A stretch of DNA of 64,000 nt from Acidimicrobiales bacterium (GTDB taxonomy: Bacteria > Actinomycetota > Acidimicrobiia > Acidimicrobiales > SZUA-35): the NCBI GenBank assembly GCA_020630065.1, contig JAHDCC010000008.1, forward strand, positions 91,553 through 155,552. Reading direction: 5' to 3'. Made by a program: the position numbers and the translations under genes. Each line of letters starts with the position of its first letter. The stretch's first letter is position 1. Positions 1 through 64,000 of the stretch are shown here, piece after piece. The notes below the pieces were generated by a model that saw only the letters and a list, made by a program, of their open reading frames with translations, had not been told where the DNA came from and searched no databases.

Positions 1-2
1 CC

Positions 3-284
3 AACCATTCAAGAGGGTCCGATCCTTACGTGACGCCCGGTTCGTGCGATATCACAACCGATATCGGGTTCGATCAGTTTCCTCAACCAGCGACCTTAAC
101 GACCCAAGCCGAGTTACTTAACTCCCTCGGAATTAAAGATCTGGTTGCAGAGGGTAAGACATATTGGAAAGCTAACGCCGCAAGACCAAACCTTGAAGCG
201 ATGAAGATGCGGAGCAGGGTCGCTGAAGCCGAAGCGCTATGCGACCCCGACGGGCTCGGCTCTTGGCAAGTCGCCATCTGGTGA
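3..284 (+). CDS. SAM-dependent methyltransferase, MidA/NDUFAF7 family, C-terminal end (partial)
   Basis: The frame is open from the left edge of the window to a TGA, so this is the last ~93 residues of a longer gene. The GTG that opens the ORF-track entry is internal, because codons upstream of it are also open. The text around PGSCDITTDIGF matches the part of MidA/DUF185 methyltransferases where an acidic, Asp-Ile-Thr containing motif precedes the last helical segment (LTTQAELLNSLGI) and a final strand near the end (GSWQVAIW). These proteins methylate arginine in partner proteins such as respiratory complex I subunits; the bacterial target is unknown here. The SAM-binding motifs lie outside the window. 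The gene ends before the cobalamin genes and need not be functionally tied to them. Confidence 0.6.
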   Translation, partial: NHSRGSDPYVTPGSCDITTDIGFDQFPQPATLTTQAELLNSLGIKDLVAEGKTYWKANAARPNLEAMKMRSRVAEAEALCDPDGLGSWQVAIW

Positions 285-494
285 GTCAGCTCGGGGAACC
301 CGAAAAAACTGCGAGACGCCGTCAATCGAGCCTCGCGTTATAGGGCTCTTGGCACGTATTAGCCGATCGATGCTGCGGTAGCTGAGTGATTGGCTATCCT
401 TTACGTGTTGTCTGAAGAGTCGAAGTCCCCCGAACTTGCCAGATTCCGCCCTCCCATTGACGAGGCGCGTCCCACATTGAAGGTGCATTCTGGG

Positions 495-1076
495 GTGACT
501 CTACTTCTCGGCGGTGCCCGCAGCGGTAAAAGCGACCTTGCTGTGGAAACAGCGACCCAATGGGCGGGTCCAGTAGTTTTTGTGGCGACTGCGCAAGCCC
601 ACGATGATGATATGGCCGAGCGAATCTCGGCTCACCAACAAGACCGGCCTGATTCGTGGGGCTTGGTTGAACACCCCACATTTTCGGCGACGGACGTAGA
701 TGGCATTGACGAATCAGCGCTCATAATTATAGATTGTTTGACGCTTCTAGTAAGTAACTTGCTTCTATCTGGAAGTTCTGAGCACCAAACGGTTACCCAC
801 AGTGCCAAACTTGCATCAGCACTGGCGCAGCGCCGCACGCCAACGTTTATTATCAGTAACGAAGTCGGATTGGGTGTTCATCCAGCAACAACACTCGGTG
901 CCCAATACCGAGACACACTCGGACGCGTTAACACTGCGGTTTCACGTCGAGCATCAACGGTTGCGATGGTCATAGCTGGCAGGGTATTACCGTTGGTTGA
1001 CCTAGAACTGCAGGTTACCCCCGGCCCTAACCGGGCAGATGTTCAAACACCAGAAGGACCAGATGGCCATCTCTAG
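495..1076 (+). CDS. cobU: Adenosylcobinamide kinase / adenosylcobinamide-phosphate guanylyltransferase
   Basis: CobU/CobP phosphorylates adenosylcobinamide and transfers GMP to it, giving adenosylcobinamide-GDP for the lower-ligand assembly of vitamin B12 in the cytoplasm. The Walker A loop GGARSGKS starts about 5 residues after the proposed start, and the IIIDCLTLLVSNLL segment is the family's second conserved block. The ORF track opens at a TTG at 390, which adds 35 residues that family members lack. I prefer the GTG at 495 because it gives the typical N-terminus (x-TLLLGGARSGKS), a normal ~193-residue length and a GAAGG about 11 nt upstream; GTG 483 is the alternative. It overlaps cobT, so the two are probably translationally coupled. 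No cobalamin riboswitch was recognised upstream. Confidence 0.9.
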   Translation: MTLLLGGARSGKSDLAVETATQWAGPVVFVATAQAHDDDMAERISAHQQDRPDSWGLVEHPTFSATDVDGIDESALIIIDCLTLLVSNLLLSGSSEHQTVTHSAKLASALAQRRTPTFIISNEVGLGVHPATTLGAQYRDTLGRVNTAVSRRASTVAMVIAGRVLPLVDLELQVTPGPNRADVQTPEGPDGHL

Positions 1077-2106
1077 TGAAGCACTACGACAAGAGTTAAC
1101 GACTTCGGCAGAACGAGATACTCTGTCGGAGCAAAAGGTGGCAGAACGTGCCGGATCTACCCTCCGCCCACCCGGCGCTCTGGCCCGTTTCGATCGGTTA
1201 GCCGTCTGGGTTGCCGGTTGGCACAAAACTCCAGAACCCGTTGTCGGTCGCCCGGCGATTATCGTTTTCGCCGGCGAACACGGAGTCGTTGCCGAAGGTA
1301 TATCGTCTTTCGGTTCCGAAGTTAACGCCGAGATGATGAACGCCTTTCATCTGGACAGGGCATCTATTTCGGCTATCGGGCGGGCGGTCGGAGCTAAAGT
1401 GTTTGCTGTCGACGTTGGAGTCGGGCAGCCAACAGGCAATATTCGAATCGAGCCTGCACTCGACTCGGACCGTCTGGCTGAAGCTTTTATGGCTGGCAGG
1501 CAATCGGTTCGTGAACGTCAAGCCGACCTTTTAGTATTCGGTGAGATGGGGATCGGGAACACAACATCGGCTGCTGCTTTGTCGGCGGCGCTAACACTTG
1601 CGCCTGAGGATCGAACACACGAGAATATCGCCCCCTTTGTTGGGACCGGAGCTGGTTTGGATGAAACCCAACATAAGAACAAGGTTGACGTAGTAGTCGA
1701 CGCTGTCGAGCGTGTCGGAAACCTGACCGATCCTATACAGTTGCTCGCTGAGCTGGGGGGAACCGAACTGGCCGCTATTTGTGGTGCGATGCTCGAGGCT
1801 CGGGTAAAGGGGATTCCCGTGTTGTTGGACGGGTATATTGCAACCGCTCCAGCGTTGGTTCTCCACGCTATTGACCCGAACCTGATCGCCCATACTCAGG
1901 CCGGTCACCGGTCGGCGGAGCCTGGTCATGCTAACGTTTTGGAAACGATAGAACGGGAACCTCTGCTCGATTTAGATATGCGGTTGGGTGAGGGTACAGG
2001 AGCTGCGGCGGCGATACCACTTGTTGCGATGGCCTGTCGACTAGTGACCGAAGTGCCCACCTTTGAAGAGTGGTTTTCGTCCGATAGCTCTGGCAGAGAC
2101 CTCTGA
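1063..2106 (+). CDS. cobT: Nicotinate-nucleotide-dimethylbenzimidazole phosphoribosyltransferase
   Basis: CobT makes alpha-ribazole phosphate from nicotinate mononucleotide and 5,6-dimethylbenzimidazole, supplying the lower ligand of cobalamin. Family landmarks are FAGEHGVVAEGISSFG near residues 65-80, GEMGIGNTTSAAAL in the middle, FVGTGAGLD, and the C-terminal LGEGTGAAAAIPLV with the catalytic Glu region. The total of 347 residues is normal for the family. The ORF track starts 24 nt earlier, but the ATG at 1063 has an AAGGA a few bases upstream and gives a better N-terminus. It overlaps the end of cobU by 14 nt and is followed by cobS, so the three genes form one nucleotide-loop assembly operon. 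Confidence 0.93.
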   Translation: MAISSEALRQELTTSAERDTLSEQKVAERAGSTLRPPGALARFDRLAVWVAGWHKTPEPVVGRPAIIVFAGEHGVVAEGISSFGSEVNAEMMNAFHLDRASISAIGRAVGAKVFAVDVGVGQPTGNIRIEPALDSDRLAEAFMAGRQSVRERQADLLVFGEMGIGNTTSAAALSAALTLAPEDRTHENIAPFVGTGAGLDETQHKNKVDVVVDAVERVGNLTDPIQLLAELGGTELAAICGAMLEARVKGIPVLLDGYIATAPALVLHAIDPNLIAHTQAGHRSAEPGHANVLETIEREPLLDLDMRLGEGTGAAAAIPLVAMACRLVTEVPTFEEWFSSDSSGRDL

Positions 2107-2157
2107 GTCGCGGTTGTTATAGGTAACTGGTCCAACCTCTGTCTAGTGTTGATACGA

Positions 2158-2934
2158 ATGTTTCGCCTGTTCCTGGTCGCTGTGAGTTTTCTCACTCGTC
2201 TACCCGTAAAAGTACGTGGCGATGTTTCCGAGCGCGATGTCGCCGACTCATCTACCTATTTTGGGTTAGTGGGAGCCGGCATTGGGGCAACCCAGGGTGT
2301 GATGTTCTGGGCGTTGTTTCCAGTGACGCCGTTAGTAGCCGCCGTTGGCTCAACTATTGTGGCCGTGCTCATCACGGGAGCGTTTCACCACGACGGGTTG
2401 GCTGACGCCTCCGACGCCTTTGTCGGCGGTTGGACGCCTGAACAGCGCCAGAAAATTCTGAAGGATTCCCGATTGGGGACTTATGGTGTGATGGCGTTGG
2501 TGTTGGTCGTCTTGTTCGAAGTAGCGCTGCTCGCCGCTCTAGAACCGATTGGAGCGATAGCCGGGCTGATTGGTGCCCATACGGTGAGCAGGACGGCGGC
2601 GGTGATGCTGGCGGCGTTCACCGACAAGCGAGGCTCTGGTCTTGGCGGTGTTATTTCTGATGGGGCCAGGTACCGGATGGTCGTCCTGGTGATGGTAACT
2701 GCCATGGTCGTTGGTTTGTGTTGGTGGACGGCGACCCCTGTCCGCAATATCGGGGAGTTGTCGGCTGCGCTTTTGGGAGTCGTTGGGTTGGGCCTCGTTG
2801 CGGGAACTACTGTCAGTGTTGGGATCTTCGCCAAAAGTAAGGTAGGCGCGGTAACCGGTGACACACTCGGCGCAGCTGAACGCATCAGCTTCAATATCTT
2901 TCTCCTCGGATGGGTACTATTGCATACTGCTTGA
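2158..2934 (+). CDS. cobS: Adenosylcobinamide-GDP ribazoletransferase (cobalamin synthase)
   Basis: CobS is the integral membrane enzyme that joins adenosylcobinamide-GDP to alpha-ribazole (phosphate), the closing step of cobalamin assembly. The signature FHHDGLADASDAFVGG and the nearby KDSRLGTYG are the conserved metal-binding and substrate motifs of the family. Around them lie several hydrophobic segments (about residues 45-80, 105-140, 180-230 and the C-terminus). The ORF track starts at GTG 2146; ATG 2158 begins the usual RLFLVAVSFLTRLPV N-terminus and is preferred, although neither has a strong ribosome site. About 50 nt separate it from cobT. Confidence 0.92.
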   Translation: MFRLFLVAVSFLTRLPVKVRGDVSERDVADSSTYFGLVGAGIGATQGVMFWALFPVTPLVAAVGSTIVAVLITGAFHHDGLADASDAFVGGWTPEQRQKILKDSRLGTYGVMALVLVVLFEVALLAALEPIGAIAGLIGAHTVSRTAAVMLAAFTDKRGSGLGGVISDGARYRMVVLVMVTAMVVGLCWWTATPVRNIGELSAALLGVVGLGLVAGTTVSVGIFAKSKVGAVTGDTLGAAERISFNIFLLGWVLLHTA

Positions 2935-3009
2935 CCATAATGTGTATGGCTTTGCGCCTACCATGTGGATCAAAGGACCACGTCCAACGAACAAGTTGAA
3001 AGAACCTTT

Positions 3010-4272
3010 ATGTTGAAATATCGCTCACAAATGTCGCTGGCCTCGCTAGCAGCTGCCGCATGTCTAGCGGTGTCTGCTTGCTCGTTACCGGGCAGTGGTG
3101 ATTCCGATGGTGGGGCGTCGGTGGTGCCTGAAACCACCGCCGGGAATTCAGAAGCGTCTCCTCCGCAGAGCGACGGCGTGTTTAAGGTTATAGGTAAAGA
3201 CATCGTTGGGCCTGACGGCAATTTGTTCTTGCCGATCGGTGCAAACATCGGGGCACCTGTCCAAGATTCTGCTGGTGGTGAGGCCTGGATATTTCGGCTG
3301 AACGGCGACGACATCACGACGCCCGAATCGGTGGCTGCGATTGATGAATGGGGCTGGAACTTCCTCCGAGTTAACGCTGAATGTAGCGCTCGTCCAGCTA
3401 ACGATAACAACGCTGCCTGGGGCAACGAAGAAATGTTCACCGCTCTCGACAAGGTGATAGACACCTACACGAGCAAGGGAATCGTGGTCATGGTTGACTG
3501 CCACGACTTTACCCCTAAGGGAACCGGTGATGAAACCACACCGACGATCGATGATCCCCAGTACGTCGAGATCGCCGAATTTTGGAAAGCGGCCGCCGAC
3601 CGGTACGGCGACAATAGCTTTGTCTGGTTCAACCATCTGAACGAATTCCACCTTGGGGGAGACCCGGTTTCTGCATGGCAGTCTGTTGTGGACGACGGCT
3701 ACAACATGTTTAAAGAAACCGGCGCCCAAAACCTTGTTGTTTTCGATCTGCCTAACCAAGGCCAGCAGCTTAAGATCATGACTGATCCGGTATTTCAGGA
3801 CTGGTCGAAGACGATGTGTAACGTTGTCTGGGACTGGCATTCATACGGTGGCATCGTGCCAGAAGGCGGCGATGTGCGTAACCCAGAGCAGACTGCGTTT
3901 GAAGCCGAAGTGAACAACGTCGTTGCGGCCACGGTGGCTGCTGAAATTCCGGTCGTTGTCGGTGAGATCGGATTCGACTGGGACAGCGAACGTCAGTACA
4001 CCAACTTCAACTACCCAGCTGAACGATTTGGGGCGTTGGCGGCATTGAAGATCGCCCCTCAGAACGGCTACGGAATAGCGGTTTGGCACGCAAACGGTGC
4101 CAGCCCGACGGCTATGTTCTTTGGTTTGAAAAACTCAGATCAAGAAACGTTCGCTCAGCCATCTCCGTCGGAGAACCTTTCGGAGTTAGGTGAACTGTTC
4201 TGGACACTTTCTCAGGAACAAAAAGCGGCTACACCTCAGGCCGGTCCAACCGACGAAAGCTGTAGCCGCTAA
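3010..4272 (+). CDS. Secreted lipoprotein glycoside hydrolase, GH5-like
   Basis: A signal peptide with lipobox (AVSAC) puts this 420-residue enzyme on the outer face of the membrane, followed by a Ser/Gly/Glu-rich linker. The rest reads as a GH5 (cellulase/mannanase clan) TIM barrel: NFLRVNAEC, VVMVDCHDF, the acid/base motif FNHLNEF with Glu near residue 212, and VVVGEIGFDW with the nucleophile Glu near residue 319. The substrate cannot be told from sequence; a beta-1,4-glucan or mannan is typical. The start at 3010 gives a clean signal peptide; the ORF-track GTG at 2965 adds 15 polar residues. The gene stands alone, convergent with the malic enzyme gene across a shared hairpin. Confidence 0.8.
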   Translation: MLKYRSQMSLASLAAAACLAVSACSLPGSGDSDGGASVVPETTAGNSEASPPQSDGVFKVIGKDIVGPDGNLFLPIGANIGAPVQDSAGGEAWIFRLNGDDITTPESVAAIDEWGWNFLRVNAECSARPANDNNAAWGNEEMFTALDKVIDTYTSKGIVVMVDCHDFTPKGTGDETTPTIDDPQYVEIAEFWKAAADRYGDNSFVWFNHLNEFHLGGDPVSAWQSVVDDGYNMFKETGAQNLVVFDLPNQGQQLKIMTDPVFQDWSKTMCNVVWDWHSYGGIVPEGGDVRNPEQTAFEAEVNNVVAATVAAEIPVVVGEIGFDWDSERQYTNFNYPAERFGALAALKIAPQNGYGIAVWHANGASPTAMFFGLKNSDQETFAQPSPSENLSELGELFWTLSQEQKAATPQAGPTDESCSR

Positions 4273-4305
4273 ACGGGTTACCAAGACTTGTTGGGGGTGA
4301 CGTTG

Positions 4306-4330
4306 CGCCAGCGTCTTAGAGACGCTGGCG
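4306..4330. terminator. Hairpin between convergent GH5 and malic enzyme genes
   Basis: CGCCAGCGTCT and AGACGCTGGCG form a perfect 11-bp stem with a 3-nt loop. It overlaps the last codons of the malic enzyme gene and lies just past the GH5 stop, so it can serve both strands. No clear T-tract is present. Confidence 0.55.
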
Positions 4331-5725
4331 GGACACGCCTTCATCGATAGCTGTTTGGGCTACGGCTTCGGCAACCCGTTGTGGGACCGACATATCAAAA
4401 ACTGACGGCATAATGAAGTCGGCTGAGAGCTGATCTTCGGTAACCGAATCGGCGATGGCGTTGGCGGCGCTGAGTTTCATGCCTTCGGTTATGTCGCTGG
4501 CCATCGTGTCGAGGGCGCCTCGGAAAATTCCGGGAAACGCTAAAACATTGTTGATCTGGTTTGGGTAGTCGCTTCTTCCTGTTGCCACTACCGACGCGAT
4601 GCCGGCTACTTTTTCTGGCTTGATTTCCGGGTCGGGGTTTGCCATCGCGAAAATAATCGGATCTGGAGCCATTGATTTGACGTCTTCGGTTTCAAGGAGG
4701 TCTGGTCCGCTGAGCCCGATGAAGACGTCGGCTCCTCGAAGTATCTCTTTTAGTGTGCCGGATCGTTTATCGGGGTTGGTATGGTCAGCAAACCATTGTT
4801 TACCGGCCGTCAAGTTTTCTTGTCCGCTATGGACGGCGCCTTTTCGGTCCGCTCCGATAATCTGGCCTGCTCCGGCTTGGGCCAGCATTTTTCCGACAGC
4901 GACACCGGCTGCGCCCAGTCCAGACATGACGATGGAAACGTCTGCTATGTCTTTGTCGATCACTTTGAGAGCGTTGCGTAGCCCGGCGAGGGTGACGACT
5001 GCGGTGCCGTGTTGGTCGTCGTGGAAGATCGGAATGTCGAGTCGTCGTTTTAGTTCGGCTTCGATTTCGAACGCTCCGGGAGCCTTGATGTCTTCTAGGT
5101 TGATTCCTCCGAATGTTGGGGCTAGCCGGACGACAGTTTCGATTACTTCTTCGGGGCTTTGAACGTCGAGGCAGATCGGGAAGGCGTCGACGCCGGCGAA
5201 CTCTTTGAACAGTAGTGCTTTGCCTTCCATCACCGGCATTGCCGCTTTGGGGCCGATGTCGCCCAGTCCAAGAACGGCCGTTCCGTCGCTGACGATGGCG
5301 ACGGTGTTTTTTCGTATCGTGTGGGTGTCGGCCACCGACGGGTCTTTGTGGATTGCTTTGCATACTCGGGCCACGCCAGGCGAGTAGGCCATCGATAGGT
5401 CGTCGGAGTCGCCGACTGGGCACAGCGACAGAACTTCGATCTTGCCGCCTTCATGCATTCGGAAGGTTCGGTCGTAGTGGTCGAGGAGTTGTACACCGTC
5501 TACTTCGGCGACCACTTTCGCCATTTCACTCATGTGTTCTTCGTCGCGGCAGTTGACGACGATATCTCGTTCTAGTGTTGGGCCTTTAGCCACGAACCCT
5601 TCGATGGCGAAAATATTGCCGCCAGCTTCACCTACAGCTGAGGCCAGGTTGCCGAGAACACCAGGCACATTATCTAGCTGAAGTCGTAGGTTTAACGAGT
5701 ACTGGGCAAAGGTCTGTGCTTTCAT
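4316..5725 (-). CDS. NAD(P)-dependent malic enzyme with N-terminal ACT domain
   Basis: This enzyme oxidatively decarboxylates malate to pyruvate in central carbon metabolism. Residues ~1-80 form an ACT-like regulatory domain ([26 protein letters not shown]). The malic-enzyme core follows with [43 protein letters not shown], the metal-site [18 protein letters not shown] and [11 protein letters not shown], and a nucleotide-binding fold ([14 protein letters not shown]). No C-terminal phosphotransacetylase domain is present, so this is the short 469-residue form. The ACT domain suggests amino-acid control (inference). It stands alone on the minus strand, about 90 nt before the kinase gene's end. 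Confidence 0.92.
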
Positions 5726-5816
5726 AGTAAGAAGCTAGTGCAGCGTGTGACAAGTTTGTCAGATCGGGCAAGATTATTTACCAACAAATTACGTCGAGCG
5801 GCGCGTAGATGCTGGG

Positions 5817-7526
5817 CTAGCCTTCTAAAGCTTCGATTGCTAGCACGGTGAGAGTGTTCGCGCTGGCGTAGGTATCTTCCTCGTTAAGGGACGTGTAATT
5901 GATTCGAACCACGTCGCGCCCTCGACGAATCGAAACGCCGCGGGCAAATAATTTGATTCCGGTTGGAAGAGTAGTTTCGGAATCGATTTGGACTGTTTCA
6001 TCTCCGAAGCGTTGTGGAGGTTCAGTCTGGCTAGCTTGAATTGTTGAGGGGCCTCCGTCAGAGATAACTTCGAGCCATTCGCCGCAGGACGAGGTTTCCA
6101 CGTATGAAGCGACGTGGGAGCTAGCGGCGTCAGCGTCGGTGAATCTCATTACGCGCAGAGCGGCAACTCCTTGTATGCCGCCGTTTGGTTCATAAATTTC
6201 GGCCAGTGTTTCTTCTAACCCATCGATGGTTGGGCGGCGGTCGCAGAAGATTGTATTGTTTGCTGGGCCGTTATTGGGGATCAGTGCAGTGATGTCTCGG
6301 GGCAGGCCGGTTGCCGTTACGTACTGTTCGACTCCTAGTGGAAGAAAGAGCGGTAGCTCGGGGCTGGTCGACGAAGTGGTCGTAGACTCAGCGGTCGTGG
6401 GTTCGCTTGGAACGGGTTGTGTTGCCGTGCTGGCAGTCGAGTCGCCTGATAACTGATTAATGGTGAAGAGTGCGCCGGCGATCATGAGCATGACTATGGC
6501 AAGAACGGTTCCGATATACAGCCAAGGTTTGGGTTTGGGGTTCGTTGGCGGGATCGGTCTAAATGGTGTTGGTGCTGCGGGTAGCGGCGGTTGAGGCGCA
6601 ATGTGGTGAACGTTTGAGCCCGGTGAGCCAGCAAAGTTGACGGTCCGTAGCTGGCTGCTATGGCCTTGCACGGGTTGGGTGAGTTGGTTATGGGGATGGA
6701 CGTCTTTTGTGGAGACTTCGGCGACTGATGAGCGAAGGGTGTTCTGTAGCTGGTCGGCGCTGGAAATCCGTTGTGTCGGATCTTTTAGGGTTGCCCTGGT
6801 GAGGCAAGTTGCGACCGGAGTCGAGAAGTGGTTTGTGAGGTCGGGGATAGGTTCGGACAGGACCCGGTTCAGTAACGCAGGTATGGAGTCGTTGTCATCT
6901 ACACGGAACGGGTTCCTTCCGAGTTTCGCAGTGATGATACTTATACCGATGCCGTATACGTCGGTCGCCGGTGTTGGGGCGTCGCCGGCCAGAGTTTCTG
7001 GAGCCGCGTAGGCGATCGTTGCCGGGATGGCTCCCGATGCAGTCACTCCTAGTTCGCTGAGTCGAGCGATACCGAAGTCGCCGACTACTACCTCGCCGTT
7101 TTGGCGTAGGAAGATGTTTTCGGGTTTAAGGTCGCGGTGCAGTACCCCTGCGTTGTGGGCGGCTTGTAGCCCGTCGCATAGTTGATCGGCGATGCGTAGA
7201 AGGTCGGTTTCGTCGAGGGTTCCGATTCGGTCTTTGAGGGTGCCGCCGTCAATGTATTCCATGACGATGAACGGCAGCTCGTCTTCGGTGAAACCAGAGG
7301 TGTGAACGTCGACGATGTTGCGGTGGTTGGTGAGCCGACCCAACGCTTTGCATTCGCGTTCGAATCGCTGTCGGCTGTCGGGTGACGACAGCGGGTTCAG
7401 GCCCACCTTAATGGCTACGTCGCGGTCAAGGTTTGTTTGACGCGCTAGCCAAACTTCGCCAAAACCACCCCGTCCGAGGAGTCGCTGTGGTTCGAAGCCA
7501 CCTAGTGAAGATGGAAATGTGCCCAC
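5817..7526 (-). CDS. Transmembrane Ser/Thr protein kinase, PknB-like
   Basis: This is a eukaryotic-type kinase that phosphorylates proteins on Ser/Thr. The cytoplasmic kinase domain spans about residues 10-265: glycine loop GRGGFG, catalytic Lys40 (VAIKVG), HRDLKPEN at 130-137 and DFG at 150-152. A proline-rich linker and one membrane segment (WLYIGTVLAIVMLMIAGALFTI, ~340-360) lead to a Ser/Thr-rich stretch and an extracytoplasmic domain of about 165 residues. That domain has conserved-looking cysteines and no PASTA repeats, so it is a different sensor, somewhat like PknH-type sensors. The GTG start has AAGGGG just upstream. There is no cell-division neighbour, so its stimulus and targets are unknown. 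Confidence 0.9.
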   Translation of the reverse strand: MGTFPSSLGGFEPQRLLGRGGFGEVWLARQTNLDRDVAIKVGLNPLSSPDSRQRFERECKALGRLTNHRNIVDVHTSGFTEDELPFIVMEYIDGGTLKDRIGTLDETDLLRIADQLCDGLQAAHNAGVLHRDLKPENIFLRQNGEVVVGDFGIARLSELGVTASGAIPATIAYAAPETLAGDAPTPATDVYGIGISIITAKLGRNPFRVDDNDSIPALLNRVLSEPIPDLTNHFSTPVATCLTRATLKDPTQRISSADQLQNTLRSSVAEVSTKDVHPHNQLTQPVQGHSSQLRTVNFAGSPGSNVHHIAPQPPLPAAPTPFRPIPPTNPKPKPWLYIGTVLAIVMLMIAGALFTINQLSGDSTASTATQPVPSEPTTAESTTTSSTSPELPLFLPLGVEQYVTATGLPRDITALIPNNGPANNTIFCDRRPTIDGLEETLAEIYEPNGGIQGVAALRVMRFTDADAASSHVASYVETSSCGEWLEVISDGGPSTIQASQTEPPQRFGDETVQIDSETTLPTGIKLFARGVSIRRGRDVVRINYTSLNEEDTYASANTLTVLAIEALEG

Positions 7527-7617
7527 GTGGCCCCTTCGTACCCGAACGAATCTACTACCTAAAGATACCTGATTGTGGGCGGAACAGGGTCGTTGCAGGT
7601 CTAGGGTCTATCCGTGG

Positions 7618-8241
7618 TCAGTCAAGGTTGGGGCGATCAGGAAACGTGGGGTTCACTGTTCGGCTTCGTTTGAGTTCCCAGAATCCGTCCATGGTCGCCA
7701 ACGTTTCCATCGCATCCCATAGGACGAGCGCGTCTTCTTTGGAAGGCAGTTCTGAAATTACGGGCCCGAATATGCCTCTAGTCTCGCCGGATTTAGTTGG
7801 GAATTCGATAATTGGGGTCCCTACGTCTTCGCCGACTAGAGCAAATGCTCGTTCCATTGCTTCTTCGATTACGGCGTCAAACGATTCGTCTTCGAATGCG
7901 GAAGCGTGGCTCAGATCGAGTCCGGCCATCGATAGGACATCCTCAGCTGACACCGAAGATTTCTTGTCATGGTGGATGGCGGTTCCGGCGGCCCAGTAAA
8001 AGCGGGTGACGCCTTCGTTTCCTTCGGTGGCTCTCACTGATTCCATAACCCGGAGAAGGCCGTGGGTGTGGGCCATGCGCTGATACCAGGGAGATTCTGG
8101 GTCTGGTTTGTTTTTTAGAAGCAGGGAGATTGGTTGCCAAACAATGTTTAGGTCCCGTTGTGGTTTTACTAGATCTACCGCCCATCGGGCTGTCATCCAG
8201 CACCATGGGCAAATTGGGTCTACCCAGAATTTGATTTCCAT
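7618..8241 (-). CDS. DsbA-fold oxidoreductase, mycothiol-dependent nitroreductase (Rv2466c) family
   Basis: A cytoplasmic thioredoxin-fold protein of 207 residues with a CPWC active site at about residues 11-14 in the context FWVDPICPWCWMTARW, which is characteristic of the Rv2466c family. Members use mycothiol to reduce substrates, including nitro compounds, and belong to oxidative-stress defence. The helical insertion (GVTRFYWAAGTAIH) and GTPIIEF near the cis-Pro loop agree. The ATG at 8241 is preferred over the ORF-track GTG three codons earlier. It faces the same way as the kinase gene but is separated by ~90 nt, so co-transcription is uncertain. Confidence 0.8.
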   Translation of the reverse strand: MEIKFWVDPICPWCWMTARWAVDLVKPQRDLNIVWQPISLLLKNKPDPESPWYQRMAHTHGLLRVMESVRATEGNEGVTRFYWAAGTAIHHDKKSSVSAEDVLSMAGLDLSHASAFEDESFDAVIEEAMERAFALVGEDVGTPIIEFPTKSGETRGIFGPVISELPSKEDALVLWDAMETLATMDGFWELKRSRTVNPTFPDRPNLD

Positions 8242-8333
8242 TTTTACCACTCGATCGTTGAAGGTTGATTGTTTTGAGGATAATCGATTCGGACCTCATC
8301 TGGCCTAACCGATGGGTAATGGTGGATTGAGAA

Positions 8334-8376
8334 GTGTTGGGTCGGGGCTGTCAAGTGGTGGACCCCGACCCAACAC
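8334..8376. terminator. 14-bp perfect hairpin downstream of the SDR gene
   Basis: GTGTTGGGTCGGGG pairs perfectly with CCCCGACCCAACAC across a 15-nt loop. It lies between the SDR stop and the upstream end of the Rv2466c-like gene. There is no T-tract, so its use as a terminator is inferred from position and stem strength. Confidence 0.5.
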
Positions 8377-8379
8377 GGT

Positions 8380-8402
8380 CCTCAGGTGTGGATCACCTGA
8401 GG
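8380..8402. terminator. Second hairpin, directly after the first
   Basis: CCTCAGGTG and CACCTGAGG form a 9-bp stem with a 5-nt loop, only 3 nt from the 14-bp hairpin and ~20 nt from the SDR stop codon. The tandem arrangement suggests a double terminator for the minus-strand SDR transcript. Confidence 0.5.
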
Positions 8403-8420
8403 TGTCTACGTACCTGCGGG

Positions 8421-9158
8421 TTAGGCGTAGACAAATCCGCCGTCTACTTCGAGTTCGACGCCGTTTACATACGATGCGTCATCGCTGGCGAGGAAGGCTA
8501 CGGCGCCAGCAACTTCTTCCGATGTGCCTACTCGTCCGGCCGTTGTTAGGGTGCCCATGGACTCGAAGTCGTTGGCGGTCATCCCTAGTTTGCCGACGAT
8601 TGGGGTGTCGATTGGGCCCGGTGAAATAGCATTCACCCGTATTGATTTGTCTTGCAGTTCGAGAGATATGGATCGGAGAAGTCCTCGGAGAGCCGACTTG
8701 GTTGCGGAGTAGAGACTGGCGGCATCGAATGGGCGTTGTCCTGCGACTGAGGTGGTGGCGATGATACTGCCGCCTTCGCTGAGTAGTTCCTTGGCGTTCT
8801 TAATGGCGAGCCAAGGGCCTTTGACGTTGATGTTGAAGAGGTCGTCGAATTGTTTTTCGTCGGTGAGGTCGAGTGGAGAGAACCGGGCGATACCAGCGTT
8901 GAGGAACAAGACGTCGACTCGTCCATGAGTAGATCTGATGTGGTCAAAGAGGCTTTCAACCGATGAAGCGTCCGAAGCGTCAGAGGAGATAAATTCGGCT
9001 TCGGGCAGATTCTGGCGGGCGGTTTCGAGTGTTTCGGGGTTGGTGCCTGTGGCGACTACGTTGGCCCCTTCGGTTACGAATCGTTGGGCTGCGGCGAAAC
9101 CAATCCCGGTAGTTCCACCAGTGATGACCACGACTTTGTTTTCAAATCTGTTGCTCAT
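8421..9158 (-). CDS. Short-chain dehydrogenase/reductase (SDR)
   Basis: A 245-residue classical SDR that oxidises or reduces an unknown alcohol/ketone with NAD(P)(H). Motifs are the cofactor loop TGGTTGIG near residues 13-20, NAG at ~88, catalytic Ser near TTSVAG and the YSATK active site (Tyr-x3-Lys), then the SPGPIDTP and C-terminal VDGG elements. It ends before a tandem hairpin. The region upstream holds a palindrome (9191-9203), and an Rrf2-type regulator lies upstream on the same strand, so redox or electrophile control is plausible (inference). Confidence 0.88.
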   Translation of the reverse strand: MSNRFENKVVVITGGTTGIGFAAAQRFVTEGANVVATGTNPETLETARQNLPEAEFISSDASDASSVESLFDHIRSTHGRVDVLFLNAGIARFSPLDLTDEKQFDDLFNINVKGPWLAIKNAKELLSEGGSIIATTSVAGQRPFDAASLYSATKSALRGLLRSISLELQDKSIRVNAISPGPIDTPIVGKLGMTANDFESMGTLTTAGRVGTSEEVAGAVAFLASDDASYVNGVELEVDGGFVYA

Positions 9159-9190
9159 GAGACCCTCCGGTCATTAGTATCTTGGATGCG

Positions 9191-9203
9191 TACAGTTACT
9201 GTA
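9191..9203. promoter_or_regulatory. Palindrome upstream of the SDR gene, candidate operator
   Basis: TACAGT-T-ACTGTA is a perfect 6-1-6 inverted repeat about 33 nt upstream of the SDR start. It is a reasonable binding site for the adjacent Rrf2 regulator; that link is inference. Confidence 0.4.
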
Positions 9204-9332
9204 TGTGAATCAAATACGGTTGGCAACAGGGCTCCATGAGAACAACGTCATAGCAGACCCAAAGCGGTGACCGAACTGTGGGCGCGTCGAACTAGACCAC
9301 TACGACGCCTAGGTCAGATGAACCCGAATGGT

Positions 9333-9767
9333 CTAGTTAGTTGAAGTGGCCTCTGTCGACGAAGATGCCAGGTCAGCGATGGTGATTTGATCAAGCTCAC
9401 CGCTGATAGCCGAATCGATCCGGCTTGTTATATCGTCCATCACGGATGGAAAGTTGTCGCCTACCGGGCAGCCATTATCGGGCGGGCAGGTATGGGATGC
9501 CACTTGAGCTTTCCCTTCAATAGCGCGGTAAATATCGCCTACCGATATTTTTTCTGGAGGCCTCGCCAGATAGATCCCCCCGCCATTACCAACACGAGAC
9601 TCAACTAGACCCGCAGTGCAAAGACGCCCGATAACCAGTCGAAGAAATGATGGGTTTGTGCCCGCCCCCTTGGCCAGTTCCTTCGAAGAAAGGCCAGGAT
9701 CGCCGAAAACGGCGAGGGTCGTGAGCAGGTGGAGGCTCAAAGAGAAATGCGTATTCGAGAAAGCCAT
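9333..9767 (-). CDS. Rrf2-family transcriptional regulator
   Basis: A small winged-helix regulator of 144 residues. The helix-turn-helix is visible as LSSKELAKGAGTNPSFLRLVIGRLCTAGLVES, followed by the wing GNGGGIYLARPPEKISVGDIYRAIEG typical of Rrf2 proteins. Cysteines occur at HTCPPDNGCPVG plus one in RLCTAG; this resembles the region that binds an Fe-S cluster or senses thiol stress in some Rrf2 members, but the canonical three-Cys spacing is not clear. It lies upstream of the SDR gene on the same strand with a palindrome between them, so the SDR is the likely target. Confidence 0.85.
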   Translation of the reverse strand: MAFSNTHFSLSLHLLTTLAVFGDPGLSSKELAKGAGTNPSFLRLVIGRLCTAGLVESRVGNGGGIYLARPPEKISVGDIYRAIEGKAQVASHTCPPDNGCPVGDNFPSVMDDITSRIDSAISGELDQITIADLASSSTEATSTN

Positions 9768-9970
9768 GCGTCTATAAGCGTACCGTCAACCCATCAAAGG
9801 CGGGAAATTGGCGAAACACCGGAATCGTCTGAAGTTACCGCCTGGTCTAGAGGTCGGATAGGATTAGGCATAGGCAGAAATAGTGTCTGAAGTAGGTACG
9901 GGCGACAGATCTTTGGGCCACGATCAACCGGTCAAAATGCCGGTCGAGGTTCGACGGAAGGTGACTTCTT

Positions 9971-10834
9971 ATGAAAAACGGACTTAAAACTGGGGTATTG
10001 CTGGCGGCGTTAGCCGGCTTGATGATGCTCTTTGGCCAGTTCTTTGGTCGAGGTGGGTTGACGATTGCGTTCCTCATCTCGATGGTCATGATCGGCGGAT
10101 CGTACTTTTTCAGTGACAAACTGGCTATCCGGGCAGCTAAAGCGGTCGAGGTTTCACCCGAGCAGCTTCCCGAGTACTACAACATCATGCATGAGTTGAC
10201 TACTACGTCGGGTATGCCGATGCCGAAACTCTACGTCTCTCCAGAACAACAACCGAACGCGTTCGCCACTGGACGCGGTCCGAACCATGCTGCGGTCTGT
10301 GTTACCGAGGGTCTACTCAAAACTCTCAGCTGGGACGAGACTCGCGGGGTGTTAGCTCACGAATTGGCACACATAAAAAACCGTGACGTCTTGATCGGTT
10401 CTATAGCGGCGACCATAGCCACCACCATCAGCTACGCCGCAAACATGGCGATGTGGTCTTCGATGGGTGGGCGAGGTCGTCGAGACAACGGCAATCCGTT
10501 CATCCTGATTGGGTTCGCGTTGCTGGCCCCGATGGCAGCCTCGCTGATACGAATGGCGGTCAGTCGTAGCCGAGAATTCGAAGCCGACCGGGACGCCGCC
10601 CAAATGATCGGAACCGGCGAGCCGCTAGCTCGAGCGTTGGAGAAATTGAATGGATTTGCTCAACGAATCCCTTCTAGTGTTCCGCCACCTCAAGCTAGCC
10701 ATTACATCGTAAACCCGTTGAAGAATCGGAAAGTTACGATGTCTAACTTGTTCTCTACACACCCTCCGGCCGAGGAACGCATCCGTCGACTACGAGCTGA
10801 GTATGCGGGTGGCCCAATTCAAGACGCTAGATGA
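9971..10834 (+). CDS. htpX: Membrane zinc metalloprotease HtpX (M48B)
   Basis: HtpX degrades misfolded membrane proteins, acting in the cytoplasmic membrane under envelope stress. Two N-terminal membrane segments (about residues 7-50) precede the zinc motif HELAHI (His130, Glu131, His134) and the third ligand Glu in SREFEADRDAAQMI. A further hydrophobic pair (ISYAANMAMW, FALLAPMAASLIRMAV) lies between. The length of 287 residues is normal. A GGAAGG about 9 nt before the ATG supports the start. Its stop overlaps the next gene's start (ATGA), implying translational coupling to the lipoprotein. Confidence 0.93.
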   Translation: MKNGLKTGVLLAALAGLMMLFGQFFGRGGLTIAFLISMVMIGGSYFFSDKLAIRAAKAVEVSPEQLPEYYNIMHELTTTSGMPMPKLYVSPEQQPNAFATGRGPNHAAVCVTEGLLKTLSWDETRGVLAHELAHIKNRDVLIGSIAATIATTISYAANMAMWSSMGGRGRRDNGNPFILIGFALLAPMAASLIRMAVSRSREFEADRDAAQMIGTGEPLARALEKLNGFAQRIPSSVPPPQASHYIVNPLKNRKVTMSNLFSTHPPAEERIRRLRAEYAGGPIQDAR

Positions 10835-11838
10835 AATACCGTTTGGTGACGGCCCTCGCAGCGTTGCTGATATGCGCTGGGTGTGTCGCCGACGAAAACC
10901 AATCGGTTGACGATGTCATCGTCGTCGATGGTTTCGCAGTGGCCGAAGTCTTCGACGGTCTTTTGGGTCCGACCCAAATCAACGTCGGACCCGACGGTTC
11001 TCTTCTGGTAGCTCAACTCAACGGTGGGGAGAATGACGAAACAGGTCAGATCCTTGTAGTGGACCTCGACGAAGGCTCAACAGAAGTGCTTTATGAAGGC
11101 CTTGACAAGCCGACTGGCGTGGCCCTACTGGATGACAGCGTTTATGTCATGGAACGCAACCGGTTGTCGGTCGGCACACTCGACGCCGACCCATTGCAGG
11201 TAGTGGTCGACGAGTTGCCCACGAACGGCCGATCCGAAGGTACCTTGACGGTCACTCCTCAACAGACATTGTTGTACAACACGTCGGGGTCAATTCGAAA
11301 CGGTGAAGTGGTCGAAGATTCAGGACAGCTTTGGGAGTTGAGTCCAGGCGAAGATCCAGTCGTTTTCGCCGCTGGTTTCAAGAACGCGTACGCCCACTAT
11401 CCCAGCGTTGGGAATCAGTTCTGGGTGACCGAAATAAGTGACGGCTCTTTTGATCGAGAACCAGCTAGCGACGAAGTTGTCGTTGTCGGGTTCGGTGACG
11501 ATGGAGGCTGGCCGAGCTGTGTTGGCGATCAACGGCCAGTTGAAGAATTCGGCGGCAGCGCCCAATCATGCGCCAGTAGTGTCGAATCTGTAGCCGTTTT
11601 CGAATCAGGCGCAACCCCAACTTCGATCACGGTCGCTCCGTGGGATGATGGCCAGCTTTTGGTTGCTCTGTGGAATGAGAATCGGGTCGTCAGCCTAAAT
11701 CTCGACGACACATCACCGGTAAACGTGGAAACGTTTCTTGAGGGGTTTGAACATCCACAACATGTTTTGACTAGTGGTGAGCTGCTGTTGGTCACCGATC
11801 CCGACCGGGGACGGATCCTGTCGGTCACCAAAACGTAG
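10831..11838 (+). CDS. Lipoprotein with beta-propeller (NHL/sorbosone-dehydrogenase-like)
   Basis: Starts inside the htpX stop codon (ATGA). A short signal peptide with lipobox ICAGC anchors it outside the cytoplasm. The remainder has propeller-type blades: FDGLLGPTQINVGPDGSLLVAQ, LDKPTGVALLDDSVYVMERNRL, GFKNAYAHYPSVGNQFWVTE and FEHPQHVLTSGELLLVTDPDRGRIL. These resemble NHL, SMP30 or PQQ-glucose-dehydrogenase-like propellers. No catalytic set can be assigned. Coupling to htpX suggests an envelope quality-control role, but that rests on context only. Confidence 0.65.
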   Translation: MKYRLVTALAALLICAGCVADENQSVDDVIVVDGFAVAEVFDGLLGPTQINVGPDGSLLVAQLNGGENDETGQILVVDLDEGSTEVLYEGLDKPTGVALLDDSVYVMERNRLSVGTLDADPLQVVVDELPTNGRSEGTLTVTPQQTLLYNTSGSIRNGEVVEDSGQLWELSPGEDPVVFAAGFKNAYAHYPSVGNQFWVTEISDGSFDREPASDEVVVVGFGDDGGWPSCVGDQRPVEEFGGSAQSCASSVESVAVFESGATPTSITVAPWDDGQLLVALWNENRVVSLNLDDTSPVNVETFLEGFEHPQHVLTSGELLLVTDPDRGRILSVTKT

Positions 11839-11895
11839 GTGAGCGAAGTTGCCTGCTGCTAAAAATCTTTTACCGATGTCTGGCATCCTGCAAAG

Positions 11896-12381
11896 GTGGC
11901 TCAGGTTCAACAAGAAGCGGTGGAGATTGTCGGCTTCAGTCGGGGAGTACTCGTACTGGAAAGAATGGCGATTCTGTCGGCTGGGTTTGGGTTTCTTTCT
12001 CCGCTTTGGATGAACAGTTATCTTTTGCTTGAGTACCCAAATCGGCGAGGTCTGGCCGTCTTGGTTTCGACGTTTCTTGTTGTGATAGCGGTGTGGGTTC
12101 TGGCCGGTCGACGGTTTCGGCTACCTCGGACGGGGAGCTGGTCGAAGTTGCTGCTTCGGTTTGGAATCGTTGGTGGGTTACACGCTTTTGCGTTCTTTCC
12201 TCTGCTGATCACATCCGATCGGCTACATGACAAGTCGGTGGGAATCGGCGTCAATTACGGCCTGGACGTGGCGTTGGCTGAAGTGTCGGCTGAGTTCTGG
12301 CGGTTGAGAATACTGGGTATAGCGGGTGTTGTCATCAGTGTCCTGCTTGCATTGATGTTAGTCAGAGATAGGCGGCTGTAA
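11896..12381 (+). CDS. Small membrane protein, four predicted TM segments, unknown function
   Basis: I do not recognise the family. The 161 residues contain four hydrophobic stretches (ILSAGFGFLSPLWMNSYLL, AVLVSTFLVVIAVWVLAG, LLRFGIVGGLHAFAFFPLL and ILGIAGVVISVLLALMLV), separated by basic loops. The GTG start follows the previous stop by ~58 nt. It may belong to the htpX transcript. Confidence 0.6.
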   Translation: MAQVQQEAVEIVGFSRGVLVLERMAILSAGFGFLSPLWMNSYLLLEYPNRRGLAVLVSTFLVVIAVWVLAGRRFRLPRTGSWSKLLLRFGIVGGLHAFAFFPLLITSDRLHDKSVGIGVNYGLDVALAEVSAEFWRLRILGIAGVVISVLLALMLVRDRRL

Positions 12382-12462
12382 GTCGACGTTAGATCCGGAC
12401 ATTGCTGGTGTGCAATCGCTCAGAGGCTGACCGGCCTACGTTGAATAAAGGATTTGATAGTA

Positions 12463-12768
12463 ATGAAGTTGCTAGGCGGGGCGTTTGTTGGATGTGCTGT
12501 GGTTGTGTTGGCTGGCTGCAGCGGGAGTGTATCTGTCGGAGGAAAATCCCTCGATCAAGGTTCTGTTGAGAGCGAAATTAGCTCCGACCTTACCGAGTCG
12601 GTAGGTGTAGCTCCTGAAAGTGTTGACTGTGAAGGTATATCCGATATCGAAGTTGAGGCCGATAACACCTTTGTCTGCACAGGAACGGCCCCTAACGGCG
12701 ATGAGTTTGATATCAACGTGACGCTCACTAACGACGAGGGCGGATTCTCAGCAGTTGTGCCGGGATAG
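12463..12768 (+). CDS. DUF4333-type lipoprotein
   Basis: A 101-residue lipoprotein: signal peptide with lipobox LAGC, then VSVGGKSLDQGSVESEI and two cysteines (VDCEGI, FVCTGT) in the pattern of the actinobacterial DUF4333 domain, probably disulfide-bonded outside the membrane. The start at 12463 is chosen because AAGGA lies 10 nt upstream; the ORF-track TTG at 12454 would sit almost on top of it. Function is unknown for the family. Confidence 0.75.
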   Translation: MKLLGGAFVGCAVVVLAGCSGSVSVGGKSLDQGSVESEISSDLTESVGVAPESVDCEGISDIEVEADNTFVCTGTAPNGDEFDINVTLTNDEGGFSAVVPG

Positions 12769-12851
12769 TTCAGTGGTTGTCGTTTGAGCCGCCGGTAGTC
12801 TCGATACGCCCAGCGTAGTTGGATGCCTGGTGTACTAGCGAGGAGAGACTC

Positions 12852-13964
12852 ATGGCCGATTCGGCTCCACTTCTAAAAGATCAGTTTGGTATCGAGTTTG
12901 TTGAAGGGTGGGCCGAGCGGCTCGTTGAAGCTGGAAACGACATAGACGTCTCGACGTTTGTTTCTTCGACCATGGCCGGCTACGACGATCTTACGTTCAC
13001 AAAACGTAGCGTTCGGCTTGCCGAATCTCTCCATCAACAACTTGGAGACGATTTCCCTCGCTCCGTTGACGCCGTACTTGGCGTGCTGCCTGGGCAGTCC
13101 CCGCCAACGGACGAAGGCACGATGGAAGAAGGCTTCTGGATGTGGCCAATCGGCGATTTCATCCGACTATTCGGTACGGCCCACTTTGACGAATCGATGG
13201 AAGCTTGTTACCAGCTGACGAAACGGTTCACCGCAGAGTTTGCAATCCGCCCGTTTTTGGCCGACGACTTCGAACGAGCATTACCTTATTTGCAGCGATG
13301 GGTTAACGACCCGAACGAACACGTCCGTCGACTGGTTTCTGAGGGCACACGTCCTCGGTTGCCTTGGGCGTCTCGACTGCAGTTGCCGGTAAACGACATC
13401 CTCGATGTATTGGCGGTTCTTCGGGCTGATGAGTCGTTGTACGTCCGCAGATCGGTTGCCAACCATCTAAATGACCTGGCGAAAGACCACTCAGACACGG
13501 TTCTTACGTTGTTAGAAAATTGGCACGCTGAGGGAAATGAGTACACGACGTGGATTGTGCGACATGCGTTGCGGAACCACTTTAAGAATGGTGATGTTCG
13601 GGCGCTGGCGATGATGGGGTACGAGGCTCCCGACGTCGAGGTGAAACAGTTCGATATTGAATCCGATGAGGTAGCGGTTGGGGACAACGTGGTCGTTACG
13701 TTCGATGTTGTCAATCGGGCTGATCGAGACCAAAAGCTGATGATCGATTTGGTGATGGGCTATCAGAAAGCGAACGGCTCGTTGCAGCCTAAGGTCTTTA
13801 AGTTTAAGGACGTGACGGTGGCCCGTGGGGAAACCATGAACTGTGTGAAGAAATTTCTGATGGTGCAGCGAAGCACAAGAAAGCTCTACCCGGGTGAACA
13901 CAACGTCGCTATTCAGATCAACGGCGTCGACTATGGCGAACTCGGCTTTGTGCTTACGGGCTAA
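12852..13964 (+). CDS. AlkC-like DNA alkylation repair glycosylase with C-terminal Ig-like domain
   Basis: AlkC/AlkD enzymes are HEAT-repeat DNA glycosylases that remove alkylated purines. Residues ~1-265 are helical repeats with the family signature LQRWVNDPNEHVRRLVSEGTRPRLPWA, followed by SLYVRRSVANHLNDLAKDH. The last ~100 residues (VKQFDIESDEVAVGDNVVVTFDVVNRAD...) are a beta-rich domain of the kind reported at the C-terminus of some AlkC proteins, where it helps DNA binding. The start at 12852 has GAGGAGA upstream; the track start 33 nt earlier does not. It stands alone. Confidence 0.82.
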   Translation: MADSAPLLKDQFGIEFVEGWAERLVEAGNDIDVSTFVSSTMAGYDDLTFTKRSVRLAESLHQQLGDDFPRSVDAVLGVLPGQSPPTDEGTMEEGFWMWPIGDFIRLFGTAHFDESMEACYQLTKRFTAEFAIRPFLADDFERALPYLQRWVNDPNEHVRRLVSEGTRPRLPWASRLQLPVNDILDVLAVLRADESLYVRRSVANHLNDLAKDHSDTVLTLLENWHAEGNEYTTWIVRHALRNHFKNGDVRALAMMGYEAPDVEVKQFDIESDEVAVGDNVVVTFDVVNRADRDQKLMIDLVMGYQKANGSLQPKVFKFKDVTVARGETMNCVKKFLMVQRSTRKLYPGEHNVAIQINGVDYGELGFVLTG

Positions 13965-14081
13965 CCGTTAAGGGCTCGACGTGGCTGTTGACAAACTTGG
14001 CTAGAAGTCCGAGTCGCCGAGTCGAAAAAAGTTAAGAAGAATGAACGGAAGTACTGGCGTCTGAAAACGGTCTAACGTCGT

Positions 14082-14830
14082 ATGAACAGATCGCCACTCT
14101 CAAGTGGGGTAGGGGCACAGCCTAAACCCCACGCCGCACTGAACGACAAGATCGTCGCCGACTGGATCCGCCGATCGAAACAAACATCGACCAGCACCCT
14201 GGTAGACGTGCTCGACGGTATGGGCCACCTAGGAGTTCTGAGCCTCCGGTAAAAAGACTTGGCCAGTCCAAAAAAATATTTGCTGGACAAGCCTATTGTG
14301 TTCGCTGGGCGATGGTCCGCAAGACCTCTAATATCGTTGTCCCCCAGTCTTCGACATGGCAACAAGTCCACAAATTCTTGGTCCCGGAACTGCAAGAGGC
14401 TGTGGGACGAGTCTATGTAGCGGGCGCTGGACCGTTGGTCGAAGACGCAGCACTCGCCGGAGGTATCAGCGCAACCTATTTCGCTCAGCTCGGTTTCGAG
14501 GGCCTTGTTCTGGGTGGCGCGATTCGAGACCCGGCCACCCTCGCTGATTTAGATCTGCCGATCACGGCTACCGGTTTCGTCCCGTCCGATACGCAAGGTG
14601 CTTTTCAGGTAACCGAGACGGGGACTTCATGCATGATTGATCATATGACTGTGCACACTGGCGACTGGATTGTCAGTGACGAGGCTGGAACTGTGGTCAT
14701 CCCTCAGGCGATCGTTGAAGACGTTCTGACCAAAGCCGAAGCGTTGGAAGTCGTCGAAGAGCGACTGCTGCAACAGCTTAAGGCAGGGGCCCGTCTTCCT
14801 GAGCTGGTCGAGAAAGCCGAACGGATTTAG
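14082..14830 (+). pseudogene. RraA-like aldolase (HMG aldolase superfamily), interrupted by a frameshift
   Basis: Two frames together make one RraA-family protein. Frame one, from ATG 14082, gives the N-terminus (IRRSKQTSTSTLVDVLDGMGHLGVL) and hits TAA at ~14250. A -1 shift near CCGGTAAAAAG continues as VKRLGQSKKIFAGQAYCVRWAMVRKTSN and runs to 14830 with the core GLVLGGAIRDPATLADLDLPITATGFVP and SDEAGTVVIPQ. Family members are class II pyruvate aldolases acting on 4-hydroxy-4-methyl-2-oxoglutarate-like acids, or RNase E regulators. The ORF track shows only the C-terminal 172 residues. A one-base deletion (true pseudogene or sequencing error) is the simplest reading; the sequence is not a classical slippery site. 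It leads an operon with another pyruvate-aldolase gene. Confidence 0.7.
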
Positions 14831-14893
14831 TCAAACAACCTGGCCTCAGAAAATTGGTTGGGTTCACAGAGCTGCACAAAGAATGGAGAATTC

Positions 14894-15214
14894 ATGGCCG
14901 CGTTCATGATTGCCGAAGTTCACGAAATCTTAGACCTCTCAACTTTTCGTGCATACAACAGCATCGTCCCAGGGATAGTTGCAAAATATGGAGGTCGTTT
15001 CCTCGTTCGAGGAAATGAAAACGAAACCGTCGAAGGAGATTGGGTTCCAGAGCGACTTGTCGTAGTTGAGTTCGACGATATGGCCGCTCTTCGTCGCTGG
15101 TACATGTCTGCTGAATATCAGCAGATTCAACCGCTCCGAGCCAGATCAGCGCGAAGTAACGTGGTATTCGCGGAGGGTTCGCGAGACGAAATAGGCACTG
15201 GCGGGCAAGCATGA
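14894..15214 (+). CDS. DUF1330 family protein
   Basis: A 106-residue ferredoxin-like alpha/beta-barrel protein. FMIAEVHEILDLSTFRAYNSIVPGIVAKYGGRFLVRG followed by ERLVVVEFDDMAALRRWYMSAEYQQIQPLR is the DUF1330 pattern. Biochemical role unknown; such small dimeric proteins often sit in catabolic operons. The start at 14894 has a GGAG upstream, whereas the track start 36 nt earlier lacks support. Its stop overlaps the next ATG (ATGA). Confidence 0.8.
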   Translation: MAAFMIAEVHEILDLSTFRAYNSIVPGIVAKYGGRFLVRGNENETVEGDWVPERLVVVEFDDMAALRRWYMSAEYQQIQPLRARSARSNVVFAEGSRDEIGTGGQA

Positions 15215-16302
15215 AACGGTCGCCCTTGCTGACTCGTTCAGAAATGACGAGATCCGCTTCGTTCTCTGAACATATTGAGAGCGGTGCCGTCTCTTTCATC
15301 TGTCATGCGACGGCGGTTCACGAAGCGGCCGCTATCGACTATTTGAGCGTTCTGGGTCGGTCTGAAATTCCTGTTCAGATTCATGAAGGCTCGCTTGACT
15401 GGGCCGAAATTGCCGCCCACGACGATGACACTGTCGTTCCGTTGTTTTTCATAGCGGCCACGGACTCTGACGTGAGAGAACAATTCTTCGGGCGCCTTCC
15501 GTTGCGGTTCTTCGTCGATCATTTTTATCGTCCCGAGCCTGGGTATGTCTCCAATCGTCTCTTTGTTGTTGGGACAACCGACGCGGCGTGGCAGCGTTTA
15601 GGGTCACCGTCGGCGTTGGCGAGTCCTGAGTCTGTGGGGCGCCGTCTAGAGAAACTGAAGAGCCGGTTTGGGTCGGACTATTTTCACCCGGTGGAGATGG
15701 AACAGGCTTTGCAGAGCAAGTCCCTTCGAACCGTTCGATTGCATGCTCTGGGTTCTGCAGGCACCAATATTGCTCGTGCCAGTTACCGGTTTGTGAAAGC
15801 GCAGAGAATACGAGCTCGCACAGAAATCGTCGTCCATCCGGACAAGGTAGAACCGATGGAATATGCCCAGATCGCAGCGGAAGAACAACGCGACGGTGTG
15901 CTGTCGTTACACACCGAATGCGCCGTCTACTACGAACTTGACCGGCTATTTGAGACTCGGTCGACAGAGCTTGTCTTCGCCTCACACTACTATATGCCGT
16001 TGGACGGAATGCAGTTGGCGACACGGTCCGACAGTCCAGTTGTCACCCGACGAATCGCCTCGCATCCTTCGCCTCAAGGCTTGGTTGAACCATGGGTTCG
16101 TGATGGGGCTGAACTCGTCCACGCATCGTCAAACTCACATGCGGCGGCGATGGTCCTGTCGGGAGAAGCCGATATGTGTGTCACCACCGCTTCAGCTGCG
16201 CATTCGATGGACTTAAAAACCGTCGAGGATTTCGGTTCGCCCACAATGTTATTCACGTTGGGCACGCCGTTAGATGCAGAGCAGATGCGTCAACTTTTTT
16301 AA
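15211..16302 (+). CDS. Protein with C-terminal prephenate dehydratase/BacA-like domain
   Basis: Unusual 363-residue protein. Its C-terminal ~190 residues carry landmarks of the prephenate dehydratase / BacA (prephenate decarboxylase) fold: LHALGSAGTNIARASYRF (compare LGPxGT), SLHTECAVYYELDRLF, IASHPSPQGLVEPW, ASSNSHAAAMVLSGEADMCVTTASAA. The N-terminal ~165 residues have no match I recognise, although FICHATAVHEAAAIDYLSVLG could be a second, degenerate half. In an operon with two aldolase-type genes a role in aromatic or oxo-acid breakdown is possible. It is coupled to DUF1330 by an ATGA overlap. The fold is moderately supported; the reaction is unknown. Confidence 0.55.
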   Translation: MKRSPLLTRSEMTRSASFSEHIESGAVSFICHATAVHEAAAIDYLSVLGRSEIPVQIHEGSLDWAEIAAHDDDTVVPLFFIAATDSDVREQFFGRLPLRFFVDHFYRPEPGYVSNRLFVVGTTDAAWQRLGSPSALASPESVGRRLEKLKSRFGSDYFHPVEMEQALQSKSLRTVRLHALGSAGTNIARASYRFVKAQRIRARTEIVVHPDKVEPMEYAQIAAEEQRDGVLSLHTECAVYYELDRLFETRSTELVFASHYYMPLDGMQLATRSDSPVVTRRIASHPSPQGLVEPWVRDGAELVHASSNSHAAAMVLSGEADMCVTTASAAHSMDLKTVEDFGSPTMLFTLGTPLDAEQMRQLF

Positions 16303-16323
16303 CACCAATCGAAAGGGATGCCA

Positions 16324-17103
16324 ATGGCCCGCATTAACTTTGCAAAGCAACGACTAGCAGATGGTAAACCGATCACGATTCTTGTCGTCACGATGCCCAG
16401 TGTCGCTCACGCCCAACTTTGGGCTAACTCCGGAGTTGACGTTCTTATCTTTGATATGGAACACGGCGTGATTGACATTTCGTCGCTTCACGCCATGATT
16501 GCGGCGACGGCGGGAACCGAAACGACCCCAATGGTTCGTGTACCGTGGAATGAACCTTGGTTGGTGAAACCGGTACTCGACGCTGGAGCCCTCGGAATAA
16601 TGTTCCCGCTTGTCGCTACGGCCCAGGACGTAGAACGAGCTGTTTCGTCGATGTACTACCCGCCGAAAGGTGAACGAGGGTGGGGCCCGTTTATGACGCA
16701 GTACCGTTGGGGAATGCCGCACCACGAATACGTTGCTCAAGCCAACGAAGAGATGTTGACATTCATCCAGATAGAGCGGCCCGAAGCCGTCGAAAATTTG
16801 GACGAGATTATGCAAGTCCCCGATGTCGACATGTTTGTCATTTCGCGTCACGACATGAGCACGAGCATGGGCAAAATAGCCAGCCCCACCCATGATTTAG
16901 ACCCCGAAGCGCAGGCGGCCGTCGACCAGATGGAAGCCAAACTCCTTGCCGCTGAGGCTCCAGTAGCGGGACTAACCCGAGACTTGAGGGCGGCTAAAAA
17001 TCAGCGAGAAAAAAACTATCAAGGTCTCATCCTCGGGTTTGATTGGATGCTGCTGGAACGAAGCGCCGGGATCGCCACCCAAATACGCGAACACGTTAGT
17101 TGA
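16324..17103 (+). CDS. HpcH/HpaI family aldolase
   Basis: Class II metal-dependent aldolase that cleaves 2-keto-3-deoxy or 4-hydroxy-2-oxo acids to pyruvate plus an aldehyde. Family motifs are DVLIFDMEHGVID (metal/pyruvate site Glu), MVRVPWNEPWLVKPVLDAGALGIMFPLV and FIQIERPEAVENLDEI with the metal-ligand Glu, then a conserved Asp near DVDMF. The YPPKGERGWG segment is typical. The start at 16324 has AAAGGG 6 nt upstream; the track ATG at 16318 overlaps that site. It is linked closely to the genes on both sides. Confidence 0.85.
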   Translation: MARINFAKQRLADGKPITILVVTMPSVAHAQLWANSGVDVLIFDMEHGVIDISSLHAMIAATAGTETTPMVRVPWNEPWLVKPVLDAGALGIMFPLVATAQDVERAVSSMYYPPKGERGWGPFMTQYRWGMPHHEYVAQANEEMLTFIQIERPEAVENLDEIMQVPDVDMFVISRHDMSTSMGKIASPTHDLDPEAQAAVDQMEAKLLAAEAPVAGLTRDLRAAKNQREKNYQGLILGFDWMLLERSAGIATQIREHVS

Positions 17104-17936
17104 ACCCTGGTGTGGTTCGGAACCTCGTTGACGCTGCGACCCTGTCAGGGATAATAGAGCTTTTCGATTCAGAGTTTGTTGGTGCCGTTTTCCGCTACGG
17201 GCTACTTCTAGCAGGCGGCGTAGTTTCGGGCGTGGTTAACGCTGTGGCCGGTGGCGGGTCGATAGTGTTGGTGCCGATCTTGTTGGCATCGGGGCTCCCA
17301 CCATCGGTTGCTAACGGCACGCTTCGGGTAAGTGTCCTGGCGCAGTCGGCTACGTCGGCATGGACGTTTCAGCGCCGAGGTGTGCGCTCTGATCGGTCGC
17401 TCATGTGGCTAGGCGTTCCGATCATTATCGGAGCAGGAGTGGGGAGTTTTACCGCTACGCAGGTTTCAGATCAGGCGCTGCGGGTAGTCTTCGGAGCATT
17501 GTTTGTGCTGTTGGGTTTGTACCTAGGGTTTCGCCGCGGTGCCCCGTTGGAACGGTCGGATGGTCCGCCATCGGGAGTCCAATGGAAGACGGTGCTCGGG
17601 GCGCTAGCGGTCGGCGGGTACGGTGGATTGATTCAGGCTGGGGTCGGGTTCCCGCTCATCGCTCTTCTGGTGGGAAGTGCCGGTTGTAGCATTGTGGAAG
17701 CCAACGCAGTCAAAGTTCGTTTTGTTGCCGCCTACTCGGCGGTGGCACTCATAATTTTTGCGTTGGCCGATTTGGTGGCTTGGACCGAAGGCTCAGTGGT
17801 TGCGGTCGGAGGGTTTATCGGTGGTTGGCTCGGGGTTCGCCTCCAGCTAAAAATATCGGCGCGTTGGTTGCAGCGGTTTATAATCGCTGCGTTGTTGGTT
17901 AGCGGGCTGGCCATGATCTTGCGAACATTTGTGTGA
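17100..17936 (+). CDS. TSUP family transporter (TauE/SafE-like)
   Basis: An integral membrane protein of 278 residues with about seven to eight hydrophobic segments. The two TSUP motifs are present: AGGVVSGVVNAVAGGGSIVLVPIL near the start and GALAVGGYGGLIQAGVGFPLIALL in the second half. The family exports or imports sulfonates, sulfite or organic acids. It overlaps the aldolase stop (TTG start at 17100; GTG starts a few codons on are alternatives) and so probably moves a substrate or product of this operon. Confidence 0.82.
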   Translation: MNPGVVRNLVDAATLSGIIELFDSEFVGAVFRYGLLLAGGVVSGVVNAVAGGGSIVLVPILLASGLPPSVANGTLRVSVLAQSATSAWTFQRRGVRSDRSLMWLGVPIIIGAGVGSFTATQVSDQALRVVFGALFVLLGLYLGFRRGAPLERSDGPPSGVQWKTVLGALAVGGYGGLIQAGVGFPLIALLVGSAGCSIVEANAVKVRFVAAYSAVALIIFALADLVAWTEGSVVAVGGFIGGWLGVRLQLKISARWLQRFIIAALLVSGLAMILRTFV

Positions 17937-17958
17937 AGGGCATTGGAGCGGCAAGTTG

Positions 17959-18933
17959 TTATGGCACCAGAATGGTTGATCCGGTGGTGCTTCGGGATTC
18001 AAGCGCCCGGTGGGCGTCCACCGCGTCAGCCAATGCGAAACGCTGACCGATGTCGACGGTAATCACGTTTTGTCGAACGAGGTCAAACGCAGCGTTGGCG
18101 CTTCGACGTAAATCTTCGCTGCTGGCCACATAGTCGAACAGTCGAGGGCGGGTAACTTGTAGCGATCCGCCCTCGGCGAGCGCCCCAATATCGAAAGGGT
18201 CGGGTTTGCCTGATGAGTTACCGAAACTTACCAGTAGGCCGCGGGGCTGTAGACAGTTGAGGGACTGGGTAAACGTTGCTTTGCCAACCGAGTCATAGAC
18301 AACGGGAACACCCTTGCCGTCAGTGATTTCTTCAACCCGTTCTACAAAGTCTTCTTCGGTGTAAATCACCGGGTAGGTGCATCCATTGGAACGAGCCAGG
18401 TCGGCCTTTGCCTGGCTGCTGACCGTCCCGATGACTGTCGCCCCAAGGTGGGCTAACCACTGGCAGGCTACAAGCCCTACGCCGCCGGCTGCTGCGTGGA
18501 GCAGAACTGTCATTCCTGACTCGACACGAAACGTTTGGCGGACAAGATATTCGACTGTCAGCGCCTTGAGTAACACGGCGGCGGCGACATCGTCGTCTAT
18601 GTCGTCGGGCAACGGGACGAGGTGTTCAGCGTTGTGTGTGCGGCGTTCCGAATACGCTTCGGGTGGCCCGTGTATGTAGGCGACCCGGTCGCCTGGTTTG
18701 ATTCTTTCGACGTTATTGCCTACCGCTTCGACTACGCCTGAAGCTTCGAGTCCGAGTCCGTGTGGGTGGGGGAGCGGGTAGAGGCCGCTGCGATGATAGG
18801 TGTCAATAAAGTTGATGCCGATAGCGGTATGGCGAACCACAGCTTCGCCATCTCCTGGGGTGGGATCGTCGACCTTTTCGAACCGCATAACGTCTGGACC
18901 GCCGGGTTCGTAAATCCTTATAGCGTGCGTCAT
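17959..18933 (-). CDS. NADPH:quinone oxidoreductase (zeta-crystallin-like MDR)
   Basis: A zinc-free medium-chain dehydrogenase of 324 residues. IGINFIDTYHRSGLYPLPHPHGLGLEASGVVEAVG and LLHAAAGGVGLVACQWLAHLGATVIGTVSS (cofactor loop AAGGVG) match the quinone reductase branch (Qor). It reduces quinones or enals with NADPH in the cytoplasm. It is convergent with the TSUP gene and has no obvious partner. Confidence 0.9.
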   Translation of the reverse strand: MTHAIRIYEPGGPDVMRFEKVDDPTPGDGEAVVRHTAIGINFIDTYHRSGLYPLPHPHGLGLEASGVVEAVGNNVERIKPGDRVAYIHGPPEAYSERRTHNAEHLVPLPDDIDDDVAAAVLLKALTVEYLVRQTFRVESGMTVLLHAAAGGVGLVACQWLAHLGATVIGTVSSQAKADLARSNGCTYPVIYTEEDFVERVEEITDGKGVPVVYDSVGKATFTQSLNCLQPRGLLVSFGNSSGKPDPFDIGALAEGGSLQVTRPRLFDYVASSEDLRRSANAAFDLVRQNVITVDIGQRFALADAVDAHRALESRSTTGSTILVP

Positions 18934-19016
18934 ACCTCAATGTATCTTCGTGCTGGCTGGCCTCACACTGCGTTGTGCTCACCCGGCCAGACACGGTTTC
19001 GTAAGAACCTCAGGGT

Positions 19017-19409
19017 CTAGTAGTTGTCGAGGAATTCGACTTCGATCTCTCCGTCGAGGATTTCGTCGAATATTGGGCCGACCTTTTTGACATGGTCAGT
19101 TTCTAGGTGGGCGTCGAACGCTGCCTCATCTGTATAGGCCTCGAAGTTGATGAATACGTTTGGGTTGTCGGGCGACTGGTAGGAGCGGTAGTCAACTACG
19201 CCTTCCTCTTTTCGGCTTTCCACGGTGTTCTCTTTCATGGCCTCGATGAATCGGTCAACCTCGCCGTCTTTGACGGTGAAGGTTGCGACGAGGGCGTAGC
19301 CTGCTTCATCAATTTGTGAAGACGCAGAGGCTTCTTCGGATGAGCTGGAACAGGAGGTGAAAAGTAAGAGCGCGCTAATGGCAAAAGCAATTTTGGTTAG
19401 ATTCAACAT
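19017..19409 (-). CDS. Lipoprotein with antibiotic-biosynthesis-monooxygenase (ABM) domain
   Basis: The 130-residue protein has a signal peptide ending in lipobox LFTSC, a Ser/Glu-rich linker and an ABM-type ferredoxin-like domain (ALVATFTVKDGEVDRFIEAMKENTVESRKEEGVVDYRSYQSPDNPNVFINFEAYTDEAAFDAHLETDHVKK). ABM domains bind small aromatic substrates; a membrane-anchored extracytoplasmic form is less common. AAGGGGAT 2-3 nt before the ATG at 19409 favours this start over the ORF-track start 33 nt upstream. Confidence 0.78.
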   Translation of the reverse strand: MLNLTKIAFAISALLLFTSCSSSSEEASASSQIDEAGYALVATFTVKDGEVDRFIEAMKENTVESRKEEGVVDYRSYQSPDNPNVFINFEAYTDEAAFDAHLETDHVKKVGPIFDEILDGEIEVEFLDNY

Positions 19410-19571
19410 GGATCCCCTTGATGTGTTATATGTAACTTTCAATGTGAACTATATAACATTGTTGGTGGTTGAGGCAACGTGACTGGGACCGGAGCCAGAT
19501 AATTTGTCCGGGCGCGATAACCGTCCCCAGCGACGCAACGTCGTAGGGATTCAATGTTGGATAGTTACCGA

Positions 19572-20063
19572 CTAGATGGTTGGCGGGGCGAATGGTTCGC
19601 GGAACGTGAACGCTTCAGAGGTCGGGCCGTTGTCCCTCAAATGAAGCAGTTTCGTTCGCGCCTGTTCTAGGGTCGGGATCGTTCCCGCTGGCGTCCACCA
19701 CAAAACCAGAACCGGAAGGTCTTCCACAGGCTCAAACCATTCTCGACGTCGTTTCAGAAACTGGACGTGGTCAGTCTTGTACGTGTAGTTCTGTAACGAT
19801 TCGACAGACTCCCAAATGGTGTAGTTGATGAGGATGAGCGGATCTTCGAACATACGCACACTGGTTGAATCTCCGTCATCGGTGCTGTGACGCCAGACGG
19901 CTCCCGGAGACTCGTCACCGAGTTTATTGATCCGTTCAAGAGCGTTCATGAACGGCGCCATCCGGTCATCGTCGGTTTCGAATTTGGCTCGAGCGATATT
20001 GAACGCTGCTAGATGCCAGTCCGTTTGTGGGCCCCTTAAGGTTGAGCCGTCGGATACGGTCAT
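19572..20063 (-). CDS. DUF3291 family protein
   Basis: A 163-residue protein with the DUF3291 layout: WHLAAFNIARAKF, ALERINKLGDESPGAVWRH, LINYTIWESVESLQNYTYKTDHVQFLKRRREWFEP and LVLWWTPAGTIPTLEQARTKL. The domain is a dimeric alpha/beta barrel related to ABM proteins and has no fixed function. Its ATG overlaps the stop of the CDGSH gene (ATGA), so the two are translated together. Confidence 0.82.
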   Translation of the reverse strand: MTVSDGSTLRGPQTDWHLAAFNIARAKFETDDDRMAPFMNALERINKLGDESPGAVWRHSTDDGDSTSVRMFEDPLILINYTIWESVESLQNYTYKTDHVQFLKRRREWFEPVEDLPVLVLWWTPAGTIPTLEQARTKLLHLRDNGPTSEAFTFREPFAPPTI

Positions 20064-20737
20064 TCCGAAACGGAATCAGTGAAACCGGCGTCTTTATGGG
20101 AGCCATCGCATAGCGGTTTGTTGGCGCTCGCTCCGCAGCGACATAACGTCACTCGGTTTCTGGGTTCTAAGACGTCGCCAGCCGAGTTCGTGATCTTCAC
20201 CGATCCGGTTACCCAGAGCGGGCCATCGTCGACGATCCCGACTTGTTGCGGGTAGTCGGGTTCGGTGTCTTGAGTGTCGCCGTCAAATTTGTACGTCAGC
20301 GCCCCGGATGGGCACTTCTCAACCTCGTTGATAATCGCTAGGCGAACCATCGTGTCGTCAGAAGAGTCGACCTGTTTCCAAACGTTACTGTGTCGGTTCC
20401 CGCAGAAACCAGCGTGCATGCAAATACTTCGATCATCCGAGACAGTAATGCCAGTACCGCCCAACTCGGAAGAACGTTCCTCATACGTCGAATCCGAGAA
20501 CGTGTCTACCCCTTCGAACCCGGCCCCAGTGTGGGCGCCGTCGCAAAACGGTTTGTTCTCGCTAGCTCCACACCGGCAAAGGGCGTAACTGGCTCGGTCA
20601 GTCACGGGTTCGGAGGTTTTCCATGCCAACGGCTCACCGTGTTCTGAATGGACAGGGGTTTTGCGGACAAGTGGAAGTTGCCCACTGACCATCAACGGTC
20701 CGCTGACGCGGCTTGTTATCTCTGGCTGCTCACTCAT
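20060..20737 (-). CDS. Double CDGSH iron-sulfur protein with a central ferredoxin-like Fe-S domain
   Basis: Three metal modules sit in 225 residues. CDGSH motifs occur at both ends (LCRCGASENKPFCDGAH near residues 52-70 and LCRCGASANKPLCDGSH near 200-216); each C-x-C-x10-CDGxH set binds a 2Fe-2S cluster. Between them is a divergent Fer4-like domain (CMHAGFCG ... EKCPSGALTYKFDGD). Together they suggest an electron-transfer or cluster-transfer protein. It is translationally coupled to the DUF3291 gene downstream. Confidence 0.85.
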   Translation of the reverse strand: MSEQPEITSRVSGPLMVSGQLPLVRKTPVHSEHGEPLAWKTSEPVTDRASYALCRCGASENKPFCDGAHTGAGFEGVDTFSDSTYEERSSELGGTGITVSDDRSICMHAGFCGNRHSNVWKQVDSSDDTMVRLAIINEVEKCPSGALTYKFDGDTQDTEPDYPQQVGIVDDGPLWVTGSVKITNSAGDVLEPRNRVTLCRCGASANKPLCDGSHKDAGFTDSVSE

Positions 20738-20823
20738 CGAAAAACCTACCTTATATCAGACGACACATCCGATAGTAGGCGAAAACCGTAAGTCGAAACC
20801 ACTTAGCGGGCAGTATCGGGCGG

Positions 20824-21318
20824 TTAGTCCCGGAAATTCTCGAACTGTAGCGGAAGGTCGAAATCGGCTTCTTTAAGCGCAGCGATCACGTCTTGTAACG
20901 AGTCTCGTTTTTTACCGTTTACTCGTAACTGTTCACCTTGAGTTTGTGACTGGATGCCTTTGAGTTTGAGGTCTTTGATATGTTTGTTGATCTTCTTGGC
21001 CATATCTGATGAGATGCCCGCTTTGAGGGAAACTCCGAGACGGGCCCGACCGCCAGCGGCGTCGGTGATATCGCCGAACTCAACTGATTTGAGCGAGATT
21101 TTCCGTTTGATCAGTTTTTCTTCCAGGATCTGTTTAAACGCGGCGGTTCGATCAGTGCTGGCCGACTCTAACGTGATGGTCAGGTCTTTTTCGTTGAACT
21201 CGATGGTCGAGTTGGTGCCTTTGAAGTCGTACCGGTTTGTGACTTCACGGTCTGCTTGGTCCACCGCGTTACGTACTTCTTGGGTGTCTATCTGTGAAAC
21301 AATATCGAACGATGCCAT
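20824..21318 (-). CDS. YajQ-family nucleotide-binding protein
   Basis: A 164-residue protein with the YajQ pattern throughout: SFDIVSQIDTQEVRNAVDQADREVTNRYDFKGT at the start, IKRKISLKSVEF in the middle, and KLKGIQSQTQGEQLRVNGKKRDSLQDVIAALKEADFDLPLQFENFRD at the end. Some relatives bind cyclic di-GMP and act in gene regulation; others bind RNA or tRNA. The start at 21318 (MASFDIVS) is the family start; the ORF-track start adds nine residues. Confidence 0.92.
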   Translation of the reverse strand: MASFDIVSQIDTQEVRNAVDQADREVTNRYDFKGTNSTIEFNEKDLTITLESASTDRTAAFKQILEEKLIKRKISLKSVEFGDITDAAGGRARLGVSLKAGISSDMAKKINKHIKDLKLKGIQSQTQGEQLRVNGKKRDSLQDVIAALKEADFDLPLQFENFRD

Positions 21319-21550
21319 GGAAATAATGTAGCGCCCTCGTGCCACGTAGCGACGTTGTCCGGCGTGGGCGGGTCTCGGTGGAACGTTTGACGCATTCGTC
21401 GGTCAGTGAGCCTCTGCCGACGGGAATTGGTCTGGCTGCTACAACGACCGTTGAAGCGAAGCAGGCCTGCCGGACCAAATCGGCTTGAGTTCGTAAAGTT
21501 AATATGAGCGCAACTGGCTGTTGCTGGTGCTAGCCTTGCTAGCTGAACAC

Positions 21551-21632
21551 GGGTCGGTGCCCGAGTGGCCAAAGGGAACGGACTGTAACTCCGCTGGCTT
21601 AGCCTTCGCAGGTTCAAATCCTGCCCGGCCCA
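21551..21632 (+). tRNA. tRNA-Tyr (GTA)
   Basis: A class II tRNA of 82 nt. The acceptor stem is GGGTCGG/CCGGCCC with discriminator A; anticodon GTA is at 21585-21587; the long variable arm (CTGGCTTAGCCTTC) fits bacterial tRNA-Tyr; the T-arm is CAGGTTCAAATCCTG. No CCA is encoded. A strong terminator follows ~40 nt downstream. Confidence 0.93.
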
Positions 21633-21670
21633 CGTGTTTAGACGTACTACGTCTTTAATATAAAACGTAT

Positions 21671-21700
21671 AAGACCCCGCTGGGAAACCAGCGGGGTCTT
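21671..21700. terminator. GAAA-tetraloop terminator between tRNA-Tyr and the CAP gene
   Basis: AAGACCCCGCTGG - GAAA - CCAGCGGGGTCTT is a perfect 13-bp stem with a stable GNRA loop. It lies between tRNA-Tyr (+) and the end of the convergent CAP gene (-) and likely serves both. Confidence 0.8.
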
Positions 21701-21722
21701 ATTGTGTTACTCGTTCTTGTTG

Positions 21723-22610
21723 TTAGGCGAAGAAGTTCTGGGTGGCGAACGAACCGCCGCCGTGCTGATGTTCGCCGACTCCGATAGCGGTGAAACTACC
21801 GTTCATCATGTTGCAGAAGTGGCCGTCGGACTGCCGCCATTGGGTGAAATGGAACATGGCCGGATCGCCCTTTGGGGGAGCGTGATGGGCGATGTTTTCG
21901 CCCCATGTGCGGGGTGAAATGCCGAGGCTTTGAAGAACAGCCTGTTGGTTCTGGCGATGTTTGAAGTTGTTGGGAGAAAGCTGGGCTGACCATGGGCGAG
22001 CCATTTCTACCGAAACCCTGTCGTCGAATCGTAGGGCAGGTACCGGTAGGGGTTGACCGGTTGCTGGATCGATTTTCACGTTTCCGTTGCAGGTCGGCAC
22101 GTTCCCGGTCCGTTTTAGGGGGCCGTTAGGGTTCGTGCGAAGCTGGTTTGTGAGGTCGGCAATCCGGCGTTCGATATCGGAAGCGCTTCCTCCGCTTGGT
22201 GCCGGAGTGTTAGGTAACGCCGGGGCTGGGGCAGGTTTAGGTGCCGCCGTTGTCGCCGGTGGTTGCGTTTCTGTTGGTTTAGCTGGGGCGGCCGCCGCCT
22301 GCTGCTTGTCGCCACTCGGTTTCGGGACGACACCTCCGCCGGATGTTTCCTCTGCAGAGTCCAACGACTCGCTTGGGGTGCCCGCCTCGGCGTCAGGGTC
22401 AACGGATTCAGGCCCGTTCGGATCGGATTCTGAAGGGCCGGAAAGTTCGTCTTGAAGGTCGACCGTTGGGATGGTGACTTCTGGGATAGTGGGTTGTTCT
22501 TCCACCACCGTTGCGCCCTCGTTTGAGCTGCCCCCGCAGCTGGCTAACACCAGACAGGCGCTGCCAAACACACAAAAAAGCTTCGCTATTGTTTTTCTAT
22601 TCCCGACCAT
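21723..22610 (-). CDS. Lipoprotein with C-terminal CAP (SCP-like) domain
   Basis: This 295-residue protein has a lipobox (VLASC), then a ~110-residue Pro/Ala/Glu-rich linker, then a CAP-superfamily domain: IADLTNQLRTNPNGPL, FDDRVSVEMARPWSAQL, FKHRQNQQ, TWGENIAHH (the conserved GENIA-type motif) and FHFTQWRQSDGHFCNMMNG. CAP proteins are extracellular and of varied function (binding or hydrolysis of lipids or wall material). Two cysteines (PTCNG, HFCNM) may be bonded. It is convergent with tRNA-Tyr. Confidence 0.85.
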   Translation of the reverse strand: MVGNRKTIAKLFCVFGSACLVLASCGGSSNEGATVVEEQPTIPEVTIPTVDLQDELSGPSESDPNGPESVDPDAEAGTPSESLDSAEETSGGGVVPKPSGDKQQAAAAPAKPTETQPPATTAAPKPAPAPALPNTPAPSGGSASDIERRIADLTNQLRTNPNGPLKRTGNVPTCNGNVKIDPATGQPLPVPALRFDDRVSVEMARPWSAQLSPNNFKHRQNQQAVLQSLGISPRTWGENIAHHAPPKGDPAMFHFTQWRQSDGHFCNMMNGSFTAIGVGEHQHGGGSFATQNFFA

Positions 22611-22738
22611 GTACTCGACTTTCAGATCCGCACTAAAATTCTGATGCCTGCGAGCTCATCTGAGCATAACAACCTAGGGGCGGGATTTGTTGAATAACCT
22701 CTAATAATGTGGCCGCTTGTGGATAAACCTGTGGCTTG

Positions 22739-23242
22739 TTATGTCGAGGGTCGGTCGGTGAACAGCAGTTGCATGAGGCCGACATCGTGCCATTGCCCGA
22801 ACTTTCGGCCCACTTGGCGTTCGATCCCTACCATTTCGAACCCGAACTTTTGGTGAAGACGTACGCTCGCTTCTTGCGGGCCGACTATGCGAGACATGAT
22901 TGTATGGAAGCCGTGAGCTTCAGCCGTTTTAATCAGTTCAGTAAGTAACGCTGATCCGATTCCTTTGCCTTGGGCTTGGCGATCCACATAGACGGAATCC
23001 TCGACCGACCCGCGGTAGCCGGGTCGGTCGCGGTAGAAACTTAAACTAGCGAAGCCGACGACCCGTTCGTCGACTTCAGCTACGATCGCCCGTAGACCAC
23101 CTGATCGGTCAGTTATCCACTGCCGTTGCTCGTCGAGTGTGCGGGGAACGAGGTCCAGCGTCGCCTTGGACTGGAGAACCTCGTAGTTGTATATTTCGCA
23201 CATCGCTTCGGCATCAGCTGCAGCGGCTGAACGTATCTTCAT
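22739..23242 (-). CDS. GNAT acetyltransferase, phosphinothricin-acetyltransferase-like
   Basis: A 167-residue GCN5-type N-acetyltransferase. IRSAAAADAEAMCEIYNYEVLQSKATLD at the start and VYVDRQAQGKGIGSALLTELIKTAEAHG (acetyl-CoA loop Q-x-K-G-I-G) with FHTIMSRIVGPQEASVRLHQKFGFEMVG place it near the PAT/BAR-like group, which acetylates small amines such as phosphinothricin or methionine sulfone. The true substrate is unknown. It lies just downstream of the serine hydrolase gene. Confidence 0.85.
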   Translation of the reverse strand: MKIRSAAAADAEAMCEIYNYEVLQSKATLDLVPRTLDEQRQWITDRSGGLRAIVAEVDERVVGFASLSFYRDRPGYRGSVEDSVYVDRQAQGKGIGSALLTELIKTAEAHGFHTIMSRIVGPQEASVRLHQKFGFEMVGIERQVGRKFGQWHDVGLMQLLFTDRPST

Positions 23243-23278
23243 ACGACTCAGCTTAGCCTCATCGGGCGAGGCGGAAGC

Positions 23279-24811
23279 CTAACCAATATCGACGCAATTT
23301 ATTTGAGGTGGTTCCTCGCCGGTGAAACCGACCGATACAACAAGTTCTCCTTCATTAGCCGAGTCGATTGCGACATGGTAGGTTTGCGGGTCGCTTTGAA
23401 CGATCTGGGTCACGCTAAACGAACCGAATTCGTCTTGGATCGCAGGGCCTTGTTCAGCTACTTCGTCGCCGTTGGCGAACTCGTCAGAGATGCTGGTTTC
23501 GGCAAACTCTCGCCACGAAGGCTCGTCGCCGTCGGCCAGTAGTTCGAAGAACGCCGCCAGTGTCTGTTCGCTCGGGCTGTCACCGAATTCGTCAAGTGTC
23601 GTGAACGTCTCGATCTGTGCGTCATCGAACTGGCTGAATTGGCAGAGGCTTGGTACGTCGGTGAACTCGTCGGTGTCCAAAACGATATTGGCCAGATCGT
23701 AGGCCACCGTCTCGAAGTCGAGTTGCCCGTCGTTTGTGGCTGTAAAGATCATCACGTCCTCTTCGACGAATCGAAGAAAGTCAGCGAAGAAAACGCCGTT
23801 GCCGCCGTTGTGGGTTATCAGCGTGCCTGCCGATTCGGTTGGCACTATCGCCCATCCGTATCCAGAGGCGATCTCGCCGGATTCTTCTTCGATTATGTGA
23901 GGTTCGAAAAGTTTCTCTTTCGCTTCTTCGTCGAGAATTTCGTTGCCGTTGAGGGCTTCATGCCACAGCAGCATGTCTTCGGCTGACGAGAGAATCCCGC
24001 CGTTGCCTCGCAAATACCAGTATGGGCCGTCTTCAGCCCACGGGAGTTCGTTAGGGCGGGCGAATGTGGTGTTATTGATGGCGCCTTCGTAGCCGACGGC
24101 GATTACCGAGTCGCCCCAGTCGGGTAGCACATACCCGGTTAGGTTCATGCCAGCCGGGGTGAACAGTGCTTCGTTTAGGTACGCCTCGTAGGAGTCTTGG
24201 GTGACTCGTTCGATGGTGGCTGCTAGCAGACTGTATCCGGAGTTGGAGTAGGCGTATGTTTCTCCCGGAGTGGTTTTGAGTGGCTCGAGTTCGGCGACGA
24301 ATGTGGGCAGATCTATGTCGTCGTAGTCCAATCCGTCGCCATCTCGGATGCCGGAGGAATGAGTGAGTAGGTGGTGCAGGGTCACGTCTTCGTAGCCATC
24401 GGGTAGTTCGTCGACGTAGTTGGTGATGGGGTCCTCAACGGTGAGAAGGCCGTCCATTTCTAGTCGAAGGATTCCGGCAGCCGTGAACTGTTTCGTAATC
24501 GAACCTATGTCAAATATGGTGTCCGCAGTGTTGACGGTTTCGGTGTCGCGGTCGGCTAACCCAAACCCTTTCGAGATCGTTTCATCCCCGTTTTGGATGA
24601 GGACTGTTCCGTCAAAGCCTCGTTCTTCGAGGTCGGCGAAGTAGGCGTCGAGGGAAACCGGTTGTTCTTCGGTAGGTGTGGGTGTTTCCGAAGTGGGCGA
24701 GACAGTGCTTTCTGACGTCGTTGGAGGGGCGACGTCGACATCTCCATTAGGCGAGCACGCGCTGGCTAGAAGTCCGAGGCAAACAGCCGAGGCGGCGAGC
24801 TTGTAGTTCAT
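23279..24811 (-). CDS. Beta-lactamase-family serine hydrolase, lipoprotein
   Basis: A 510-residue secreted lipoprotein (lipobox LLASAC) of the class C beta-lactamase / D-alanyl-D-alanine peptidase fold. The catalytic SxxK is in DIGSITKQFTAAG, the YxN motif in YAYSNSGYSLL and the third box in THNGGNG. The N-terminal linker is Thr/Pro/Glu rich, and a ~130-residue C-terminal domain follows the catalytic one. It probably hydrolyses peptides or esters at the cell surface rather than giving drug resistance. The ATG at 24811 has AAAGGA 6 nt upstream; the track start 15 nt earlier overlaps that site. Confidence 0.88.
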   Translation of the reverse strand: MNYKLAASAVCLGLLASACSPNGDVDVAPPTTSESTVSPTSETPTPTEEQPVSLDAYFADLEERGFDGTVLIQNGDETISKGFGLADRDTETVNTADTIFDIGSITKQFTAAGILRLEMDGLLTVEDPITNYVDELPDGYEDVTLHHLLTHSSGIRDGDGLDYDDIDLPTFVAELEPLKTTPGETYAYSNSGYSLLAATIERVTQDSYEAYLNEALFTPAGMNLTGYVLPDWGDSVIAVGYEGAINNTTFARPNELPWAEDGPYWYLRGNGGILSSAEDMLLWHEALNGNEILDEEAKEKLFEPHIIEEESGEIASGYGWAIVPTESAGTLITHNGGNGVFFADFLRFVEEDVMIFTATNDGQLDFETVAYDLANIVLDTDEFTDVPSLCQFSQFDDAQIETFTTLDEFGDSPSEQTLAAFFELLADGDEPSWREFAETSISDEFANGDEVAEQGPAIQDEFGSFSVTQIVQSDPQTYHVAIDSANEGELVVSVGFTGEEPPQINCVDIG

Positions 24812-24956
24812 TATCTGTCCTTTCAAAGGGGTGAGGTTTGAAGGTACGTCAACGGGTGTTAACCGGTTGTGAACGAGGACCGGATGTTTGTCCGGTCTGA
24901 CTCCGAATATAAATATTGGGCGTGAGGTGTCGGCGCTGAGCTAGCGTGGAAGTTCT

Positions 24957-26225
24957 GTGGCTACTACTCGTGTGACAATTCCGAAGCCTATATATCTGCT
25001 TTTTGTTGTTCAGTTCTTGACGATGGCGGCGAGTGTGGGTTTGACGACCATGCTCGGCAAACAGGTGTTTGACATCACGGGTCGCGAACTTGATCTTGGT
25101 TTGTTAGGTCTAGCCGAGTTTCTTCCCACCCTGGTGTTGGCGCCGCTGGGTGGGACGTTATCGGACAGGTTCGACCGGCGTTACCTTATTCTGGTTGGGC
25201 TTTTAGTCAATGCTTTAGCGGCGGTTGTTCTTGCGGTTTACGCCTCGACTGACCCGACAGCGGTCGGACCAATTTTTGGGTTGGTCGCCATGTTGGGTGC
25301 GGGGCAGGGGTTGTTGTTCGGTTCGATGCGGGCGTTGCCTGCCGACATGTCGCCGCCGGGTGTGCTTTCTCGGGTGATGGCGTTGCGTTCGGCGTCGTGG
25401 CAAAGCGGTGTGATTGTCGGCCCGGTCGTAGGCGGGTTTTTGTATGTGATTGCGGTTCCTGTTCCGTTGACGGTGGCGGCGGTCGTGTTGGCGTTCGCCG
25501 CCGGGTTGACCATTTTGTTGCCTCGTTCAACTATCGCTAAAACCGACGATGTTCTTGGTCCGAAGGCGATGATCGTCAGCGCCTATGAGGGGGCGAAGTT
25601 TATTCGTCGGACGCCGTTGCTGTACGGGGCCATCACGCTGGACTTGTTCGCGGTGTTGTTGGGTGGGGCGGTGGCTTTGCTGCCTGCTATCGCCGAGGAA
25701 CGGCTTGGTGTTGGTGCGGTCGGGTTGGGGTGGATGCGGGCGGCTGTTGGGATTGGGGCGGCTGTGATGACGTTAGTTATTGCGTGGAAACCGATTGAGC
25801 GTCGTATTGGTGTGGTTTTGTTGTGGGCAGTTGCGGTGTTTGGGGTGGCGACGGTGGGTCTGGGTTTGACTCGTAGTTATGCGGTGGCGATTGGGTTGCT
25901 GGTTTTGATGTCGGCGGCGGACGCGATCAGTGTGTTTATTCGTTCAACGATTGTTCCGTTGGCGACGCCGGAATCTATGCGGGGTCGGGTTTTGTCGGTT
26001 GAGACCGTTTTTATTGGAGCGTCGAACGAGCTTGGTGCGTTCCAGTCGGGGGTGGCGGGCGCGATTCTTGGTGTGAGCGGCGCTGTCATCTTTGGTGGTG
26101 TCGGGACACTGGTGGTGGTCGGTTTATGGGCGGCGCTGTTTCCGCATTTACGTAACGCAGACCGGTTTAGCGACATTGTGGCGTCGGCGGGCAAGGCTGC
26201 GAGCCGGGACGCGTCAACCGCGTAG
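24957..26225 (+). CDS. MFS transporter, DHA3 (enterobactin-exporter-like) family
   Basis: A 422-residue integral membrane protein with about twelve hydrophobic segments. PLGGTLSDRFDRRYLILVGLL is the conserved loop 2-3 motif of major facilitators, and VMALRSASWQSGVIVGPVVGGFL with the C-terminal PESMRGRVLSVETVFIGASNELGAFQSG fit the DHA3/EntS-like subgroup, whose members export drugs or siderophores. The GTG start is the only good one. It ends ~20 nt from the convergent TetR gene. Confidence 0.88.
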   Translation: MATTRVTIPKPIYLLFVVQFLTMAASVGLTTMLGKQVFDITGRELDLGLLGLAEFLPTLVLAPLGGTLSDRFDRRYLILVGLLVNALAAVVLAVYASTDPTAVGPIFGLVAMLGAGQGLLFGSMRALPADMSPPGVLSRVMALRSASWQSGVIVGPVVGGFLYVIAVPVPLTVAAVVLAFAAGLTILLPRSTIAKTDDVLGPKAMIVSAYEGAKFIRRTPLLYGAITLDLFAVLLGGAVALLPAIAEERLGVGAVGLGWMRAAVGIGAAVMTLVIAWKPIERRIGVVLLWAVAVFGVATVGLGLTRSYAVAIGLLVLMSAADAISVFIRSTIVPLATPESMRGRVLSVETVFIGASNELGAFQSGVAGAILGVSGAVIFGGVGTLVVVGLWAALFPHLRNADRFSDIVASAGKAASRDASTA

Positions 26226-26243
26226 TTGGCTTGGCCTTCGTTG

Positions 26244-26816
26244 TTAGGGTTGGGCGATGCCGGGCCATACAGCGTCGACGATACGTCGAGCGTCGGCCGG
26301 TTTCATTGGTAGATGGCCGATCAGTAGGCGTAGCCAGAGTGGTCCGTAGATGGCGTCGAGTACGACTTCGTGGTCGATGTCGGAGCGGATTTGGCCTAGT
26401 TCGATTCCTCGTTGCAGTCTGGCTTGGGATAGGTCTCGTCGAGGTTGCCAGAAGCGGTTGCGGAACTCTTCGGCGATGGTTTCGTCGGCGTGTGATTCGG
26501 CGATGAGTTCTCGGATGATTTTGCCGGTGGGGGAGTTGAATAGACGGATGACGCCACGAAGGTGGCCTTCGAAATCGGATTGAAGGTTGTCTGTTTCTTT
26601 GAAGGGTGTGGCTTTCATCGTGCCGTGTACTAACGCGTCGAGTAATACGGCGGTTCGTGATGGCCACCAGCGGTAGATGGTTTGTTTAGCTACTTCGCCG
26701 GCGGCGGCGATTTCGTTGATGGTGACTTTGCCGGGGCTGTTGGCTCCGACGAGTTCGAATGTGGCGTCGAGAATTCTGATGCGGGCTTCTTCGTCTCGGG
26801 TGCGTCCTCTGGGCAT
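26244..26816 (-). CDS. TetR-family transcriptional regulator
   Basis: A 190-residue repressor. The N-terminal DNA-binding domain is clear: ARIRILDATFELVGANSPGKVTINEIAAAGEVAKQTIYRWWPSRTAVLLDAL. The C-terminal ligand domain is helical and of unknown specificity. It is transcribed away from the YceI gene, with inverted repeats in the ~100-nt gap, so it probably represses itself and YceI; the convergent MFS gene is a second candidate. Confidence 0.9.
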   Translation of the reverse strand: MPRGRTRDEEARIRILDATFELVGANSPGKVTINEIAAAGEVAKQTIYRWWPSRTAVLLDALVHGTMKATPFKETDNLQSDFEGHLRGVIRLFNSPTGKIIRELIAESHADETIAEEFRNRFWQPRRDLSQARLQRGIELGQIRSDIDHEVVLDAIYGPLWLRLLIGHLPMKPADARRIVDAVWPGIAQP

Positions 26817-26895
26817 GGTTTGAGTGTATGGGGCGTTCGGCTTAAATACGAGACTTCTAGTATTTATAGACTCTCGGTATTGTTATTTATAAACA

Positions 26896-26908
26896 AGACT
26901 TGTAGTCT
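26896..26908. promoter_or_regulatory. Inverted repeat in the TetR-YceI divergent promoter
   Basis: AGACT-TGT-AGTCT is a perfect 5-3-5 inverted repeat 8 nt before the YceI start. A related half (gagacttctagtatt) lies ~40 nt upstream. A TetR operator is the natural reading (inference). Confidence 0.45.
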
Positions 26909-26915
26909 ACTTATT

Positions 26916-27479
26916 ATGACTACGACAACCCCTTCACTCCCACTCGCCCCCGGCACCTGGACCCTAGACCCAGTGCACTGCACCGTCGAATTCACCGCCC
27001 GACACATGGCAATCTCAAAAGTTCGCGGCCGGTTCCACCACTTCGACGCCACCGTACAAATCGGCGAAAGTCTCGAAACCAGCCAAGTGAAAGCCACCGT
27101 CGACCTAAGCTCAGTCGACACCAACAACACAGACCGAGACAATCACCTCCGAAACTCCGATTTCTTCAACGTCGAACAAAACCCTCAAATGACGTTCACG
27201 TCAACCCAGATAACCGACGTCGGCGACGGCAACTACCAGATGGTCGGCGACCTAACCATCGGCTCGGTCACAGCGTCAGAAACATTTGACCTCACCTTCA
27301 ACGGCACCGAAACGTTCCCCGGCGACGGATCGTTCCACGCCGGGTTCGAAGCGACCGCCACCATCAACCGAAACGACTACGGCGTCGACTTTAACGTCCC
27401 GCTCGGCGCCGGAGGCTTCGTCATATCCGACAAAATCGGCATCGAACTCGACATCCAACTCCTCGCCCCACAGGGATAA
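26916..27479 (+). CDS. YceI-family protein
   Basis: A 187-residue lipocalin-like protein. GTWTLDPVHCTVEFTARHMAISKVRGRFHHFDATVQIG, DNHLRNSDFFNVEQNPQMTFTST, LTIGSVTASETFDLTFNG and the C-terminal SDKIGIELDIQL are the YceI signature; relatives bind polyprenoid or other hydrophobic molecules. No signal peptide is visible, so it would be cytoplasmic. The start at 26916 is the family start; the ORF track extends 78 codons into the promoter. It is followed after 3 nt by the dehydrogenase gene. The codon choice is strongly C-ending, unlike the MFS/TetR genes before it. Confidence 0.9.
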   Translation: MTTTTPSLPLAPGTWTLDPVHCTVEFTARHMAISKVRGRFHHFDATVQIGESLETSQVKATVDLSSVDTNNTDRDNHLRNSDFFNVEQNPQMTFTSTQITDVGDGNYQMVGDLTIGSVTASETFDLTFNGTETFPGDGSFHAGFEATATINRNDYGVDFNVPLGAGGFVISDKIGIELDIQLLAPQG

Positions 27480-27482
27480 CTA

Positions 27483-28364
27483 ATGACATCTAAACAAACA
27501 ATCACCGTACTCGGCGCCGGTGCGATGGGGTCACGCCTCGCCATCAACTACGCAGCAGCCGGGCATCCGGTAACGGTATGGAACCGAACCGCAGACCGGG
27601 CAAACACGCTCGCCCAAAACCATGACGTCACCGCTCAAGAAAGCCTGCACGAAGCGCTATCACAAGCCGACATTGTCGTGTCGATGCTGGCCGACGACGA
27701 CGCAGCCACCTCGGTCTGGCTCGACCCGATGCTAGGTTCACTGGCGGCACTAAAACCCGACGCAGTGTGGATCGAATCCTCGACCCTGACCACAACGACA
27801 GTCAAAAAACTGTTCGATGCGGCAACCACCGCAGGCGTCGATTTTCTCGAAGCGCCAGTCGTCGGGACGCTACCCCAAGTCGAATCAGGATCACTGTTCT
27901 ATCTGCTCGGAGGCGGCCCCGAACTTTGTGAACGGATGCAGCCAGTCATCGACGTAAACGCCGGAGCGGTCAAACGAATGGGAACCCCCGGCTCAGCCGC
28001 CGTCATGAAACTGGCCATCAACGGACTGTTGGCGATCCAGGTCGCGGCCTATGCCGAAATCGTTGGGCTGCTCGACCAAAGCGATCTTGATACCGGCGAA
28101 TCAATCGAACTTTTAGCGAAGCTTCCTATCACGGCACCAAAGATCGGTGGCGTGTTAACCAAGTTTGCGGAACGATCATTCGAACCGAACTTCCCGGTCA
28201 GGCTGGTAGCGAAAGACCTCGACTATCTCGGCCGGTTGGCGGAGGGCTTCAACGCAGCCAACCCGGTAGGGGAAGTAACCGCCGACCTTTATAAACAAGC
28301 TATTGCTGCCGGTCTGGGCGAGCTGGACATTTCAGGCATTGCATCGGTTTACTTGGCGGACTAA
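27483..28364 (+). CDS. 3-hydroxyisobutyrate-dehydrogenase-family oxidoreductase
   Basis: A 293-residue beta-hydroxyacid dehydrogenase. VLGAGAMGSRLAINYAAAGHPVTVWNRT is the NAD(P) fold, FLEAPVVGTLPQVESGSLFYLLGG replaces the usual DAPVSGG substrate loop, and the catalytic Lys lies in AAVMKLAINGLLAIQ. Related enzymes reduce succinic semialdehyde or act on 3-hydroxy acids. Its start is 3 nt from the YceI stop, so the two form an operon probably controlled by the TetR repressor. Confidence 0.88.
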   Translation: MTSKQTITVLGAGAMGSRLAINYAAAGHPVTVWNRTADRANTLAQNHDVTAQESLHEALSQADIVVSMLADDDAATSVWLDPMLGSLAALKPDAVWIESSTLTTTTVKKLFDAATTAGVDFLEAPVVGTLPQVESGSLFYLLGGGPELCERMQPVIDVNAGAVKRMGTPGSAAVMKLAINGLLAIQVAAYAEIVGLLDQSDLDTGESIELLAKLPITAPKIGGVLTKFAERSFEPNFPVRLVAKDLDYLGRLAEGFNAANPVGEVTADLYKQAIAAGLGELDISGIASVYLAD

Positions 28365-28628
28365 ACCTAGCGGGGGCTGTCAACGACGTCGACGAATCGC
28401 CCGGAGAGCCAGGTTCGTGCGGGGTAGCGTTTTGTCTGATCGTAACGGTGGGGCGGCGTTGGAGGTTGCAGAGGCGACCGCTGGGTGTGCCTGCCGTTGA
28501 CGGTTTTGGGTGGGGTTTCGGAGGGTCTATCTTTTCACCTATGTATCGGGTGGAGGTTTCTCGGCTAATGGTGTTGGTTGATGACATCGAACGTGGCAGA
28601 ATCAATAAGCCCGTTTCGGGTAGGTTAC
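28365..28628. other. Intergenic region upstream of tRNA-Thr
   Basis: I see no convincing gene in these 264 bases; the ORF-track entries here have no recognisable motif. It presumably holds the tRNA-Thr promoter near its right end. Confidence 0.4.
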
Positions 28629-28701
28629 GCCTCCTTAGCTCAGTCGGTAGAGCGCTTCCATGGTAAGGAAGAGGTCAACAGTTCAATTCTGTTAGGAGGC
28701 T
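28629..28701 (+). tRNA. tRNA-Thr (GGT)
   Basis: A 73-nt cloverleaf: acceptor GCCTCCT/AGGAGGC, D-arm GCTCAGTCGGTAGAGC, anticodon stem CTTCC/GGAAG with GGT at 28662-28664, T-arm ACAGTTCAATTCTGT. No CCA is encoded. Its 3' end is repeated 765 bp downstream, marking a former or present integration site. Confidence 0.93.
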
Positions 28702-28702
28702 C
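28679..28702 (+). repeat. Attachment-site-like repeat, left copy (tRNA-Thr 3' end)
   Basis: CAGTTCAATTCTGTTAGGAG followed by GCTC is identical to 29444-29467. The left copy is the T-arm and acceptor 3' half of tRNA-Thr, the usual target of tyrosine-integrase elements. Confidence 0.8.
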
Positions 28703-28960
28703 TGCATAACACCTGGTAGAAGCCTTTTGCTAGGTTCCCAGGATTCGTTAGGGCGTCTGGCTTAGCCAAAGTTCTAGCCATCGAAAGAGAGCTAAGACTC
28801 CGTATGCGAATCAAGAACCGCTTCGAATTGATTGATGCAGGTGGTTTCAGGGAGACGGCTGAATGTCGGTCGGCTATCCAAGAGCTCTTTATTATCTCCC
28901 ATATGGGAAGGTCCAAGTCTCTAAGCCTTCTTCAAGAACTAAGCTTTTCTAGCATGGCGG

Positions 28961-29443
28961 TTAACTTCTTGGAGTAGATTTTTTCTTTTTGAACGACGCC
29001 TTCGATGCGTGATAGGTCCGCATGCTCGGAAGTAGGGTTTGGTTCGTAGTAGATACCCTTTTCTTGCGTGGGACGAGATCTTCTTGGTACTCAAAAAGTC
29101 GATTGTAGAGTCTTGGCGAAATTCCAACGAAGGGGGTGAAGGTTACTTTATTGGACTCCTCGTTTTCTATGGAAACTGAATCGTCAAACAATTGATCTGC
29201 GAGGCTTTTGGGGAATGGCTGCATATATACAACTCGTTTGATACCTGCTCCAACGATCATCGGGGTACATTCATGGCAAGGGAATGTCGTCACAGTCAAT
29301 TGTTTGTCTTGAGTTGAGACCCCACGTCTAGCAGCGTCGGTTAGTGCACTTTGTTCTGCATGCATTGAGCGAGAGAACTCGGGCACTACTTTTTTGGCTG
29401 CTGGGAGCATAGTAAATAAGAGGTCGGCAACTCTTTGAGATTG
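28961..29443 (-). pseudogene. Anti-phage dCTP deaminase-like protein, C-terminal part (truncated at the att repeat)
   Basis: The reading frame encodes a CMP/dCMP-deaminase zinc domain: MHAEQSALTDAARRG supplies His-Ala-Glu, and TTFPCHECTPMIVGAGIKRVVYMQPFPKS supplies PCxxC. KVTFTPFVGISPRLYNRLFEYQ follows. This is the order seen in AvcD/anti-phage dCTP deaminases, which deplete deoxynucleotides on infection and normally carry an N-terminal P-loop domain in a protein of ~500 residues. Here the recognisable sequence starts right at the tRNA-repeat boundary. The track ORF runs on through the repeat as EPPNRIEL and 19 unrelated residues, so the N-terminal half is missing. It may be inactive. Assignment to the family is fairly firm; loss of function is inferred. 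Confidence 0.7.
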
Positions 29444-29467
29444 CAGTTCAATTCTGTTAGGAGGCTC
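29444..29467 (+). repeat. Attachment-site-like repeat, right copy
   Basis: A perfect 24-bp copy of the tRNA-Thr 3' end. It cannot form a tRNA by itself. It marks the right end of a 765-bp remnant and cuts the deaminase gene. No integrase gene is present between the copies. Confidence 0.8.
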
Positions 29468-29596
29468 CACGAATCCCACGTCAGAGACAGTCGCTCTCGC
29501 CGACTCAACCGACCAAACCTCCACTGCTTGCGTGAGGGTCGTTTAATTCATTTAATGGTTCTAAAGGTTCGATGTGTCCTGTAGAGTGGCGTTCGT

Positions 29597-30127
29597 ATGG
29601 CGATGGCGTATATCGATGAGTCGCACCGTTCGGGTAAGTATCTGATCTCGGCGGTAGTCACGCTGGAAAGTAGACAACCTCAGCTTCGTGCTGATTTACG
29701 ACGGTTGATCTTGCCAGGCCAGCAGCGGGTTCATTTTGTGAATGAATCAGACCGCAGGAAAAAGCAGATTTTGGACGTAGCGGCTGAGTCCTCAGTGAAG
29801 AACGAGATGTGGACAGCTACCGGGTTCAAACAGAACGCGGCGCGTATCGCAATTTTTGAGGCGATGATTCCGCTGCTCGTTCGGGATGGAGTCGACCGTT
29901 TCATTGTGGAGTCGGGCGGAGCGCAGGACAAGAAAGATAGGGCTGTTCTGGCGGGTACGTTGCGGACACATGGGCTTAGCGCTGCTTACCGCCATGCCCG
30001 ACCACAGGAAGAACCGTTACTGTGGCTGCCGGATGCATTAGCGTGGTGTTTCGGGCGGAACAAACAATGGCGAAGCGAACTGTATCGGCGTGGGTTGGTC
30101 GCTAGCCACCAAAGAATCAGAGCCTAA
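29597..30127 (+). CDS. DUF3800-like protein (putative RNase H-fold nuclease)
   Basis: A 176-residue protein. MAYIDESHRSGKYLISAVVT at the start, FIVESGGAQDKKDRAVL in the middle and EEPLLWLPDALAWCFGR near the end fit the DUF3800 plan, in which an early Asp, a central Glu/Asp and a late Asp form an RNase H-like active site. Such proteins are common in accessory and defence-associated regions. The ATG at 29597 or the second ATG two codons later may be used. It lies just outside the right att-like repeat. The family call is tentative. Confidence 0.55.
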   Translation: MAMAYIDESHRSGKYLISAVVTLESRQPQLRADLRRLILPGQQRVHFVNESDRRKKQILDVAAESSVKNEMWTATGFKQNAARIAIFEAMIPLLVRDGVDRFIVESGGAQDKKDRAVLAGTLRTHGLSAAYRHARPQEEPLLWLPDALAWCFGRNKQWRSELYRRGLVASHQRIRA

Positions 30128-30137
30128 AAAGCGCTAA

Positions 30138-30171
30138 TCCTGACCTCAAACCGTCCGGAGAGGGGTCAGGA
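30138..30171. terminator. Hairpin downstream of the DUF3800-like gene
   Basis: TCCTGACC pairs with GGTCAGGA across an 18-nt loop, ten bases after the stop codon. No T-tract; a terminator by position only. Confidence 0.4.
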
Positions 30172-30378
30172 CCACTTCAGGTAGCTATTGCCCCTGCTCT
30201 TTAAGTATCGCCGGTAAAACGGAAAATGTAAACCCCTTAAAATCGAGTAGGGGATGTTCACGACTTCTTGGAGCATCTGGCTGTTTGTTCTGATCCGGCG
30301 GTTCTAACATGTGTACCAGCGCTACTAGTGCATTCTACGAACGCCTGGAAAGGGCGCTGGCTTGAATAGTCTTGAGCT

Positions 30379-30723
30379 ATGGCTGACAAGATTATTCCGA
30401 TATTCAGGGTTAAGGATGGCGAGAAAACAGCGGAGTGGTACCAGCGTTTAGGTTTCGAAGTTGTGAGTGAGCACAGGTTCGCTCCAGGGATGCCGCTTTA
30501 TCTCTTTCTTGAACGCAACGGCGAAGAGTTGCATCTGTCGGAACACAAAGGCGATGCCAAAGGGCCTGGCCTTATCTACTTTTGGATTGAAGAGGGCTTG
30601 GAGACGATCGCTGAAGAGTTTGGCGCAAGTATTGAGCAGCAGCCGTGGGCGAAAGAGCTAAAGATGAAAGACCCTGACGGCAATCGACTCAGAATAGCGT
30701 TGCGGCACTCAGGCGCGGAATGA
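30379..30723 (+). CDS. VOC-fold (glyoxalase/bleomycin-resistance-like) protein
   Basis: A 114-residue single VOC module pair. IIPIFRVKDGEKTAEWYQRLGFEVVSEHRFAPGMPLYLFLERNGEELHLSEH and MKDPDGNRLRIALRH match the bleomycin-binding-protein branch; these dimers sequester glycopeptide drugs or act on small metabolites. It sits in the accessory region with its own ~250-nt upstream gap. Confidence 0.82.
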   Translation: MADKIIPIFRVKDGEKTAEWYQRLGFEVVSEHRFAPGMPLYLFLERNGEELHLSEHKGDAKGPGLIYFWIEEGLETIAEEFGASIEQQPWAKELKMKDPDGNRLRIALRHSGAE

Positions 30724-30869
30724 ACAAACGAAGGTCTAAGAAGGAAACATCCGGACACCGCTATGCCAGTTGTCCCTGACTAAGTTATGTCCTGACCCAT
30801 GGTTCAGTTCGTAGAATTCGAAACCCGGTTTCTTTAGATCGTTCAGAGCTGATTCAACAACATCGCTGT

Positions 30870-32278
30870 TTACCCAAGTGTCGTCCCCAAAGCTTGCAGC
30901 AGGCTCAGTAACGCCAAGAGTGCAAGAAGTGCAAATACGATTATGTGAAAGCGTCTCATAGTGGGCTTTGCTGAGGCGTCCACCGGTGACGTTTCAATGC
31001 GTGACTCGAGCCCGAACACGAGCAGCTGGCCTTCTTCGTATGGCATCTTGTCGTGGCCGGAGATGTGAAGTCGTTCAAGGCCAGGTCGACGGTTTTGGTC
31101 GGTGGCTATCTCGGTCACTTCGGGGGCGTCGCATCCTGGGTTGTTTCGGATATTTAGAGTTTGGATTCGGTCGTGTTGAGATAGTGTTCGCAGTAAGGAA
31201 GGCATCCTGTCCGCTTCGATGTGGTTGCCTGCGAGGTCAAGGCGGACGAGGTTGTGAAGATGGCGGGCGATTGCGGCTGCCCCGCTGCCGCCGATTTGGT
31301 TGTACTCCAGATCTAGATCTGTGAGCAGGTTGAGCTGTTCGGCGATTTCGGTTGCCCCGATGTTTCCGATCATGTTGTAGCCAAGGTCGAGTTCGGCAAG
31401 GTTGTGGAGGTTAGATGCAATGGCTGCTGCTCCGTCATCTCTGATCGGGTTGTGCGCCATGTTTAGTTTGGTGAGGTTGTGGAGGTTGCTTTCGAAGGAT
31501 CGTGTCCCATCATCTCCAATGTTGTTGTCGCTGAGATCTAGAGTTTTGAGTTGAGGTAACCCTTCAGCGATAGCGTTTGCCCCTTCGTTCCCGATGTGGT
31601 TGTAGTGGAGGTTGAGCTCTTCGAGGTTGTTAAGGTTGCTGGCAATCGCTGCAGCGCCGTGATGTCCGTCGTGGGTTTCGGTGAGGTCGAGTTGACTAGC
31701 CCAGTTAGTTGTTCAGCGAGTTCGACTACGCCAGCGCTCTCGATCTCGTTGCGGCCCAGGTCGAGGCTAGTGAGCTTGTGGAGGTTGTTGGCGATAGCTG
31801 CTGCACCCTCGTATCCGATGTCGTTGTACTCCAGGTGTAGGCTGGTGAGAGATGAAAGGTTATTGGCGATCGCCTGTGTGCCTTGGTCGCCTATGTTGTT
31901 GTATCGCAGTTCGAGTTCGGACAAGTTGGGGTTGCGTGCGATTGTTGCCGCACCGTCTGGTCCGATGTTGTTATAGCTGAGGTTGAGTGCGGTTAGTTGT
32001 GGGAATCTTTCAGCAATCACCTCAGCGCTGTACTCTCCAATGTTTAGACCGACCAACGCGAGCCTTTTGACGTGGTTGATGCCCGCCATTTGAACCAGAT
32101 CATCGACGGCAAGACGATCTACACAAAAACAATGTGTGAACGTGCTTTGAAGCTGTCGTGAGCGGAACCCTCTATAAGAAGTCGAACTGAGAATAGCGAT
32201 GGAGTCTGCTGGGCCGAACTCGTAGGAAACCTCTTTCAGCGAAGAGATTTTTGGTATCGACAGTTCGGCTTCTGGCAT
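30870..32278 (-). pseudogene. Leucine-rich-repeat protein with C-terminal membrane anchor, one frameshift
   Basis: The track shows two ORFs (246 and 196 residues), but the sequence between them encodes continuous repeats in a shifted frame. Around 31693 the N-terminal ORF (EQLTGLVN) should continue as LDLTETHDGHHGAAAIASNLNNLEELNLHYNHIG; one base appears to be missing. Rejoined, the protein is ~470 residues with about twelve 24-25-residue repeats of ribonuclease-inhibitor type (LxxLDLxxNxIGxxGAxAIAxxL). A tail follows with one membrane segment (RFHIIVFALLALLALLSLL). The repeats face the side opposite the short C-terminus. No enzymatic domain is seen. It is either a decayed gene or a sequencing error. 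Function unknown; RNI-type repeats bind proteins. Confidence 0.78.
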
Positions 32279-32401
32279 GTTCGCAATCGTAGTTCTTGCA
32301 GCGCCATCACTTGGTTAATCGCAAGAGTTGAGACACGCCGAGCGGGGGTAGTAGCTTTGTTGATTTGTTGTTCAAGTCTCACAACCGCGACTTTTACACA
32401 G

Positions 32402-32433
32402 TCTTGACGTGTCATGATACGTCAAGATATGTT
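32402..32433 (+). promoter_or_regulatory. Operator palindrome and promoter of the Fic/Doc module
   Basis: TCTTGACGTGTCATGATACG and the following TCAAGA form a 26-bp palindrome with 12 of 13 pairs matched. It contains a -35 box (TTGACG, 32404-32409), 18 nt from a -10-like TATGTT (32428-32433). Repressor binding here would block transcription, as expected for autoregulated toxin-antitoxin operons. Confidence 0.6.
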
Positions 32434-32440
32434 GTTGGAT

Positions 32441-32653
32441 ATGGAAATGGTTAAGTTCAGCTCAAAGATTGAAAAGCAGAACCTCGACGACCTGCGTGCG
32501 TATGCTTCTGAGTCGAAGAAGAACATTTCTATTGTTCTTAACGAGGCAGTAGCCGAATATCTGGCATCAGTCAGAGTGCGTCCCACGTTCATCGAAGCGT
32601 CATCAGAAGTGCTTGATGAGCACGCTGAACTTCTAGACAAGCTCGCTCAATAG
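32441..32653 (+). CDS. Antitoxin of the Fic/Doc module (ribbon-helix-helix-like)
   Basis: A short acidic/basic protein: MVKFSSKIEKQNLDDLRAYASESKKNISIVLNEAVAEYLASVRVRPTFIEASSEVLDEHAELLDKLAQ. The first half looks like a DNA-binding ribbon-helix-helix, and the second half would wrap the toxin. The ORF track starts at 32414, but that ATG is the centre of the operator palindrome and lies upstream of the predicted transcription start. ATG 32441, close to the expected +1, would give a leaderless or nearly leaderless message; 32447 is the alternative. The toxin gene follows after 4 nt. Confidence 0.7.
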   Translation: MEMVKFSSKIEKQNLDDLRAYASESKKNISIVLNEAVAEYLASVRVRPTFIEASSEVLDEHAELLDKLAQ

Positions 32654-32657
32654 AAGC

Positions 32658-33047
32658 GTGGAAACGACTACATACCCAACGGTCGAAGAAGCCCTCTACC
32701 TGCATAAGGCTTTGATTGACCGGTTCGGCGGTGCGCACGGTGTGCGAGATAAAGGCTTGCTAGAAAGTGCGCTCATGCGTCCACGCTCTGGCTACTACGA
32801 AACCCTGTCACTTCAAGCAGCCGCACTACTGCATAGCCTTATCCTAAACCATTGTTTCGTGGACGGTAACAAACGAATCGGGTTCGCCTTAATGGCGACA
32901 TTCCTAAAACTCAATGGTGATTCAATAGTCGTCGACGCTACCACCGCCGAGCGTTTCATTATCGACGACATCATTGTCGGAAAAAAAGACGTTGCTGATA
33001 TAGCCGCATGGATAGAACTACACCTTCATGGACAGTCGAAGCGCTAG
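32658..33047 (+). CDS. doc: Death-on-curing (Doc) family toxin, Fic fold
   Basis: A 129-residue Fic-fold toxin. Doc enzymes phosphorylate EF-Tu and halt translation until neutralised by the antitoxin. The Fic motif is intact as NHCFVDGNKRIGFALMATFLKLNG (H-x-F-x-D-x-N-K-R), and the N-terminal GVRDKGLLESALMRPRSGYY block is characteristic of Doc. The GTG start lies 4 nt after the antitoxin stop. The pair likely acts as an addiction or abortive-infection module in this accessory region. Confidence 0.88.
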   Translation: METTTYPTVEEALYLHKALIDRFGGAHGVRDKGLLESALMRPRSGYYETLSLQAAALLHSLILNHCFVDGNKRIGFALMATFLKLNGDSIVVDATTAERFIIDDIIVGKKDVADIAAWIELHLHGQSKR

Positions 33048-33188
33048 ACGACCCAGCTAGTCTTCATCGAATCTCAGCCGCGATTGGGCCTGAAAATCAG
33101 CCACCCATCAAGATCGTTCAAAACCTAGATCGAGTCTAAATCACGCTGATCAGCGCAGCTCGACTCGCCCCCTTCGTGGGATGACGCG

Positions 33189-33788
33189 CTATGTTTTCGA
33201 TCGGGTTCCGGTCTTGATCTTCTCGACCGAGGACCACACCTGTTCGGTCAGCTCTACCAGGTCCTTCGTAGGGTCTTGAAGCCATAGATAGAATGCGCCG
33301 TCGGTTCCTCCGACCAGGGCTCCAGCCATCACCGAACCTCGCAAAGCGCCAGCCACATCGCCATCCTCAACGTTCTCGGTAAGCAGCGACCGGTGAGCCT
33401 CGAGCCAGGCTCGGTTTAACGCGGCCTCAGTCGGCCGCATCGACGGTATGCTAGCCATAAATTTGAACGCGACCTCGATGCGGGCGCGGTCTGACTGAAT
33501 AAACCGCGCCACGTCTATGATCGAACGACGGCAGACATCAAAGTCCGACTCTGAAGGGTCTCTCAGGTCGATCAACTTCAGGTAATGGGCCAGCCACTGT
33601 CGGGGGATTTCATAGGCGATTTCGTCTTTGCTGTGAAAGTGTCGGTACACGGTTCGACGAGAAACATCGGCCGCGTCGGCGATCTGTGACACGCTGGTCT
33701 TTGAGAAACCTTGTTTTAAAAAAAGCGACGCTGCAGCCTCGTAAATTTCCGCCCGTGTCTGCTCGTTCCGTCTGTCTTGTAATGTCAC
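33189..33788 (-). CDS. TetR-family transcriptional regulator
   Basis: A 199-residue repressor. RAEIYEAAASLFLKQGFSKTSVSQIADAADVSRRTVYRHFHSKDEI is the helix-turn-helix domain; the C-terminal domain is a helical ligand pocket. It is divergent from a small membrane protein gene, with an inverted repeat in the gap, so that gene and itself are the likely targets. Confidence 0.88.
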   Translation of the reverse strand: MTLQDRRNEQTRAEIYEAAASLFLKQGFSKTSVSQIADAADVSRRTVYRHFHSKDEIAYEIPRQWLAHYLKLIDLRDPSESDFDVCRRSIIDVARFIQSDRARIEVAFKFMASIPSMRPTEAALNRAWLEAHRSLLTENVEDGDVAGALRGSVMAGALVGGTDGAFYLWLQDPTKDLVELTEQVWSSVEKIKTGTRSKT

Positions 33789-33814
33789 GATGACCTCTCC
33801 TCAAAGCACATACT

Positions 33815-33825
33815 GCACATTGTGC
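33815..33825. promoter_or_regulatory. Inverted repeat between the TetR gene and the divergent membrane protein gene
   Basis: GCACA-T-TGTGC is a perfect 5-1-5 inverted repeat ~27 nt upstream of the TetR start; related half-sites (AGCACA, GCGCAGTG) flank it. A candidate TetR operator. Confidence 0.4.
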
Positions 33826-33913
33826 CATTCTGGCGCAGTGTTTCCTGGGTCTCCTTGTCCAGGTTACGATGGCACCAGTGTCCGAGAAGAACCGAAAGAA
33901 CGAGGGATAGGGA

Positions 33914-34345
33914 ATGAATCACCGACGATGGGTCCAAATCGCATTGGGGTACCTGGCAATTTCATCGGCGCCGCTCGGCATCTGGGGGCTCCTCGCTCCC
34001 CAGTCATTCTACGAGAATTTCCCCGGACTTGGGCGAGCATGGATTGCCCTGGACGGCCCCTACAACGAACACCTCATGCGCGACGTCGGCGCCTTGAATC
34101 TGGCCCTGATCGTACTGTTCGTGGGCGCCGCCATCTCAGTATCAAAACCCCTCGTGCTAACCGCGTGCGCCTCATCGTTAGCGTGGGGAATCCCCCACTT
34201 CCTCTACCACGTCTTTAACACCGACGGCCTGAGTAACGGCGACATCGCTGGGGTTCTCGGTGGACTTTCAGCCTTCGTCGCCCTGCCAATAGTCATAATC
34301 GTGGTTATGAACCGAAACGACATATCCCAGCCAGCCCTCGCGTAG
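33914..34345 (+). CDS. Small membrane protein, four TM segments, unknown function
   Basis: 143 residues with hydrophobic segments WVQIALGYLAISSAPLGIWGLL, LNLALIVLFVGAAISV, VLTACASSLAWGIPHFLYHVF and VLGGLSAFVALPIVIIVVM. The conserved-looking RDVGALNLAL and HFLYHVFN between segments are reminiscent of small DUF-type membrane proteins found beside TetR regulators, but I cannot name the family. It is probably controlled by the divergent TetR. Confidence 0.6.
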   Translation: MNHRRWVQIALGYLAISSAPLGIWGLLAPQSFYENFPGLGRAWIALDGPYNEHLMRDVGALNLALIVLFVGAAISVSKPLVLTACASSLAWGIPHFLYHVFNTDGLSNGDIAGVLGGLSAFVALPIVIIVVMNRNDISQPALA

Positions 34346-34493
34346 GTACATACGTCTACCAATGGATCAACTCACAGGACCCACGTCACGGTGACAACTA
34401 CCTGATTCGAGATAAGGGCATGGATGCGGTACCAGTATCGGCGCAACGCTAGATGTGGTCGGCTTTGGATCACAGATAGTAGGACTGAACTGA

Positions 34494-34551
34494 CCGGTGT
34501 CGCCGTCGAAGGACAAGGCAAGCGGAGTCTGAACTCCGAAGACGACACCGG
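34494..34551 (-). terminator. Hairpin structure downstream of the S33 hydrolase gene
   Basis: CCGGTGTCG pairs with CGACACCGG, and an inner CGGAG/CTCCG stem lies within the loop. It follows the hydrolase stop by ~16 nt on the minus strand. Terminator by position; no T-tract. Confidence 0.45.
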
Positions 34552-34566
34552 AAACCTATCTACCTG

Positions 34567-36996
34567 CTAAACCAGGTCTTCAACGCCGGCCTCTTCAGCC
34601 AACTCCACGATCTCATCGTCAGAAGGAGCTGGAGCCAACGACCCGGCATAGTCGATTGCCGGAAGCTCATCCACACACGATGTGTCGAGCACCGCGGTCG
34701 GGTTCTCAACAAACTCGGCGGCGATCGAAGCCGGGCACCCGTCGTTTAAGGCAACCACGTGACCTACCTGTTCAAACTCGACCAGCGTCGAATTGGGCAA
34801 CGTTTCCGCCGCCTTACGGCTCCACTCCGGCCACGTCTGGAAATCGGTGTCACTAGCCAAAACCAGTGACGGAATGTCGCTTGTTACCGGCTCGGTCACG
34901 ATCGGGTCTTCAGCCGCAACATCCCAAATGTCACACGTTGGGAAGAAATCGATGGTTGCTGCGTCCAACAATTCGGGAGACCAAACCGTGTCAGATGTTC
35001 GGGTGATCGCCGAGTTGTCCCGATACGGGAACTCTTCCGCACAGGTCACCGATAAATAGAAGCCGTCAGAGAAGAATGCGGCCACACTCGGCAAGCCTCG
35101 CTGCTCATAGGACCTTCTGCCTCGGGCGTCGGTTGGTGCCGCTTCCAGTTCTAAACCGAGAACGGTCTGAGCAAAGTTCTCAGCAGTAGCTGCCCGAACC
35201 GCCGGATCATTCGAGGCTAGCCCGTTGATCCACGCCGGTAGCGACGGGTTAGCTTCTTCGAAGATAAACATCAGTGAGAGAATGTTGATGTTTAATCCGC
35301 CGTCACCAAAAACGATCTCGGCGTTCTCTACCCCAAACGGAATAGGGTCCTGGGTTACGTTCGCTGCTGCGGCGTTAATGTCTGCCGCTAAGTTCGGGAA
35401 CGCGGCACCACAGTCGGCGTCAGCGAGACACCGTGCGACGATTTCGTCTAGGTTGTTTTGGTAGCTGATGGAATTGTCTTTTCCAGCGGATATTTCGGGC
35501 TGGAAAACGGAGTCCAAAATGGCGCTGTTGACACCTTCTGGGTAGTCACGCATTACGCTCAACGCCAGATCGGTACCGTAAGATCCGCCGAACAGGTTCC
35601 ATGTATCTACCCCTAGCCCTTGGCGAAGGTCGTCGATGTCGGCTGCGTTTTCAACTGTCGTGTAGGCCGACAAGTCAATGTTTTGGTCTACGAGTCGGTT
35701 CTTGCACTGTTGAACTTCTTGTCGGACAAGCTCTAAAATTTCTTCTTCGGTTGGTGGCTCCTCCAGAGGTTCTGAACTCTCATCAGATTCTTCGATTTCC
35801 TCATCTACGGTTTCATCGTCTTCGTCACCTGAGTCTTCAATCGCTGGGGTCGCAGATTCTTCGACTGAGTCTTCAATTGCTGGAGCCGCAGGTTCGTCGT
35901 CATTGTCCGAGTCGTCATTGCCCGATTCGTCGCTCTCCGGAGTTGCGGACTCGTCAACAGGATCGCTGACCGGAACCACGGCGCTTTCGTCAACCGGTTC
36001 TGTATCACCGCTGCCGTCATCGGAATCAGGGTCGGTAACTTCTTCAAACGGTGGTTCCTCGATAACCAAATCTTCGAGACGCACACACGTCAACGACGGC
36101 TGCGAAAACCCGGTACCTCGCTGATCAACATATACCACGTCACGTCCACCAGAGATTTCGTCGAACGCCAACTCCTGTAAAACCCCGCTAGCGGTAAGAG
36201 GCGCACCGCCCGGACCACCCTCCAAATAAACAACAGGTTCACCCACCGGTTGTTCACCAGGAACAACACCGAACGCAACGTTGATCAAACGAGAATTCGG
36301 GTTAGATCGTTCCTCAGGGACAGCCATAAACCCGCACCGCATATTCGGAGCGAACGCGAAGTCTTCGTTGCTGCACGTCAAAAACCGCACCAAATCAGAT
36401 GGTGGGCTATCGTCGGAAACCGGGTCAATATTCAGACATCGAACCCGAAGCTTATTCGGAGAAGTCCCGTCACCGGCATGAACGATCTGAACCCCATATG
36501 CCGGGGCGCTCAGCTCAATACTTGGTTGAGCGAACGGTGCCCGAGTAGCGGTATCTGGTAGATCGGGAGTCGGCGATGTCTCGCCAACCGTCTCACCCTC
36601 TTTATCGACGAAACGTACAGCCACCCGTTCGCCGGTCTCGGTCAGAGTAGAGGTCCCATCCAACGAATCCTTCCGATGAGAGCGGTCTTTCGTGACGCCG
36701 CTCACCAGCACAGTCCCGGCCGGAATTGGTTCATCCAACTCCAAAATGTTGGTGGCGCCAACAGCCCGACGTTTATTCACCTTGCCCCAACGAACCTTGG
36801 ACGGTTTCTTATCTGAACCTTCAGCGTCGATAATGTTTGTGCGTCTAAAGTCTTCGATATCGCATTGAGTCGCCGGTTCAGTTTCGGTAGGCGGGGGCGC
36901 CGCCGTACTTGGAGTGGAAGACAAACCGATTGAGAGTGCGGCGAATGGGGCGGCGGCAAGAGCGGCCCGCAACCTTCGCCAAGTGTTTGACTGCAT
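34567..36996 (-). CDS. Secreted alpha/beta hydrolase, S33 proline-iminopeptidase-like, with acidic insert
   Basis: This 809-residue exported protein has a signal peptide ending near STAA. A beta-rich N-terminal region (~40-210) precedes an S33-type fold with VVYLEGGPGGAPL, VVYVDQRGTGFSQ, the nucleophile elbow LFGGSYGTDLAL, Asp in LVLASDTDFQTWPEW and His in EFEQVGHVVAL. Between the first strands and the elbow lies an insert of roughly 100 residues made almost wholly of Asp, Glu, Ser, Pro and Ala in imperfect repeats (PAIEDSVEESATPAIEDSGDEDD). The insert sits where the family's lid domain is. A peptidase or esterase outside the cell is likely; the substrate is unknown. Confidence 0.82.
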   Translation of the reverse strand: MQSNTWRRLRAALAAAPFAALSIGLSSTPSTAAPPPTETEPATQCDIEDFRRTNIIDAEGSDKKPSKVRWGKVNKRRAVGATNILELDEPIPAGTVLVSGVTKDRSHRKDSLDGTSTLTETGERVAVRFVDKEGETVGETSPTPDLPDTATRAPFAQPSIELSAPAYGVQIVHAGDGTSPNKLRVRCLNIDPVSDDSPPSDLVRFLTCSNEDFAFAPNMRCGFMAVPEERSNPNSRLINVAFGVVPGEQPVGEPVVYLEGGPGGAPLTASGVLQELAFDEISGGRDVVYVDQRGTGFSQPSLTCVRLEDLVIEEPPFEEVTDPDSDDGSGDTEPVDESAVVPVSDPVDESATPESDESGNDDSDNDDEPAAPAIEDSVEESATPAIEDSGDEDDETVDEEIEESDESSEPLEEPPTEEEILELVRQEVQQCKNRLVDQNIDLSAYTTVENAADIDDLRQGLGVDTWNLFGGSYGTDLALSVMRDYPEGVNSAILDSVFQPEISAGKDNSISYQNNLDEIVARCLADADCGAAFPNLAADINAAAANVTQDPIPFGVENAEIVFGDGGLNINILSLMFIFEEANPSLPAWINGLASNDPAVRAATAENFAQTVLGLELEAAPTDARGRRSYEQRGLPSVAAFFSDGFYLSVTCAEEFPYRDNSAITRTSDTVWSPELLDAATIDFFPTCDIWDVAAEDPIVTEPVTSDIPSLVLASDTDFQTWPEWSRKAAETLPNSTLVEFEQVGHVVALNDGCPASIAAEFVENPTAVLDTSCVDELPAIDYAGSLAPAPSDDEIVELAEEAGVEDLV

Positions 36997-37170
36997 AGGT
37001 TACATCAACTTTCATGTTGGGGAATATAGCTCTACTCCCTTTGATGTCGCAGAATCGCGTAAAGATACACCAAACAGGAGTGACCTATAACACAGGTTGA
37101 TGTGGGGTTTGTGTATGTCCAGGTGGCGGCCTTTTCTGGTTCAACCCAAACCAACTAGTCCAAAATTTGT

Positions 37171-38085
37171 TTAAAGAACGTTCTGATGGAACGCGTTCGG
37201 ATCGGCGAAGAAACGTCGCCACAAAACAGTTGATTCGAGCGATTCAAACGTCGCCTCCGATATTCCAGACGTCGCGTCCAGCTCGAAAACTTTGGCGTTC
37301 GCAAACGCCATCAACAAAGGTGAATGGGTTGAGATGATGAACTGGGACCCTTTTGCCAATGACTTGTTGATCACCCCGCACAACGACATCAGGCCCTGGA
37401 CCGACAACGCCGACTCGGGTTCGTCCAGCAGATACAACCCAACTCCGGTAAACCGGCTCGTAGCCAGGTCCAGAAAGGACTCGCCGTGGGAGCGGTGGTG
37501 AAACTGGGGAAACGTCGGCGCCAAGTACTCGTCATTTTCGATGTGGCTTGCCATCCCATAAAACGTTTCGGCCCGAAGAAACCAACCCCAGCGTGGCTGT
37601 CGGCCCCATTCAAGAACCAAATGATCGGCTAGGTCGCTGTGCGTGTTGTGGGTCGAGAAGTTCAGGTTTCGACTCCCGCCTTCGGGGTTAAACCCAGCAG
37701 CAATCGCGATGGCTTCAAGCACCGTCGATTTACCGGCACCGTTATTTCCGGCCAGCACGGTCACCGACCCGAACCGAAGCTGGTCGAGTGTCTGAACCGC
37801 CGCTAACTCCAGCGCATAATTTTCGGCTTTGTCTTGATTGTCGCTGTCTTGGCTGTCTTGGCTGTCTTTGTCTTGGTCTGGGCTTTGGGTCGCTTCGTCG
37901 GGCGAAGGTTCGTTGTCGACCTTGTCCTGATACCACGCAGGGAAATCGTCTTTGTTCCAACCATCAACACTGTCGTCGGCTGTTCCAGATGCGGCGTCTT
38001 CGTTCCCGCCGTTTTCGCCTGGCGCATCATCTAACTCTGCGAGCCTGATCCGGCGAAGAAACGGAGCGTCATTTGTAGTAGCCAC
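37171..38085 (-). CDS. AAA/ABC-type ATPase (COG3910-like) with acidic linker
   Basis: A 304-residue soluble ATPase. Walker A is GNNGAGKST, the signature-like SHGESFLDL sits before Walker B (GLYLLDEPESALS), and the H-loop is ISTHSPLLMAFANA, all in the order of SMC/RecF-like predicted ATPases. Between the first strand (FLRRIRLAEL) and QTLDQLRFGSVTVLAGNN is an ~75-residue Asp/Gln/Ser-rich insert. Stand-alone ATPases of this type have roles in repair or phage defence, but no partner gene is adjacent here. The Walker and signature motifs look intact. Confidence 0.8.
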   Translation of the reverse strand: MATTNDAPFLRRIRLAELDDAPGENGGNEDAASGTADDSVDGWNKDDFPAWYQDKVDNEPSPDEATQSPDQDKDSQDSQDSDNQDKAENYALELAAVQTLDQLRFGSVTVLAGNNGAGKSTVLEAIAIAAGFNPEGGSRNLNFSTHNTHSDLADHLVLEWGRQPRWGWFLRAETFYGMASHIENDEYLAPTFPQFHHRSHGESFLDLATSRFTGVGLYLLDEPESALSVQGLMSLCGVINKSLAKGSQFIISTHSPLLMAFANAKVFELDATSGISEATFESLESTVLWRRFFADPNAFHQNVL

Positions 38086-38216
38086 ACTATTGAGCCTATT
38101 AGTAACTTGGCGGTCGTGGCAGCGTTGGTTATCTGCCTACTAGTCTCACATGGCTACGCAGGTGTCGTCGCCATCGAATGTGCCGGGCGGATGTCGTTGC
38201 AGGCTAAAGTGCTGGC

Positions 38217-38993
38217 ATGGACTCCGAACATCTTGTACTAACAAGCGAACGGGCGACTGCGACTGTCTTGGCTGAAGGTGGGAGGTTGGCTTCACTGGTC
38301 GTCGACGGGATGGAGCTGTTGGTGACCGAAGGTTCCAAAGCGACACGCTACGGTTCGTTCCCTATGGTTCCATGGTGCGGGCGGCTAGCCTACGGCGATC
38401 TTCGGTGGCAAGGAAACGAATGGTCGTTCGCGTTGAATTCGCCGCCTCACGCCAACCACGGTTTAGTGTTCGATACTGCCTGGACGGTGGTTGATAAAAC
38501 AAAGCTACAAATAGATCTTCCCGAAGCGTGGCCGTTCGGCGGCCATGTCGTTCAATCATTTGTCTTGGACACCGATTCGTTACTCGTAACGTTGGAACTC
38601 CATGCAGGAAGTCAACCCATGCCTGGCCAAGTAGGTTGGCATCCGTGGTTCCGGCGTCGGCTCGATCGCGGCGCCCCCGTCGAAGTCGACTTCACCGCCG
38701 AGTCGATCTATGAAGTAGACGACGACATGATCCCAACGGGCGCGTTCGGTGAAGTTCCGACGGGCCCCCTCAACGTGACGTTGGCGGGAACCACCGCACC
38801 GCCGGTGTTGTGCTGGCGTGATGCGTTAACGGTCCAAATGGAATCAAACCTTGACCATTGGGTGGTGTTTACCGAACCCGACCATGCGGTCGCTATCGAA
38901 CCCCAGTCCGGTCCACCTAACGCCTTCAACACGACCCCACAACTGGTTGAGCCTGGTAAGCCGTTGATCGGTTGGATGAAACTGAGCTGGTAG
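38217..38993 (+). CDS. Aldose 1-epimerase family protein (GalM-like)
   Basis: A 258-residue beta-sandwich enzyme interconverting alpha and beta anomers of sugars. PPHANHGLVFDTAW (first catalytic His), VGWHPWFRRRL (second His) and IEPQSGPPNAFN (catalytic Glu) are in the expected order. No sugar-metabolism genes adjoin it, so the physiological sugar is unclear. It is convergent with the next minus-strand gene. Confidence 0.88.
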   Translation: MDSEHLVLTSERATATVLAEGGRLASLVVDGMELLVTEGSKATRYGSFPMVPWCGRLAYGDLRWQGNEWSFALNSPPHANHGLVFDTAWTVVDKTKLQIDLPEAWPFGGHVVQSFVLDTDSLLVTLELHAGSQPMPGQVGWHPWFRRRLDRGAPVEVDFTAESIYEVDDDMIPTGAFGEVPTGPLNVTLAGTTAPPVLCWRDALTVQMESNLDHWVVFTEPDHAVAIEPQSGPPNAFNTTPQLVEPGKPLIGWMKLSW

Positions 38994-39016
38994 AACTGTC
39001 AGCCCACACAGGGTCG

Positions 39017-39325
39017 CTAGTCGCTAGGGTTTTGAATAGCGTCGATAAAGGTGGGGTGAATACCTGTGAGCCTTACCGTCGAGCGGTCATTGGATGCTTG
39101 GATTTCTGCGGGAAGCGTCTCACCATCAGCCACCGGTAGAAAGCCTTCCACGAAGTCTCGAAGCATGCTGCCCGCATATTCAGAGTCCCAAAACAATTTG
39201 GAAAGGGCGCCTCGTCGTTCGAATCTGAACGTGGCAAGTTGGGTCGCTGGTCGACCGGAGAGAACGCTGACAGGTGGAAAGTCGCCTTGTTTAAACCGTT
39301 TCAGGTCGATCGTAATTTCGCTCAG
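39017..39325 (-). CDS. Hypothetical protein downstream of the selenoprotein candidate
   Basis: About 102 residues with no family I recognise (LSEITIDLKRFKQGDFPPVSVLSGRPATQLATFRFERRGALSKLFWD). The frame has no ATG, GTG or TTG between 39421 and this point. A strong GGAGG lies 10 nt before a CTG (39325), so a rare CTG start is proposed. The alternative is ATG 39421, which would overlap the end of the selenoprotein candidate by ~60 nt. It begins ~35 nt after that gene's stop and probably shares its transcript. Confidence 0.45.
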   Translation of the reverse strand: MSEITIDLKRFKQGDFPPVSVLSGRPATQLATFRFERRGALSKLFWDSEYAGSMLRDFVEGFLPVADGETLPAEIQASNDRSTVRLTGIHPTFIDAIQNPSD

Positions 39326-39359
39326 GGTGACCCTACCTCCGCACGTGTATCGGCCTATT

Positions 39360-40106
39360 CTAGTTCGATAATGCGGTCGATATTTCGTCGGGTTTGAAAT
39401 CGGTCCAACGTTGCTTCTCATTACCCGCAGAATCCAACAGGACTGTGGTGTGTTGACTTTGGACTCCGTAGTGACTCCAAGAAGTGAAATCCGGTGACCA
39501 CAACAAGCGCATCTTGTTTACGCCCCCGGCTTGGCCAAGCGCTTCAGCTCGTTCTAACGTGCTTTGAATACCGACTCCAACGACCTGTACCGAACCGTTC
39601 TGTTGAGCAAACTGCTCAACGTCGCTCGACTGAGCGACACAGCGGCCTCACGTGGGGAGGTAGAACCAGAGGAGAATATCTCCTTGCCCCTCACCTAGTT
39701 GACTGATGTCGAACGCGTTGCCCGCTCCGACGTCGGTCATAGCGATGCTGGGTAACACAGACGGCCCTGCCGGTTCAACTTTTGGTTCGGGCTCCGTTGC
39801 CGGGGCTGGTTGGGTTTCGGCTTCCGGCACCGGATTGGGGGTAGCGTCCGACCTTGGGGTAGGTACCGAACCAAGGTCCGTGGAATCCGTTGGATGATCT
39901 GGTGCGGAGTCAGCGACAGATTGTTGCGTCGACTCAACAACCGACGATTCTGGCAGAGTGTCATTTGCCGTTGTTTGGCTCTGCCCGCATGACGCAGCAA
40001 CGAAAGAGACGACGCTTGCGAAAACGACATATCGGTGGCGAATGGGCCTGGTAGTTCGATTGGGCTTCAATGAATCTCTCCGCTGAGTGAAAACTGCTAC
40101 TGCCAT
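39360..40106 (-). CDS. Candidate selenoprotein: thioredoxin-fold lipoprotein with UGRC active site (in-frame TGA)
   Basis: The track shows a 152-residue ORF ending ...DILLWFYLPT at TGA (39650-39648). Read through in the same frame, 95 further sense codons follow to TAG: GRCVAQSSDVEQFAQQNG, VQVVGVGIQSTLERAEAL, then SPDFTSWSHYGVQSQHTTVLLDSAGNEKQRW. Together this is a TlpA/redoxin fold in which the TGA falls exactly at the first Cys of W-F-Y-x-P-x-C-x-x-C, giving U-G-R-C at position 153. The N-terminus is a signal peptide with lipobox VAASC and a Pro/Thr/Glu linker, so the domain would lie outside the membrane. A hairpin with the geometry of a bacterial SECIS starts right after the TGA. The alternative is a nonsense mutation of a Cys codon. 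No sel genes are in the window. Confidence 0.65.
39602..39638 (-). promoter_or_regulatory. SECIS-like element: two adjacent hairpins just after the in-frame TGA
   Basis: On the minus strand the TGA is followed by 9 nt, then GTCGCTC-AGTC-GAGCGAC (perfect 7-bp stem, loop at +17 to +20 with G as the second loop base), then with no gap GTTGAGCA-GTT-TGCTCAAC (perfect 8-bp stem). Known bacterial SECIS elements have a small apical loop ~16-37 nt after the UGA with a G among its first two bases. The first hairpin satisfies this. Confidence 0.55.
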
Positions 40107-40215
40107 TTAGTCGACAATAGTTGGACCACAATTAAGACAGAACCGCGTCGGGCATCCTAGACCCCACAGATGAGCGTTCCACACACCGGCTTTCTGGCCG
40201 CCAGTATCGGTGTCG

Positions 40216-40773
40216 CTAGAGTTTGATCATCGGTAGCGGGTTCCACGGTTGTTCCCTGATACCTTGCCTGAACGCACGCAGAAGCATCGGTCGAAACCCT
40301 TTAGCTGGGTATGTTCGCATGATGCTTTTGTAGTCTTGCCGGCTGATTCCTCTAATGGGTGGAAACCCAAAGAAGAGGTCGGTTCGGTCGGCTTTCCGAA
40401 ACGCTTCGACGATCGGATGCTGATGCTTGGCCCGCCGGACTCGATGATGCTCAACGATTATGGCTTGGACGAGACCATCATGGCTGTGGTCGTCTACGAA
40501 ACGTAAAGCGTGCCCGCATGAAGGTTCCAGATAGTCCCAGGTTTGGTCGAGCCAAATTCCGGCATCGTGGAAAAATGCGGCAACCCCTACCGGCTGGACT
40601 AGCTCTGCGGGGATCTCGACTTGAAGCGCCACGAGTCCGACAACTCGGTGGACGTGAGCACGGTAGATTTCGTAGTCGGGGCCGAACTGGTTTTCGTGTT
40701 CGCTGAATAAGGCGTCGACTACTTTTCGGACGTCTTCGACGGTGGTGCCTTGCCGGTTCGTATCGTGGGCCAC
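40216..40773 (-). CDS. HD-domain metal-dependent phosphohydrolase-like protein
   Basis: A 185-residue HD-superfamily protein. YRAHVHRVVGLV provides the first His, VGVAAFFHDAGIWLD the HD pair, and HDGLVQAIIVEHHRVRRAKHQ further metal-site histidines. The family hydrolyses nucleotides or phosphate esters; the substrate cannot be told. It precedes the histidine kinase gene end by only ~20 nt on the same strand, so it may be the last gene of the two-component operon. Confidence 0.75.
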   Translation of the reverse strand: MAHDTNRQGTTVEDVRKVVDALFSEHENQFGPDYEIYRAHVHRVVGLVALQVEIPAELVQPVGVAAFFHDAGIWLDQTWDYLEPSCGHALRFVDDHSHDGLVQAIIVEHHRVRRAKHQHPIVEAFRKADRTDLFFGFPPIRGISRQDYKSIMRTYPAKGFRPMLLRAFRQGIREQPWNPLPMIKL

Positions 40774-40792
40774 GCGTGAAGGTTATCGTCGG

Positions 40793-42319
40793 CTACTCGA
40801 CGATCGGCAATGTGATGGTTACTGCGGTTCCGGCGCCTGGTGTGCTGTCTAGGACGAGTGTTCCACGATGGGCGTCAACGACGCTGTCGACGATGGCAAG
40901 ACCCAGTCCGCTTCCTCCCCGATGACGGCTCCGAGAAGGGTCTGCTCGATAAAATCGTTCGGTCACACGAGCCAGATCCTCGGCTGGCATGCCATCGCCG
41001 TCATCGGCGACGGTGACAATCGCCTGGTGCCGTTCTTGGCGAGCAAAAATAGTTACCGACGCGTCAGGCGATGTGTGGACAATCGCGTTGCCGACCAGGT
41101 TCGCAACGGCCTGTCGAAGCAGATCTTCGTCGCCTTCAACCGTCAAGGATTTCGACGAAATCACCGGCGTTGTTTTTCGATCTGGATGGGTTGCGGCTGC
41201 GTCGGCGGCGGCGTCTTGAGCGATGCTTGCGAGGTCCACGGGTTCGGTTTCGAGGTCGGGTTCGCGGTCGAGCTTAGCTAGGTTCAACATGTCAGTTATC
41301 AAGCGAGTCATGCGTTCGCTTTCCTGTTCTGTGCGGCGGAGGGCGTCACCCAGCTCGTCGGGGTCTTCCAGTCCACCGGCACGGTACAGCTCGGCGTACC
41401 CTCTGATTGTGGCGACCGGTGTTCGTAGCTCATGTGACGCGTCAGCGATGAACTGTCGGAGGCGTTGTTCGGCCAGTTGCCGTTCATCCATCGACGTTTC
41501 GATCTGACCGAGCATCGTGTTTAGGGCGTGTCCAAGTTGTCCGGCTTCGGTGTGGTCGTCGGGGCTGTCGATGCGTTCTGAAAGGTTGCCAGCGGCGATG
41601 GCTTCAGCGGTATTGGTCATGTCCTTGATCGGATTAATTCCGAGCCGTAAAACCCACCAGGTCGCGAGGGCGAGCACAGTAGTGATGGTAACAACCGCGA
41701 TGATTATGACCGTAAGCATCCCGGATAACGTTTCGTCGACTTCGGTCAAAGGGGTAGCAGCGAGAAAGAAACTACCGTCGTTGATTGGGGTGGCGACGAC
41801 CCGATACCTGTCCACCGAGTCGTCGGACGTGAACGGTTTGCCGTCGTAGCGGTCTACTTTCTGGATATCGATGTTGGGAGGAGGAAGGTCAACGCCGCCC
41901 TCGTTTGCTGGGAAAATCGTTTCGAGCGTTCCGTCAGCCTCAAGGACCCCTTCATAGATGTTGCCTAACCGTTTTGGAGGTGGTGGTGGCCGCTCAAGTC
42001 CATCCGGTAAGTCGCCCACCGGCGGGCGTGCCCCTGGAGATAGAGGTGGTGCCCCCGGTGGTGGGACTCGGTCTCCCGGTGGGGGTGGAGGTGCGCCCGG
42101 CGGCGGGAACGGGGCTCCTGGCGGCGGCGGAGGTGGGAACGCTCCGCTTCGGGAAGCGTTGAAACGGTCAGGCGACGCAATTGTCTTCAACTCATCGTCG
42201 AGCTGGCTATAAAGTTCGTTCTGCGTCGAGTTGTAGACAACAAACGCGACGAAGATTTGTAGAACGGCGATGAGGGCGATCACCGTCAGTAACCTGGCGC
42301 GTAAACTAATAGATTTCAT
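40793..42319 (-). CDS. Sensor histidine kinase with proline-rich extracytoplasmic domain
   Basis: This 508-residue membrane kinase has an N-terminal membrane segment (LLTVIALIAVLQIFVAFVVYN). An extracytoplasmic domain of ~150 residues begins with a run of PPPPGAPFPPPGAPPPPPGD-type repeats. A second membrane segment (LTVIIIAVVTITTVLALATWWVL), a HAMP linker, HisKA (FIADASHELRTPVATIRGYAEL, phospho-acceptor His) and an HATPase domain (N-box NLVGNAIVHT, G-boxes DDGDGMP and HRGGSGLGLAIV) follow. It pairs with the OmpR-type regulator immediately upstream, 14 nt away. The signal is unknown. Confidence 0.92.
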   Translation of the reverse strand: MKSISLRARLLTVIALIAVLQIFVAFVVYNSTQNELYSQLDDELKTIASPDRFNASRSGAFPPPPPPGAPFPPPGAPPPPPGDRVPPPGAPPLSPGARPPVGDLPDGLERPPPPPKRLGNIYEGVLEADGTLETIFPANEGGVDLPPPNIDIQKVDRYDGKPFTSDDSVDRYRVVATPINDGSFFLAATPLTEVDETLSGMLTVIIIAVVTITTVLALATWWVLRLGINPIKDMTNTAEAIAAGNLSERIDSPDDHTEAGQLGHALNTMLGQIETSMDERQLAEQRLRQFIADASHELRTPVATIRGYAELYRAGGLEDPDELGDALRRTEQESERMTRLITDMLNLAKLDREPDLETEPVDLASIAQDAAADAAATHPDRKTTPVISSKSLTVEGDEDLLRQAVANLVGNAIVHTSPDASVTIFARQERHQAIVTVADDGDGMPAEDLARVTERFYRADPSRSRHRGGSGLGLAIVDSVVDAHRGTLVLDSTPGAGTAVTITLPIVE

Positions 42320-42333
42320 TGGGCTGTGGTTCC

Positions 42334-43023
42334 TCAGGTGGGTTGTATCCGCATGGTGTACCCCGCGCCGCGGACGGTATGAATAAGTTTCGGTTCGTTC
42401 GTGTCGAGCTTTTTTCGGAGGTAACCGATGTAGGTTTCGACAACGCCGCCGTTTGTCTCGAAGTCATAGCCCCAAACCTGTCGCAGAATTTGGGGCTTCG
42501 ACAATACCTTTCCTTGGTTCTCCAACAAATATTTCAGCAGTTCGTATTCGGTAGGGGACAGATGTACATGTTTGCCTGACTTCACTACCAGGTGAGCGTC
42601 GAGATCCATCTGAACGTCGTCGAGTTCGATGATTCGGTTTGATCCTGTCGAGCGGTTAGTTCGACGAAGGATCGAGTGAGTCCTCGCTACTAGTTCTTCT
42701 AAACTGAACGGCTTCTCCAAGTAGTCGTCGGCGCCGAGACGTAGGCCGCGGACTTTGTCTTGGGTCGAGTCGCTGGCAGTCAAAAACAAAACCGGTGTTT
42801 GGTCGTTCTCGGCCCGCATGCGTCGGCAAACCTCGAAGCCGTCAAGATCGGGCATCATCACGTCTAAAACCACAAGGTCGGGTTTGTGTTCGCTTATTGC
42901 AGCCAACCCTTCTCGCCCGTTGGTGGCTGAACTCACTTCAAACTCGTTGTGGCGTAACGCCGCACACAACATGGTCCGCAAATTCTCTTCGTCGTCGACT
43001 ACTAGCAGGTGTTCACCAGGCAT
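42334..43023 (-). CDS. OmpR/PhoB-family response regulator
   Basis: A 229-residue regulator. The receiver domain has the acidic pair DD (10-11), phospho-acceptor Asp54 in VVLDVMMPDLDG, and Lys in YLEKPF. The winged helix (HLSPTEYELLKYLLENQGKVLSKPQILRQVWGYDFETNGGVVETYIGYLRKKLD) is of the OmpR type and resembles actinobacterial MprA/TcrA-like regulators. It is transcribed first in the operon, before the kinase and HD-domain genes. Its upstream region is unusually long and structured. Confidence 0.93.
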   Translation of the reverse strand: MPGEHLLVVDDEENLRTMLCAALRHNEFEVSSATNGREGLAAISEHKPDLVVLDVMMPDLDGFEVCRRMRAENDQTPVLFLTASDSTQDKVRGLRLGADDYLEKPFSLEELVARTHSILRRTNRSTGSNRIIELDDVQMDLDAHLVVKSGKHVHLSPTEYELLKYLLENQGKVLSKPQILRQVWGYDFETNGGVVETYIGYLRKKLDTNEPKLIHTVRGAGYTMRIQPT

Positions 43024-43221
43024 GGCAAAGACCGTTTATCGTCCAAATCGAAACACTCACAGCCAGTAAACTAACCCGGAAGAAAACTCTCAGCAAGTTC
43101 ACAGCTAATTCTTTGATGGCTTTCAACTTCTAGTGTCATAGTTTTGCTTCTCGAACCAAAACTAGCTGAAACAAAAGCTGAGAACGGGTTGCTAGGTAGC
43201 CGAAGTTCTTAGCCGGTTGGG

Positions 43222-43328
43222 GCTGCTGCGGTGCGAGCACCCGCCGAGGTTCTCACACGGCAGCAGCGAATGAGCGTGACTCATTGCCTTTGTGGGGGGA
43301 GTGATCCCTCAATCGACCCCCCACAAAG
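43222..43328. other. Three consecutive hairpins in the 490-bp gap upstream of the response regulator
   Basis: The gap 43024-43515 has no credible gene. Within it lie back to back: GCTGCTGC...GCAGCAGC (43222-43267, extended by GTG/CAC and GAG/CTC with single mismatches), AATGAG-CGTGA-CTCATT (43269-43285), and CTTTGTGGGGGG...CCCCCCACAAAG (43288-43328, 12-bp perfect stem, 17-nt loop). This is more structure than an ordinary promoter needs. It could be a structured leader of the regulator mRNA, a small RNA on either strand, or a repeat element. I recognise no named RNA family. Confidence 0.4.
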
Positions 43329-43515
43329 CCCATACTGCACCATAGATACCATGGGTCGCAACGTCAATCTGAGGTTGTACCTGGTAGCAGCATGTACATA
43401 TGCGTTCCGGAATCAAACGCTAAGGCAAGGTAAGAGGCGTCAAGACCGGGTGACAAGGTAAGTTCGTAGGTATTGTTACGCAGCTAGGGTAGTGGCCGCA
43501 AACCTCTAGCCAGAA

Positions 43516-43557
43516 AACTAAAGAACCCAGGTTCGATCGAACCTGGGTTCTTTAGTT
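43516..43557. terminator. 42-bp perfect palindrome downstream of the vWA gene
   Basis: AACTAAAGAACCCAGGTTCG is followed by its full reverse complement, giving 21 paired bases per side. It ends 16 nt from the vWA stop and is flanked by A and T runs, so it should act as a terminator for the minus-strand gene and possibly on both strands. Confidence 0.8.
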
Positions 43558-43572
43558 AGTGACTGTGGTCAG

Positions 43573-45144
43573 TTAGCGACCCCGGCTTGTTCTAGTAGCA
43601 AGATCGGCGAACTCGCTGGCTTGTTCACTGTCGGTAAGCACATCGGAAGAAATGCGGTTTGCTTCCTTGGCGATCGCGTCCAGCGTCACAACCTCAGAGT
43701 TTTGAACGTACGGTGATTCCCGCAGAATCTCTCCCCACCAGGCAACGGTTGAAGTTAGCTGAAACTCGGGGGCCGTCCTGTCATATCCTGGGGCTAGATC
43801 TGCGGTCGAAACAGGTTCGGTCATTTCTTTACGTTCACCGGTTTCTGGGTCCTCCCACCTGAGCGAAATGACTGCCAGTTCGTCGGAAGCCGAGCGTGGG
43901 TTGACCAACTGAACTTCGTAGAGGGCGGTAACTGAGTGACCGGCTCCGATTTCGCCTGCATCAACTTGACGGTCGAAATCTTCGTCTCGAATCGCTCGGT
44001 TCTCGAACCCAATCAGGCGGTACTGTGTGACCGAGTTTGTGTCGAATTCGACTTGAATCTTCGCGTCGTTGGCGACGGTGAGAAGAGTTCCGGTTAGATC
44101 GTCGCGAAACAGGCGGACGGCTTCTTGTTCACCGTCGACATAGGCATAGAAGCCGTCGCCGGAATCAGCGAGTTGTTCCATCAAGGCGTCGTTGTATTGG
44201 CCGTCGCCGAAACCGACGGTGACGAGATTGATTCCTTCTCCCGCAGCATTTTCGATGGTCTCTAGGATTGCTTCAGGCCCGGTTGCGCCCACATTGGCTA
44301 CACCGTCGGAAAGAAGGATGACTCGGTTGATCCCGTTCGGAAGGAACGCCTCATCAGCCTCGCGATATCCGAGTTCTAGTCCGGCTTCAGCGTTGGTTGA
44401 ACCCTCGGTTTGAATCCGGTCGATAGCTGATCGGATGTCGGCGTTCTCTGAAACCGGGGTGTGGTCAAGAATGGTGTATGATTCGCTGCCGTATGCAACG
44501 ATGGCGACTTCGTCGGTTGGTCGTAGCTCGTCGATCAACACGTTGAGCGCTTGTTTTACATCTTCGATAGGTTCAGCCATCGATCCTGAAACGTCAACCA
44601 CGAATGTGAGGCGTGCCCCTGGTCGTTCGTCATCTTCAATAACTTGGCTTTGAAGGCCGATACGTAACAGTCGATAGCTGTCGTCTTCGAGGAACGGGGT
44701 AGGTCCGCCGTCGGTATGTATGGCGAAGGTTTCATCGGTCGGTGCTTCATAGCCCTGGTCGAAGTAGTTGACGTATTCTTCAACCCTGACGCTGTCGTAC
44801 GTTGGGATCCGTCCCTCATTTATCCAACTTCTCGCCAACGTGTAGGAACCAGTGTCAACGTCTAAAGCGAAGGTCGACTGTGGATCTTCGCTGGGGTTAA
44901 CTCGAGGGTTCACGCCTGGGTCTTCGAAATTTGAGTCCTCGCGGCCCTGGTTAGGGGTTTCAGGCAGCGGCGCTGGCGCCGACTCTTCGTAGTACTCGCC
45001 GTCGCTGGCGGCGTCCGTTGCCGATTCGTCGAGGCCTGCGTTTTCTGCCGAACATGCGCTGGCTACTACGACCAGTGAAAGGATAAGCGCTGCGGCTTTC
45101 GTAAGTTCTTTCGGTCGTTTGCTCCGGATTTTAGGTAGTCCCAC
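43573..45144 (-). CDS. von Willebrand factor type A domain lipoprotein (YfbK-like)
   Basis: A 523-residue lipoprotein (lipobox VVASAC). Residues ~90-170 match the vWF-A N-terminal region of YfbK-like proteins (STFALDVDTGSYTLARSWINEGRIPTYDSVRVEEYVNYF). Next comes the vWA domain with an intact MIDAS (TFVVDVSGSM ... GSTNAEAGL ... LLSDGVAN), then a C-terminal DUF3520-like region (RLIGFENRAIRDEDF ... STVAWWGEILRESPY). Such proteins bind ligands through a divalent metal outside the membrane. It is monocistronic, between two strong terminators. Confidence 0.9.
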   Translation of the reverse strand: MGLPKIRSKRPKELTKAAALILSLVVVASACSAENAGLDESATDAASDGEYYEESAPAPLPETPNQGREDSNFEDPGVNPRVNPSEDPQSTFALDVDTGSYTLARSWINEGRIPTYDSVRVEEYVNYFDQGYEAPTDETFAIHTDGGPTPFLEDDSYRLLRIGLQSQVIEDDERPGARLTFVVDVSGSMAEPIEDVKQALNVLIDELRPTDEVAIVAYGSESYTILDHTPVSENADIRSAIDRIQTEGSTNAEAGLELGYREADEAFLPNGINRVILLSDGVANVGATGPEAILETIENAAGEGINLVTVGFGDGQYNDALMEQLADSGDGFYAYVDGEQEAVRLFRDDLTGTLLTVANDAKIQVEFDTNSVTQYRLIGFENRAIRDEDFDRQVDAGEIGAGHSVTALYEVQLVNPRSASDELAVISLRWEDPETGERKEMTEPVSTADLAPGYDRTAPEFQLTSTVAWWGEILRESPYVQNSEVVTLDAIAKEANRISSDVLTDSEQASEFADLATRTSRGR

Positions 45145-45330
45145 GATGTGATGTCCTTATGATCTCGCTGCTAGTTGAATATCAGTTGATTGTCAGCTTT
45201 GACGAGTTGATTGTGCCGAGATGTTCCATGCTGCATCGAACGAAACCTATCCGTGTTCTAACCGACACATATCGTTTACTGGATATGTCGTTCTGAGACC
45301 CTAGAAAGTCGGTGGCCCGAGTACGGGCTA

Positions 45331-45367
45331 TGTCTGGCGAGGAAGTTCAGCGTTTCCCCACCAGACA
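45331..45367 (-). terminator. Hairpin downstream of the large surface-protein gene
   Basis: TGTCTGG pairs with CCAGACA, with additional GGAA/TTCC pairing inside. It lies ~10 nt past the stop of the minus-strand gene. Terminator by position. Confidence 0.45.
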
Positions 45368-45375
45368 CGCCGAAG

Positions 45376-48300
45376 CTAGGCCGGTACGACAATTACATGT
45401 TTAGTAGGGTGAGAGGTGACGTTCTCGTAGCTCTTTCTGCTTTCTTCCGAGATGTTGGTTTTGTCTGAGCTGATGATCTTAAATTGACCGTCAAGGGAGT
45501 ACTCGATCGTCACGTTTTCGAGTCCACCATGTGCTTCTATGAAGTCTTCTTCATAGAACCCTTTTGTTGGATCAGCGCCGAAGTAGCGTGCCGCTATCTC
45601 ATCTATGATCGATTGGATGCCGACCTCCACAGCGGGGTACTCTCTGCCATAGTCAATCAGCTCGCCAATATCTGAACTTCCATCGCCTTCGAGTTCCCGG
45701 TACAGGTCGTCGACAGTCTCGATGACGCCTTCTGAAATGAGGGTCTCAATTTCGTCGGACAGTTGCAGGTCATCAAACCCTTCCAGGTTTCCGGTTGCAT
45801 CCAACTTCTCCATCAGCTCTTGGAGTTCTTCAGTGTTTCCCTCAGTGCCGATTTGTTGTACGTACCTCAACAGTGGTGGGGCGATATCGGCAAATCCGGG
45901 ATTCTCCTCGACCCAACGTTCATAGGCTCGTCTCGACACGCCAAGTTCGTCTTGGATCGAATATTTCTGCTCACCGTTATCTGTTTCGATGGGTTTGATA
46001 TCTTCAAAGTTGCCTTCGAAGATCTTCTTAGAGAAGTCTGAGATTCTTGCGTCAGCCGGAGAGCCGGGGGATGGGTAAATCTCAGGACGTTCGTTAACGA
46101 TTATGTCGTTCGCTCGCCAGGCGATTCCACCTAACATGCCACTGTTCGAAGAAATCTGAGCCATTTCAGCGAACAATGGTGTGCCCGTCAAGTTATATAG
46201 TTCCATGTAATATTCGGGTCGACGGTTATTCTTCGCAAGTTCTTCCAGATTGTCGTACTGGGTTTGGTCTATTTCGAAGGTTCCGTCGTCACGTTCCTCT
46301 GCCGGAGGACGTATGCCGTGATCATCACGTGTTTGGTCTGCGATTTCGTCATTTTTCTTGGCACTCTCCTCGTACCCGGCGATCCTTTCTGACAAGTAGT
46401 CCCGTTTGTCTTGGTTGGTTTCGTCTTCTAGTAGTCCACGTAACCTTTCAGCCGCCCAACGATTTGACTTGGCCCACCGATCGTGTTGCTCGGCCTTGAC
46501 CACAGCAGAGCGTTGGGCCGAGCTGAGTGTCGGGTAGCCAGGGCCGTCATATGTTTCTGATGTCGGGGTTTCTGGTTCTGGTTCGGGGTCTGCTGGTGTC
46601 GGGGTTTCTGGTTCTGGTTCGGGGTCTGCTGGTGTCGGGGTTTCTGGTGCTGGTTCGGGGTCTGCTGGTGTCGGGGTTTCGGGCGCTGGTTCGGGGTCTG
46701 CTGGTGTCGGGGTTTCGGGCGCTGGTGCTGGTGTTCCTGGTTCGGGTGCTGGGTCTTCTCGGTTTGGTAGTTGTGGCGGCACTGGCGCTGTGACGTCGTC
46801 GGGAACAGAATCGTCCGTGTTAGGTGGCGTGGTATCTGAAATCGGAGGTTCGGGCGGTGTCGGAGTTGATACCGGTGGAGGGGTTGGAGGTTGTGGAACG
46901 GCTGGTGCCGTCGGATTTTTCAACCCCTCGATCTCAGCATCGATTCGATTGACCTCGGAGACGTTGTCGGCAAGCTCTGCTTTCTCTTGCTGGAGCTTTT
47001 CCTCAAAGTGTTTGACACTGTCTTCGAACACGGTTTTCCCTCGCCCGAACCGATCTCGATAGTTCGGATCGTCGAACTTTGCCAACTCGTCTTTCGAAGC
47101 TTGCAACTGTTGTTCGAGCCGCTCGATTTCTCTTTCGTTGGTCCCAATCGCAGCACTGGGTTGGAACCGTTCGTCTTCTAATGCCTCAATCGCTTTTTGT
47201 GTCTCTAAACCGTCAGGTTGCGGCATATCTTGTAGCTCTTCAAGCCATTCTTCGGCTTCTTCTAGATCCTCTTCGGCATCAGCTGCACGTTGATCGTAGA
47301 CTTCGATTGCAGTGTCGGCATATGTTCCTGGGTTGTCCTCCAGCAGTGCCCGTAGCTCGGCGGCCTTAGCTTTGTTTGCCTGGATGGATGCCTTTAGCTG
47401 TTCAATGCGGCCTTCGACCCGCTCGACACCGGCCGCTGGATCAGCGATGTCATCTTGGCGGCGGGTCTCTTCCCATGTCGTCAACTCATTCCGATAGGTT
47501 GCCTCTTCTTCAAGCCGTTCCTGTCGGGCTTCTTCCTGAGCCTCTTCGCGAGCCTCAGCCTCATCCTTCCAACGCTCAACCACTTCTGGGGTCACTAAAT
47601 ACGGGTACACATCGGGGTACCCGACGCCCTGTTCTCTAGCTTCTTGTCGTAGCTCTCGATCACGCGCTAGCTCCAGGCTTGCTGCCTCTGCCGGGTTGGA
47701 AGCCGTCGAGGGATCACTGCCTTCGCACGCAGGACAATCGTTTGTTTCTGTCGGGGAACCAGGTGTAGTTGGGTTAGTGCTTGGTGGGGGATCTCCTGGT
47801 TGCCAGTCTTCGGGTAAGCCAGTACCCGCCCCAGTCGATGATTCCTCACCGGTTTGGTCGGTAACAACAATGTTGATACACCCACAATTGATCTCGATCT
47901 GATTGTCCTTTTCCCCACCGCTATAGCCGAACCGGCTTCCAGGGTCTCCAGTTCTTGCTGACGGGTTGTACCAAAGCCCGTCAGAAGTTCTTGCAGTGCA
48001 GCCAGGACACGTGTAGTTGCTTTCCGGGTCGGAGTTGCTACCGCCGTTGGTCTCATCGGTGGTGCCGACGGTCCCTCCGCTGCCCGTGTTTATTGGGTTG
48101 CCATTGCCGTCGACAACTCCAGCTTCAGCGGGAGTGGAGCCTAGACCGAGGACAACCGGCAAAGCAAAGGCTGTAACCACAGCGGCCGCAGCGGCTTTGA
48201 CTAACAAAGACCCAGCTAAAGCTGGATGTTTAGCTAACCGGCGTCTCGACACCGCCAAGTCACGGACAGTGGCTAACGTCTTCGCCTCTAGCATCTCGGA

Positions 48301-48384
48301 TTTGGTGCCTTCGACGGGAACTACCCGCAGATATGAACGATCAAACCGATCTTCAAAAAAGTCGTAGCGAACATTTGTGGCCAT
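45376..48384 (-). CDS. Large surface/membrane protein with coiled coil and Pro-Glu-Thr repeats, unknown family
   Basis: About 1002 residues. A charged N-terminal cytoplasmic part with basic residues precedes one hydrophobic segment (AAAAAVVTAFALPVVLGLGSTPAEA). Next come a Gly/Asn/Thr-rich part with CPGC and CPAC pairs, long heptad-like helices (residues ~270-500), a Pro-rich stretch with 12-residue repeats (TPTPADPEPAPE), and a ~370-residue C-terminal region of mixed helices ending HPTKHVIVVPA. I recognise no enzymatic motif. GGAGGAGAT before the ATG at 48384 sets the start; the track start is 39 nt earlier. The build suggests a cell-surface or envelope-spanning protein. Confidence 0.75.
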   Translation of the reverse strand: MATNVRYDFFEDRFDRSYLRVVPVEGTKSEMLEAKTLATVRDLAVSRRRLAKHPALAGSLLVKAAAAAVVTAFALPVVLGLGSTPAEAGVVDGNGNPINTGSGGTVGTTDETNGGSNSDPESNYTCPGCTARTSDGLWYNPSARTGDPGSRFGYSGGEKDNQIEINCGCINIVVTDQTGEESSTGAGTGLPEDWQPGDPPPSTNPTTPGSPTETNDCPACEGSDPSTASNPAEAASLELARDRELRQEAREQGVGYPDVYPYLVTPEVVERWKDEAEAREEAQEEARQERLEEEATYRNELTTWEETRRQDDIADPAAGVERVEGRIEQLKASIQANKAKAAELRALLEDNPGTYADTAIEVYDQRAADAEEDLEEAEEWLEELQDMPQPDGLETQKAIEALEDERFQPSAAIGTNEREIERLEQQLQASKDELAKFDDPNYRDRFGRGKTVFEDSVKHFEEKLQQEKAELADNVSEVNRIDAEIEGLKNPTAPAVPQPPTPPPVSTPTPPEPPISDTTPPNTDDSVPDDVTAPVPPQLPNREDPAPEPGTPAPAPETPTPADPEPAPETPTPADPEPAPETPTPADPEPEPETPTPADPEPEPETPTSETYDGPGYPTLSSAQRSAVVKAEQHDRWAKSNRWAAERLRGLLEDETNQDKRDYLSERIAGYEESAKKNDEIADQTRDDHGIRPPAEERDDGTFEIDQTQYDNLEELAKNNRRPEYYMELYNLTGTPLFAEMAQISSNSGMLGGIAWRANDIIVNERPEIYPSPGSPADARISDFSKKIFEGNFEDIKPIETDNGEQKYSIQDELGVSRRAYERWVEENPGFADIAPPLLRYVQQIGTEGNTEELQELMEKLDATGNLEGFDDLQLSDEIETLISEGVIETVDDLYRELEGDGSSDIGELIDYGREYPAVEVGIQSIIDEIAARYFGADPTKGFYEEDFIEAHGGLENVTIEYSLDGQFKIISSDKTNISEESRKSYENVTSHPTKHVIVVPA
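46560..46735 (-). repeat. 36-bp tandem repeat encoding 12-residue Pro/Glu/Thr units
   Basis: GTGTCGGGGTTTC recurs at 46596, 46632, 46668 and 46704, exactly every 36 bases, with a variant copy near 46560. The coding strand gives TPTPADPEP(A/E)PE repeats, nearly five copies. The copies are close to identical in DNA, so the number is likely to vary between strains. Confidence 0.85.
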
Positions 48385-48683
48385 TTTAAATCTCCTCCAA
48401 AGAGACGAACATCGAACTTCCACCCGCTCTGAAACGTCAGGAGCAGTAAAAGTTCCCGATTCGGAGATTTGCCATCGACACAGTCATGACGCCAGCTTTA
48501 TGCCAGTTTCAAGGGTAATTCATAACCCGTTAAGGATGTTCTTATCGCATCCTGAACTGGGGACATTGCTGGTATCGAATGCGGCTGCGATGCGTTTGTG
48601 GACATATCGACCGACTCATTCCGGAACGTTTCCCGGGAGAGATATATAAGGGTCGGTCTACGAAATCTAAAAGGAGAATCAGA

Positions 48684-49670
48684 ATGTCTATCGCAGGCAA
48701 GAAAACAAAAACCGCAGCATTGTTTACCGGCTTAGCCCTCGTGGCGGCAGCTTGTGGAGCGTCCACTTCAGAGGTCGCAGAGGCCCCGACCACCGAAGCG
48801 CAGCCAGCCCCTGCCGCAGAAACCGAAGAGGTCGAAACCGAGGATGTAGCAGTCGAGCTTGGAGATCCCGTCAACCTTTCGCTCACGTTCGACGGGCTAG
48901 AAACTCTTGGAGACACCCATAACTATGAAGCATGGGTCGTAGTTGACGGTTCCCCAGTCACAGCCGGAATATTCGACATCGACGAGGACGGAAACGCAAT
49001 AGGCGTCGACGGTGAAGCAGCAGAGTATGTCAGCTATGAAGGCGCAACCGACGTCGTTATCTCGATCGAACCTGAGGTTGACGACGACCCGGCGCCAGCA
49101 GCCACCAAAGTTTTGGGTGGAGCAATCGATGACGCCGGAAACGTTGAGCTGACTATCGACCATCCAGCAGCCTTAGGTACCGATTTCTCAGAAGCCTCTG
49201 GCACGTTCGTGATCGCTACCCCGACGACCGAATCTACCGACGACGAGAACTCGGGTGTCTGGTTCCTCTCTAAGCCCGGTCCCGAAGCCTCGCTGGAAAT
49301 CCCTGAACTTCCAGAAGGATGGCTGTATGAGGGTTGGGCGGTAGTTGACGGCACACCGATTTCGACCGGCACCTTCAGCTCTGCCGAAGGCGCCGACAAT
49401 TTCGGTGACTTTAGCGGCGACCTAGATGCGCCCGCATACCCAGGTGAAGACTTCATCGTGAACGCTCCCGATGGGTTCGACTTCCCGCTAGACCTAACCG
49501 GAGCCACAATTGTTATAAGTGTCGAACCAGACACCGATAACAGCCCGGCACCATTTGCGCTTAAACCTCTCGTGGGTGAAGCCCCATCAGCTATGGGCGG
49601 AGATGCCGGACCGAACTTCCCGCTGTCTACAAACGCAGGCGGGATAACCGGTTCAGGAAGTGTCGGCTAG
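48684..49670 (+). CDS. Lipoprotein with two RskA-like (anti-sigma-K C-terminal) domains
   Basis: A 328-residue lipoprotein (lipobox VAAAC) with an acidic Ala/Glu linker. Two homologous domains follow: LSLTFDGLETLGDTHNYEAWVVVDGSPVTAGIFDIDEDGN and LEIPELPEGWLYEGWAVVDGTPISTGTFSSAEGADNF. Each ends with an ATDVVISIEPEVDDDPAP / ATIVISVEPDTDNSPAP strand. This is the pattern of the RskA extracytoplasmic domain (Y-x-x-W-x-V-x-D-G-x-P-x-x-x-G-x-F), here without any sigma-binding region. AAGGAG upstream supports the start; the track start is 105 nt too early. It is divergent from the large surface protein gene. Confidence 0.75.
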   Translation: MSIAGKKTKTAALFTGLALVAAACGASTSEVAEAPTTEAQPAPAAETEEVETEDVAVELGDPVNLSLTFDGLETLGDTHNYEAWVVVDGSPVTAGIFDIDEDGNAIGVDGEAAEYVSYEGATDVVISIEPEVDDDPAPAATKVLGGAIDDAGNVELTIDHPAALGTDFSEASGTFVIATPTTESTDDENSGVWFLSKPGPEASLEIPELPEGWLYEGWAVVDGTPISTGTFSSAEGADNFGDFSGDLDAPAYPGEDFIVNAPDGFDFPLDLTGATIVISVEPDTDNSPAPFALKPLVGEAPSAMGGDAGPNFPLSTNAGGITGSGSVG

Positions 49671-49709
49671 CAATATCTGACCCAGAAACATACAAGGTAG
49701 TCTCTCCCC

Positions 49710-49744
49710 AGTGTGTGGTTCCCGTTTCTTCGGGGCCGCACACT
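49710..49744 (+). terminator. Terminator downstream of the RskA-like lipoprotein gene
   Basis: AGTGTGTGG pairs with CCGCACACT (one G-T pair), with an inner CCCG/CGGG stem; GGGGTTTT follows. It lies 40 nt after the stop. Confidence 0.65.
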
Positions 49745-49760
49745 CGGGGTTTTGGTTGAG

Positions 49761-50993
49761 TTACCCGGAGACTCTTCGTCGCAAAGACTCTGTGTTTAGG
49801 TCGGACATTTGGGTGGCGCCTATCAGCGCCATGGTGCGTACAATCTCGTCATTGAGAAATCCGAGTGCTTTGTCCACCCCAGCCTCACCGGCAGCGCCCA
49901 ACCCATACAGGTAGGCTCGCCCCGTCATGCAGGCCGTTGCCCCTAAGGCGATCGCTTTGACTACATCAGCGCCTCGCCGAATTCCGCCGTCGCAAATAAT
50001 TTCGCATTGGTCGCCGATTGCTTGGACCGTCTCGGGGACCAGGTCGATTGGGGCTGGCGACGCATCGAGTTGTCGTCCTCCATGATTGGATAAGGCGATT
50101 GCCTCGATGCCGAGGTCCGCCGCTATTTTTGCGTCCTCAATGTCTTGGATGCCTTTGATCACGATCGGGCCGTCCCAGATGCTTCTAAACCACGCGATGT
50201 CATCCCAACTGAGGGTCGGGTCGAGCTGTTCCTTGACGTAGTCGGCGAGAGCGATAGCGTTGGTGCCGTCGGCGTTGTTTCTCCCTGTGACGTTGGCAAA
50301 CAGGATGGGATCCGATGTAACGAAGTCCCACGTCCACGCTGGGTTGCGTACACCGTCGAGTATGGTGTCGAGCCCAATTTTGGGTGGCAAGGTGAAACCT
50401 CTTCTGACGTCTCGTTCCCGCCGACCAAGTGTTGCGAAGTCGACAGTGATGCAGATTGCTTCGTAACCGGAAGCAGCCGAACGTTGGACCATCTCTTTGA
50501 CCAGACCTCGGTCGCGCCAAACGTAGACCTGAAACCATTTTGGTCCGTCGCATACTTCGGCTACCTCTTCGATTGAGCGGGTGCCAACCGAGGACAACGT
50601 GTACGGGATGCCCAGCCGGGCGGCGGCTCGAGAGGTTGCCAGCTCACCCTCCGAGTTCCCGATTCTGGTAAACCCGGTAGGCGCCATCACCAACGGAAGT
50701 GGCAGTTCGCGGCCAATCAAGCTGACGGAGGTGTCGACTTGTTCGACGTCTTTCAAAACGCGTGGTCGAAAATCGTAGTCGCTAAACCGAGCGCTGTTGT
50801 TGTGGAGCGTCTGTTCGTCTTCGGCTCCGCCGTCGATGTAATCGAAGACGCCTTCCGGCAGCCGTTTTTTTGCCATCGTGCGAAGGTCTTCGATGTTCGC
50901 TGCCCGATCGAGTTGAGCTTTGGTGCGGTTTAGGGTCGGAGTTCGAAATCTGATCGTAGAGCGGAGATTTTCTAACATTCCTCCAGCGTACAT
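49761..50993 (-). CDS. FMN-dependent alpha-hydroxyacid oxidase/dehydrogenase (LldD/glycolate-oxidase family)
   Basis: A 410-residue TIM-barrel flavoenzyme oxidising L-lactate, glycolate, mandelate or a similar 2-hydroxy acid. FDYIDGGAEDEQTLHNN, APTGFTRIGNSEGELATSRAAARLGIPYTLSSVGTRSIEEV, the FMN Lys in PIVIKGIQD, the catalytic His in ALSNHGGRQLD and DGGIRRGADVVKAIALGA are all present. It is divergent from a GntR/FCD regulator, the classic arrangement of lldR-lldD. ATG at 50993 (adjacent to the operator) or the internal ATG at 50978 may be used. Substrate not decided. Confidence 0.9.
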   Translation of the reverse strand: MYAGGMLENLRSTIRFRTPTLNRTKAQLDRAANIEDLRTMAKKRLPEGVFDYIDGGAEDEQTLHNNSARFSDYDFRPRVLKDVEQVDTSVSLIGRELPLPLVMAPTGFTRIGNSEGELATSRAAARLGIPYTLSSVGTRSIEEVAEVCDGPKWFQVYVWRDRGLVKEMVQRSAASGYEAICITVDFATLGRRERDVRRGFTLPPKIGLDTILDGVRNPAWTWDFVTSDPILFANVTGRNNADGTNAIALADYVKEQLDPTLSWDDIAWFRSIWDGPIVIKGIQDIEDAKIAADLGIEAIALSNHGGRQLDASPAPIDLVPETVQAIGDQCEIICDGGIRRGADVVKAIALGATACMTGRAYLYGLGAAGEAGVDKALGFLNDEIVRTMALIGATQMSDLNTESLRRRVSG

Positions 50994-51026
50994 AGATTTT
51001 AGGATTATCCTACAATCCTAAAATCT
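50994..51026. promoter_or_regulatory. 33-bp operator-like palindrome between the hydroxyacid oxidase and GntR genes
   Basis: AGATTTTAGGATT and AATCCTAAAATCT are perfect 13-bp inverted repeats around a 7-bp spacer. A nested TAGGAT-T-ATCCTA lies across the left arm. It directly abuts the oxidase start codon and is 33 nt from the regulator's, so bound GntR would control both. Confidence 0.75.
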
Positions 51027-51059
51027 GTTGGTTTGGAGGGCTGGGTCTACACTGCACCT

Positions 51060-51713
51060 ATGTTAGATTTGCCGTCACTTACGACAGATGGACGCGTCTC
51101 ACGGGTCGCTCAACTTCTTCGAGACGAAATTATTAGAGGTGCCGTCGCCCCGGGAACCCAGCTGCGAGTCGAGCCACTGGCAGAACAACTAGGTACATCA
51201 AAAGGCACGGTACGTGAAGCAATACGCGAACTCGTCAGCCAAGGCCTGCTCGAACATCAGCTACACCGAGGGACCTTCGTACGACAGTTCACGGCGCAAG
51301 ACTGCCACGAACTTTATGTCGCCCGAGAAGTAATCGAAGTTTGGGCAGCGCAACAATTGGTCACCAAATCAGAAACCCCAGACTATTCCCGCCTCCGGTC
51401 TGCGGTAGACCGGATGTCGGAAACAGCCGACGAACAAGAGATCGTCGATGCCGACATGGACTTCCACCGGGGCATCGTTGCGTTGGCCGGCGTACAACGC
51501 CTCACCGATATGCATGAATCCATCATTGACGAAATCGTCGTTATGGTTCGATCCTTCCACCCCATGACTCAAGACAACAGTGAACGGGTTCACGCCGATT
51601 TGTTAAACAAGTTCGAATCAGGTGACCGGAACGTCGGCCACGACCTGGCAGAACACCTGCGGTCTGCCAGTAAAAAAATAGTGGCGACGCTGACAGAACA
51701 CAACCCAACCTAG
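51060..51713 (+). CDS. GntR-family regulator, FadR/LldR (FCD) subfamily
   Basis: A 217-residue regulator. The N-terminal winged helix reads VAQLLRDEIIRGAVAPGTQLRVEPLAEQLGTSKGTVREAIRELVSQGLLEHQLHRGTFV. The C-terminal FCD domain has metal-site residues (DADMDFHRGIVALAGVQRL; a later His in HADLLNKFESGD and LAEHLRSAS). FCD domains sense carboxylates such as lactate. The divergent hydroxyacid oxidase is the evident target. ATG 51060 is preferred; the TTG at 51033 would put GGAGG inside the gene. Confidence 0.9.
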   Translation: MLDLPSLTTDGRVSRVAQLLRDEIIRGAVAPGTQLRVEPLAEQLGTSKGTVREAIRELVSQGLLEHQLHRGTFVRQFTAQDCHELYVAREVIEVWAAQQLVTKSETPDYSRLRSAVDRMSETADEQEIVDADMDFHRGIVALAGVQRLTDMHESIIDEIVVMVRSFHPMTQDNSERVHADLLNKFESGDRNVGHDLAEHLRSASKKIVATLTEHNPT

Positions 51714-51819
51714 CTGCGCCCCGCCTCCCAAAAACTTCTCAGACGATTCTTAGGAACAATTTGGTTAACTCCTCACCATCAATGAGCTGACAAACAGCTC
51801 AAAGCGAAGGAGTAAACAG

Positions 51820-52455
51820 ATGACTAGGACGGCAAGAAGGGCAGCCGGTTTCGGACCAAGCCACAAAAGTGTGAGCGCACTCTTGGTGACGGCAGCGATG
51901 TTGTTAAGTGCTTGCGGATCCACCCAAGCAGCCGACACACCGTCGGTCGCATCCCTCGACAATGGCGAAACAGAAACCACCGAAGGTAAAAACGACGGCG
52001 ACAACGAAGAGCCGTCAGAAGCCGACGTCGAGAAAGCACAACTGAAATACGACCAATGCATGCTCGACAACGGCGTCGACCAAGACGAACTATTCGGAGA
52101 CCTAGAAGAAGACGAAGACAGTGGTATCTCTTCAGGTCAGGTCGAATTTACCGAAGAAGACTTCGAAGAATTCGAAGCAGCGCAGGAAGAATGCCAGCCG
52201 ATCCTGGACGACGCATTCGGTGAATTTACGCTCTCACCCGAAGACGAAGCGAAACAGGCTGATGTCGAGTTGAAGTTCAACCAATGTATGGCAGACAAAG
52301 GATTCGACTTCGAGGAATCCGAGGACGGCGTCGGCATTGAACTGCCTGAGGACGTCGATATCGACAAACTCGATGAAGCCTCCAAAGAATGCAACGAAAT
52401 ATTCGAAGACGCATTCGGTTCGGTTGATGCAATCGATGACGAGGACGCCGAATGA
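51820..52455 (+). CDS. Acidic lipoprotein with duplicated cysteine-containing motif, export-operon associated
   Basis: A 211-residue lipoprotein (lipobox LLSAC) rich in Asp/Glu. Two similar units occur: KAQLKYDQCMLDNGVDQDEL...FEAAQEECQPILDDAFGEF and DVELKFNQCMADKGFDFEES...LDEASKECNEIFEDAFGSV. Each has two Cys about 45-60 residues apart, so an internal duplication with disulfides is likely. AAGGAG before the ATG supports the start. It overlaps the adaptor gene by 4 nt and is therefore the first gene of a MacA/MacB-like operon. It may be a substrate-binding or accessory lipoprotein; family not recognised. Confidence 0.72.
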   Translation: MTRTARRAAGFGPSHKSVSALLVTAAMLLSACGSTQAADTPSVASLDNGETETTEGKNDGDNEEPSEADVEKAQLKYDQCMLDNGVDQDELFGDLEEDEDSGISSGQVEFTEEDFEEFEAAQEECQPILDDAFGEFTLSPEDEAKQADVELKFNQCMADKGFDFEESEDGVGIELPEDVDIDKLDEASKECNEIFEDAFGSVDAIDDEDAE

Positions 52456-53528
52456 TGAATCTCTCAAATCGAAAAACTCTCGTCGGAGCTGTCGCTGCTG
52501 GAGTAGTAGCGGTGACCGTATTTGGAGCCGGTGCGATAGCGGTAGCCAGTTCCGACGACACCTCCAACGAGGCAACAACAGAGACGGTTGTCAAAAGAGT
52601 ATCGACCGAGAAAATAACTCGAGGAAACCTATCCGAGAAAAAGGAAGAGGTCGGAGTGATCGACCACGGCGACCCGTGGGTAGCCCCGATCCAGGCTCAA
52701 GGTGTGGTAACGAAAAGTTTGGCAAAAGGTACAGAAGTGGAAGCCGGTCAACCGCTGATCTGGGTAGCCAACAAGCCAGTCGTGTTAGCAATCGGAGAAA
52801 CCCCTCTCTACCGCGACCTGGAACTGATGAGTAAACGACTAAAAGGAGACGACGTTAAACAGCTGCAGACCTTTCTCGTCGAGCAAGGGTTCAACGATAA
52901 GAAGCGACTAGTCGCAGACGGAACCTTCGGTACCCACACAAAAGCGGCAGTTAAAGCGTGGCAGAAAAGCGTCGGCCATGAGCAGAGCGGACGGATCGAC
53001 CGAACACAACTGATCTTTCACGGCACCGCACTTCGAGTCGAATCGGAAGCACAAGTTGGGGTCGAATTCGCCGAACTATCGGTAACCGGAGCGGTGCAAC
53101 AAGTGAAGGCCGACTTCGACACCAAAAGCCGTGCATTCCTCGATGTCGGCTCGACCGTCAAACTGGAATCGGATGAAGGTGAATCGGTTGACGGGACGAT
53201 TACCGAAGTCACCTCAACCGTTGGTGACGACGGCACCCGCAAGCTCAACGTCACTATCGAACCTGGGTCACCCATCCCGAGCGAAGTCGAACGAGTCAAC
53301 GTAATAGCCAGCCGAGAATTAGCCAACGATGCCCTACTCGTTCCAGTACGGGCCGTTCTGGCATTAGCTGGCGGAGGCTACGGGCTTGAAGTTCAAACCT
53401 CGAACGGAACCGAACTACGCGAAGTCGAGCTAGGGCAAGTAGTCGACGACGTAGCGGAGATTACCGGCGACTTTAACGAAGGTGACGCAGTTGTCGTCCC
53501 TGAAGACATCACAGGTGACGACTCATGA
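52452..53528 (+). CDS. Periplasmic-adaptor-like protein with peptidoglycan-binding domain (MacA-like)
   Basis: A 358-residue protein. The N-terminal membrane anchor (LVGAVAAGVVAVTVFGAGAIAVA) is followed by a lipoyl/barrel-like adaptor part (VVTKSLAKGTEVEAGQPLIWVANKPVVLAI). A PG_binding_1 domain is inserted (GDDVKQLQTFLVEQGFNDKKRLVADGTFGTHTKAAVKAWQKSVG). The second half of the adaptor follows (VELAELSVTGAVQQ..., FLDVGSTVKLESDEGE..., LLVPVRAVLALAGGGYGLEV). It would link the ABC exporter to the cell wall, a layout known in actinobacterial MacAB-like systems. It overlaps genes on both sides by 4 nt. Confidence 0.82.
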   Translation: MMNLSNRKTLVGAVAAGVVAVTVFGAGAIAVASSDDTSNEATTETVVKRVSTEKITRGNLSEKKEEVGVIDHGDPWVAPIQAQGVVTKSLAKGTEVEAGQPLIWVANKPVVLAIGETPLYRDLELMSKRLKGDDVKQLQTFLVEQGFNDKKRLVADGTFGTHTKAAVKAWQKSVGHEQSGRIDRTQLIFHGTALRVESEAQVGVEFAELSVTGAVQQVKADFDTKSRAFLDVGSTVKLESDEGESVDGTITEVTSTVGDDGTRKLNVTIEPGSPIPSEVERVNVIASRELANDALLVPVRAVLALAGGGYGLEVQTSNGTELREVELGQVVDDVAEITGDFNEGDAVVVPEDITGDDS

Positions 53529-54298
53529 TCTCTAAATCAAAACGCATCAACGGGGTCAGTCCACCCATCAACGATGAACGCTCCACCGTGTTAGAACTGC
53601 GCCGAGTAGTCCGACAATACGAAGGTACCCCGCCGGTTCGAGCAGTAGACAACGTCGACCTGCGAATAGCTACCGGCGAACTTGTCGCAATAGTCGGACC
53701 ATCAGGGTCGGGTAAATCGACGCTACTCAACTTAATCGGCACCCTCGACCGGCCAACGTCGGGAAGGCTGTTCGTCGACGGAGTAGACACAAGTGAGCTA
53801 TCAGACTCGGCCCTGGCTGGTTTGCGTTCAGCCCGAATCGGTTTCGTCTTCCAACAGTTCCATTTGCTGAGTGGGATGACTGCGGTGGAGAACGTCGCCG
53901 CAGGACTTTTATACAGAGGCATCTCGAGAACCGAGCGCCGCAAACGAAGCACCGAAGTGTTAAAGCGGGTAGGTCTCGGTCACCGGCTATCACACCTGCC
54001 CAACAAACTGTCCGGTGGTGAACGCCAACGGGTAGCGATCGCCCGTGCCCTCGTCGGCGACCCAGCGATAGTTTTAGCCGACGAACCCACAGGAAACTTG
54101 GACTCGAAAACGTCAAACGAAATCGTCGAGCTGATGCACAGGCTCCACGCTGACGGCTCAACGATCGTAGTGATCACACACGACAAAGAGCTGGCAGCTA
54201 ACCTGCCACGACAAATATCGATCCGAGACGGCAAACTCGAAAGCGACAGCACAAACCGAACTCCACCCCTATCAGTAGTCCAAGGAGCGGGGCGATGA
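53525..54298 (+). CDS. ABC transporter ATP-binding protein, MacB/LolD type
   Basis: A 257-residue ATPase. Walker A is GPSGSGKST, the Q-loop FVFQQFHLLSGMTAVENV, the signature LSGGERQRVAIARAL, Walker B IVLADEPTGNLD and the H-loop VVITHD. The LLSGMTAVENVAAGLLYRGI segment is typical of the MacB/LolD/FtsE branch, which powers mechanotransmission rather than direct translocation. ATGA overlaps on both sides tie it to the adaptor and permease. Confidence 0.93.
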   Translation: MISKSKRINGVSPPINDERSTVLELRRVVRQYEGTPPVRAVDNVDLRIATGELVAIVGPSGSGKSTLLNLIGTLDRPTSGRLFVDGVDTSELSDSALAGLRSARIGFVFQQFHLLSGMTAVENVAAGLLYRGISRTERRKRSTEVLKRVGLGHRLSHLPNKLSGGERQRVAIARALVGDPAIVLADEPTGNLDSKTSNEIVELMHRLHADGSTIVVITHDKELAANLPRQISIRDGKLESDSTNRTPPLSVVQGAGR

Positions 54299-55518
54299 AG
54301 TCACCATTCACAAAAGGAAAAAGCGGTCCATGGAAATCGCAGCTACGACCCGGTGACGTTATCGGGACTGGGACTGTCGGACTGCGCACACGCCGAGCTA
54401 GAGCAGCGTTCACGGCAATCGGTATCGCCATCGGAATAGCATCGATGGTCGCCGTCATGGGCATATCATCTTCGAGTCGAGCCGACCTGTTGGCCGAACT
54501 CGACAGCCTTGGCACGAACCTCCTCCAAGTTCGTCCCGGCCAAAACACGTTCGGGGATTCAGTGAAGATGTCAGCCGACGCTCCTGGAATGATTCGACGA
54601 ATCGCCCCAGTCGAGGCGGCAACATCGGTCAGCGAAATAAACAAGACGGTGCAGCGCAGCGACAAAGTTCCGTCCAACACCAAAAACGGCATCACGACCT
54701 ACGGGTCTGAAGCGAACCTGGCGTCAACATTGGGGGCGAAGGCTTCATCTGGCCGAGTGCACGACAAAGCATCGGTCAAACTTCCGACAGTCGTATTGGG
54801 GTCGGTCTCAGCGGAACGGCTCGGCATCACAGACGTCGAAACAGCGCCTCGAGTTTGGATCGGAGGTAAATGGTTCGCCGTGATCGGCGTGTTAGAACCG
54901 TTACCGTTGAACCCCGAAATCGACCGCTCAGCACTAATCGGTTTAGACGTTGCCCGCAGCACATTCGATGTCAAAGGTTTGCCTTCTTCGATCTATGTGA
55001 GGACCACACCAGAGCAGGTCGAAAACGTCCGGTCGGTCCTGGCCCGAACCGCCAGCCCCGGAGCGCCGAACGAAGTATCGGTCGCCCGACCATCCGATGC
55101 GTTGGCAGCGCGAGCCGAGGTCGACAAAAACCTGCAAACCCTTCTGCTGGGCCTAGGCGGCGTCGCCCTACTAGTAGGTGGTGTCGGTATCGCCAACGTG
55201 ATGGTTATCTCCGTTATCGAGCGACGAGCCGAAATCGGCGTTCGTCGAGCCTTGGGGGCCACACGGCGTCATATCCGCAACCAATTCGTGGTCGAAAGTA
55301 CCTTGCTGTCCTTACTTGGCGGACTGCTAGGAGTAGCCGGAGGGTTTGGGGTAACCGCCTTCTACGCCAACAGTCAAGGTTGGCTGCTGGCGTTACCTGT
55401 ACAAGGAATGGTGTTCGGCGTGGTCGCCGCGCTGCTAATCGGCGCACTCGCAGGACTTTATCCGGCAGTCAGAGCCGCCAGGCTCGACCCGGCCGAAGCG
55501 GTCCGACCCGCCGCCTAA
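54295..55518 (+). CDS. ABC transporter permease, MacB/FtsX type
   Basis: A 407-residue permease with the MacB layout: a first membrane helix (AAFTAIGIAIGIASMVAVMGI), a ~230-residue extracytoplasmic MacB_PCD domain, then three helices at the C-terminus including ALLVGGVGIANVMVISVIERRAEIGVRRALGATRRHIRNQFVVEST (the conserved FtsX motif). With the adaptor it likely exports a peptide, lipoprotein or glycopeptide-like compound. It is the last gene of the operon and is followed by a terminator. Confidence 0.92.
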   Translation: MKSPFTKGKSGPWKSQLRPGDVIGTGTVGLRTRRARAAFTAIGIAIGIASMVAVMGISSSSRADLLAELDSLGTNLLQVRPGQNTFGDSVKMSADAPGMIRRIAPVEAATSVSEINKTVQRSDKVPSNTKNGITTYGSEANLASTLGAKASSGRVHDKASVKLPTVVLGSVSAERLGITDVETAPRVWIGGKWFAVIGVLEPLPLNPEIDRSALIGLDVARSTFDVKGLPSSIYVRTTPEQVENVRSVLARTASPGAPNEVSVARPSDALAARAEVDKNLQTLLLGLGGVALLVGGVGIANVMVISVIERRAEIGVRRALGATRRHIRNQFVVESTLLSLLGGLLGVAGGFGVTAFYANSQGWLLALPVQGMVFGVVAALLIGALAGLYPAVRAARLDPAEAVRPAA

Positions 55519-55520
55519 AC

Positions 55521-55568
55521 CTGCCAGGTGCTCGTCCTCATGCCTCCCGCCAGTCGAGCACCTGGCAG
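55521..55568 (+). terminator. Terminator of the MacA/MacB-like operon
   Basis: CTGCCAGGTGCTCG pairs perfectly with CGAGCACCTGGCAG (14 bp) around a 20-nt loop, starting 3 nt after the permease stop. A short pyrimidine-rich stretch follows. Confidence 0.65.
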
Positions 55569-55639
55569 CCCATTTCTCTACCACTTCTGACTTCCTTGCG
55601 TACAGCCCGGTATGATCGAAAGCCGACCGGAGGAACGTC

Positions 55640-56338
55640 TTGAAATCTAGTGAACGTGCACAAGGGTTCGTGAGCCGAGCTGATCACGCGCTGGCGGAGC
55701 CAGAGAACATGGTGCAACGCTGGGAGGAAACTATTCGGTCTAAGACCGACGAACGGCTCGTGCATTCGTTCCCGACCCCGATCGATACGGCCATCCGACG
55801 TATCCGGGAACCGCATCCACATTGGGACGCATGTGATGGGGATACGGTCCGTGTTGTTGTTCAGGCAGAAGCTTTTCAAGTGCTCCGAGTGTTGAGTGCT
55901 CATCCTTCAGGTTGGGTTCGTGAAGAAGTTGTGCGACAAATGGCGAACCTTGAATTCGGTCAGGTCGCTCCTCATCTCGCCAACCGAGTCCTCGACTTTG
56001 TTCCTTCGATACGCGAGGTTGCCCAGCCGATTGTGTGGGATGTCCTGTCGGCGCTTCTAGAGGAACGTAAAGCTAGTGGTGCGACCGACTCGTTGCCAAG
56101 TGTTGCGAACATCGTGATCGGTAAACTCATTCGTCCTCGAGCAGCTACGGTTTGTCCCGAACTGGTCCAGTTAAGTCTGGAACTAGGCAAGACAGCTGTC
56201 GACGATCGCCCGGGACGTCTACAAGAAAACGACGACCCGATGGTGGCGCTAGCCCCATATCGTCAGGTAATCAAGACCACGCCCGACCCTAAAGGCGTAG
56301 AGGCACTCGAAGCGATCATCGATTACCTGTCTACTTGA
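55640..56338 (+). CDS. Hypothetical helical (HEAT-like) protein
   Basis: A 232-residue soluble protein of alternating amphipathic helices (VVQAEAFQVLRVLSAHPSGWVREEVVRQMANLEFGQVAPHLANRVLDFVPSIREVAQPIVWDVLSALLEE), which reads like HEAT or armadillo repeats. No catalytic residues are evident. The TTG start has GGAGGAA upstream. It is convergent with the anti-sigma-like gene and has no obvious partner. Confidence 0.6.
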   Translation: MKSSERAQGFVSRADHALAEPENMVQRWEETIRSKTDERLVHSFPTPIDTAIRRIREPHPHWDACDGDTVRVVVQAEAFQVLRVLSAHPSGWVREEVVRQMANLEFGQVAPHLANRVLDFVPSIREVAQPIVWDVLSALLEERKASGATDSLPSVANIVIGKLIRPRAATVCPELVQLSLELGKTAVDDRPGRLQENDDPMVALAPYRQVIKTTPDPKGVEALEAIIDYLST

Positions 56339-56363
56339 CGATCTTCGAGAGGAAGCAGGAGCA

Positions 56364-57389
56364 TTACTTTTTCGGGGCCTGAATTTGCTGATCTTCGCCA
56401 ATTTCGGAGAAGGTGACGGTGGCGAAACCTACCCGTTGGGGGTTTGCCTCGGCCGAGGTCTCTAACGCCATATTGATCTGGACCAGTACGCCGTTTGAAG
56501 TTATGACCTCAAAGGCAGTGGCTCGGTCATCAGGCGAAGGTAGATAGGGAACCTCAATAGGCAAAGTAAAGAGCCCCTCACGGGATTCAGGACCAAGGCT
56601 ACCTCTGTGTACAACCCAGCCTTCAGCTAATGTTTGCTTGGAGTAGTTCAAATCCTGCTGCACGAAATCAATGATCGAAATGGGGTCTAGTACAGCTTCT
56701 ACCGAAATCACTGGATCGGGCTGTCCATCGACGGCACGCATAGGTTCTTCTGGGGACTCGCTCACATACAAAGTTCCGTCGAAATATGAGGCGCTCACGG
56801 TCTTGATTTCCTCGGGGTTCATTCTGCTAGACTCGATATACTGTGAAACGGTCCAGTCAGGCCCGTCTACGAATAAAATTTCGTGGGTCTCGAATTGTTC
56901 CTGGTCCTCTACTAGGGCGTGGTACGAAATGGACTCAACTTTCATCGAATCGACTGCTGATCTGTCGGCAGGGAGTTCGACAGGGGTGAGAGCGCCGAGG
57001 CGTGCCTCGATAGGTGATTGGGTAAAATCTGTCGGTCGAGGATCTATCAGAGGATCATTGGTTTGAGGTGTATCGACTGATGTAGACACAGTCTTATGGC
57101 TGTCATCACCTGTCGAATCCGCGGGGTTTGCGCTACTAGTAAAATTCGAAGTCGAGGACGTGTAGACGGCGCCTCCAACCAGAACGATGGCCGCTGCAGC
57201 GAGGCTTAAGACGAATCGATTTGGACGTCTTGAAACATCGGTACGGAGCGAATCGGTATGGGCGGCGCCCGAGGTGATACTGTCGAATAGCGAATCTCTG
57301 CTTTGAGTAGGTTGAAGAGTTTCGAGGTCTGTGTCTGCGGGAAACGGATTTATCTGTCCCCATCGTTCAATGGCGTCTTGATCTGTCAT
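56364..57389 (-). CDS. Membrane-anchored anti-sigma-factor-like protein
   Basis: A 341-residue protein with a ~60-residue cytoplasmic N-terminus, one membrane segment (FVLSLAAAAIVLVGGAVYTSS) and a large extracytoplasmic beta-rich domain. Its ATG overlaps the stop of the upstream ECF sigma gene (ATGA). This topology and position are those of an anti-sigma factor, but no zinc-binding HxxxCxxC motif is visible. It might instead be a CU044_5270-type exported protein cotranscribed with the sigma factor. Confidence 0.6.
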   Translation of the reverse strand: MTDQDAIERWGQINPFPADTDLETLQPTQSRDSLFDSITSGAAHTDSLRTDVSRRPNRFVLSLAAAAIVLVGGAVYTSSTSNFTSSANPADSTGDDSHKTVSTSVDTPQTNDPLIDPRPTDFTQSPIEARLGALTPVELPADRSAVDSMKVESISYHALVEDQEQFETHEILFVDGPDWTVSQYIESSRMNPEEIKTVSASYFDGTLYVSESPEEPMRAVDGQPDPVISVEAVLDPISIIDFVQQDLNYSKQTLAEGWVVHRGSLGPESREGLFTLPIEVPYLPSPDDRATAFEVITSNGVLVQINMALETSAEANPQRVGFATVTFSEIGEDQQIQAPKK

Positions 57390-58030
57390 CGGATTTCCTT
57401 GATCGGAATGGTCTTTGTCAGAGGTTTATGGACGTCGGCTAGGACACCGCTTTGTTTCTTGAGCGCTTTCAACAGCCGTTTCCTGGCACGATGAAGGCGA
57501 ATCTTGGCAGCGTTTTCGCTACACGAGAGAGTTAAACCAATATCGCTGTTGGAGAGTTTCTCCCACGAGGCGAGCGACAGTATTTCTTGGTCAGAAATCC
57601 GCAGACTCTTGAAGGCAGCGACGATAGTGTCTGTTGCATCGAGGGCAAGAGTTTCAGGGCCGGGTACGGTACTTTGTTCTTCGCTGCGGGCAGCGTCAGC
57701 GACGAGGCGTAGATCGACGGCATCTCTGCGTTTCGTTTTACGCCATTCGTTTCGAACGTAGTTTCTGGCTATGCCGTATAACCAAGGTCGAGCTTCGTCA
57801 TCAAGTGGCATCTCGTCGATCTTTTCCCAAGCGGTGGTGAACGTATCGCCTAGTACTTCCTCTGCCTTCGATCGACTGCTGGTTCGACGAAGGCAATACA
57901 GCCAGAGGTCGCCGTAACAGGCGTCGTAGGAGCGTCGAAATTTTGCGATTTTCACAGCTCTGGTTTCGGATTCGGAGCCAGTTGCGCTTTGGGGCTGCCA
58001 TCTAGCGGACGAGCTGCCGATAATGCCCAT
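57386..58030 (-). CDS. ECF-type RNA polymerase sigma factor
   Basis: Region 2 (FRRSYDACYGDLWLYCLRRTSSRSKAEEVLGDTFTTAWEKIDEMPLDDEARPWLYGIARNYVRNEWRKTKR) and region 4 (KSLRISDQEILSLASWEKLSNSDIGLTLSCSENAAKIRLHRARKRLLKAL) of a group 4 sigma factor are intact. The track begins at 58102; the ATG at 58030 has an AGGGG 6 nt upstream and removes 24 low-complexity residues, so it is preferred. It is coupled to the downstream membrane protein. Confidence 0.9.
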   Translation of the reverse strand: MGIIGSSSARWQPQSATGSESETRAVKIAKFRRSYDACYGDLWLYCLRRTSSRSKAEEVLGDTFTTAWEKIDEMPLDDEARPWLYGIARNYVRNEWRKTKRRDAVDLRLVADAARSEEQSTVPGPETLALDATDTIVAAFKSLRISDQEILSLASWEKLSNSDIGLTLSCSENAAKIRLHRARKRLLKALKKQSGVLADVHKPLTKTIPIKEIR

Positions 58031-58262
58031 TGTTTCCCCTGCCCTGCTCAAGTGTGTCGACGACAATGAAATATCGCCTACGTACGCCTTAGACCGTTCC
58101 ATATAATCTACCTGTCGGTTCAGTCAGACGGTTTCAAGGTTTCTTTGCGAGAAGGCAAGGGGGCTGCCGTACCTGGTCATCGTGCGTCCACTATGATTAC
58201 AGCCTTTGCTGGTTGGAACCGATGTACGTGTTTCGCATCAGAACACTCGAGGAGAAGAAAAC

Positions 58263-58991
58263 ATGGCTATTCATGGCGATCTGTCCAAATACAACGAGAT
58301 CCAAGGATCGGAGTATCATTTCAGCCTGCAGAACTCGAAGTTGTTGAAGGTCGACCTTCGTCACGGTCCCTTCGAAGCTCGGTCGGGGTCGATGGTTGCC
58401 TACCAGGGCGAAGCCACATTTGAGAACAAAGGCTCAGGCGGCGTCGGCAAAATGTTGAAGAAGGCGACGACCGGCGAAGGCGTTGACTTGATGCACGTCG
58501 GTGGAACAGGTGAAGTGTTTATCGCAGACACCGCTCAAGACATCATCATCTTGTACCTAGAAAACGACCAGGTGAGCGTCAACGGCAAAAACATTCTGGC
58601 CTTCTCATCAACTATCCAATGGGATATCCAACGCGTCGGTGGCGGCATAGCTGGCATGGTTGCCGGTGGTCTTTATAACGTGGTGCTTCAAGGCACCGGC
58701 TTTATAGCGATCAACACCGACGGCCAGCCAGTGATCCTCGATGTAGCTAGTGCGCCGACGGCCGCCGACCCGCAAGCTGCGATCATGTGGTCGGGTGGCG
58801 TGCAGATGCAAATCAAGAAAGACACAACTGGCGGTTTGAAATCGTTGGCTCGTGGCGGGTCGGGTGAAACGTTCCAAATGGCCTTTGGTGGTCAAGGGTT
58901 TGTTATGGTGCAACCTTCGGAAGGTCCTTCATTCGGTGCACCAGGTGGCGGAGGTGGCGGCGGGGGTGTTCTTGGCGCCTTAGGCGGCTAG
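58263..58991 (+). CDS. AIM24 family protein
   Basis: A 242-residue beta-rich protein of the AIM24/TIGR00266 family. SEYHFSLQNSKLLKVDLRHGPFEARSGSMVAYQGEATFENKGSGG, HVGGTGEVFIADTAQDIIILYLENDQVSVNGKNILAFSSTIQWDIQRV and the Gly-rich C-terminus (APGGGGGGGGVLGALGG) fit. The bacterial role is unknown; yeast Aim24 acts in mitochondrial membrane organisation. GAGGAG upstream sets the start at 58263; the track is 57 nt too long. Confidence 0.9.
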   Translation: MAIHGDLSKYNEIQGSEYHFSLQNSKLLKVDLRHGPFEARSGSMVAYQGEATFENKGSGGVGKMLKKATTGEGVDLMHVGGTGEVFIADTAQDIIILYLENDQVSVNGKNILAFSSTIQWDIQRVGGGIAGMVAGGLYNVVLQGTGFIAINTDGQPVILDVASAPTAADPQAAIMWSGGVQMQIKKDTTGGLKSLARGGSGETFQMAFGGQGFVMVQPSEGPSFGAPGGGGGGGGVLGALGG

Positions 58992-59022
58992 CCGCAGCTC
59001 TGCCCAGATATACAGTTCGTCT

Positions 59023-59074
59023 AAACAGGTTGTTATCAAGGGAAGGTCCCTCGATAACACCCTGTTTGCTTTTA
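59023..59074. terminator. Hairpin terminator between convergent AIM24 and anti-sigma-like genes
   Basis: AAACAGG/CCTGTTT plus TGTTATC/GATAACA and AGGGA/TCCCT form a long stem with small mismatches, followed by GCTTTT. It serves the AIM24 transcript and probably the opposite strand too. Confidence 0.75.
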
Positions 59075-60166
59075 CGATTCCGGTATCGTGACGTCGATTC
59101 TGGTGAGTTGATTCGAGTTGTTTAAGGTGAATTGGATCACTGTCGAATCGGCGCACGTTTCGCCAGACAACCAGATAGAAACTTGATCGCCGGGTGTCAA
59201 CGGGACGAAACGCCGGTTAAGGCAAACCTCACTTGGCTCTGTAGGTTTCTTCCAGCCTGGGTTGGAGAGGGTGTCAAGAAGATTTAGTTCTCCGTTCTTG
59301 CTGTTGTACGTCCATGAGGCTGGATCCTGAGGGAATTGAGCCTGCCCCTCTGAGGTTGCGTCCATTCTTTCTTGGAATTCCTCGACACAAAGCTCGAGGG
59401 TCTCCAGCTCGCAGCTCTCGGAGGTTAAACTTTGACCCCCCGCAGACTTCTCATAAGTATCTGTTCCGTTGGAGGCCAAGAACGTGAAGTTCTCATCGAG
59501 ACTGACTTGATCGAGTTTGCCTGCAGCTAGATCATCAAAATACTGTTGAGCGAGATCTTGGGATTCACTCCCTCCGGCTTGCCAGCAATACTCGTTGTCC
59601 CCGATATCAAACCGATCGACCTCTGGTAGAGCTTCGCCTCTAGCCACTATCTCTTCAACATCTGTCGACCATACCCATGCCTGAATTGGTGACGGTGGTG
59701 GGTCTTCGTCTAGAAGCGTTTCCTCTTCCCCGACGTTGTCTATAGTTTCGGGGTTGTTAGCGAATACTCCGTTGAGTTCTTCGATGAGTGTTCTGACTTC
59801 TGACGATGTTTCCTGCGCCCCGGGGGCTACCCACATGGTCAACGCAACCTGACAACCTTCGGTGGCGTTGCGGCCGTCGAATGTTGCAGTAGTGCTATCA
59901 GGCTCCGATTCACCTTCGGTGGCTGCAACGGTCTGGCCTTGTCGGAGTTGGGTTGATCCTATTGTCACCACACCGACCATTGCTGCCGCTGCGAGCAAGC
60001 CGGCCCCGAACCGTCTCTGCTTCTTTGCTCGTTGATTCCGGTTCACTAGTTCGGATATCGAGTGGCGGAAGTTGAGGGGTGCCTCAACGTTAGATGCTTG
60101 ACTTAAGAGACGTTTCCGAAGCTTGTCTTCAACGGTTTCTGGCAAGTCTTGGTCATCGAATGTCAC
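59072..60166 (-). CDS. Membrane-anchored anti-sigma-factor-like protein
   Basis: A 364-residue protein. The ~50-residue cytoplasmic segment (LPETVEDKLRKRLLSQASNVEAPLNFRHSISELVNRNQRAKKQRR) leads to one membrane helix (FGAGLLAAAAMVGVVTIGS). An extracytoplasmic part with several cysteines follows, including an early MTMWVAPGAQETSSEVRTLIEELNGVF block, a form that resembles FtsX-like extracytoplasmic segments. Its start overlaps the sigma gene's stop (ATGA). No zinc anti-sigma motif is seen, so the role is inferred from position and topology. Confidence 0.6.
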   Translation of the reverse strand: MTFDDQDLPETVEDKLRKRLLSQASNVEAPLNFRHSISELVNRNQRAKKQRRFGAGLLAAAAMVGVVTIGSTQLRQGQTVAATEGESEPDSTTATFDGRNATEGCQVALTMWVAPGAQETSSEVRTLIEELNGVFANNPETIDNVGEEETLLDEDPPPSPIQAWVWSTDVEEIVARGEALPEVDRFDIGDNEYCWQAGGSESQDLAQQYFDDLAAGKLDQVSLDENFTFLASNGTDTYEKSAGGQSLTSESCELETLELCVEEFQERMDATSEGQAQFPQDPASWTYNSKNGELNLLDTLSNPGWKKPTEPSEVCLNRRFVPLTPGDQVSIWLSGETCADSTVIQFTLNNSNQLTRIDVTIPES

Positions 60167-60711
60167 TTGAGCACCTCCTTAAGTTCGGCCAACGCACGAT
60201 GGGTGGCTGACCGAACCGTTCCTTCAGGTATCCCCAAGATTTCAGCAATCTCGGGAGTGGTATATCCGACGTAGTAGCGCAGCACCAGAATCTCTCGACG
60301 TTGTTGACTGATCCCGGCCAAAACATCGTCGAGGGGGATTTCAGTGTGGGTATTGGTCTGAACTGGTCTGAGACGACGTAATAACCGTCGGTCCCTTGAA
60401 CCTTGTCGTTGCATGTCTCGGCAACGGTTGATCGTTGCGGTCCGGAGGAACCCTCCAGGGTTTCGTATCGTCTCGAACTGGTCGAGCAATTTCGCAAATA
60501 CGTCCTGGACTGCTTCCTCGGCCAAAGATTGGGAACCGAGAAGCAGGGTTGCCCAGCGAAGCATCTTCAAGTGTTCGTCTCGAAAAACCTCTTCAAATGA
60601 GCGATTGCGATCGCTAGACAAAACAGCACTAACCCCAGCTTCGGGTCCGTTGTTGGCATGTGGCTGGTCTACTGCCATGGCGAGACGATTGGCATGAAAT
60701 GTTGGTGCCAT
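60163..60711 (-). CDS. ECF-type RNA polymerase sigma factor (SigE-like)
   Basis: A 182-residue group 4 sigma factor: region 2 FRDEHLKMLRWATLLLGSQSLAEEAVQDVFAKLLDQFETIRNPGGFLRTATINRCRDMQR and region 4 LAGISQQRREILVLRYYVGYTTPEIAEILGIPEGTVRSATHRALAELKEVLK. It resembles the SigE/Sig-70 subgroup found with membrane anti-sigma proteins. The ATG at 60711 lies very close to a possible ECF promoter. It is translationally coupled to the membrane protein downstream. Confidence 0.92.
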   Translation of the reverse strand: MAPTFHANRLAMAVDQPHANNGPEAGVSAVLSSDRNRSFEEVFRDEHLKMLRWATLLLGSQSLAEEAVQDVFAKLLDQFETIRNPGGFLRTATINRCRDMQRQGSRDRRLLRRLRPVQTNTHTEIPLDDVLAGISQQRREILVLRYYVGYTTPEIAEILGIPEGTVRSATHRALAELKEVLK

Positions 60712-60720
60712 ACAGTATAT

Positions 60721-60746
60721 GACGTCGTATCACGCTGTTCCGCTCC
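60721..60746 (-). promoter_or_regulatory. Possible ECF-type autoregulatory promoter of the second sigma gene
   Basis: On the minus strand GGAGCG (60746-60741) and CGTC (60724-60721) are 16 nt apart, similar to GGAAC-N16-CGTC used by many ECF sigma factors; an overlapping GGAAC is also present but too close. It would place the transcript start at or near the ATG (leaderless). Confidence 0.3.
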
Positions 60747-60812
60747 ACAAAATGTGAGAAATTTGTGGGCAGCGCCGAGTTAGCGATGCATGGAAGCTGC
60801 TAGAACTTCGGC

Positions 60813-62564
60813 CTACCAGTATTCTTCGAAGTGGATGTTGCCGGGTTCGTTACGGCGATCGATTGAGAATCCACGCTCGACAAGTAACTCGATCACACCC
60901 GTTGTTTCAGGAAAAGTGGTCTTTCCATCGACTTCTTCCGGCAGCCCGATCATGGCCGGGTTTCCGCAAAGAAACGCATGCGTGTTTGCCGGGTCGAGGG
61001 TGCCGCCTAAGGCGCGTTCGATGTCGCCGTCACGGATCAGGTCCTGCAAGTACCGCTTAGGCACGTCTTGTTCACGTGTCGGCATCGGAAGATAGTGATA
61101 GTTCGGGAAACGTTCTTCAAGTTGACGGTGAGCGTCGAGGTAGCCAAGATCTTGCCAGTTGCGAACCGTCACGGTTGACACGATCGGTCCGGTGTGGCCT
61201 TTGCGGAGAAGTTCCGTCGCCATCGAGTTGTGAGGGGCCTCCCCAGTTCCGGTAGCGAAGAACACAACTGCAGTGTCAGGGCTTTCGACCGCCGACAAGG
61301 TGTAGCGGCCCGCCACTTTTGGTCCGAGATAAATTCGGTCGCCCACCTGTAGTCGTCCTAGTCGTGGTGTTAGCGCTGCAACATGGTTTTCGTCGCTTTG
61401 AACGAGAACGATATAGAACTCGAGTTCTTCGGTATCGGGTGGAGCTAAATAGCCTGATGGTTCAAAGATTGGGTGCGAAATCGAATATGAACGTCGGATC
61501 AGTTTGTTCCACTTGCCGTCAATTCCGGCGTCGGCATACTTGTCGACTCGGTCTTCCCAATACCCCAACCCGAGGGACGCGTATTGTCCCGGAATATGAG
61601 AGGTGCCTCCGATATCGGGTCGAACCCGAATAACCCACAGATCAGAGTGGCGTTGCTCGAACGCCGTGATGGTGGCGTTGTAGTGCTCGTCGCGAAGTTC
61701 GTTGATGACCGATTCGTGGCGGACACGTCGCTGAACTGTTGAAGGGGTTTCCTGTAACTCGAGTTCAGGAAAACATGCTTCAGCGAGGAGACGTCCGATC
61801 TCCCATGCTGGGCCTGAAGGGGCGTCGACTCCCTCTTCTGGACGACCTAGGAACAACACTTTTCCGCTTTCGATCGCGGCTGATGTTACCCCGAGTTCTG
61901 ACGCCGCTGGACGTATCCGTTTTGAGGCGTAGACAATATGATCGAATTCTAAATCTGGTGTTCGTCGGTCGTTGAAGTAGGCGATTGGGAATTCGCCGCT
62001 AGTGCCAATATCATCGGGAACCGCTCGATACAGGATCGTTGCCCGTCGTTCTCGTTCAAGTCGACGGATGACTGCATCAGCGGCTGGAGCGAGGAGAGCC
62101 GGGTCGATTCCCCCGGCAGCCATCACTACGCCAGCTCCGGCGGCTGCAGCGGTCGCTGCCAGTTCCGCGGCGTGGTTGGTGTAGCCGACAACCAGAATGT
62201 CTTGGCCGTTTAACGATTCGGGGAGTTCGTCGACCGAAACGTTCTTGGATAGTTCGACTCCTTCAGGTGGCGTCCATTGTGGGTTTCGATTTCGTAGAGC
62301 GACGAGACAGCCGCGTGTGCGGTACGAACGCTGGTCTGTGGTGACAACTACATGGTGTTCGTCGGCGTCAATGCTGAGAACTTGTTCGCCGTAGCCGACT
62401 TCGACTTTGTTCTCAGGTACCAGTTCGGGGAAGGCGACTGAAGAACCTGGCTCAATCACACGTACACGGCCGAGCCCTGAACGTAGTGAGGAAATTGCCG
62501 CTGATAGCCCTCCAGCGGTTCCCCCTATTACCAGTAGATCGTAGTTGGCGTCGTTGTCAACCAT
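60813..62564 (-). CDS. Fused flavoprotein: FAD/NAD(P) oxidoreductase domain plus ferredoxin-NADP reductase domain
   Basis: 583 residues in two parts. Residues ~5-285 are a thioredoxin-reductase-like FAD/NAD(P) domain (DLLVIGGTAGGLSAAISSLR ... LVVGYTNHAAELAATAAAAGAGVVMA), but its CxxC redox pair is absent. Residues ~300-583 are a complete Fpr-type ferredoxin-NADP reductase: IPGQYASLGLGYWEDR, LIRRSYSISHP (FAD, RxYS), VFFATGTGEAPHNSM (NADP) and the terminal aromatic NIHFEEYW. A stand-alone Fpr is ~260 residues, so the fusion is clear. It could pass electrons from NADPH to ferredoxin with regulation by the N-terminal domain. No partner gene is adjacent. Confidence 0.82.
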   Translation of the reverse strand: MVDNDANYDLLVIGGTAGGLSAAISSLRSGLGRVRVIEPGSSVAFPELVPENKVEVGYGEQVLSIDADEHHVVVTTDQRSYRTRGCLVALRNRNPQWTPPEGVELSKNVSVDELPESLNGQDILVVGYTNHAAELAATAAAAGAGVVMAAGGIDPALLAPAADAVIRRLERERRATILYRAVPDDIGTSGEFPIAYFNDRRTPDLEFDHIVYASKRIRPAASELGVTSAAIESGKVLFLGRPEEGVDAPSGPAWEIGRLLAEACFPELELQETPSTVQRRVRHESVINELRDEHYNATITAFEQRHSDLWVIRVRPDIGGTSHIPGQYASLGLGYWEDRVDKYADAGIDGKWNKLIRRSYSISHPIFEPSGYLAPPDTEELEFYIVLVQSDENHVAALTPRLGRLQVGDRIYLGPKVAGRYTLSAVESPDTAVVFFATGTGEAPHNSMATELLRKGHTGPIVSTVTVRNWQDLGYLDAHRQLEERFPNYHYLPMPTREQDVPKRYLQDLIRDGDIERALGGTLDPANTHAFLCGNPAMIGLPEEVDGKTTFPETTGVIELLVERGFSIDRRNEPGNIHFEEYW

Positions 62565-62808
62565 GGTCGCTCCCTCGTTGTTGTGTTAGCTACAAGTCTA
62601 AACGGTTCTTAGCCTGAGCGAATCACGCTTTAGTATTGTGCTCGACGAATTTCTGGGTTTATCGAGGGTGTGGTTTGCCGGAGAAAACAGAGATACGTTC
62701 CGACACATATTCGGGTCGCTGTCCGGGAACCATTCGGCGTAGCGGTCCAACTTGCTCGCTCGGTTTGGTAGCTGATTTTGGCGCCAGGCAACCGGGTAGT
62801 ATGGCACG

Positions 62809-63549
62809 GTGCCTCAGCTTCCTGCTTCTGAATATCGACGCCATTTCCTCAGCGAAACCACAAGGTTGGCGCAAACCCAGCCTGAACAACTCGGTATGGA
62901 GATTCCTCATCTCGATGATTGGACGGTTCGAACGGTGCTCGAACACGCCGCAACCGTGTTTCAGTTTGTGTCGTTAGCGATGAGCGCAGGACCAGATGAC
63001 AAACCCGACGTTTCAACGCTGCCAGCAGCCCCAAAAGATTCGTCCGTAATTGGCTGGTTCGAAGAATCCGCCCAGCTGGCGGCACAGGCGATAGACGACG
63101 TTGATTTTTCATCGATGCGACCAACCTGGACAGGACCACAACCGGCATCTTGGTACGTCCGGCGGCTCGCTCACGAAGTTTCGGTACACCGTTGGGATGT
63201 TCAGACGGCGACAACTACCCCCGACGGTATCGAAGCTGACCTTGCCGTCGATGGTGTCGACGAGCTGCTTGAGATTTACGCCCCCCGCCGGATGGACTTC
63301 GACGCGTTGGCCGGAAATGGTGAAACAATCCATCTACATGCCACCGATCATGACGAGGGGGAGTGGCTTATCACTCTGAAAGAAGATCACATCGAGTGGG
63401 AGCACAGTCACACCAAAGCAGATGTAGCGGCCCGAGGGCCAGCGTCGGATCTGTTGCTTCTACTTTGGGGACGGCGTTCACCTGCTGAGCTTGAGATCTT
63501 TGGCGACGACTCCATACTCTCCAGGTGGAAGTCAGCGGCCTCTTTTTAA
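62809..63549 (+). CDS. Maleylpyruvate isomerase family, mycothiol-dependent-type enzyme
   Basis: A 246-residue protein of the MDMPI/DinB-like group. The N-terminal helical domain (LGMEIPHLDDWTVRTVLEHAATVFQFVSLAM) contains the first metal His, and RRLAHEVSVHRWDVQTAT the H-x-x-x-H-RWD metal motif. The C-terminal SCP2-like domain (ADVAARGPASDLLLLLWGRRSPAELEIFGDDSILSRWKSA) is typical. Relatives isomerise maleylpyruvate with mycothiol or act as thiol S-transferases; the substrate here is unknown. GTG start. Confidence 0.85.
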   Translation: MPQLPASEYRRHFLSETTRLAQTQPEQLGMEIPHLDDWTVRTVLEHAATVFQFVSLAMSAGPDDKPDVSTLPAAPKDSSVIGWFEESAQLAAQAIDDVDFSSMRPTWTGPQPASWYVRRLAHEVSVHRWDVQTATTTPDGIEADLAVDGVDELLEIYAPRRMDFDALAGNGETIHLHATDHDEGEWLITLKEDHIEWEHSHTKADVAARGPASDLLLLLWGRRSPAELEIFGDDSILSRWKSAASF

Positions 63550-63783
63550 CCTCGAAGTGACTATTGTTTCCTTCGGCCGAAACACGACGTTTACGCCCCT
63601 CTAAGGTGATAGCCTCATCCGAGGGCCACTCGACGCTGATCCGTAAAGGTTTGCTGGCGTGGTCCTGCCGGTCAAACGGTAGTATAAGTGCCTTCGAGTA
63701 AATTCGAACGATATCGCTTGGTATCGGACGATGGCGCTCGAAAGTGTGAGTTCAGTGCCATTTATGGTCCAGAACTCGGCTAT

Positions 63784-63857
63784 GGCGACGTAGCTCAGTT
63801 GGTAAGAGTGCTCGACTCATAATCGAGAGGTCGTGGGTTCAAGTCCCACCGTCGCTA
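63784..63857 (+). tRNA. tRNA-Met (CAT)
   Basis: A 74-nt cloverleaf: acceptor GGCGACG/CGTCGCT (one G-T pair at the first position), D-arm GCTCAGTTGGTAAGAGT, anticodon stem CTCGA/TCGAG with CAT at 63818-63820, T-arm GTGGGTTCAAGTCCCAC. No CCA is encoded. Elongator Met is most likely; the lysidine-modified tRNA-Ile that reads ATA also has CAT and cannot be excluded by eye. Confidence 0.9.
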
Positions 63858-63945
63858 CACGGTTTAACCGGAACACAGACAAATAGTAATTCCGCTACTA
63901 CTATTAGGCAATTACTTCGCCAGTAGCGATCTTGGAAGGAACACC

Positions 63946-64000
63946 ATGGCTAAAGAAACATTCGTGCGTAACAAGCCTCACGTTAATGTGGGTACTATGG
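63946..64000 (+). CDS. tuf: Elongation factor Tu, N-terminus (partial)
   Basis: The window ends 18 codons into this gene. MAKETFVRNKPHVNVGTM matches the very start of EF-Tu, just before the GHVDHGKTT G1 loop. GGAAGGA lies 5 nt upstream of the ATG. It follows tRNA-Met by 88 nt and has no fusA directly upstream, so it is not in the str operon. Confidence 0.93.
   Translation, partial: MAKETFVRNKPHVNVGTM

Follow-up and report, generated by a model that had tools for sequence, protein, structure and literature searches.

What chemistry could unite an RraA-like gene, an HpcH/HpaI-type aldolase homologue, a protein with the fold of prephenate dehydratase (PDT) and a putative exporter in one compact operon is the question raised by positions 14082–17936 of the DNA analysed here, a stretch of 64,000 nucleotides (the window) from a host genome of 3.7 Mb in 81 contigs. 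The region holds a run of five co-directional genes separated by short gaps or overlaps, the first of which is split between two reading frames:

14082–14249, plus strand: N-terminal part of the RraA-like gene (translation; alignment with 13 homologues continuous there)
14240–14830, plus strand: remainder of the RraA-like gene in the other frame (PF03737; alignment with homologues)
14894–15214, plus strand: DUF1330 protein of 106 aa, operon member (PF07045, 7e-28)
15211–16302, plus strand: two-part PDT-like protein of 363 aa (PF00800, 1.2e-4, under the curated cut-off)
16318–17103, plus strand: HpcH/HpaI-type class II aldolase homologue (PF03328, 1.9e-30)
17100–17936, plus strand: TauE/SafE (TSUP) membrane protein, likely an exporter (PF01925 along its full length, 7.4e-42, 144 bits)

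The five genes, their order and their tight spacing agree with the initial annotation, with one correction: the RraA gene is not intact. Given spacings of 63 bp, a 4-bp overlap, 15 bp and another 4-bp overlap, in gene order, co-transcription of the five genes is likely. The run is closed by a convergent quinone-oxidoreductase-type gene (17959–18933, minus strand), located 22 bp past the operon end, and in G+C content the operon genes (51–58%) match the window as a whole (54.5 ± 2% per kb). An Rfam search of the operon region returned no match, promoter-like matches in the region did not exceed chance, and the terminator-like matches (10 found, 5.2 ± 2.2 expected) lay mostly within genes. Further along the window, on the minus strand, a protein with CDGSH-like CRCGAS-NKP-CDGSH motifs (20060–20737) is encoded next to a DUF3291 protein (19572–20063), and these two genes apparently form one operon (19572–20737).

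The frameshift in the RraA-like gene falls between about 14235 and 14250. The frame starting at ATG 14082 encodes the RraA N-terminus, residues 1–56 (MNRSPL...STLVDVLDGMGHLGVL; STSTLVDVLDGMGHLGVL), and closes at TAA 14250; the rest is encoded from about 14240 in a different frame, whose first in-frame ATG, at 14312, opens an ORF of 172 aa. When aligned, 13 of 13 RraA homologues were uninterrupted across this junction. An assembly error is a possible cause, but because the junction lies upstream of both nearby poly-A runs (at 14251 and about 14270), a homopolymer error is not an obvious one. A programmed −1 frameshift was also considered and rejected, as no slippery heptamer precedes TAA 14250.

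What remains of the gene identifies its family clearly. It matches PF03737 (4e-18, 66.5 bits), and the catalytic and metal-binding Arg-Asp pair, R123-D124 in the Pseudomonas putida enzyme, is kept, as IRD in the window protein and as VRD or IRD in 13 of 13 homologues; the known chemistry of RraA-type enzymes is the formation of a pyruvate enolate (PMC5065237). Compared to the HMG/CHA aldolases and the RraA family at large (PF03737), with which it has the fold family and the R-D pair in common, the frameshifted window copy falls into a separate subfamily, marked by AALAGG, PTDTQGA and ARLPELI motifs and by a Gly 21 residues ahead of the catalytic Arg. Whereas its best matches in the window's own family reach just 25–34% identity, it is 48–55% identical to RraA homologues that adjoin PDT-like genes elsewhere, which places it in a PDT-linked subfamily.

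The PDT-like partner is likewise an outlier of its family. The C-terminal half of the 363-aa protein (about residues 175–353) is a TdaC/BacA-like PDT-fold domain that scores 22.4 bits against PF00800, under the curated cut-off of 25.2, and does not reach the NCBIfam cut-offs for prephenate dehydratase either; some single-domain relatives do exceed the PF00800 cut-off (for example locus L058, 35.8 bits). With canonical prephenate dehydratase (PheA) it shares the fold and GT/HP/SN-type residues. However, alignment with canonical PDTs revealed that their catalytic TRF motif is replaced by TML (SPTMLFTLG). Three canonical PDTs carry TRF, among them the separate PheA-like enzyme encoded by the host; the window protein and its relatives lack it, a loss that disfavours an aromatising dehydration. 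The ACT regulatory domain is absent as well, the protein stopping directly after the PDT domain. The invariant residues of the TdaC-like family (L-G-x-x-GTN, HP-P, SN-AA, C-TT and G-M) are all kept in the alignment.

Of the named families, the one found to be closest in sequence is TdaC, of Phaeobacter, Tritonibacter and Pseudovibrio, which is about 30–33% identical to the C-terminal half and, equally devoid of TRF, has the HTLGP-GTN, SHPSP/THPAP, SN and C-TT signature in common with it. TdaC differs in being a single-domain protein of about 200 aa, encoded beside GST, thioesterase and acyl-CoA dehydrogenase genes and not beside RraA, whereas the window protein has an extra N-terminal half and a 7-residue insert. 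TdaC relatives serve the synthesis of tropodithietic acid, the precursor of which is not simply prephenate. The earlier label 'BacA-like' captures the fold and the loss of the dehydratase motif, in which the window protein resembles BacA of bacilysin synthesis; a search of the Bacillus atrophaeus genome did not retrieve BacA. The partner of BacA, BacB, is a cupin, and a cupin also accompanies the gammaproteobacterial modules described below but not the window operon. The bac operon has neither RraA nor DAHP synthase, unlike the four-gene cassette of those modules. BacA itself uses the PDT fold to decarboxylate prephenate without aromatisation, after which BacB shifts the double bonds (PMC9147277).

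The N-terminal half had been thought to be a novel domain. In the AlphaFold2 model of the 363-aa protein (mean pLDDT 80, pTM 0.76; 64–68 for the other four models), the predicted secondary structure runs E-H-E-H-E-H-E-E in residues 28–122 and recurs in identical order in residues 175–271, pointing instead to a repeat of lobe I of the C-terminal half. At the sequence level the support is weak: Smith-Waterman alignment of the two halves found the same register (46–111 vs 200–266) with a score that 1.4% of shuffles reach, profile-profile comparison with HHalign gave a P of about 0.017 and a probability of 1%, and in a second full-length homologue the halves do not show this register. Because the N-terminal half, modelled alone from two sequences, reached a pLDDT of 40, the case for a duplicated lobe depends on the full-length model together with the shuffle test (0.014). 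That the N-terminal half is a second, degenerate version of PDT lobe I is moderately supported.

Foldseek searches with this model retrieved tandem periplasmic-binding-type proteins as well as the prephenate dehydratases 6vh5, 3mwb and 2qmx, so that both AlphaFold2 and Foldseek support a PDT fold. Neither the protein nor the family profile found a relevant match in sequence searches of the PDB, and the N-terminal half had no match among plasmids. The top Foldseek match was the tandem two-Venus-flytrap sensor BvgS (4q0c, 381 columns). Together with the missing TRF, this match could suggest that the protein is no enzyme but a two-lobed, ligand-binding regulator with the periplasmic-binding-protein type II fold, serving the aldolases as a sensor of an aromatic or 2-oxo acid. 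We consider such a role very unlikely, given the low TM-scores to BvgS (0.34), the lack of a DNA-binding or membrane domain and the properties of the single-domain relatives, which keep the invariant pocket-like residues GTN, HP, SN and TT and reside in biosynthetic clusters.

We then asked how widely this architecture is distributed. Searches of the 38 other genomes from the window's family did not recover the 363-aa protein, about 395 sampled genomes of the class yielded one single-domain relative and no full-length protein, and single-sequence patterns detected no close relative in viral contigs or in 84,980 GTDB genomes. A GTDB-wide scan recovered 60 relatives, 59 of which align just with the C-terminal half, a few including a short stretch before it; the sole match spanning both halves is a Candidatus Daviesbacteria protein. 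With a second full-length homologue of 424 aa, encoded in another Patescibacteria genome of the same class, full-length relatives are known from two Patescibacteria genomes only. In a midpoint-rooted tree, these two proteins and the window protein form their own clade with 100/100 support, outside the RraA-linked single-domain clades, which suggests that the reaction of the two-part protein may differ from that of its RraA-linked single-domain relatives. At the locus of the 424-aa homologue (L071:4562-7940), a DAHP synthase gene is followed by the two-part PDT-like gene, which overlaps a prephenate dehydrogenase gene. Neither of the two Patescibacteria genomes yielded a canonical PDT, nor was an RraA neighbour found beside either two-part gene. 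We see in the L071 operon an unusual remnant of the aromatic pathway, retained by a reduced genome.

Such a sporadic distribution, combined with the RraA frameshift, could indicate that the window operon is a horizontally acquired passenger in decay, its RraA already a pseudogene and the other genes no longer sharing a function. This explanation appears improbable to us: the four other reading frames are uninterrupted, conservation of the 172-aa RraA remainder extends to its end, the base composition of the operon does not deviate from its surroundings, and the frameshift itself is possibly an assembly artefact.

A search for the window proteins by tblastn at 67 loci of relatives (flanks of up to 8 kb, some contigs being short) revealed which part of the operon is conserved. 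A close RraA homologue (48–55% identity, E 1e-41 to 1e-54) adjoins the single-domain PDT-like gene in 13 of 60 public loci, from two phyla and from genera including Yersinia, Serratia, Aeromonas, Acinetobacter, Buttiauxella, Streptomyces and Actinoplanes. The gene order differs between the groups, with RraA lying first, about 26 bp upstream of the PDT-like gene, in six gammaproteobacterial loci, and second, overlapping or close to it, in seven actinobacterial loci. In gammaproteobacteria, the pair is followed by a cupin and, in most cases, a class II DAHP synthase, an enzyme that opens the shikimate pathway, giving a four-gene cassette. One such compact block of RraA, PDT-like, cupin and class II DAHP synthase genes lies between plsY and tsaD in Proteus mirabilis (NZ_OL790811.1, L132:6977-10166). 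Although deposited as a plasmid, this 4-Mb record carries plsY, tsaD and dnaG, and is thus a chromosome. The actinobacterial pairs reside inside NRPS clusters or close to them, accompanied by quinone-oxidoreductase-type, aminotransferase, cupin and DAHP synthase genes. By contrast, no homologue of HpcH, DUF1330 or TSUP was detected in the flanks of the 67 loci. Many homologues of HpcH and RraA occur within the window's family (up to 39% and 34% identity, respectively) but not next to each other, so the pairing of two pyruvate-aldolase families noted at first is not borne out. Judged by these comparisons, RraA and the PDT-like gene form a genuine conserved unit, to which HpcH, DUF1330 and TSUP are local additions. 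Gene co-occurrence in other genomes thus extends to the pair and not to the whole operon. The initial impression of an unfamiliar pathway is upheld for this pair, adjacent as it is in distant phyla, and a full-text literature search, with subscription papers outside its scope, returned no description of an RraA-PDT module.

Other relatives of the PDT-like protein occur in further settings. In 35 loci, the single-domain gene is paired with DUF6421, mostly together with ATP-grasp genes, in what looks like a widespread small-peptide pathway; these loci (L003, L004, L006, L010-L012, L014-L016, L019, L022, L027-L030 and others) belong to Actinobacteria, Proteobacteria and Bacilli. About ten loci are tropodithietic-acid clusters. 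All contexts of the PDT-like relatives are biosynthetic.

These contexts bear directly on the proposal that the operon serves aromatic breakdown. In a catabolic operon, the RraA- and HpcH-type aldolases would be successive lyases in the degradation of a 2-oxo acid, either aromatic or sugar-derived. The PDT-like protein would in that case dehydrate or decarboxylate an intermediate of ring cleavage. The HpcH homologue is about 35% identical to the 4-hydroxy-2-oxoheptanedioate aldolase HpaI/HpcH and keeps its active-site His, Arg, Glu and Asp, which would suit such a function, as would the intact R-D pair of RraA and the FAA-hydrolase and HMGL-like genes near the RraA-PDT pair in Actinoplanes (L051). 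However, its score of 155 bits is far under the HpaI equivalog cut-off of 369 bits, and the pyruvate-binding loop GPADLS (GP[AS]DLS), of which GP-D is kept in 24 of 24 family homologues compared, reads SRHDMS. From this altered loop, the substrate of the window homologue probably differs from that of HpaI. Moreover, ring-cleavage dioxygenase and CoA-ligase are both missing from the operon, HpcH stands outside the conserved module, and the conserved partners of the pair (DAHP synthases, cupin, prephenate dehydrogenase, aminotransferases and NRPS genes) indicate biosynthesis from prephenate. A catabolic role is hence unlikely.

We favour, with roughly balanced confidence, the reading that the window operon is a divergent, partly decayed small biosynthetic module, in which a TRF-less PDT-fold enzyme acting on prephenate is combined with a dedicated RraA-type enzyme. 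The PDT-fold enzyme, having lost the catalytic residues of a dehydratase, would probably convert prephenate, or a closely related compound, in a non-aromatising reaction like that of BacA. The target of the metal-dependent RraA-type enzyme would then be the pyruvyl (2-oxo acid) side chain in the resulting product, which it would enolise or cleave at a C-C bond. In the full modules, carbon would be supplied by the DAHP synthase and the ring probably isomerised by the cupin, in the manner of BacB; in the window, the HpcH-like aldolase and the DUF1330 protein would be tailoring components added at this locus, and export would fall to the TSUP protein. For a cassette that combines a PDT-like protein and a cupin with a DAHP synthase of its own, the simplest product would be a prephenate-derived 2-oxo acid. 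The window operon has no gene for DAHP synthase, cupin or aminotransferase, which counts against a prephenate module at this locus. Also against it stand the RraA frameshift, the placement of the two-part protein in a clade of its own, the lack of an RraA neighbour in the two Patescibacteria genomes and the role of TdaC relatives in tropodithietic acid synthesis. More tentatively, the RraA and TRF-less PDT-fold proteins, with cupin and DAHP synthase, could constitute an unrecognised branch from prephenate, encoded by a compact cassette across Proteobacteria and Actinobacteria and including an RraA step outside known RraA chemistry; the version in the window would then be a divergent one, its PDT-like enzyme having acquired an extra lobe by duplication.

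The RraA-PDT pair is apparently undescribed, and the window carries a divergent, possibly damaged copy of it. In organisms that do not degrade aromatics, RraA-type proteins rank with the most widespread enzymes whose role is unclear, and the cross-phylum pairing with a prephenate-type enzyme and DAHP synthase offers a testable pathway for one RraA subfamily.
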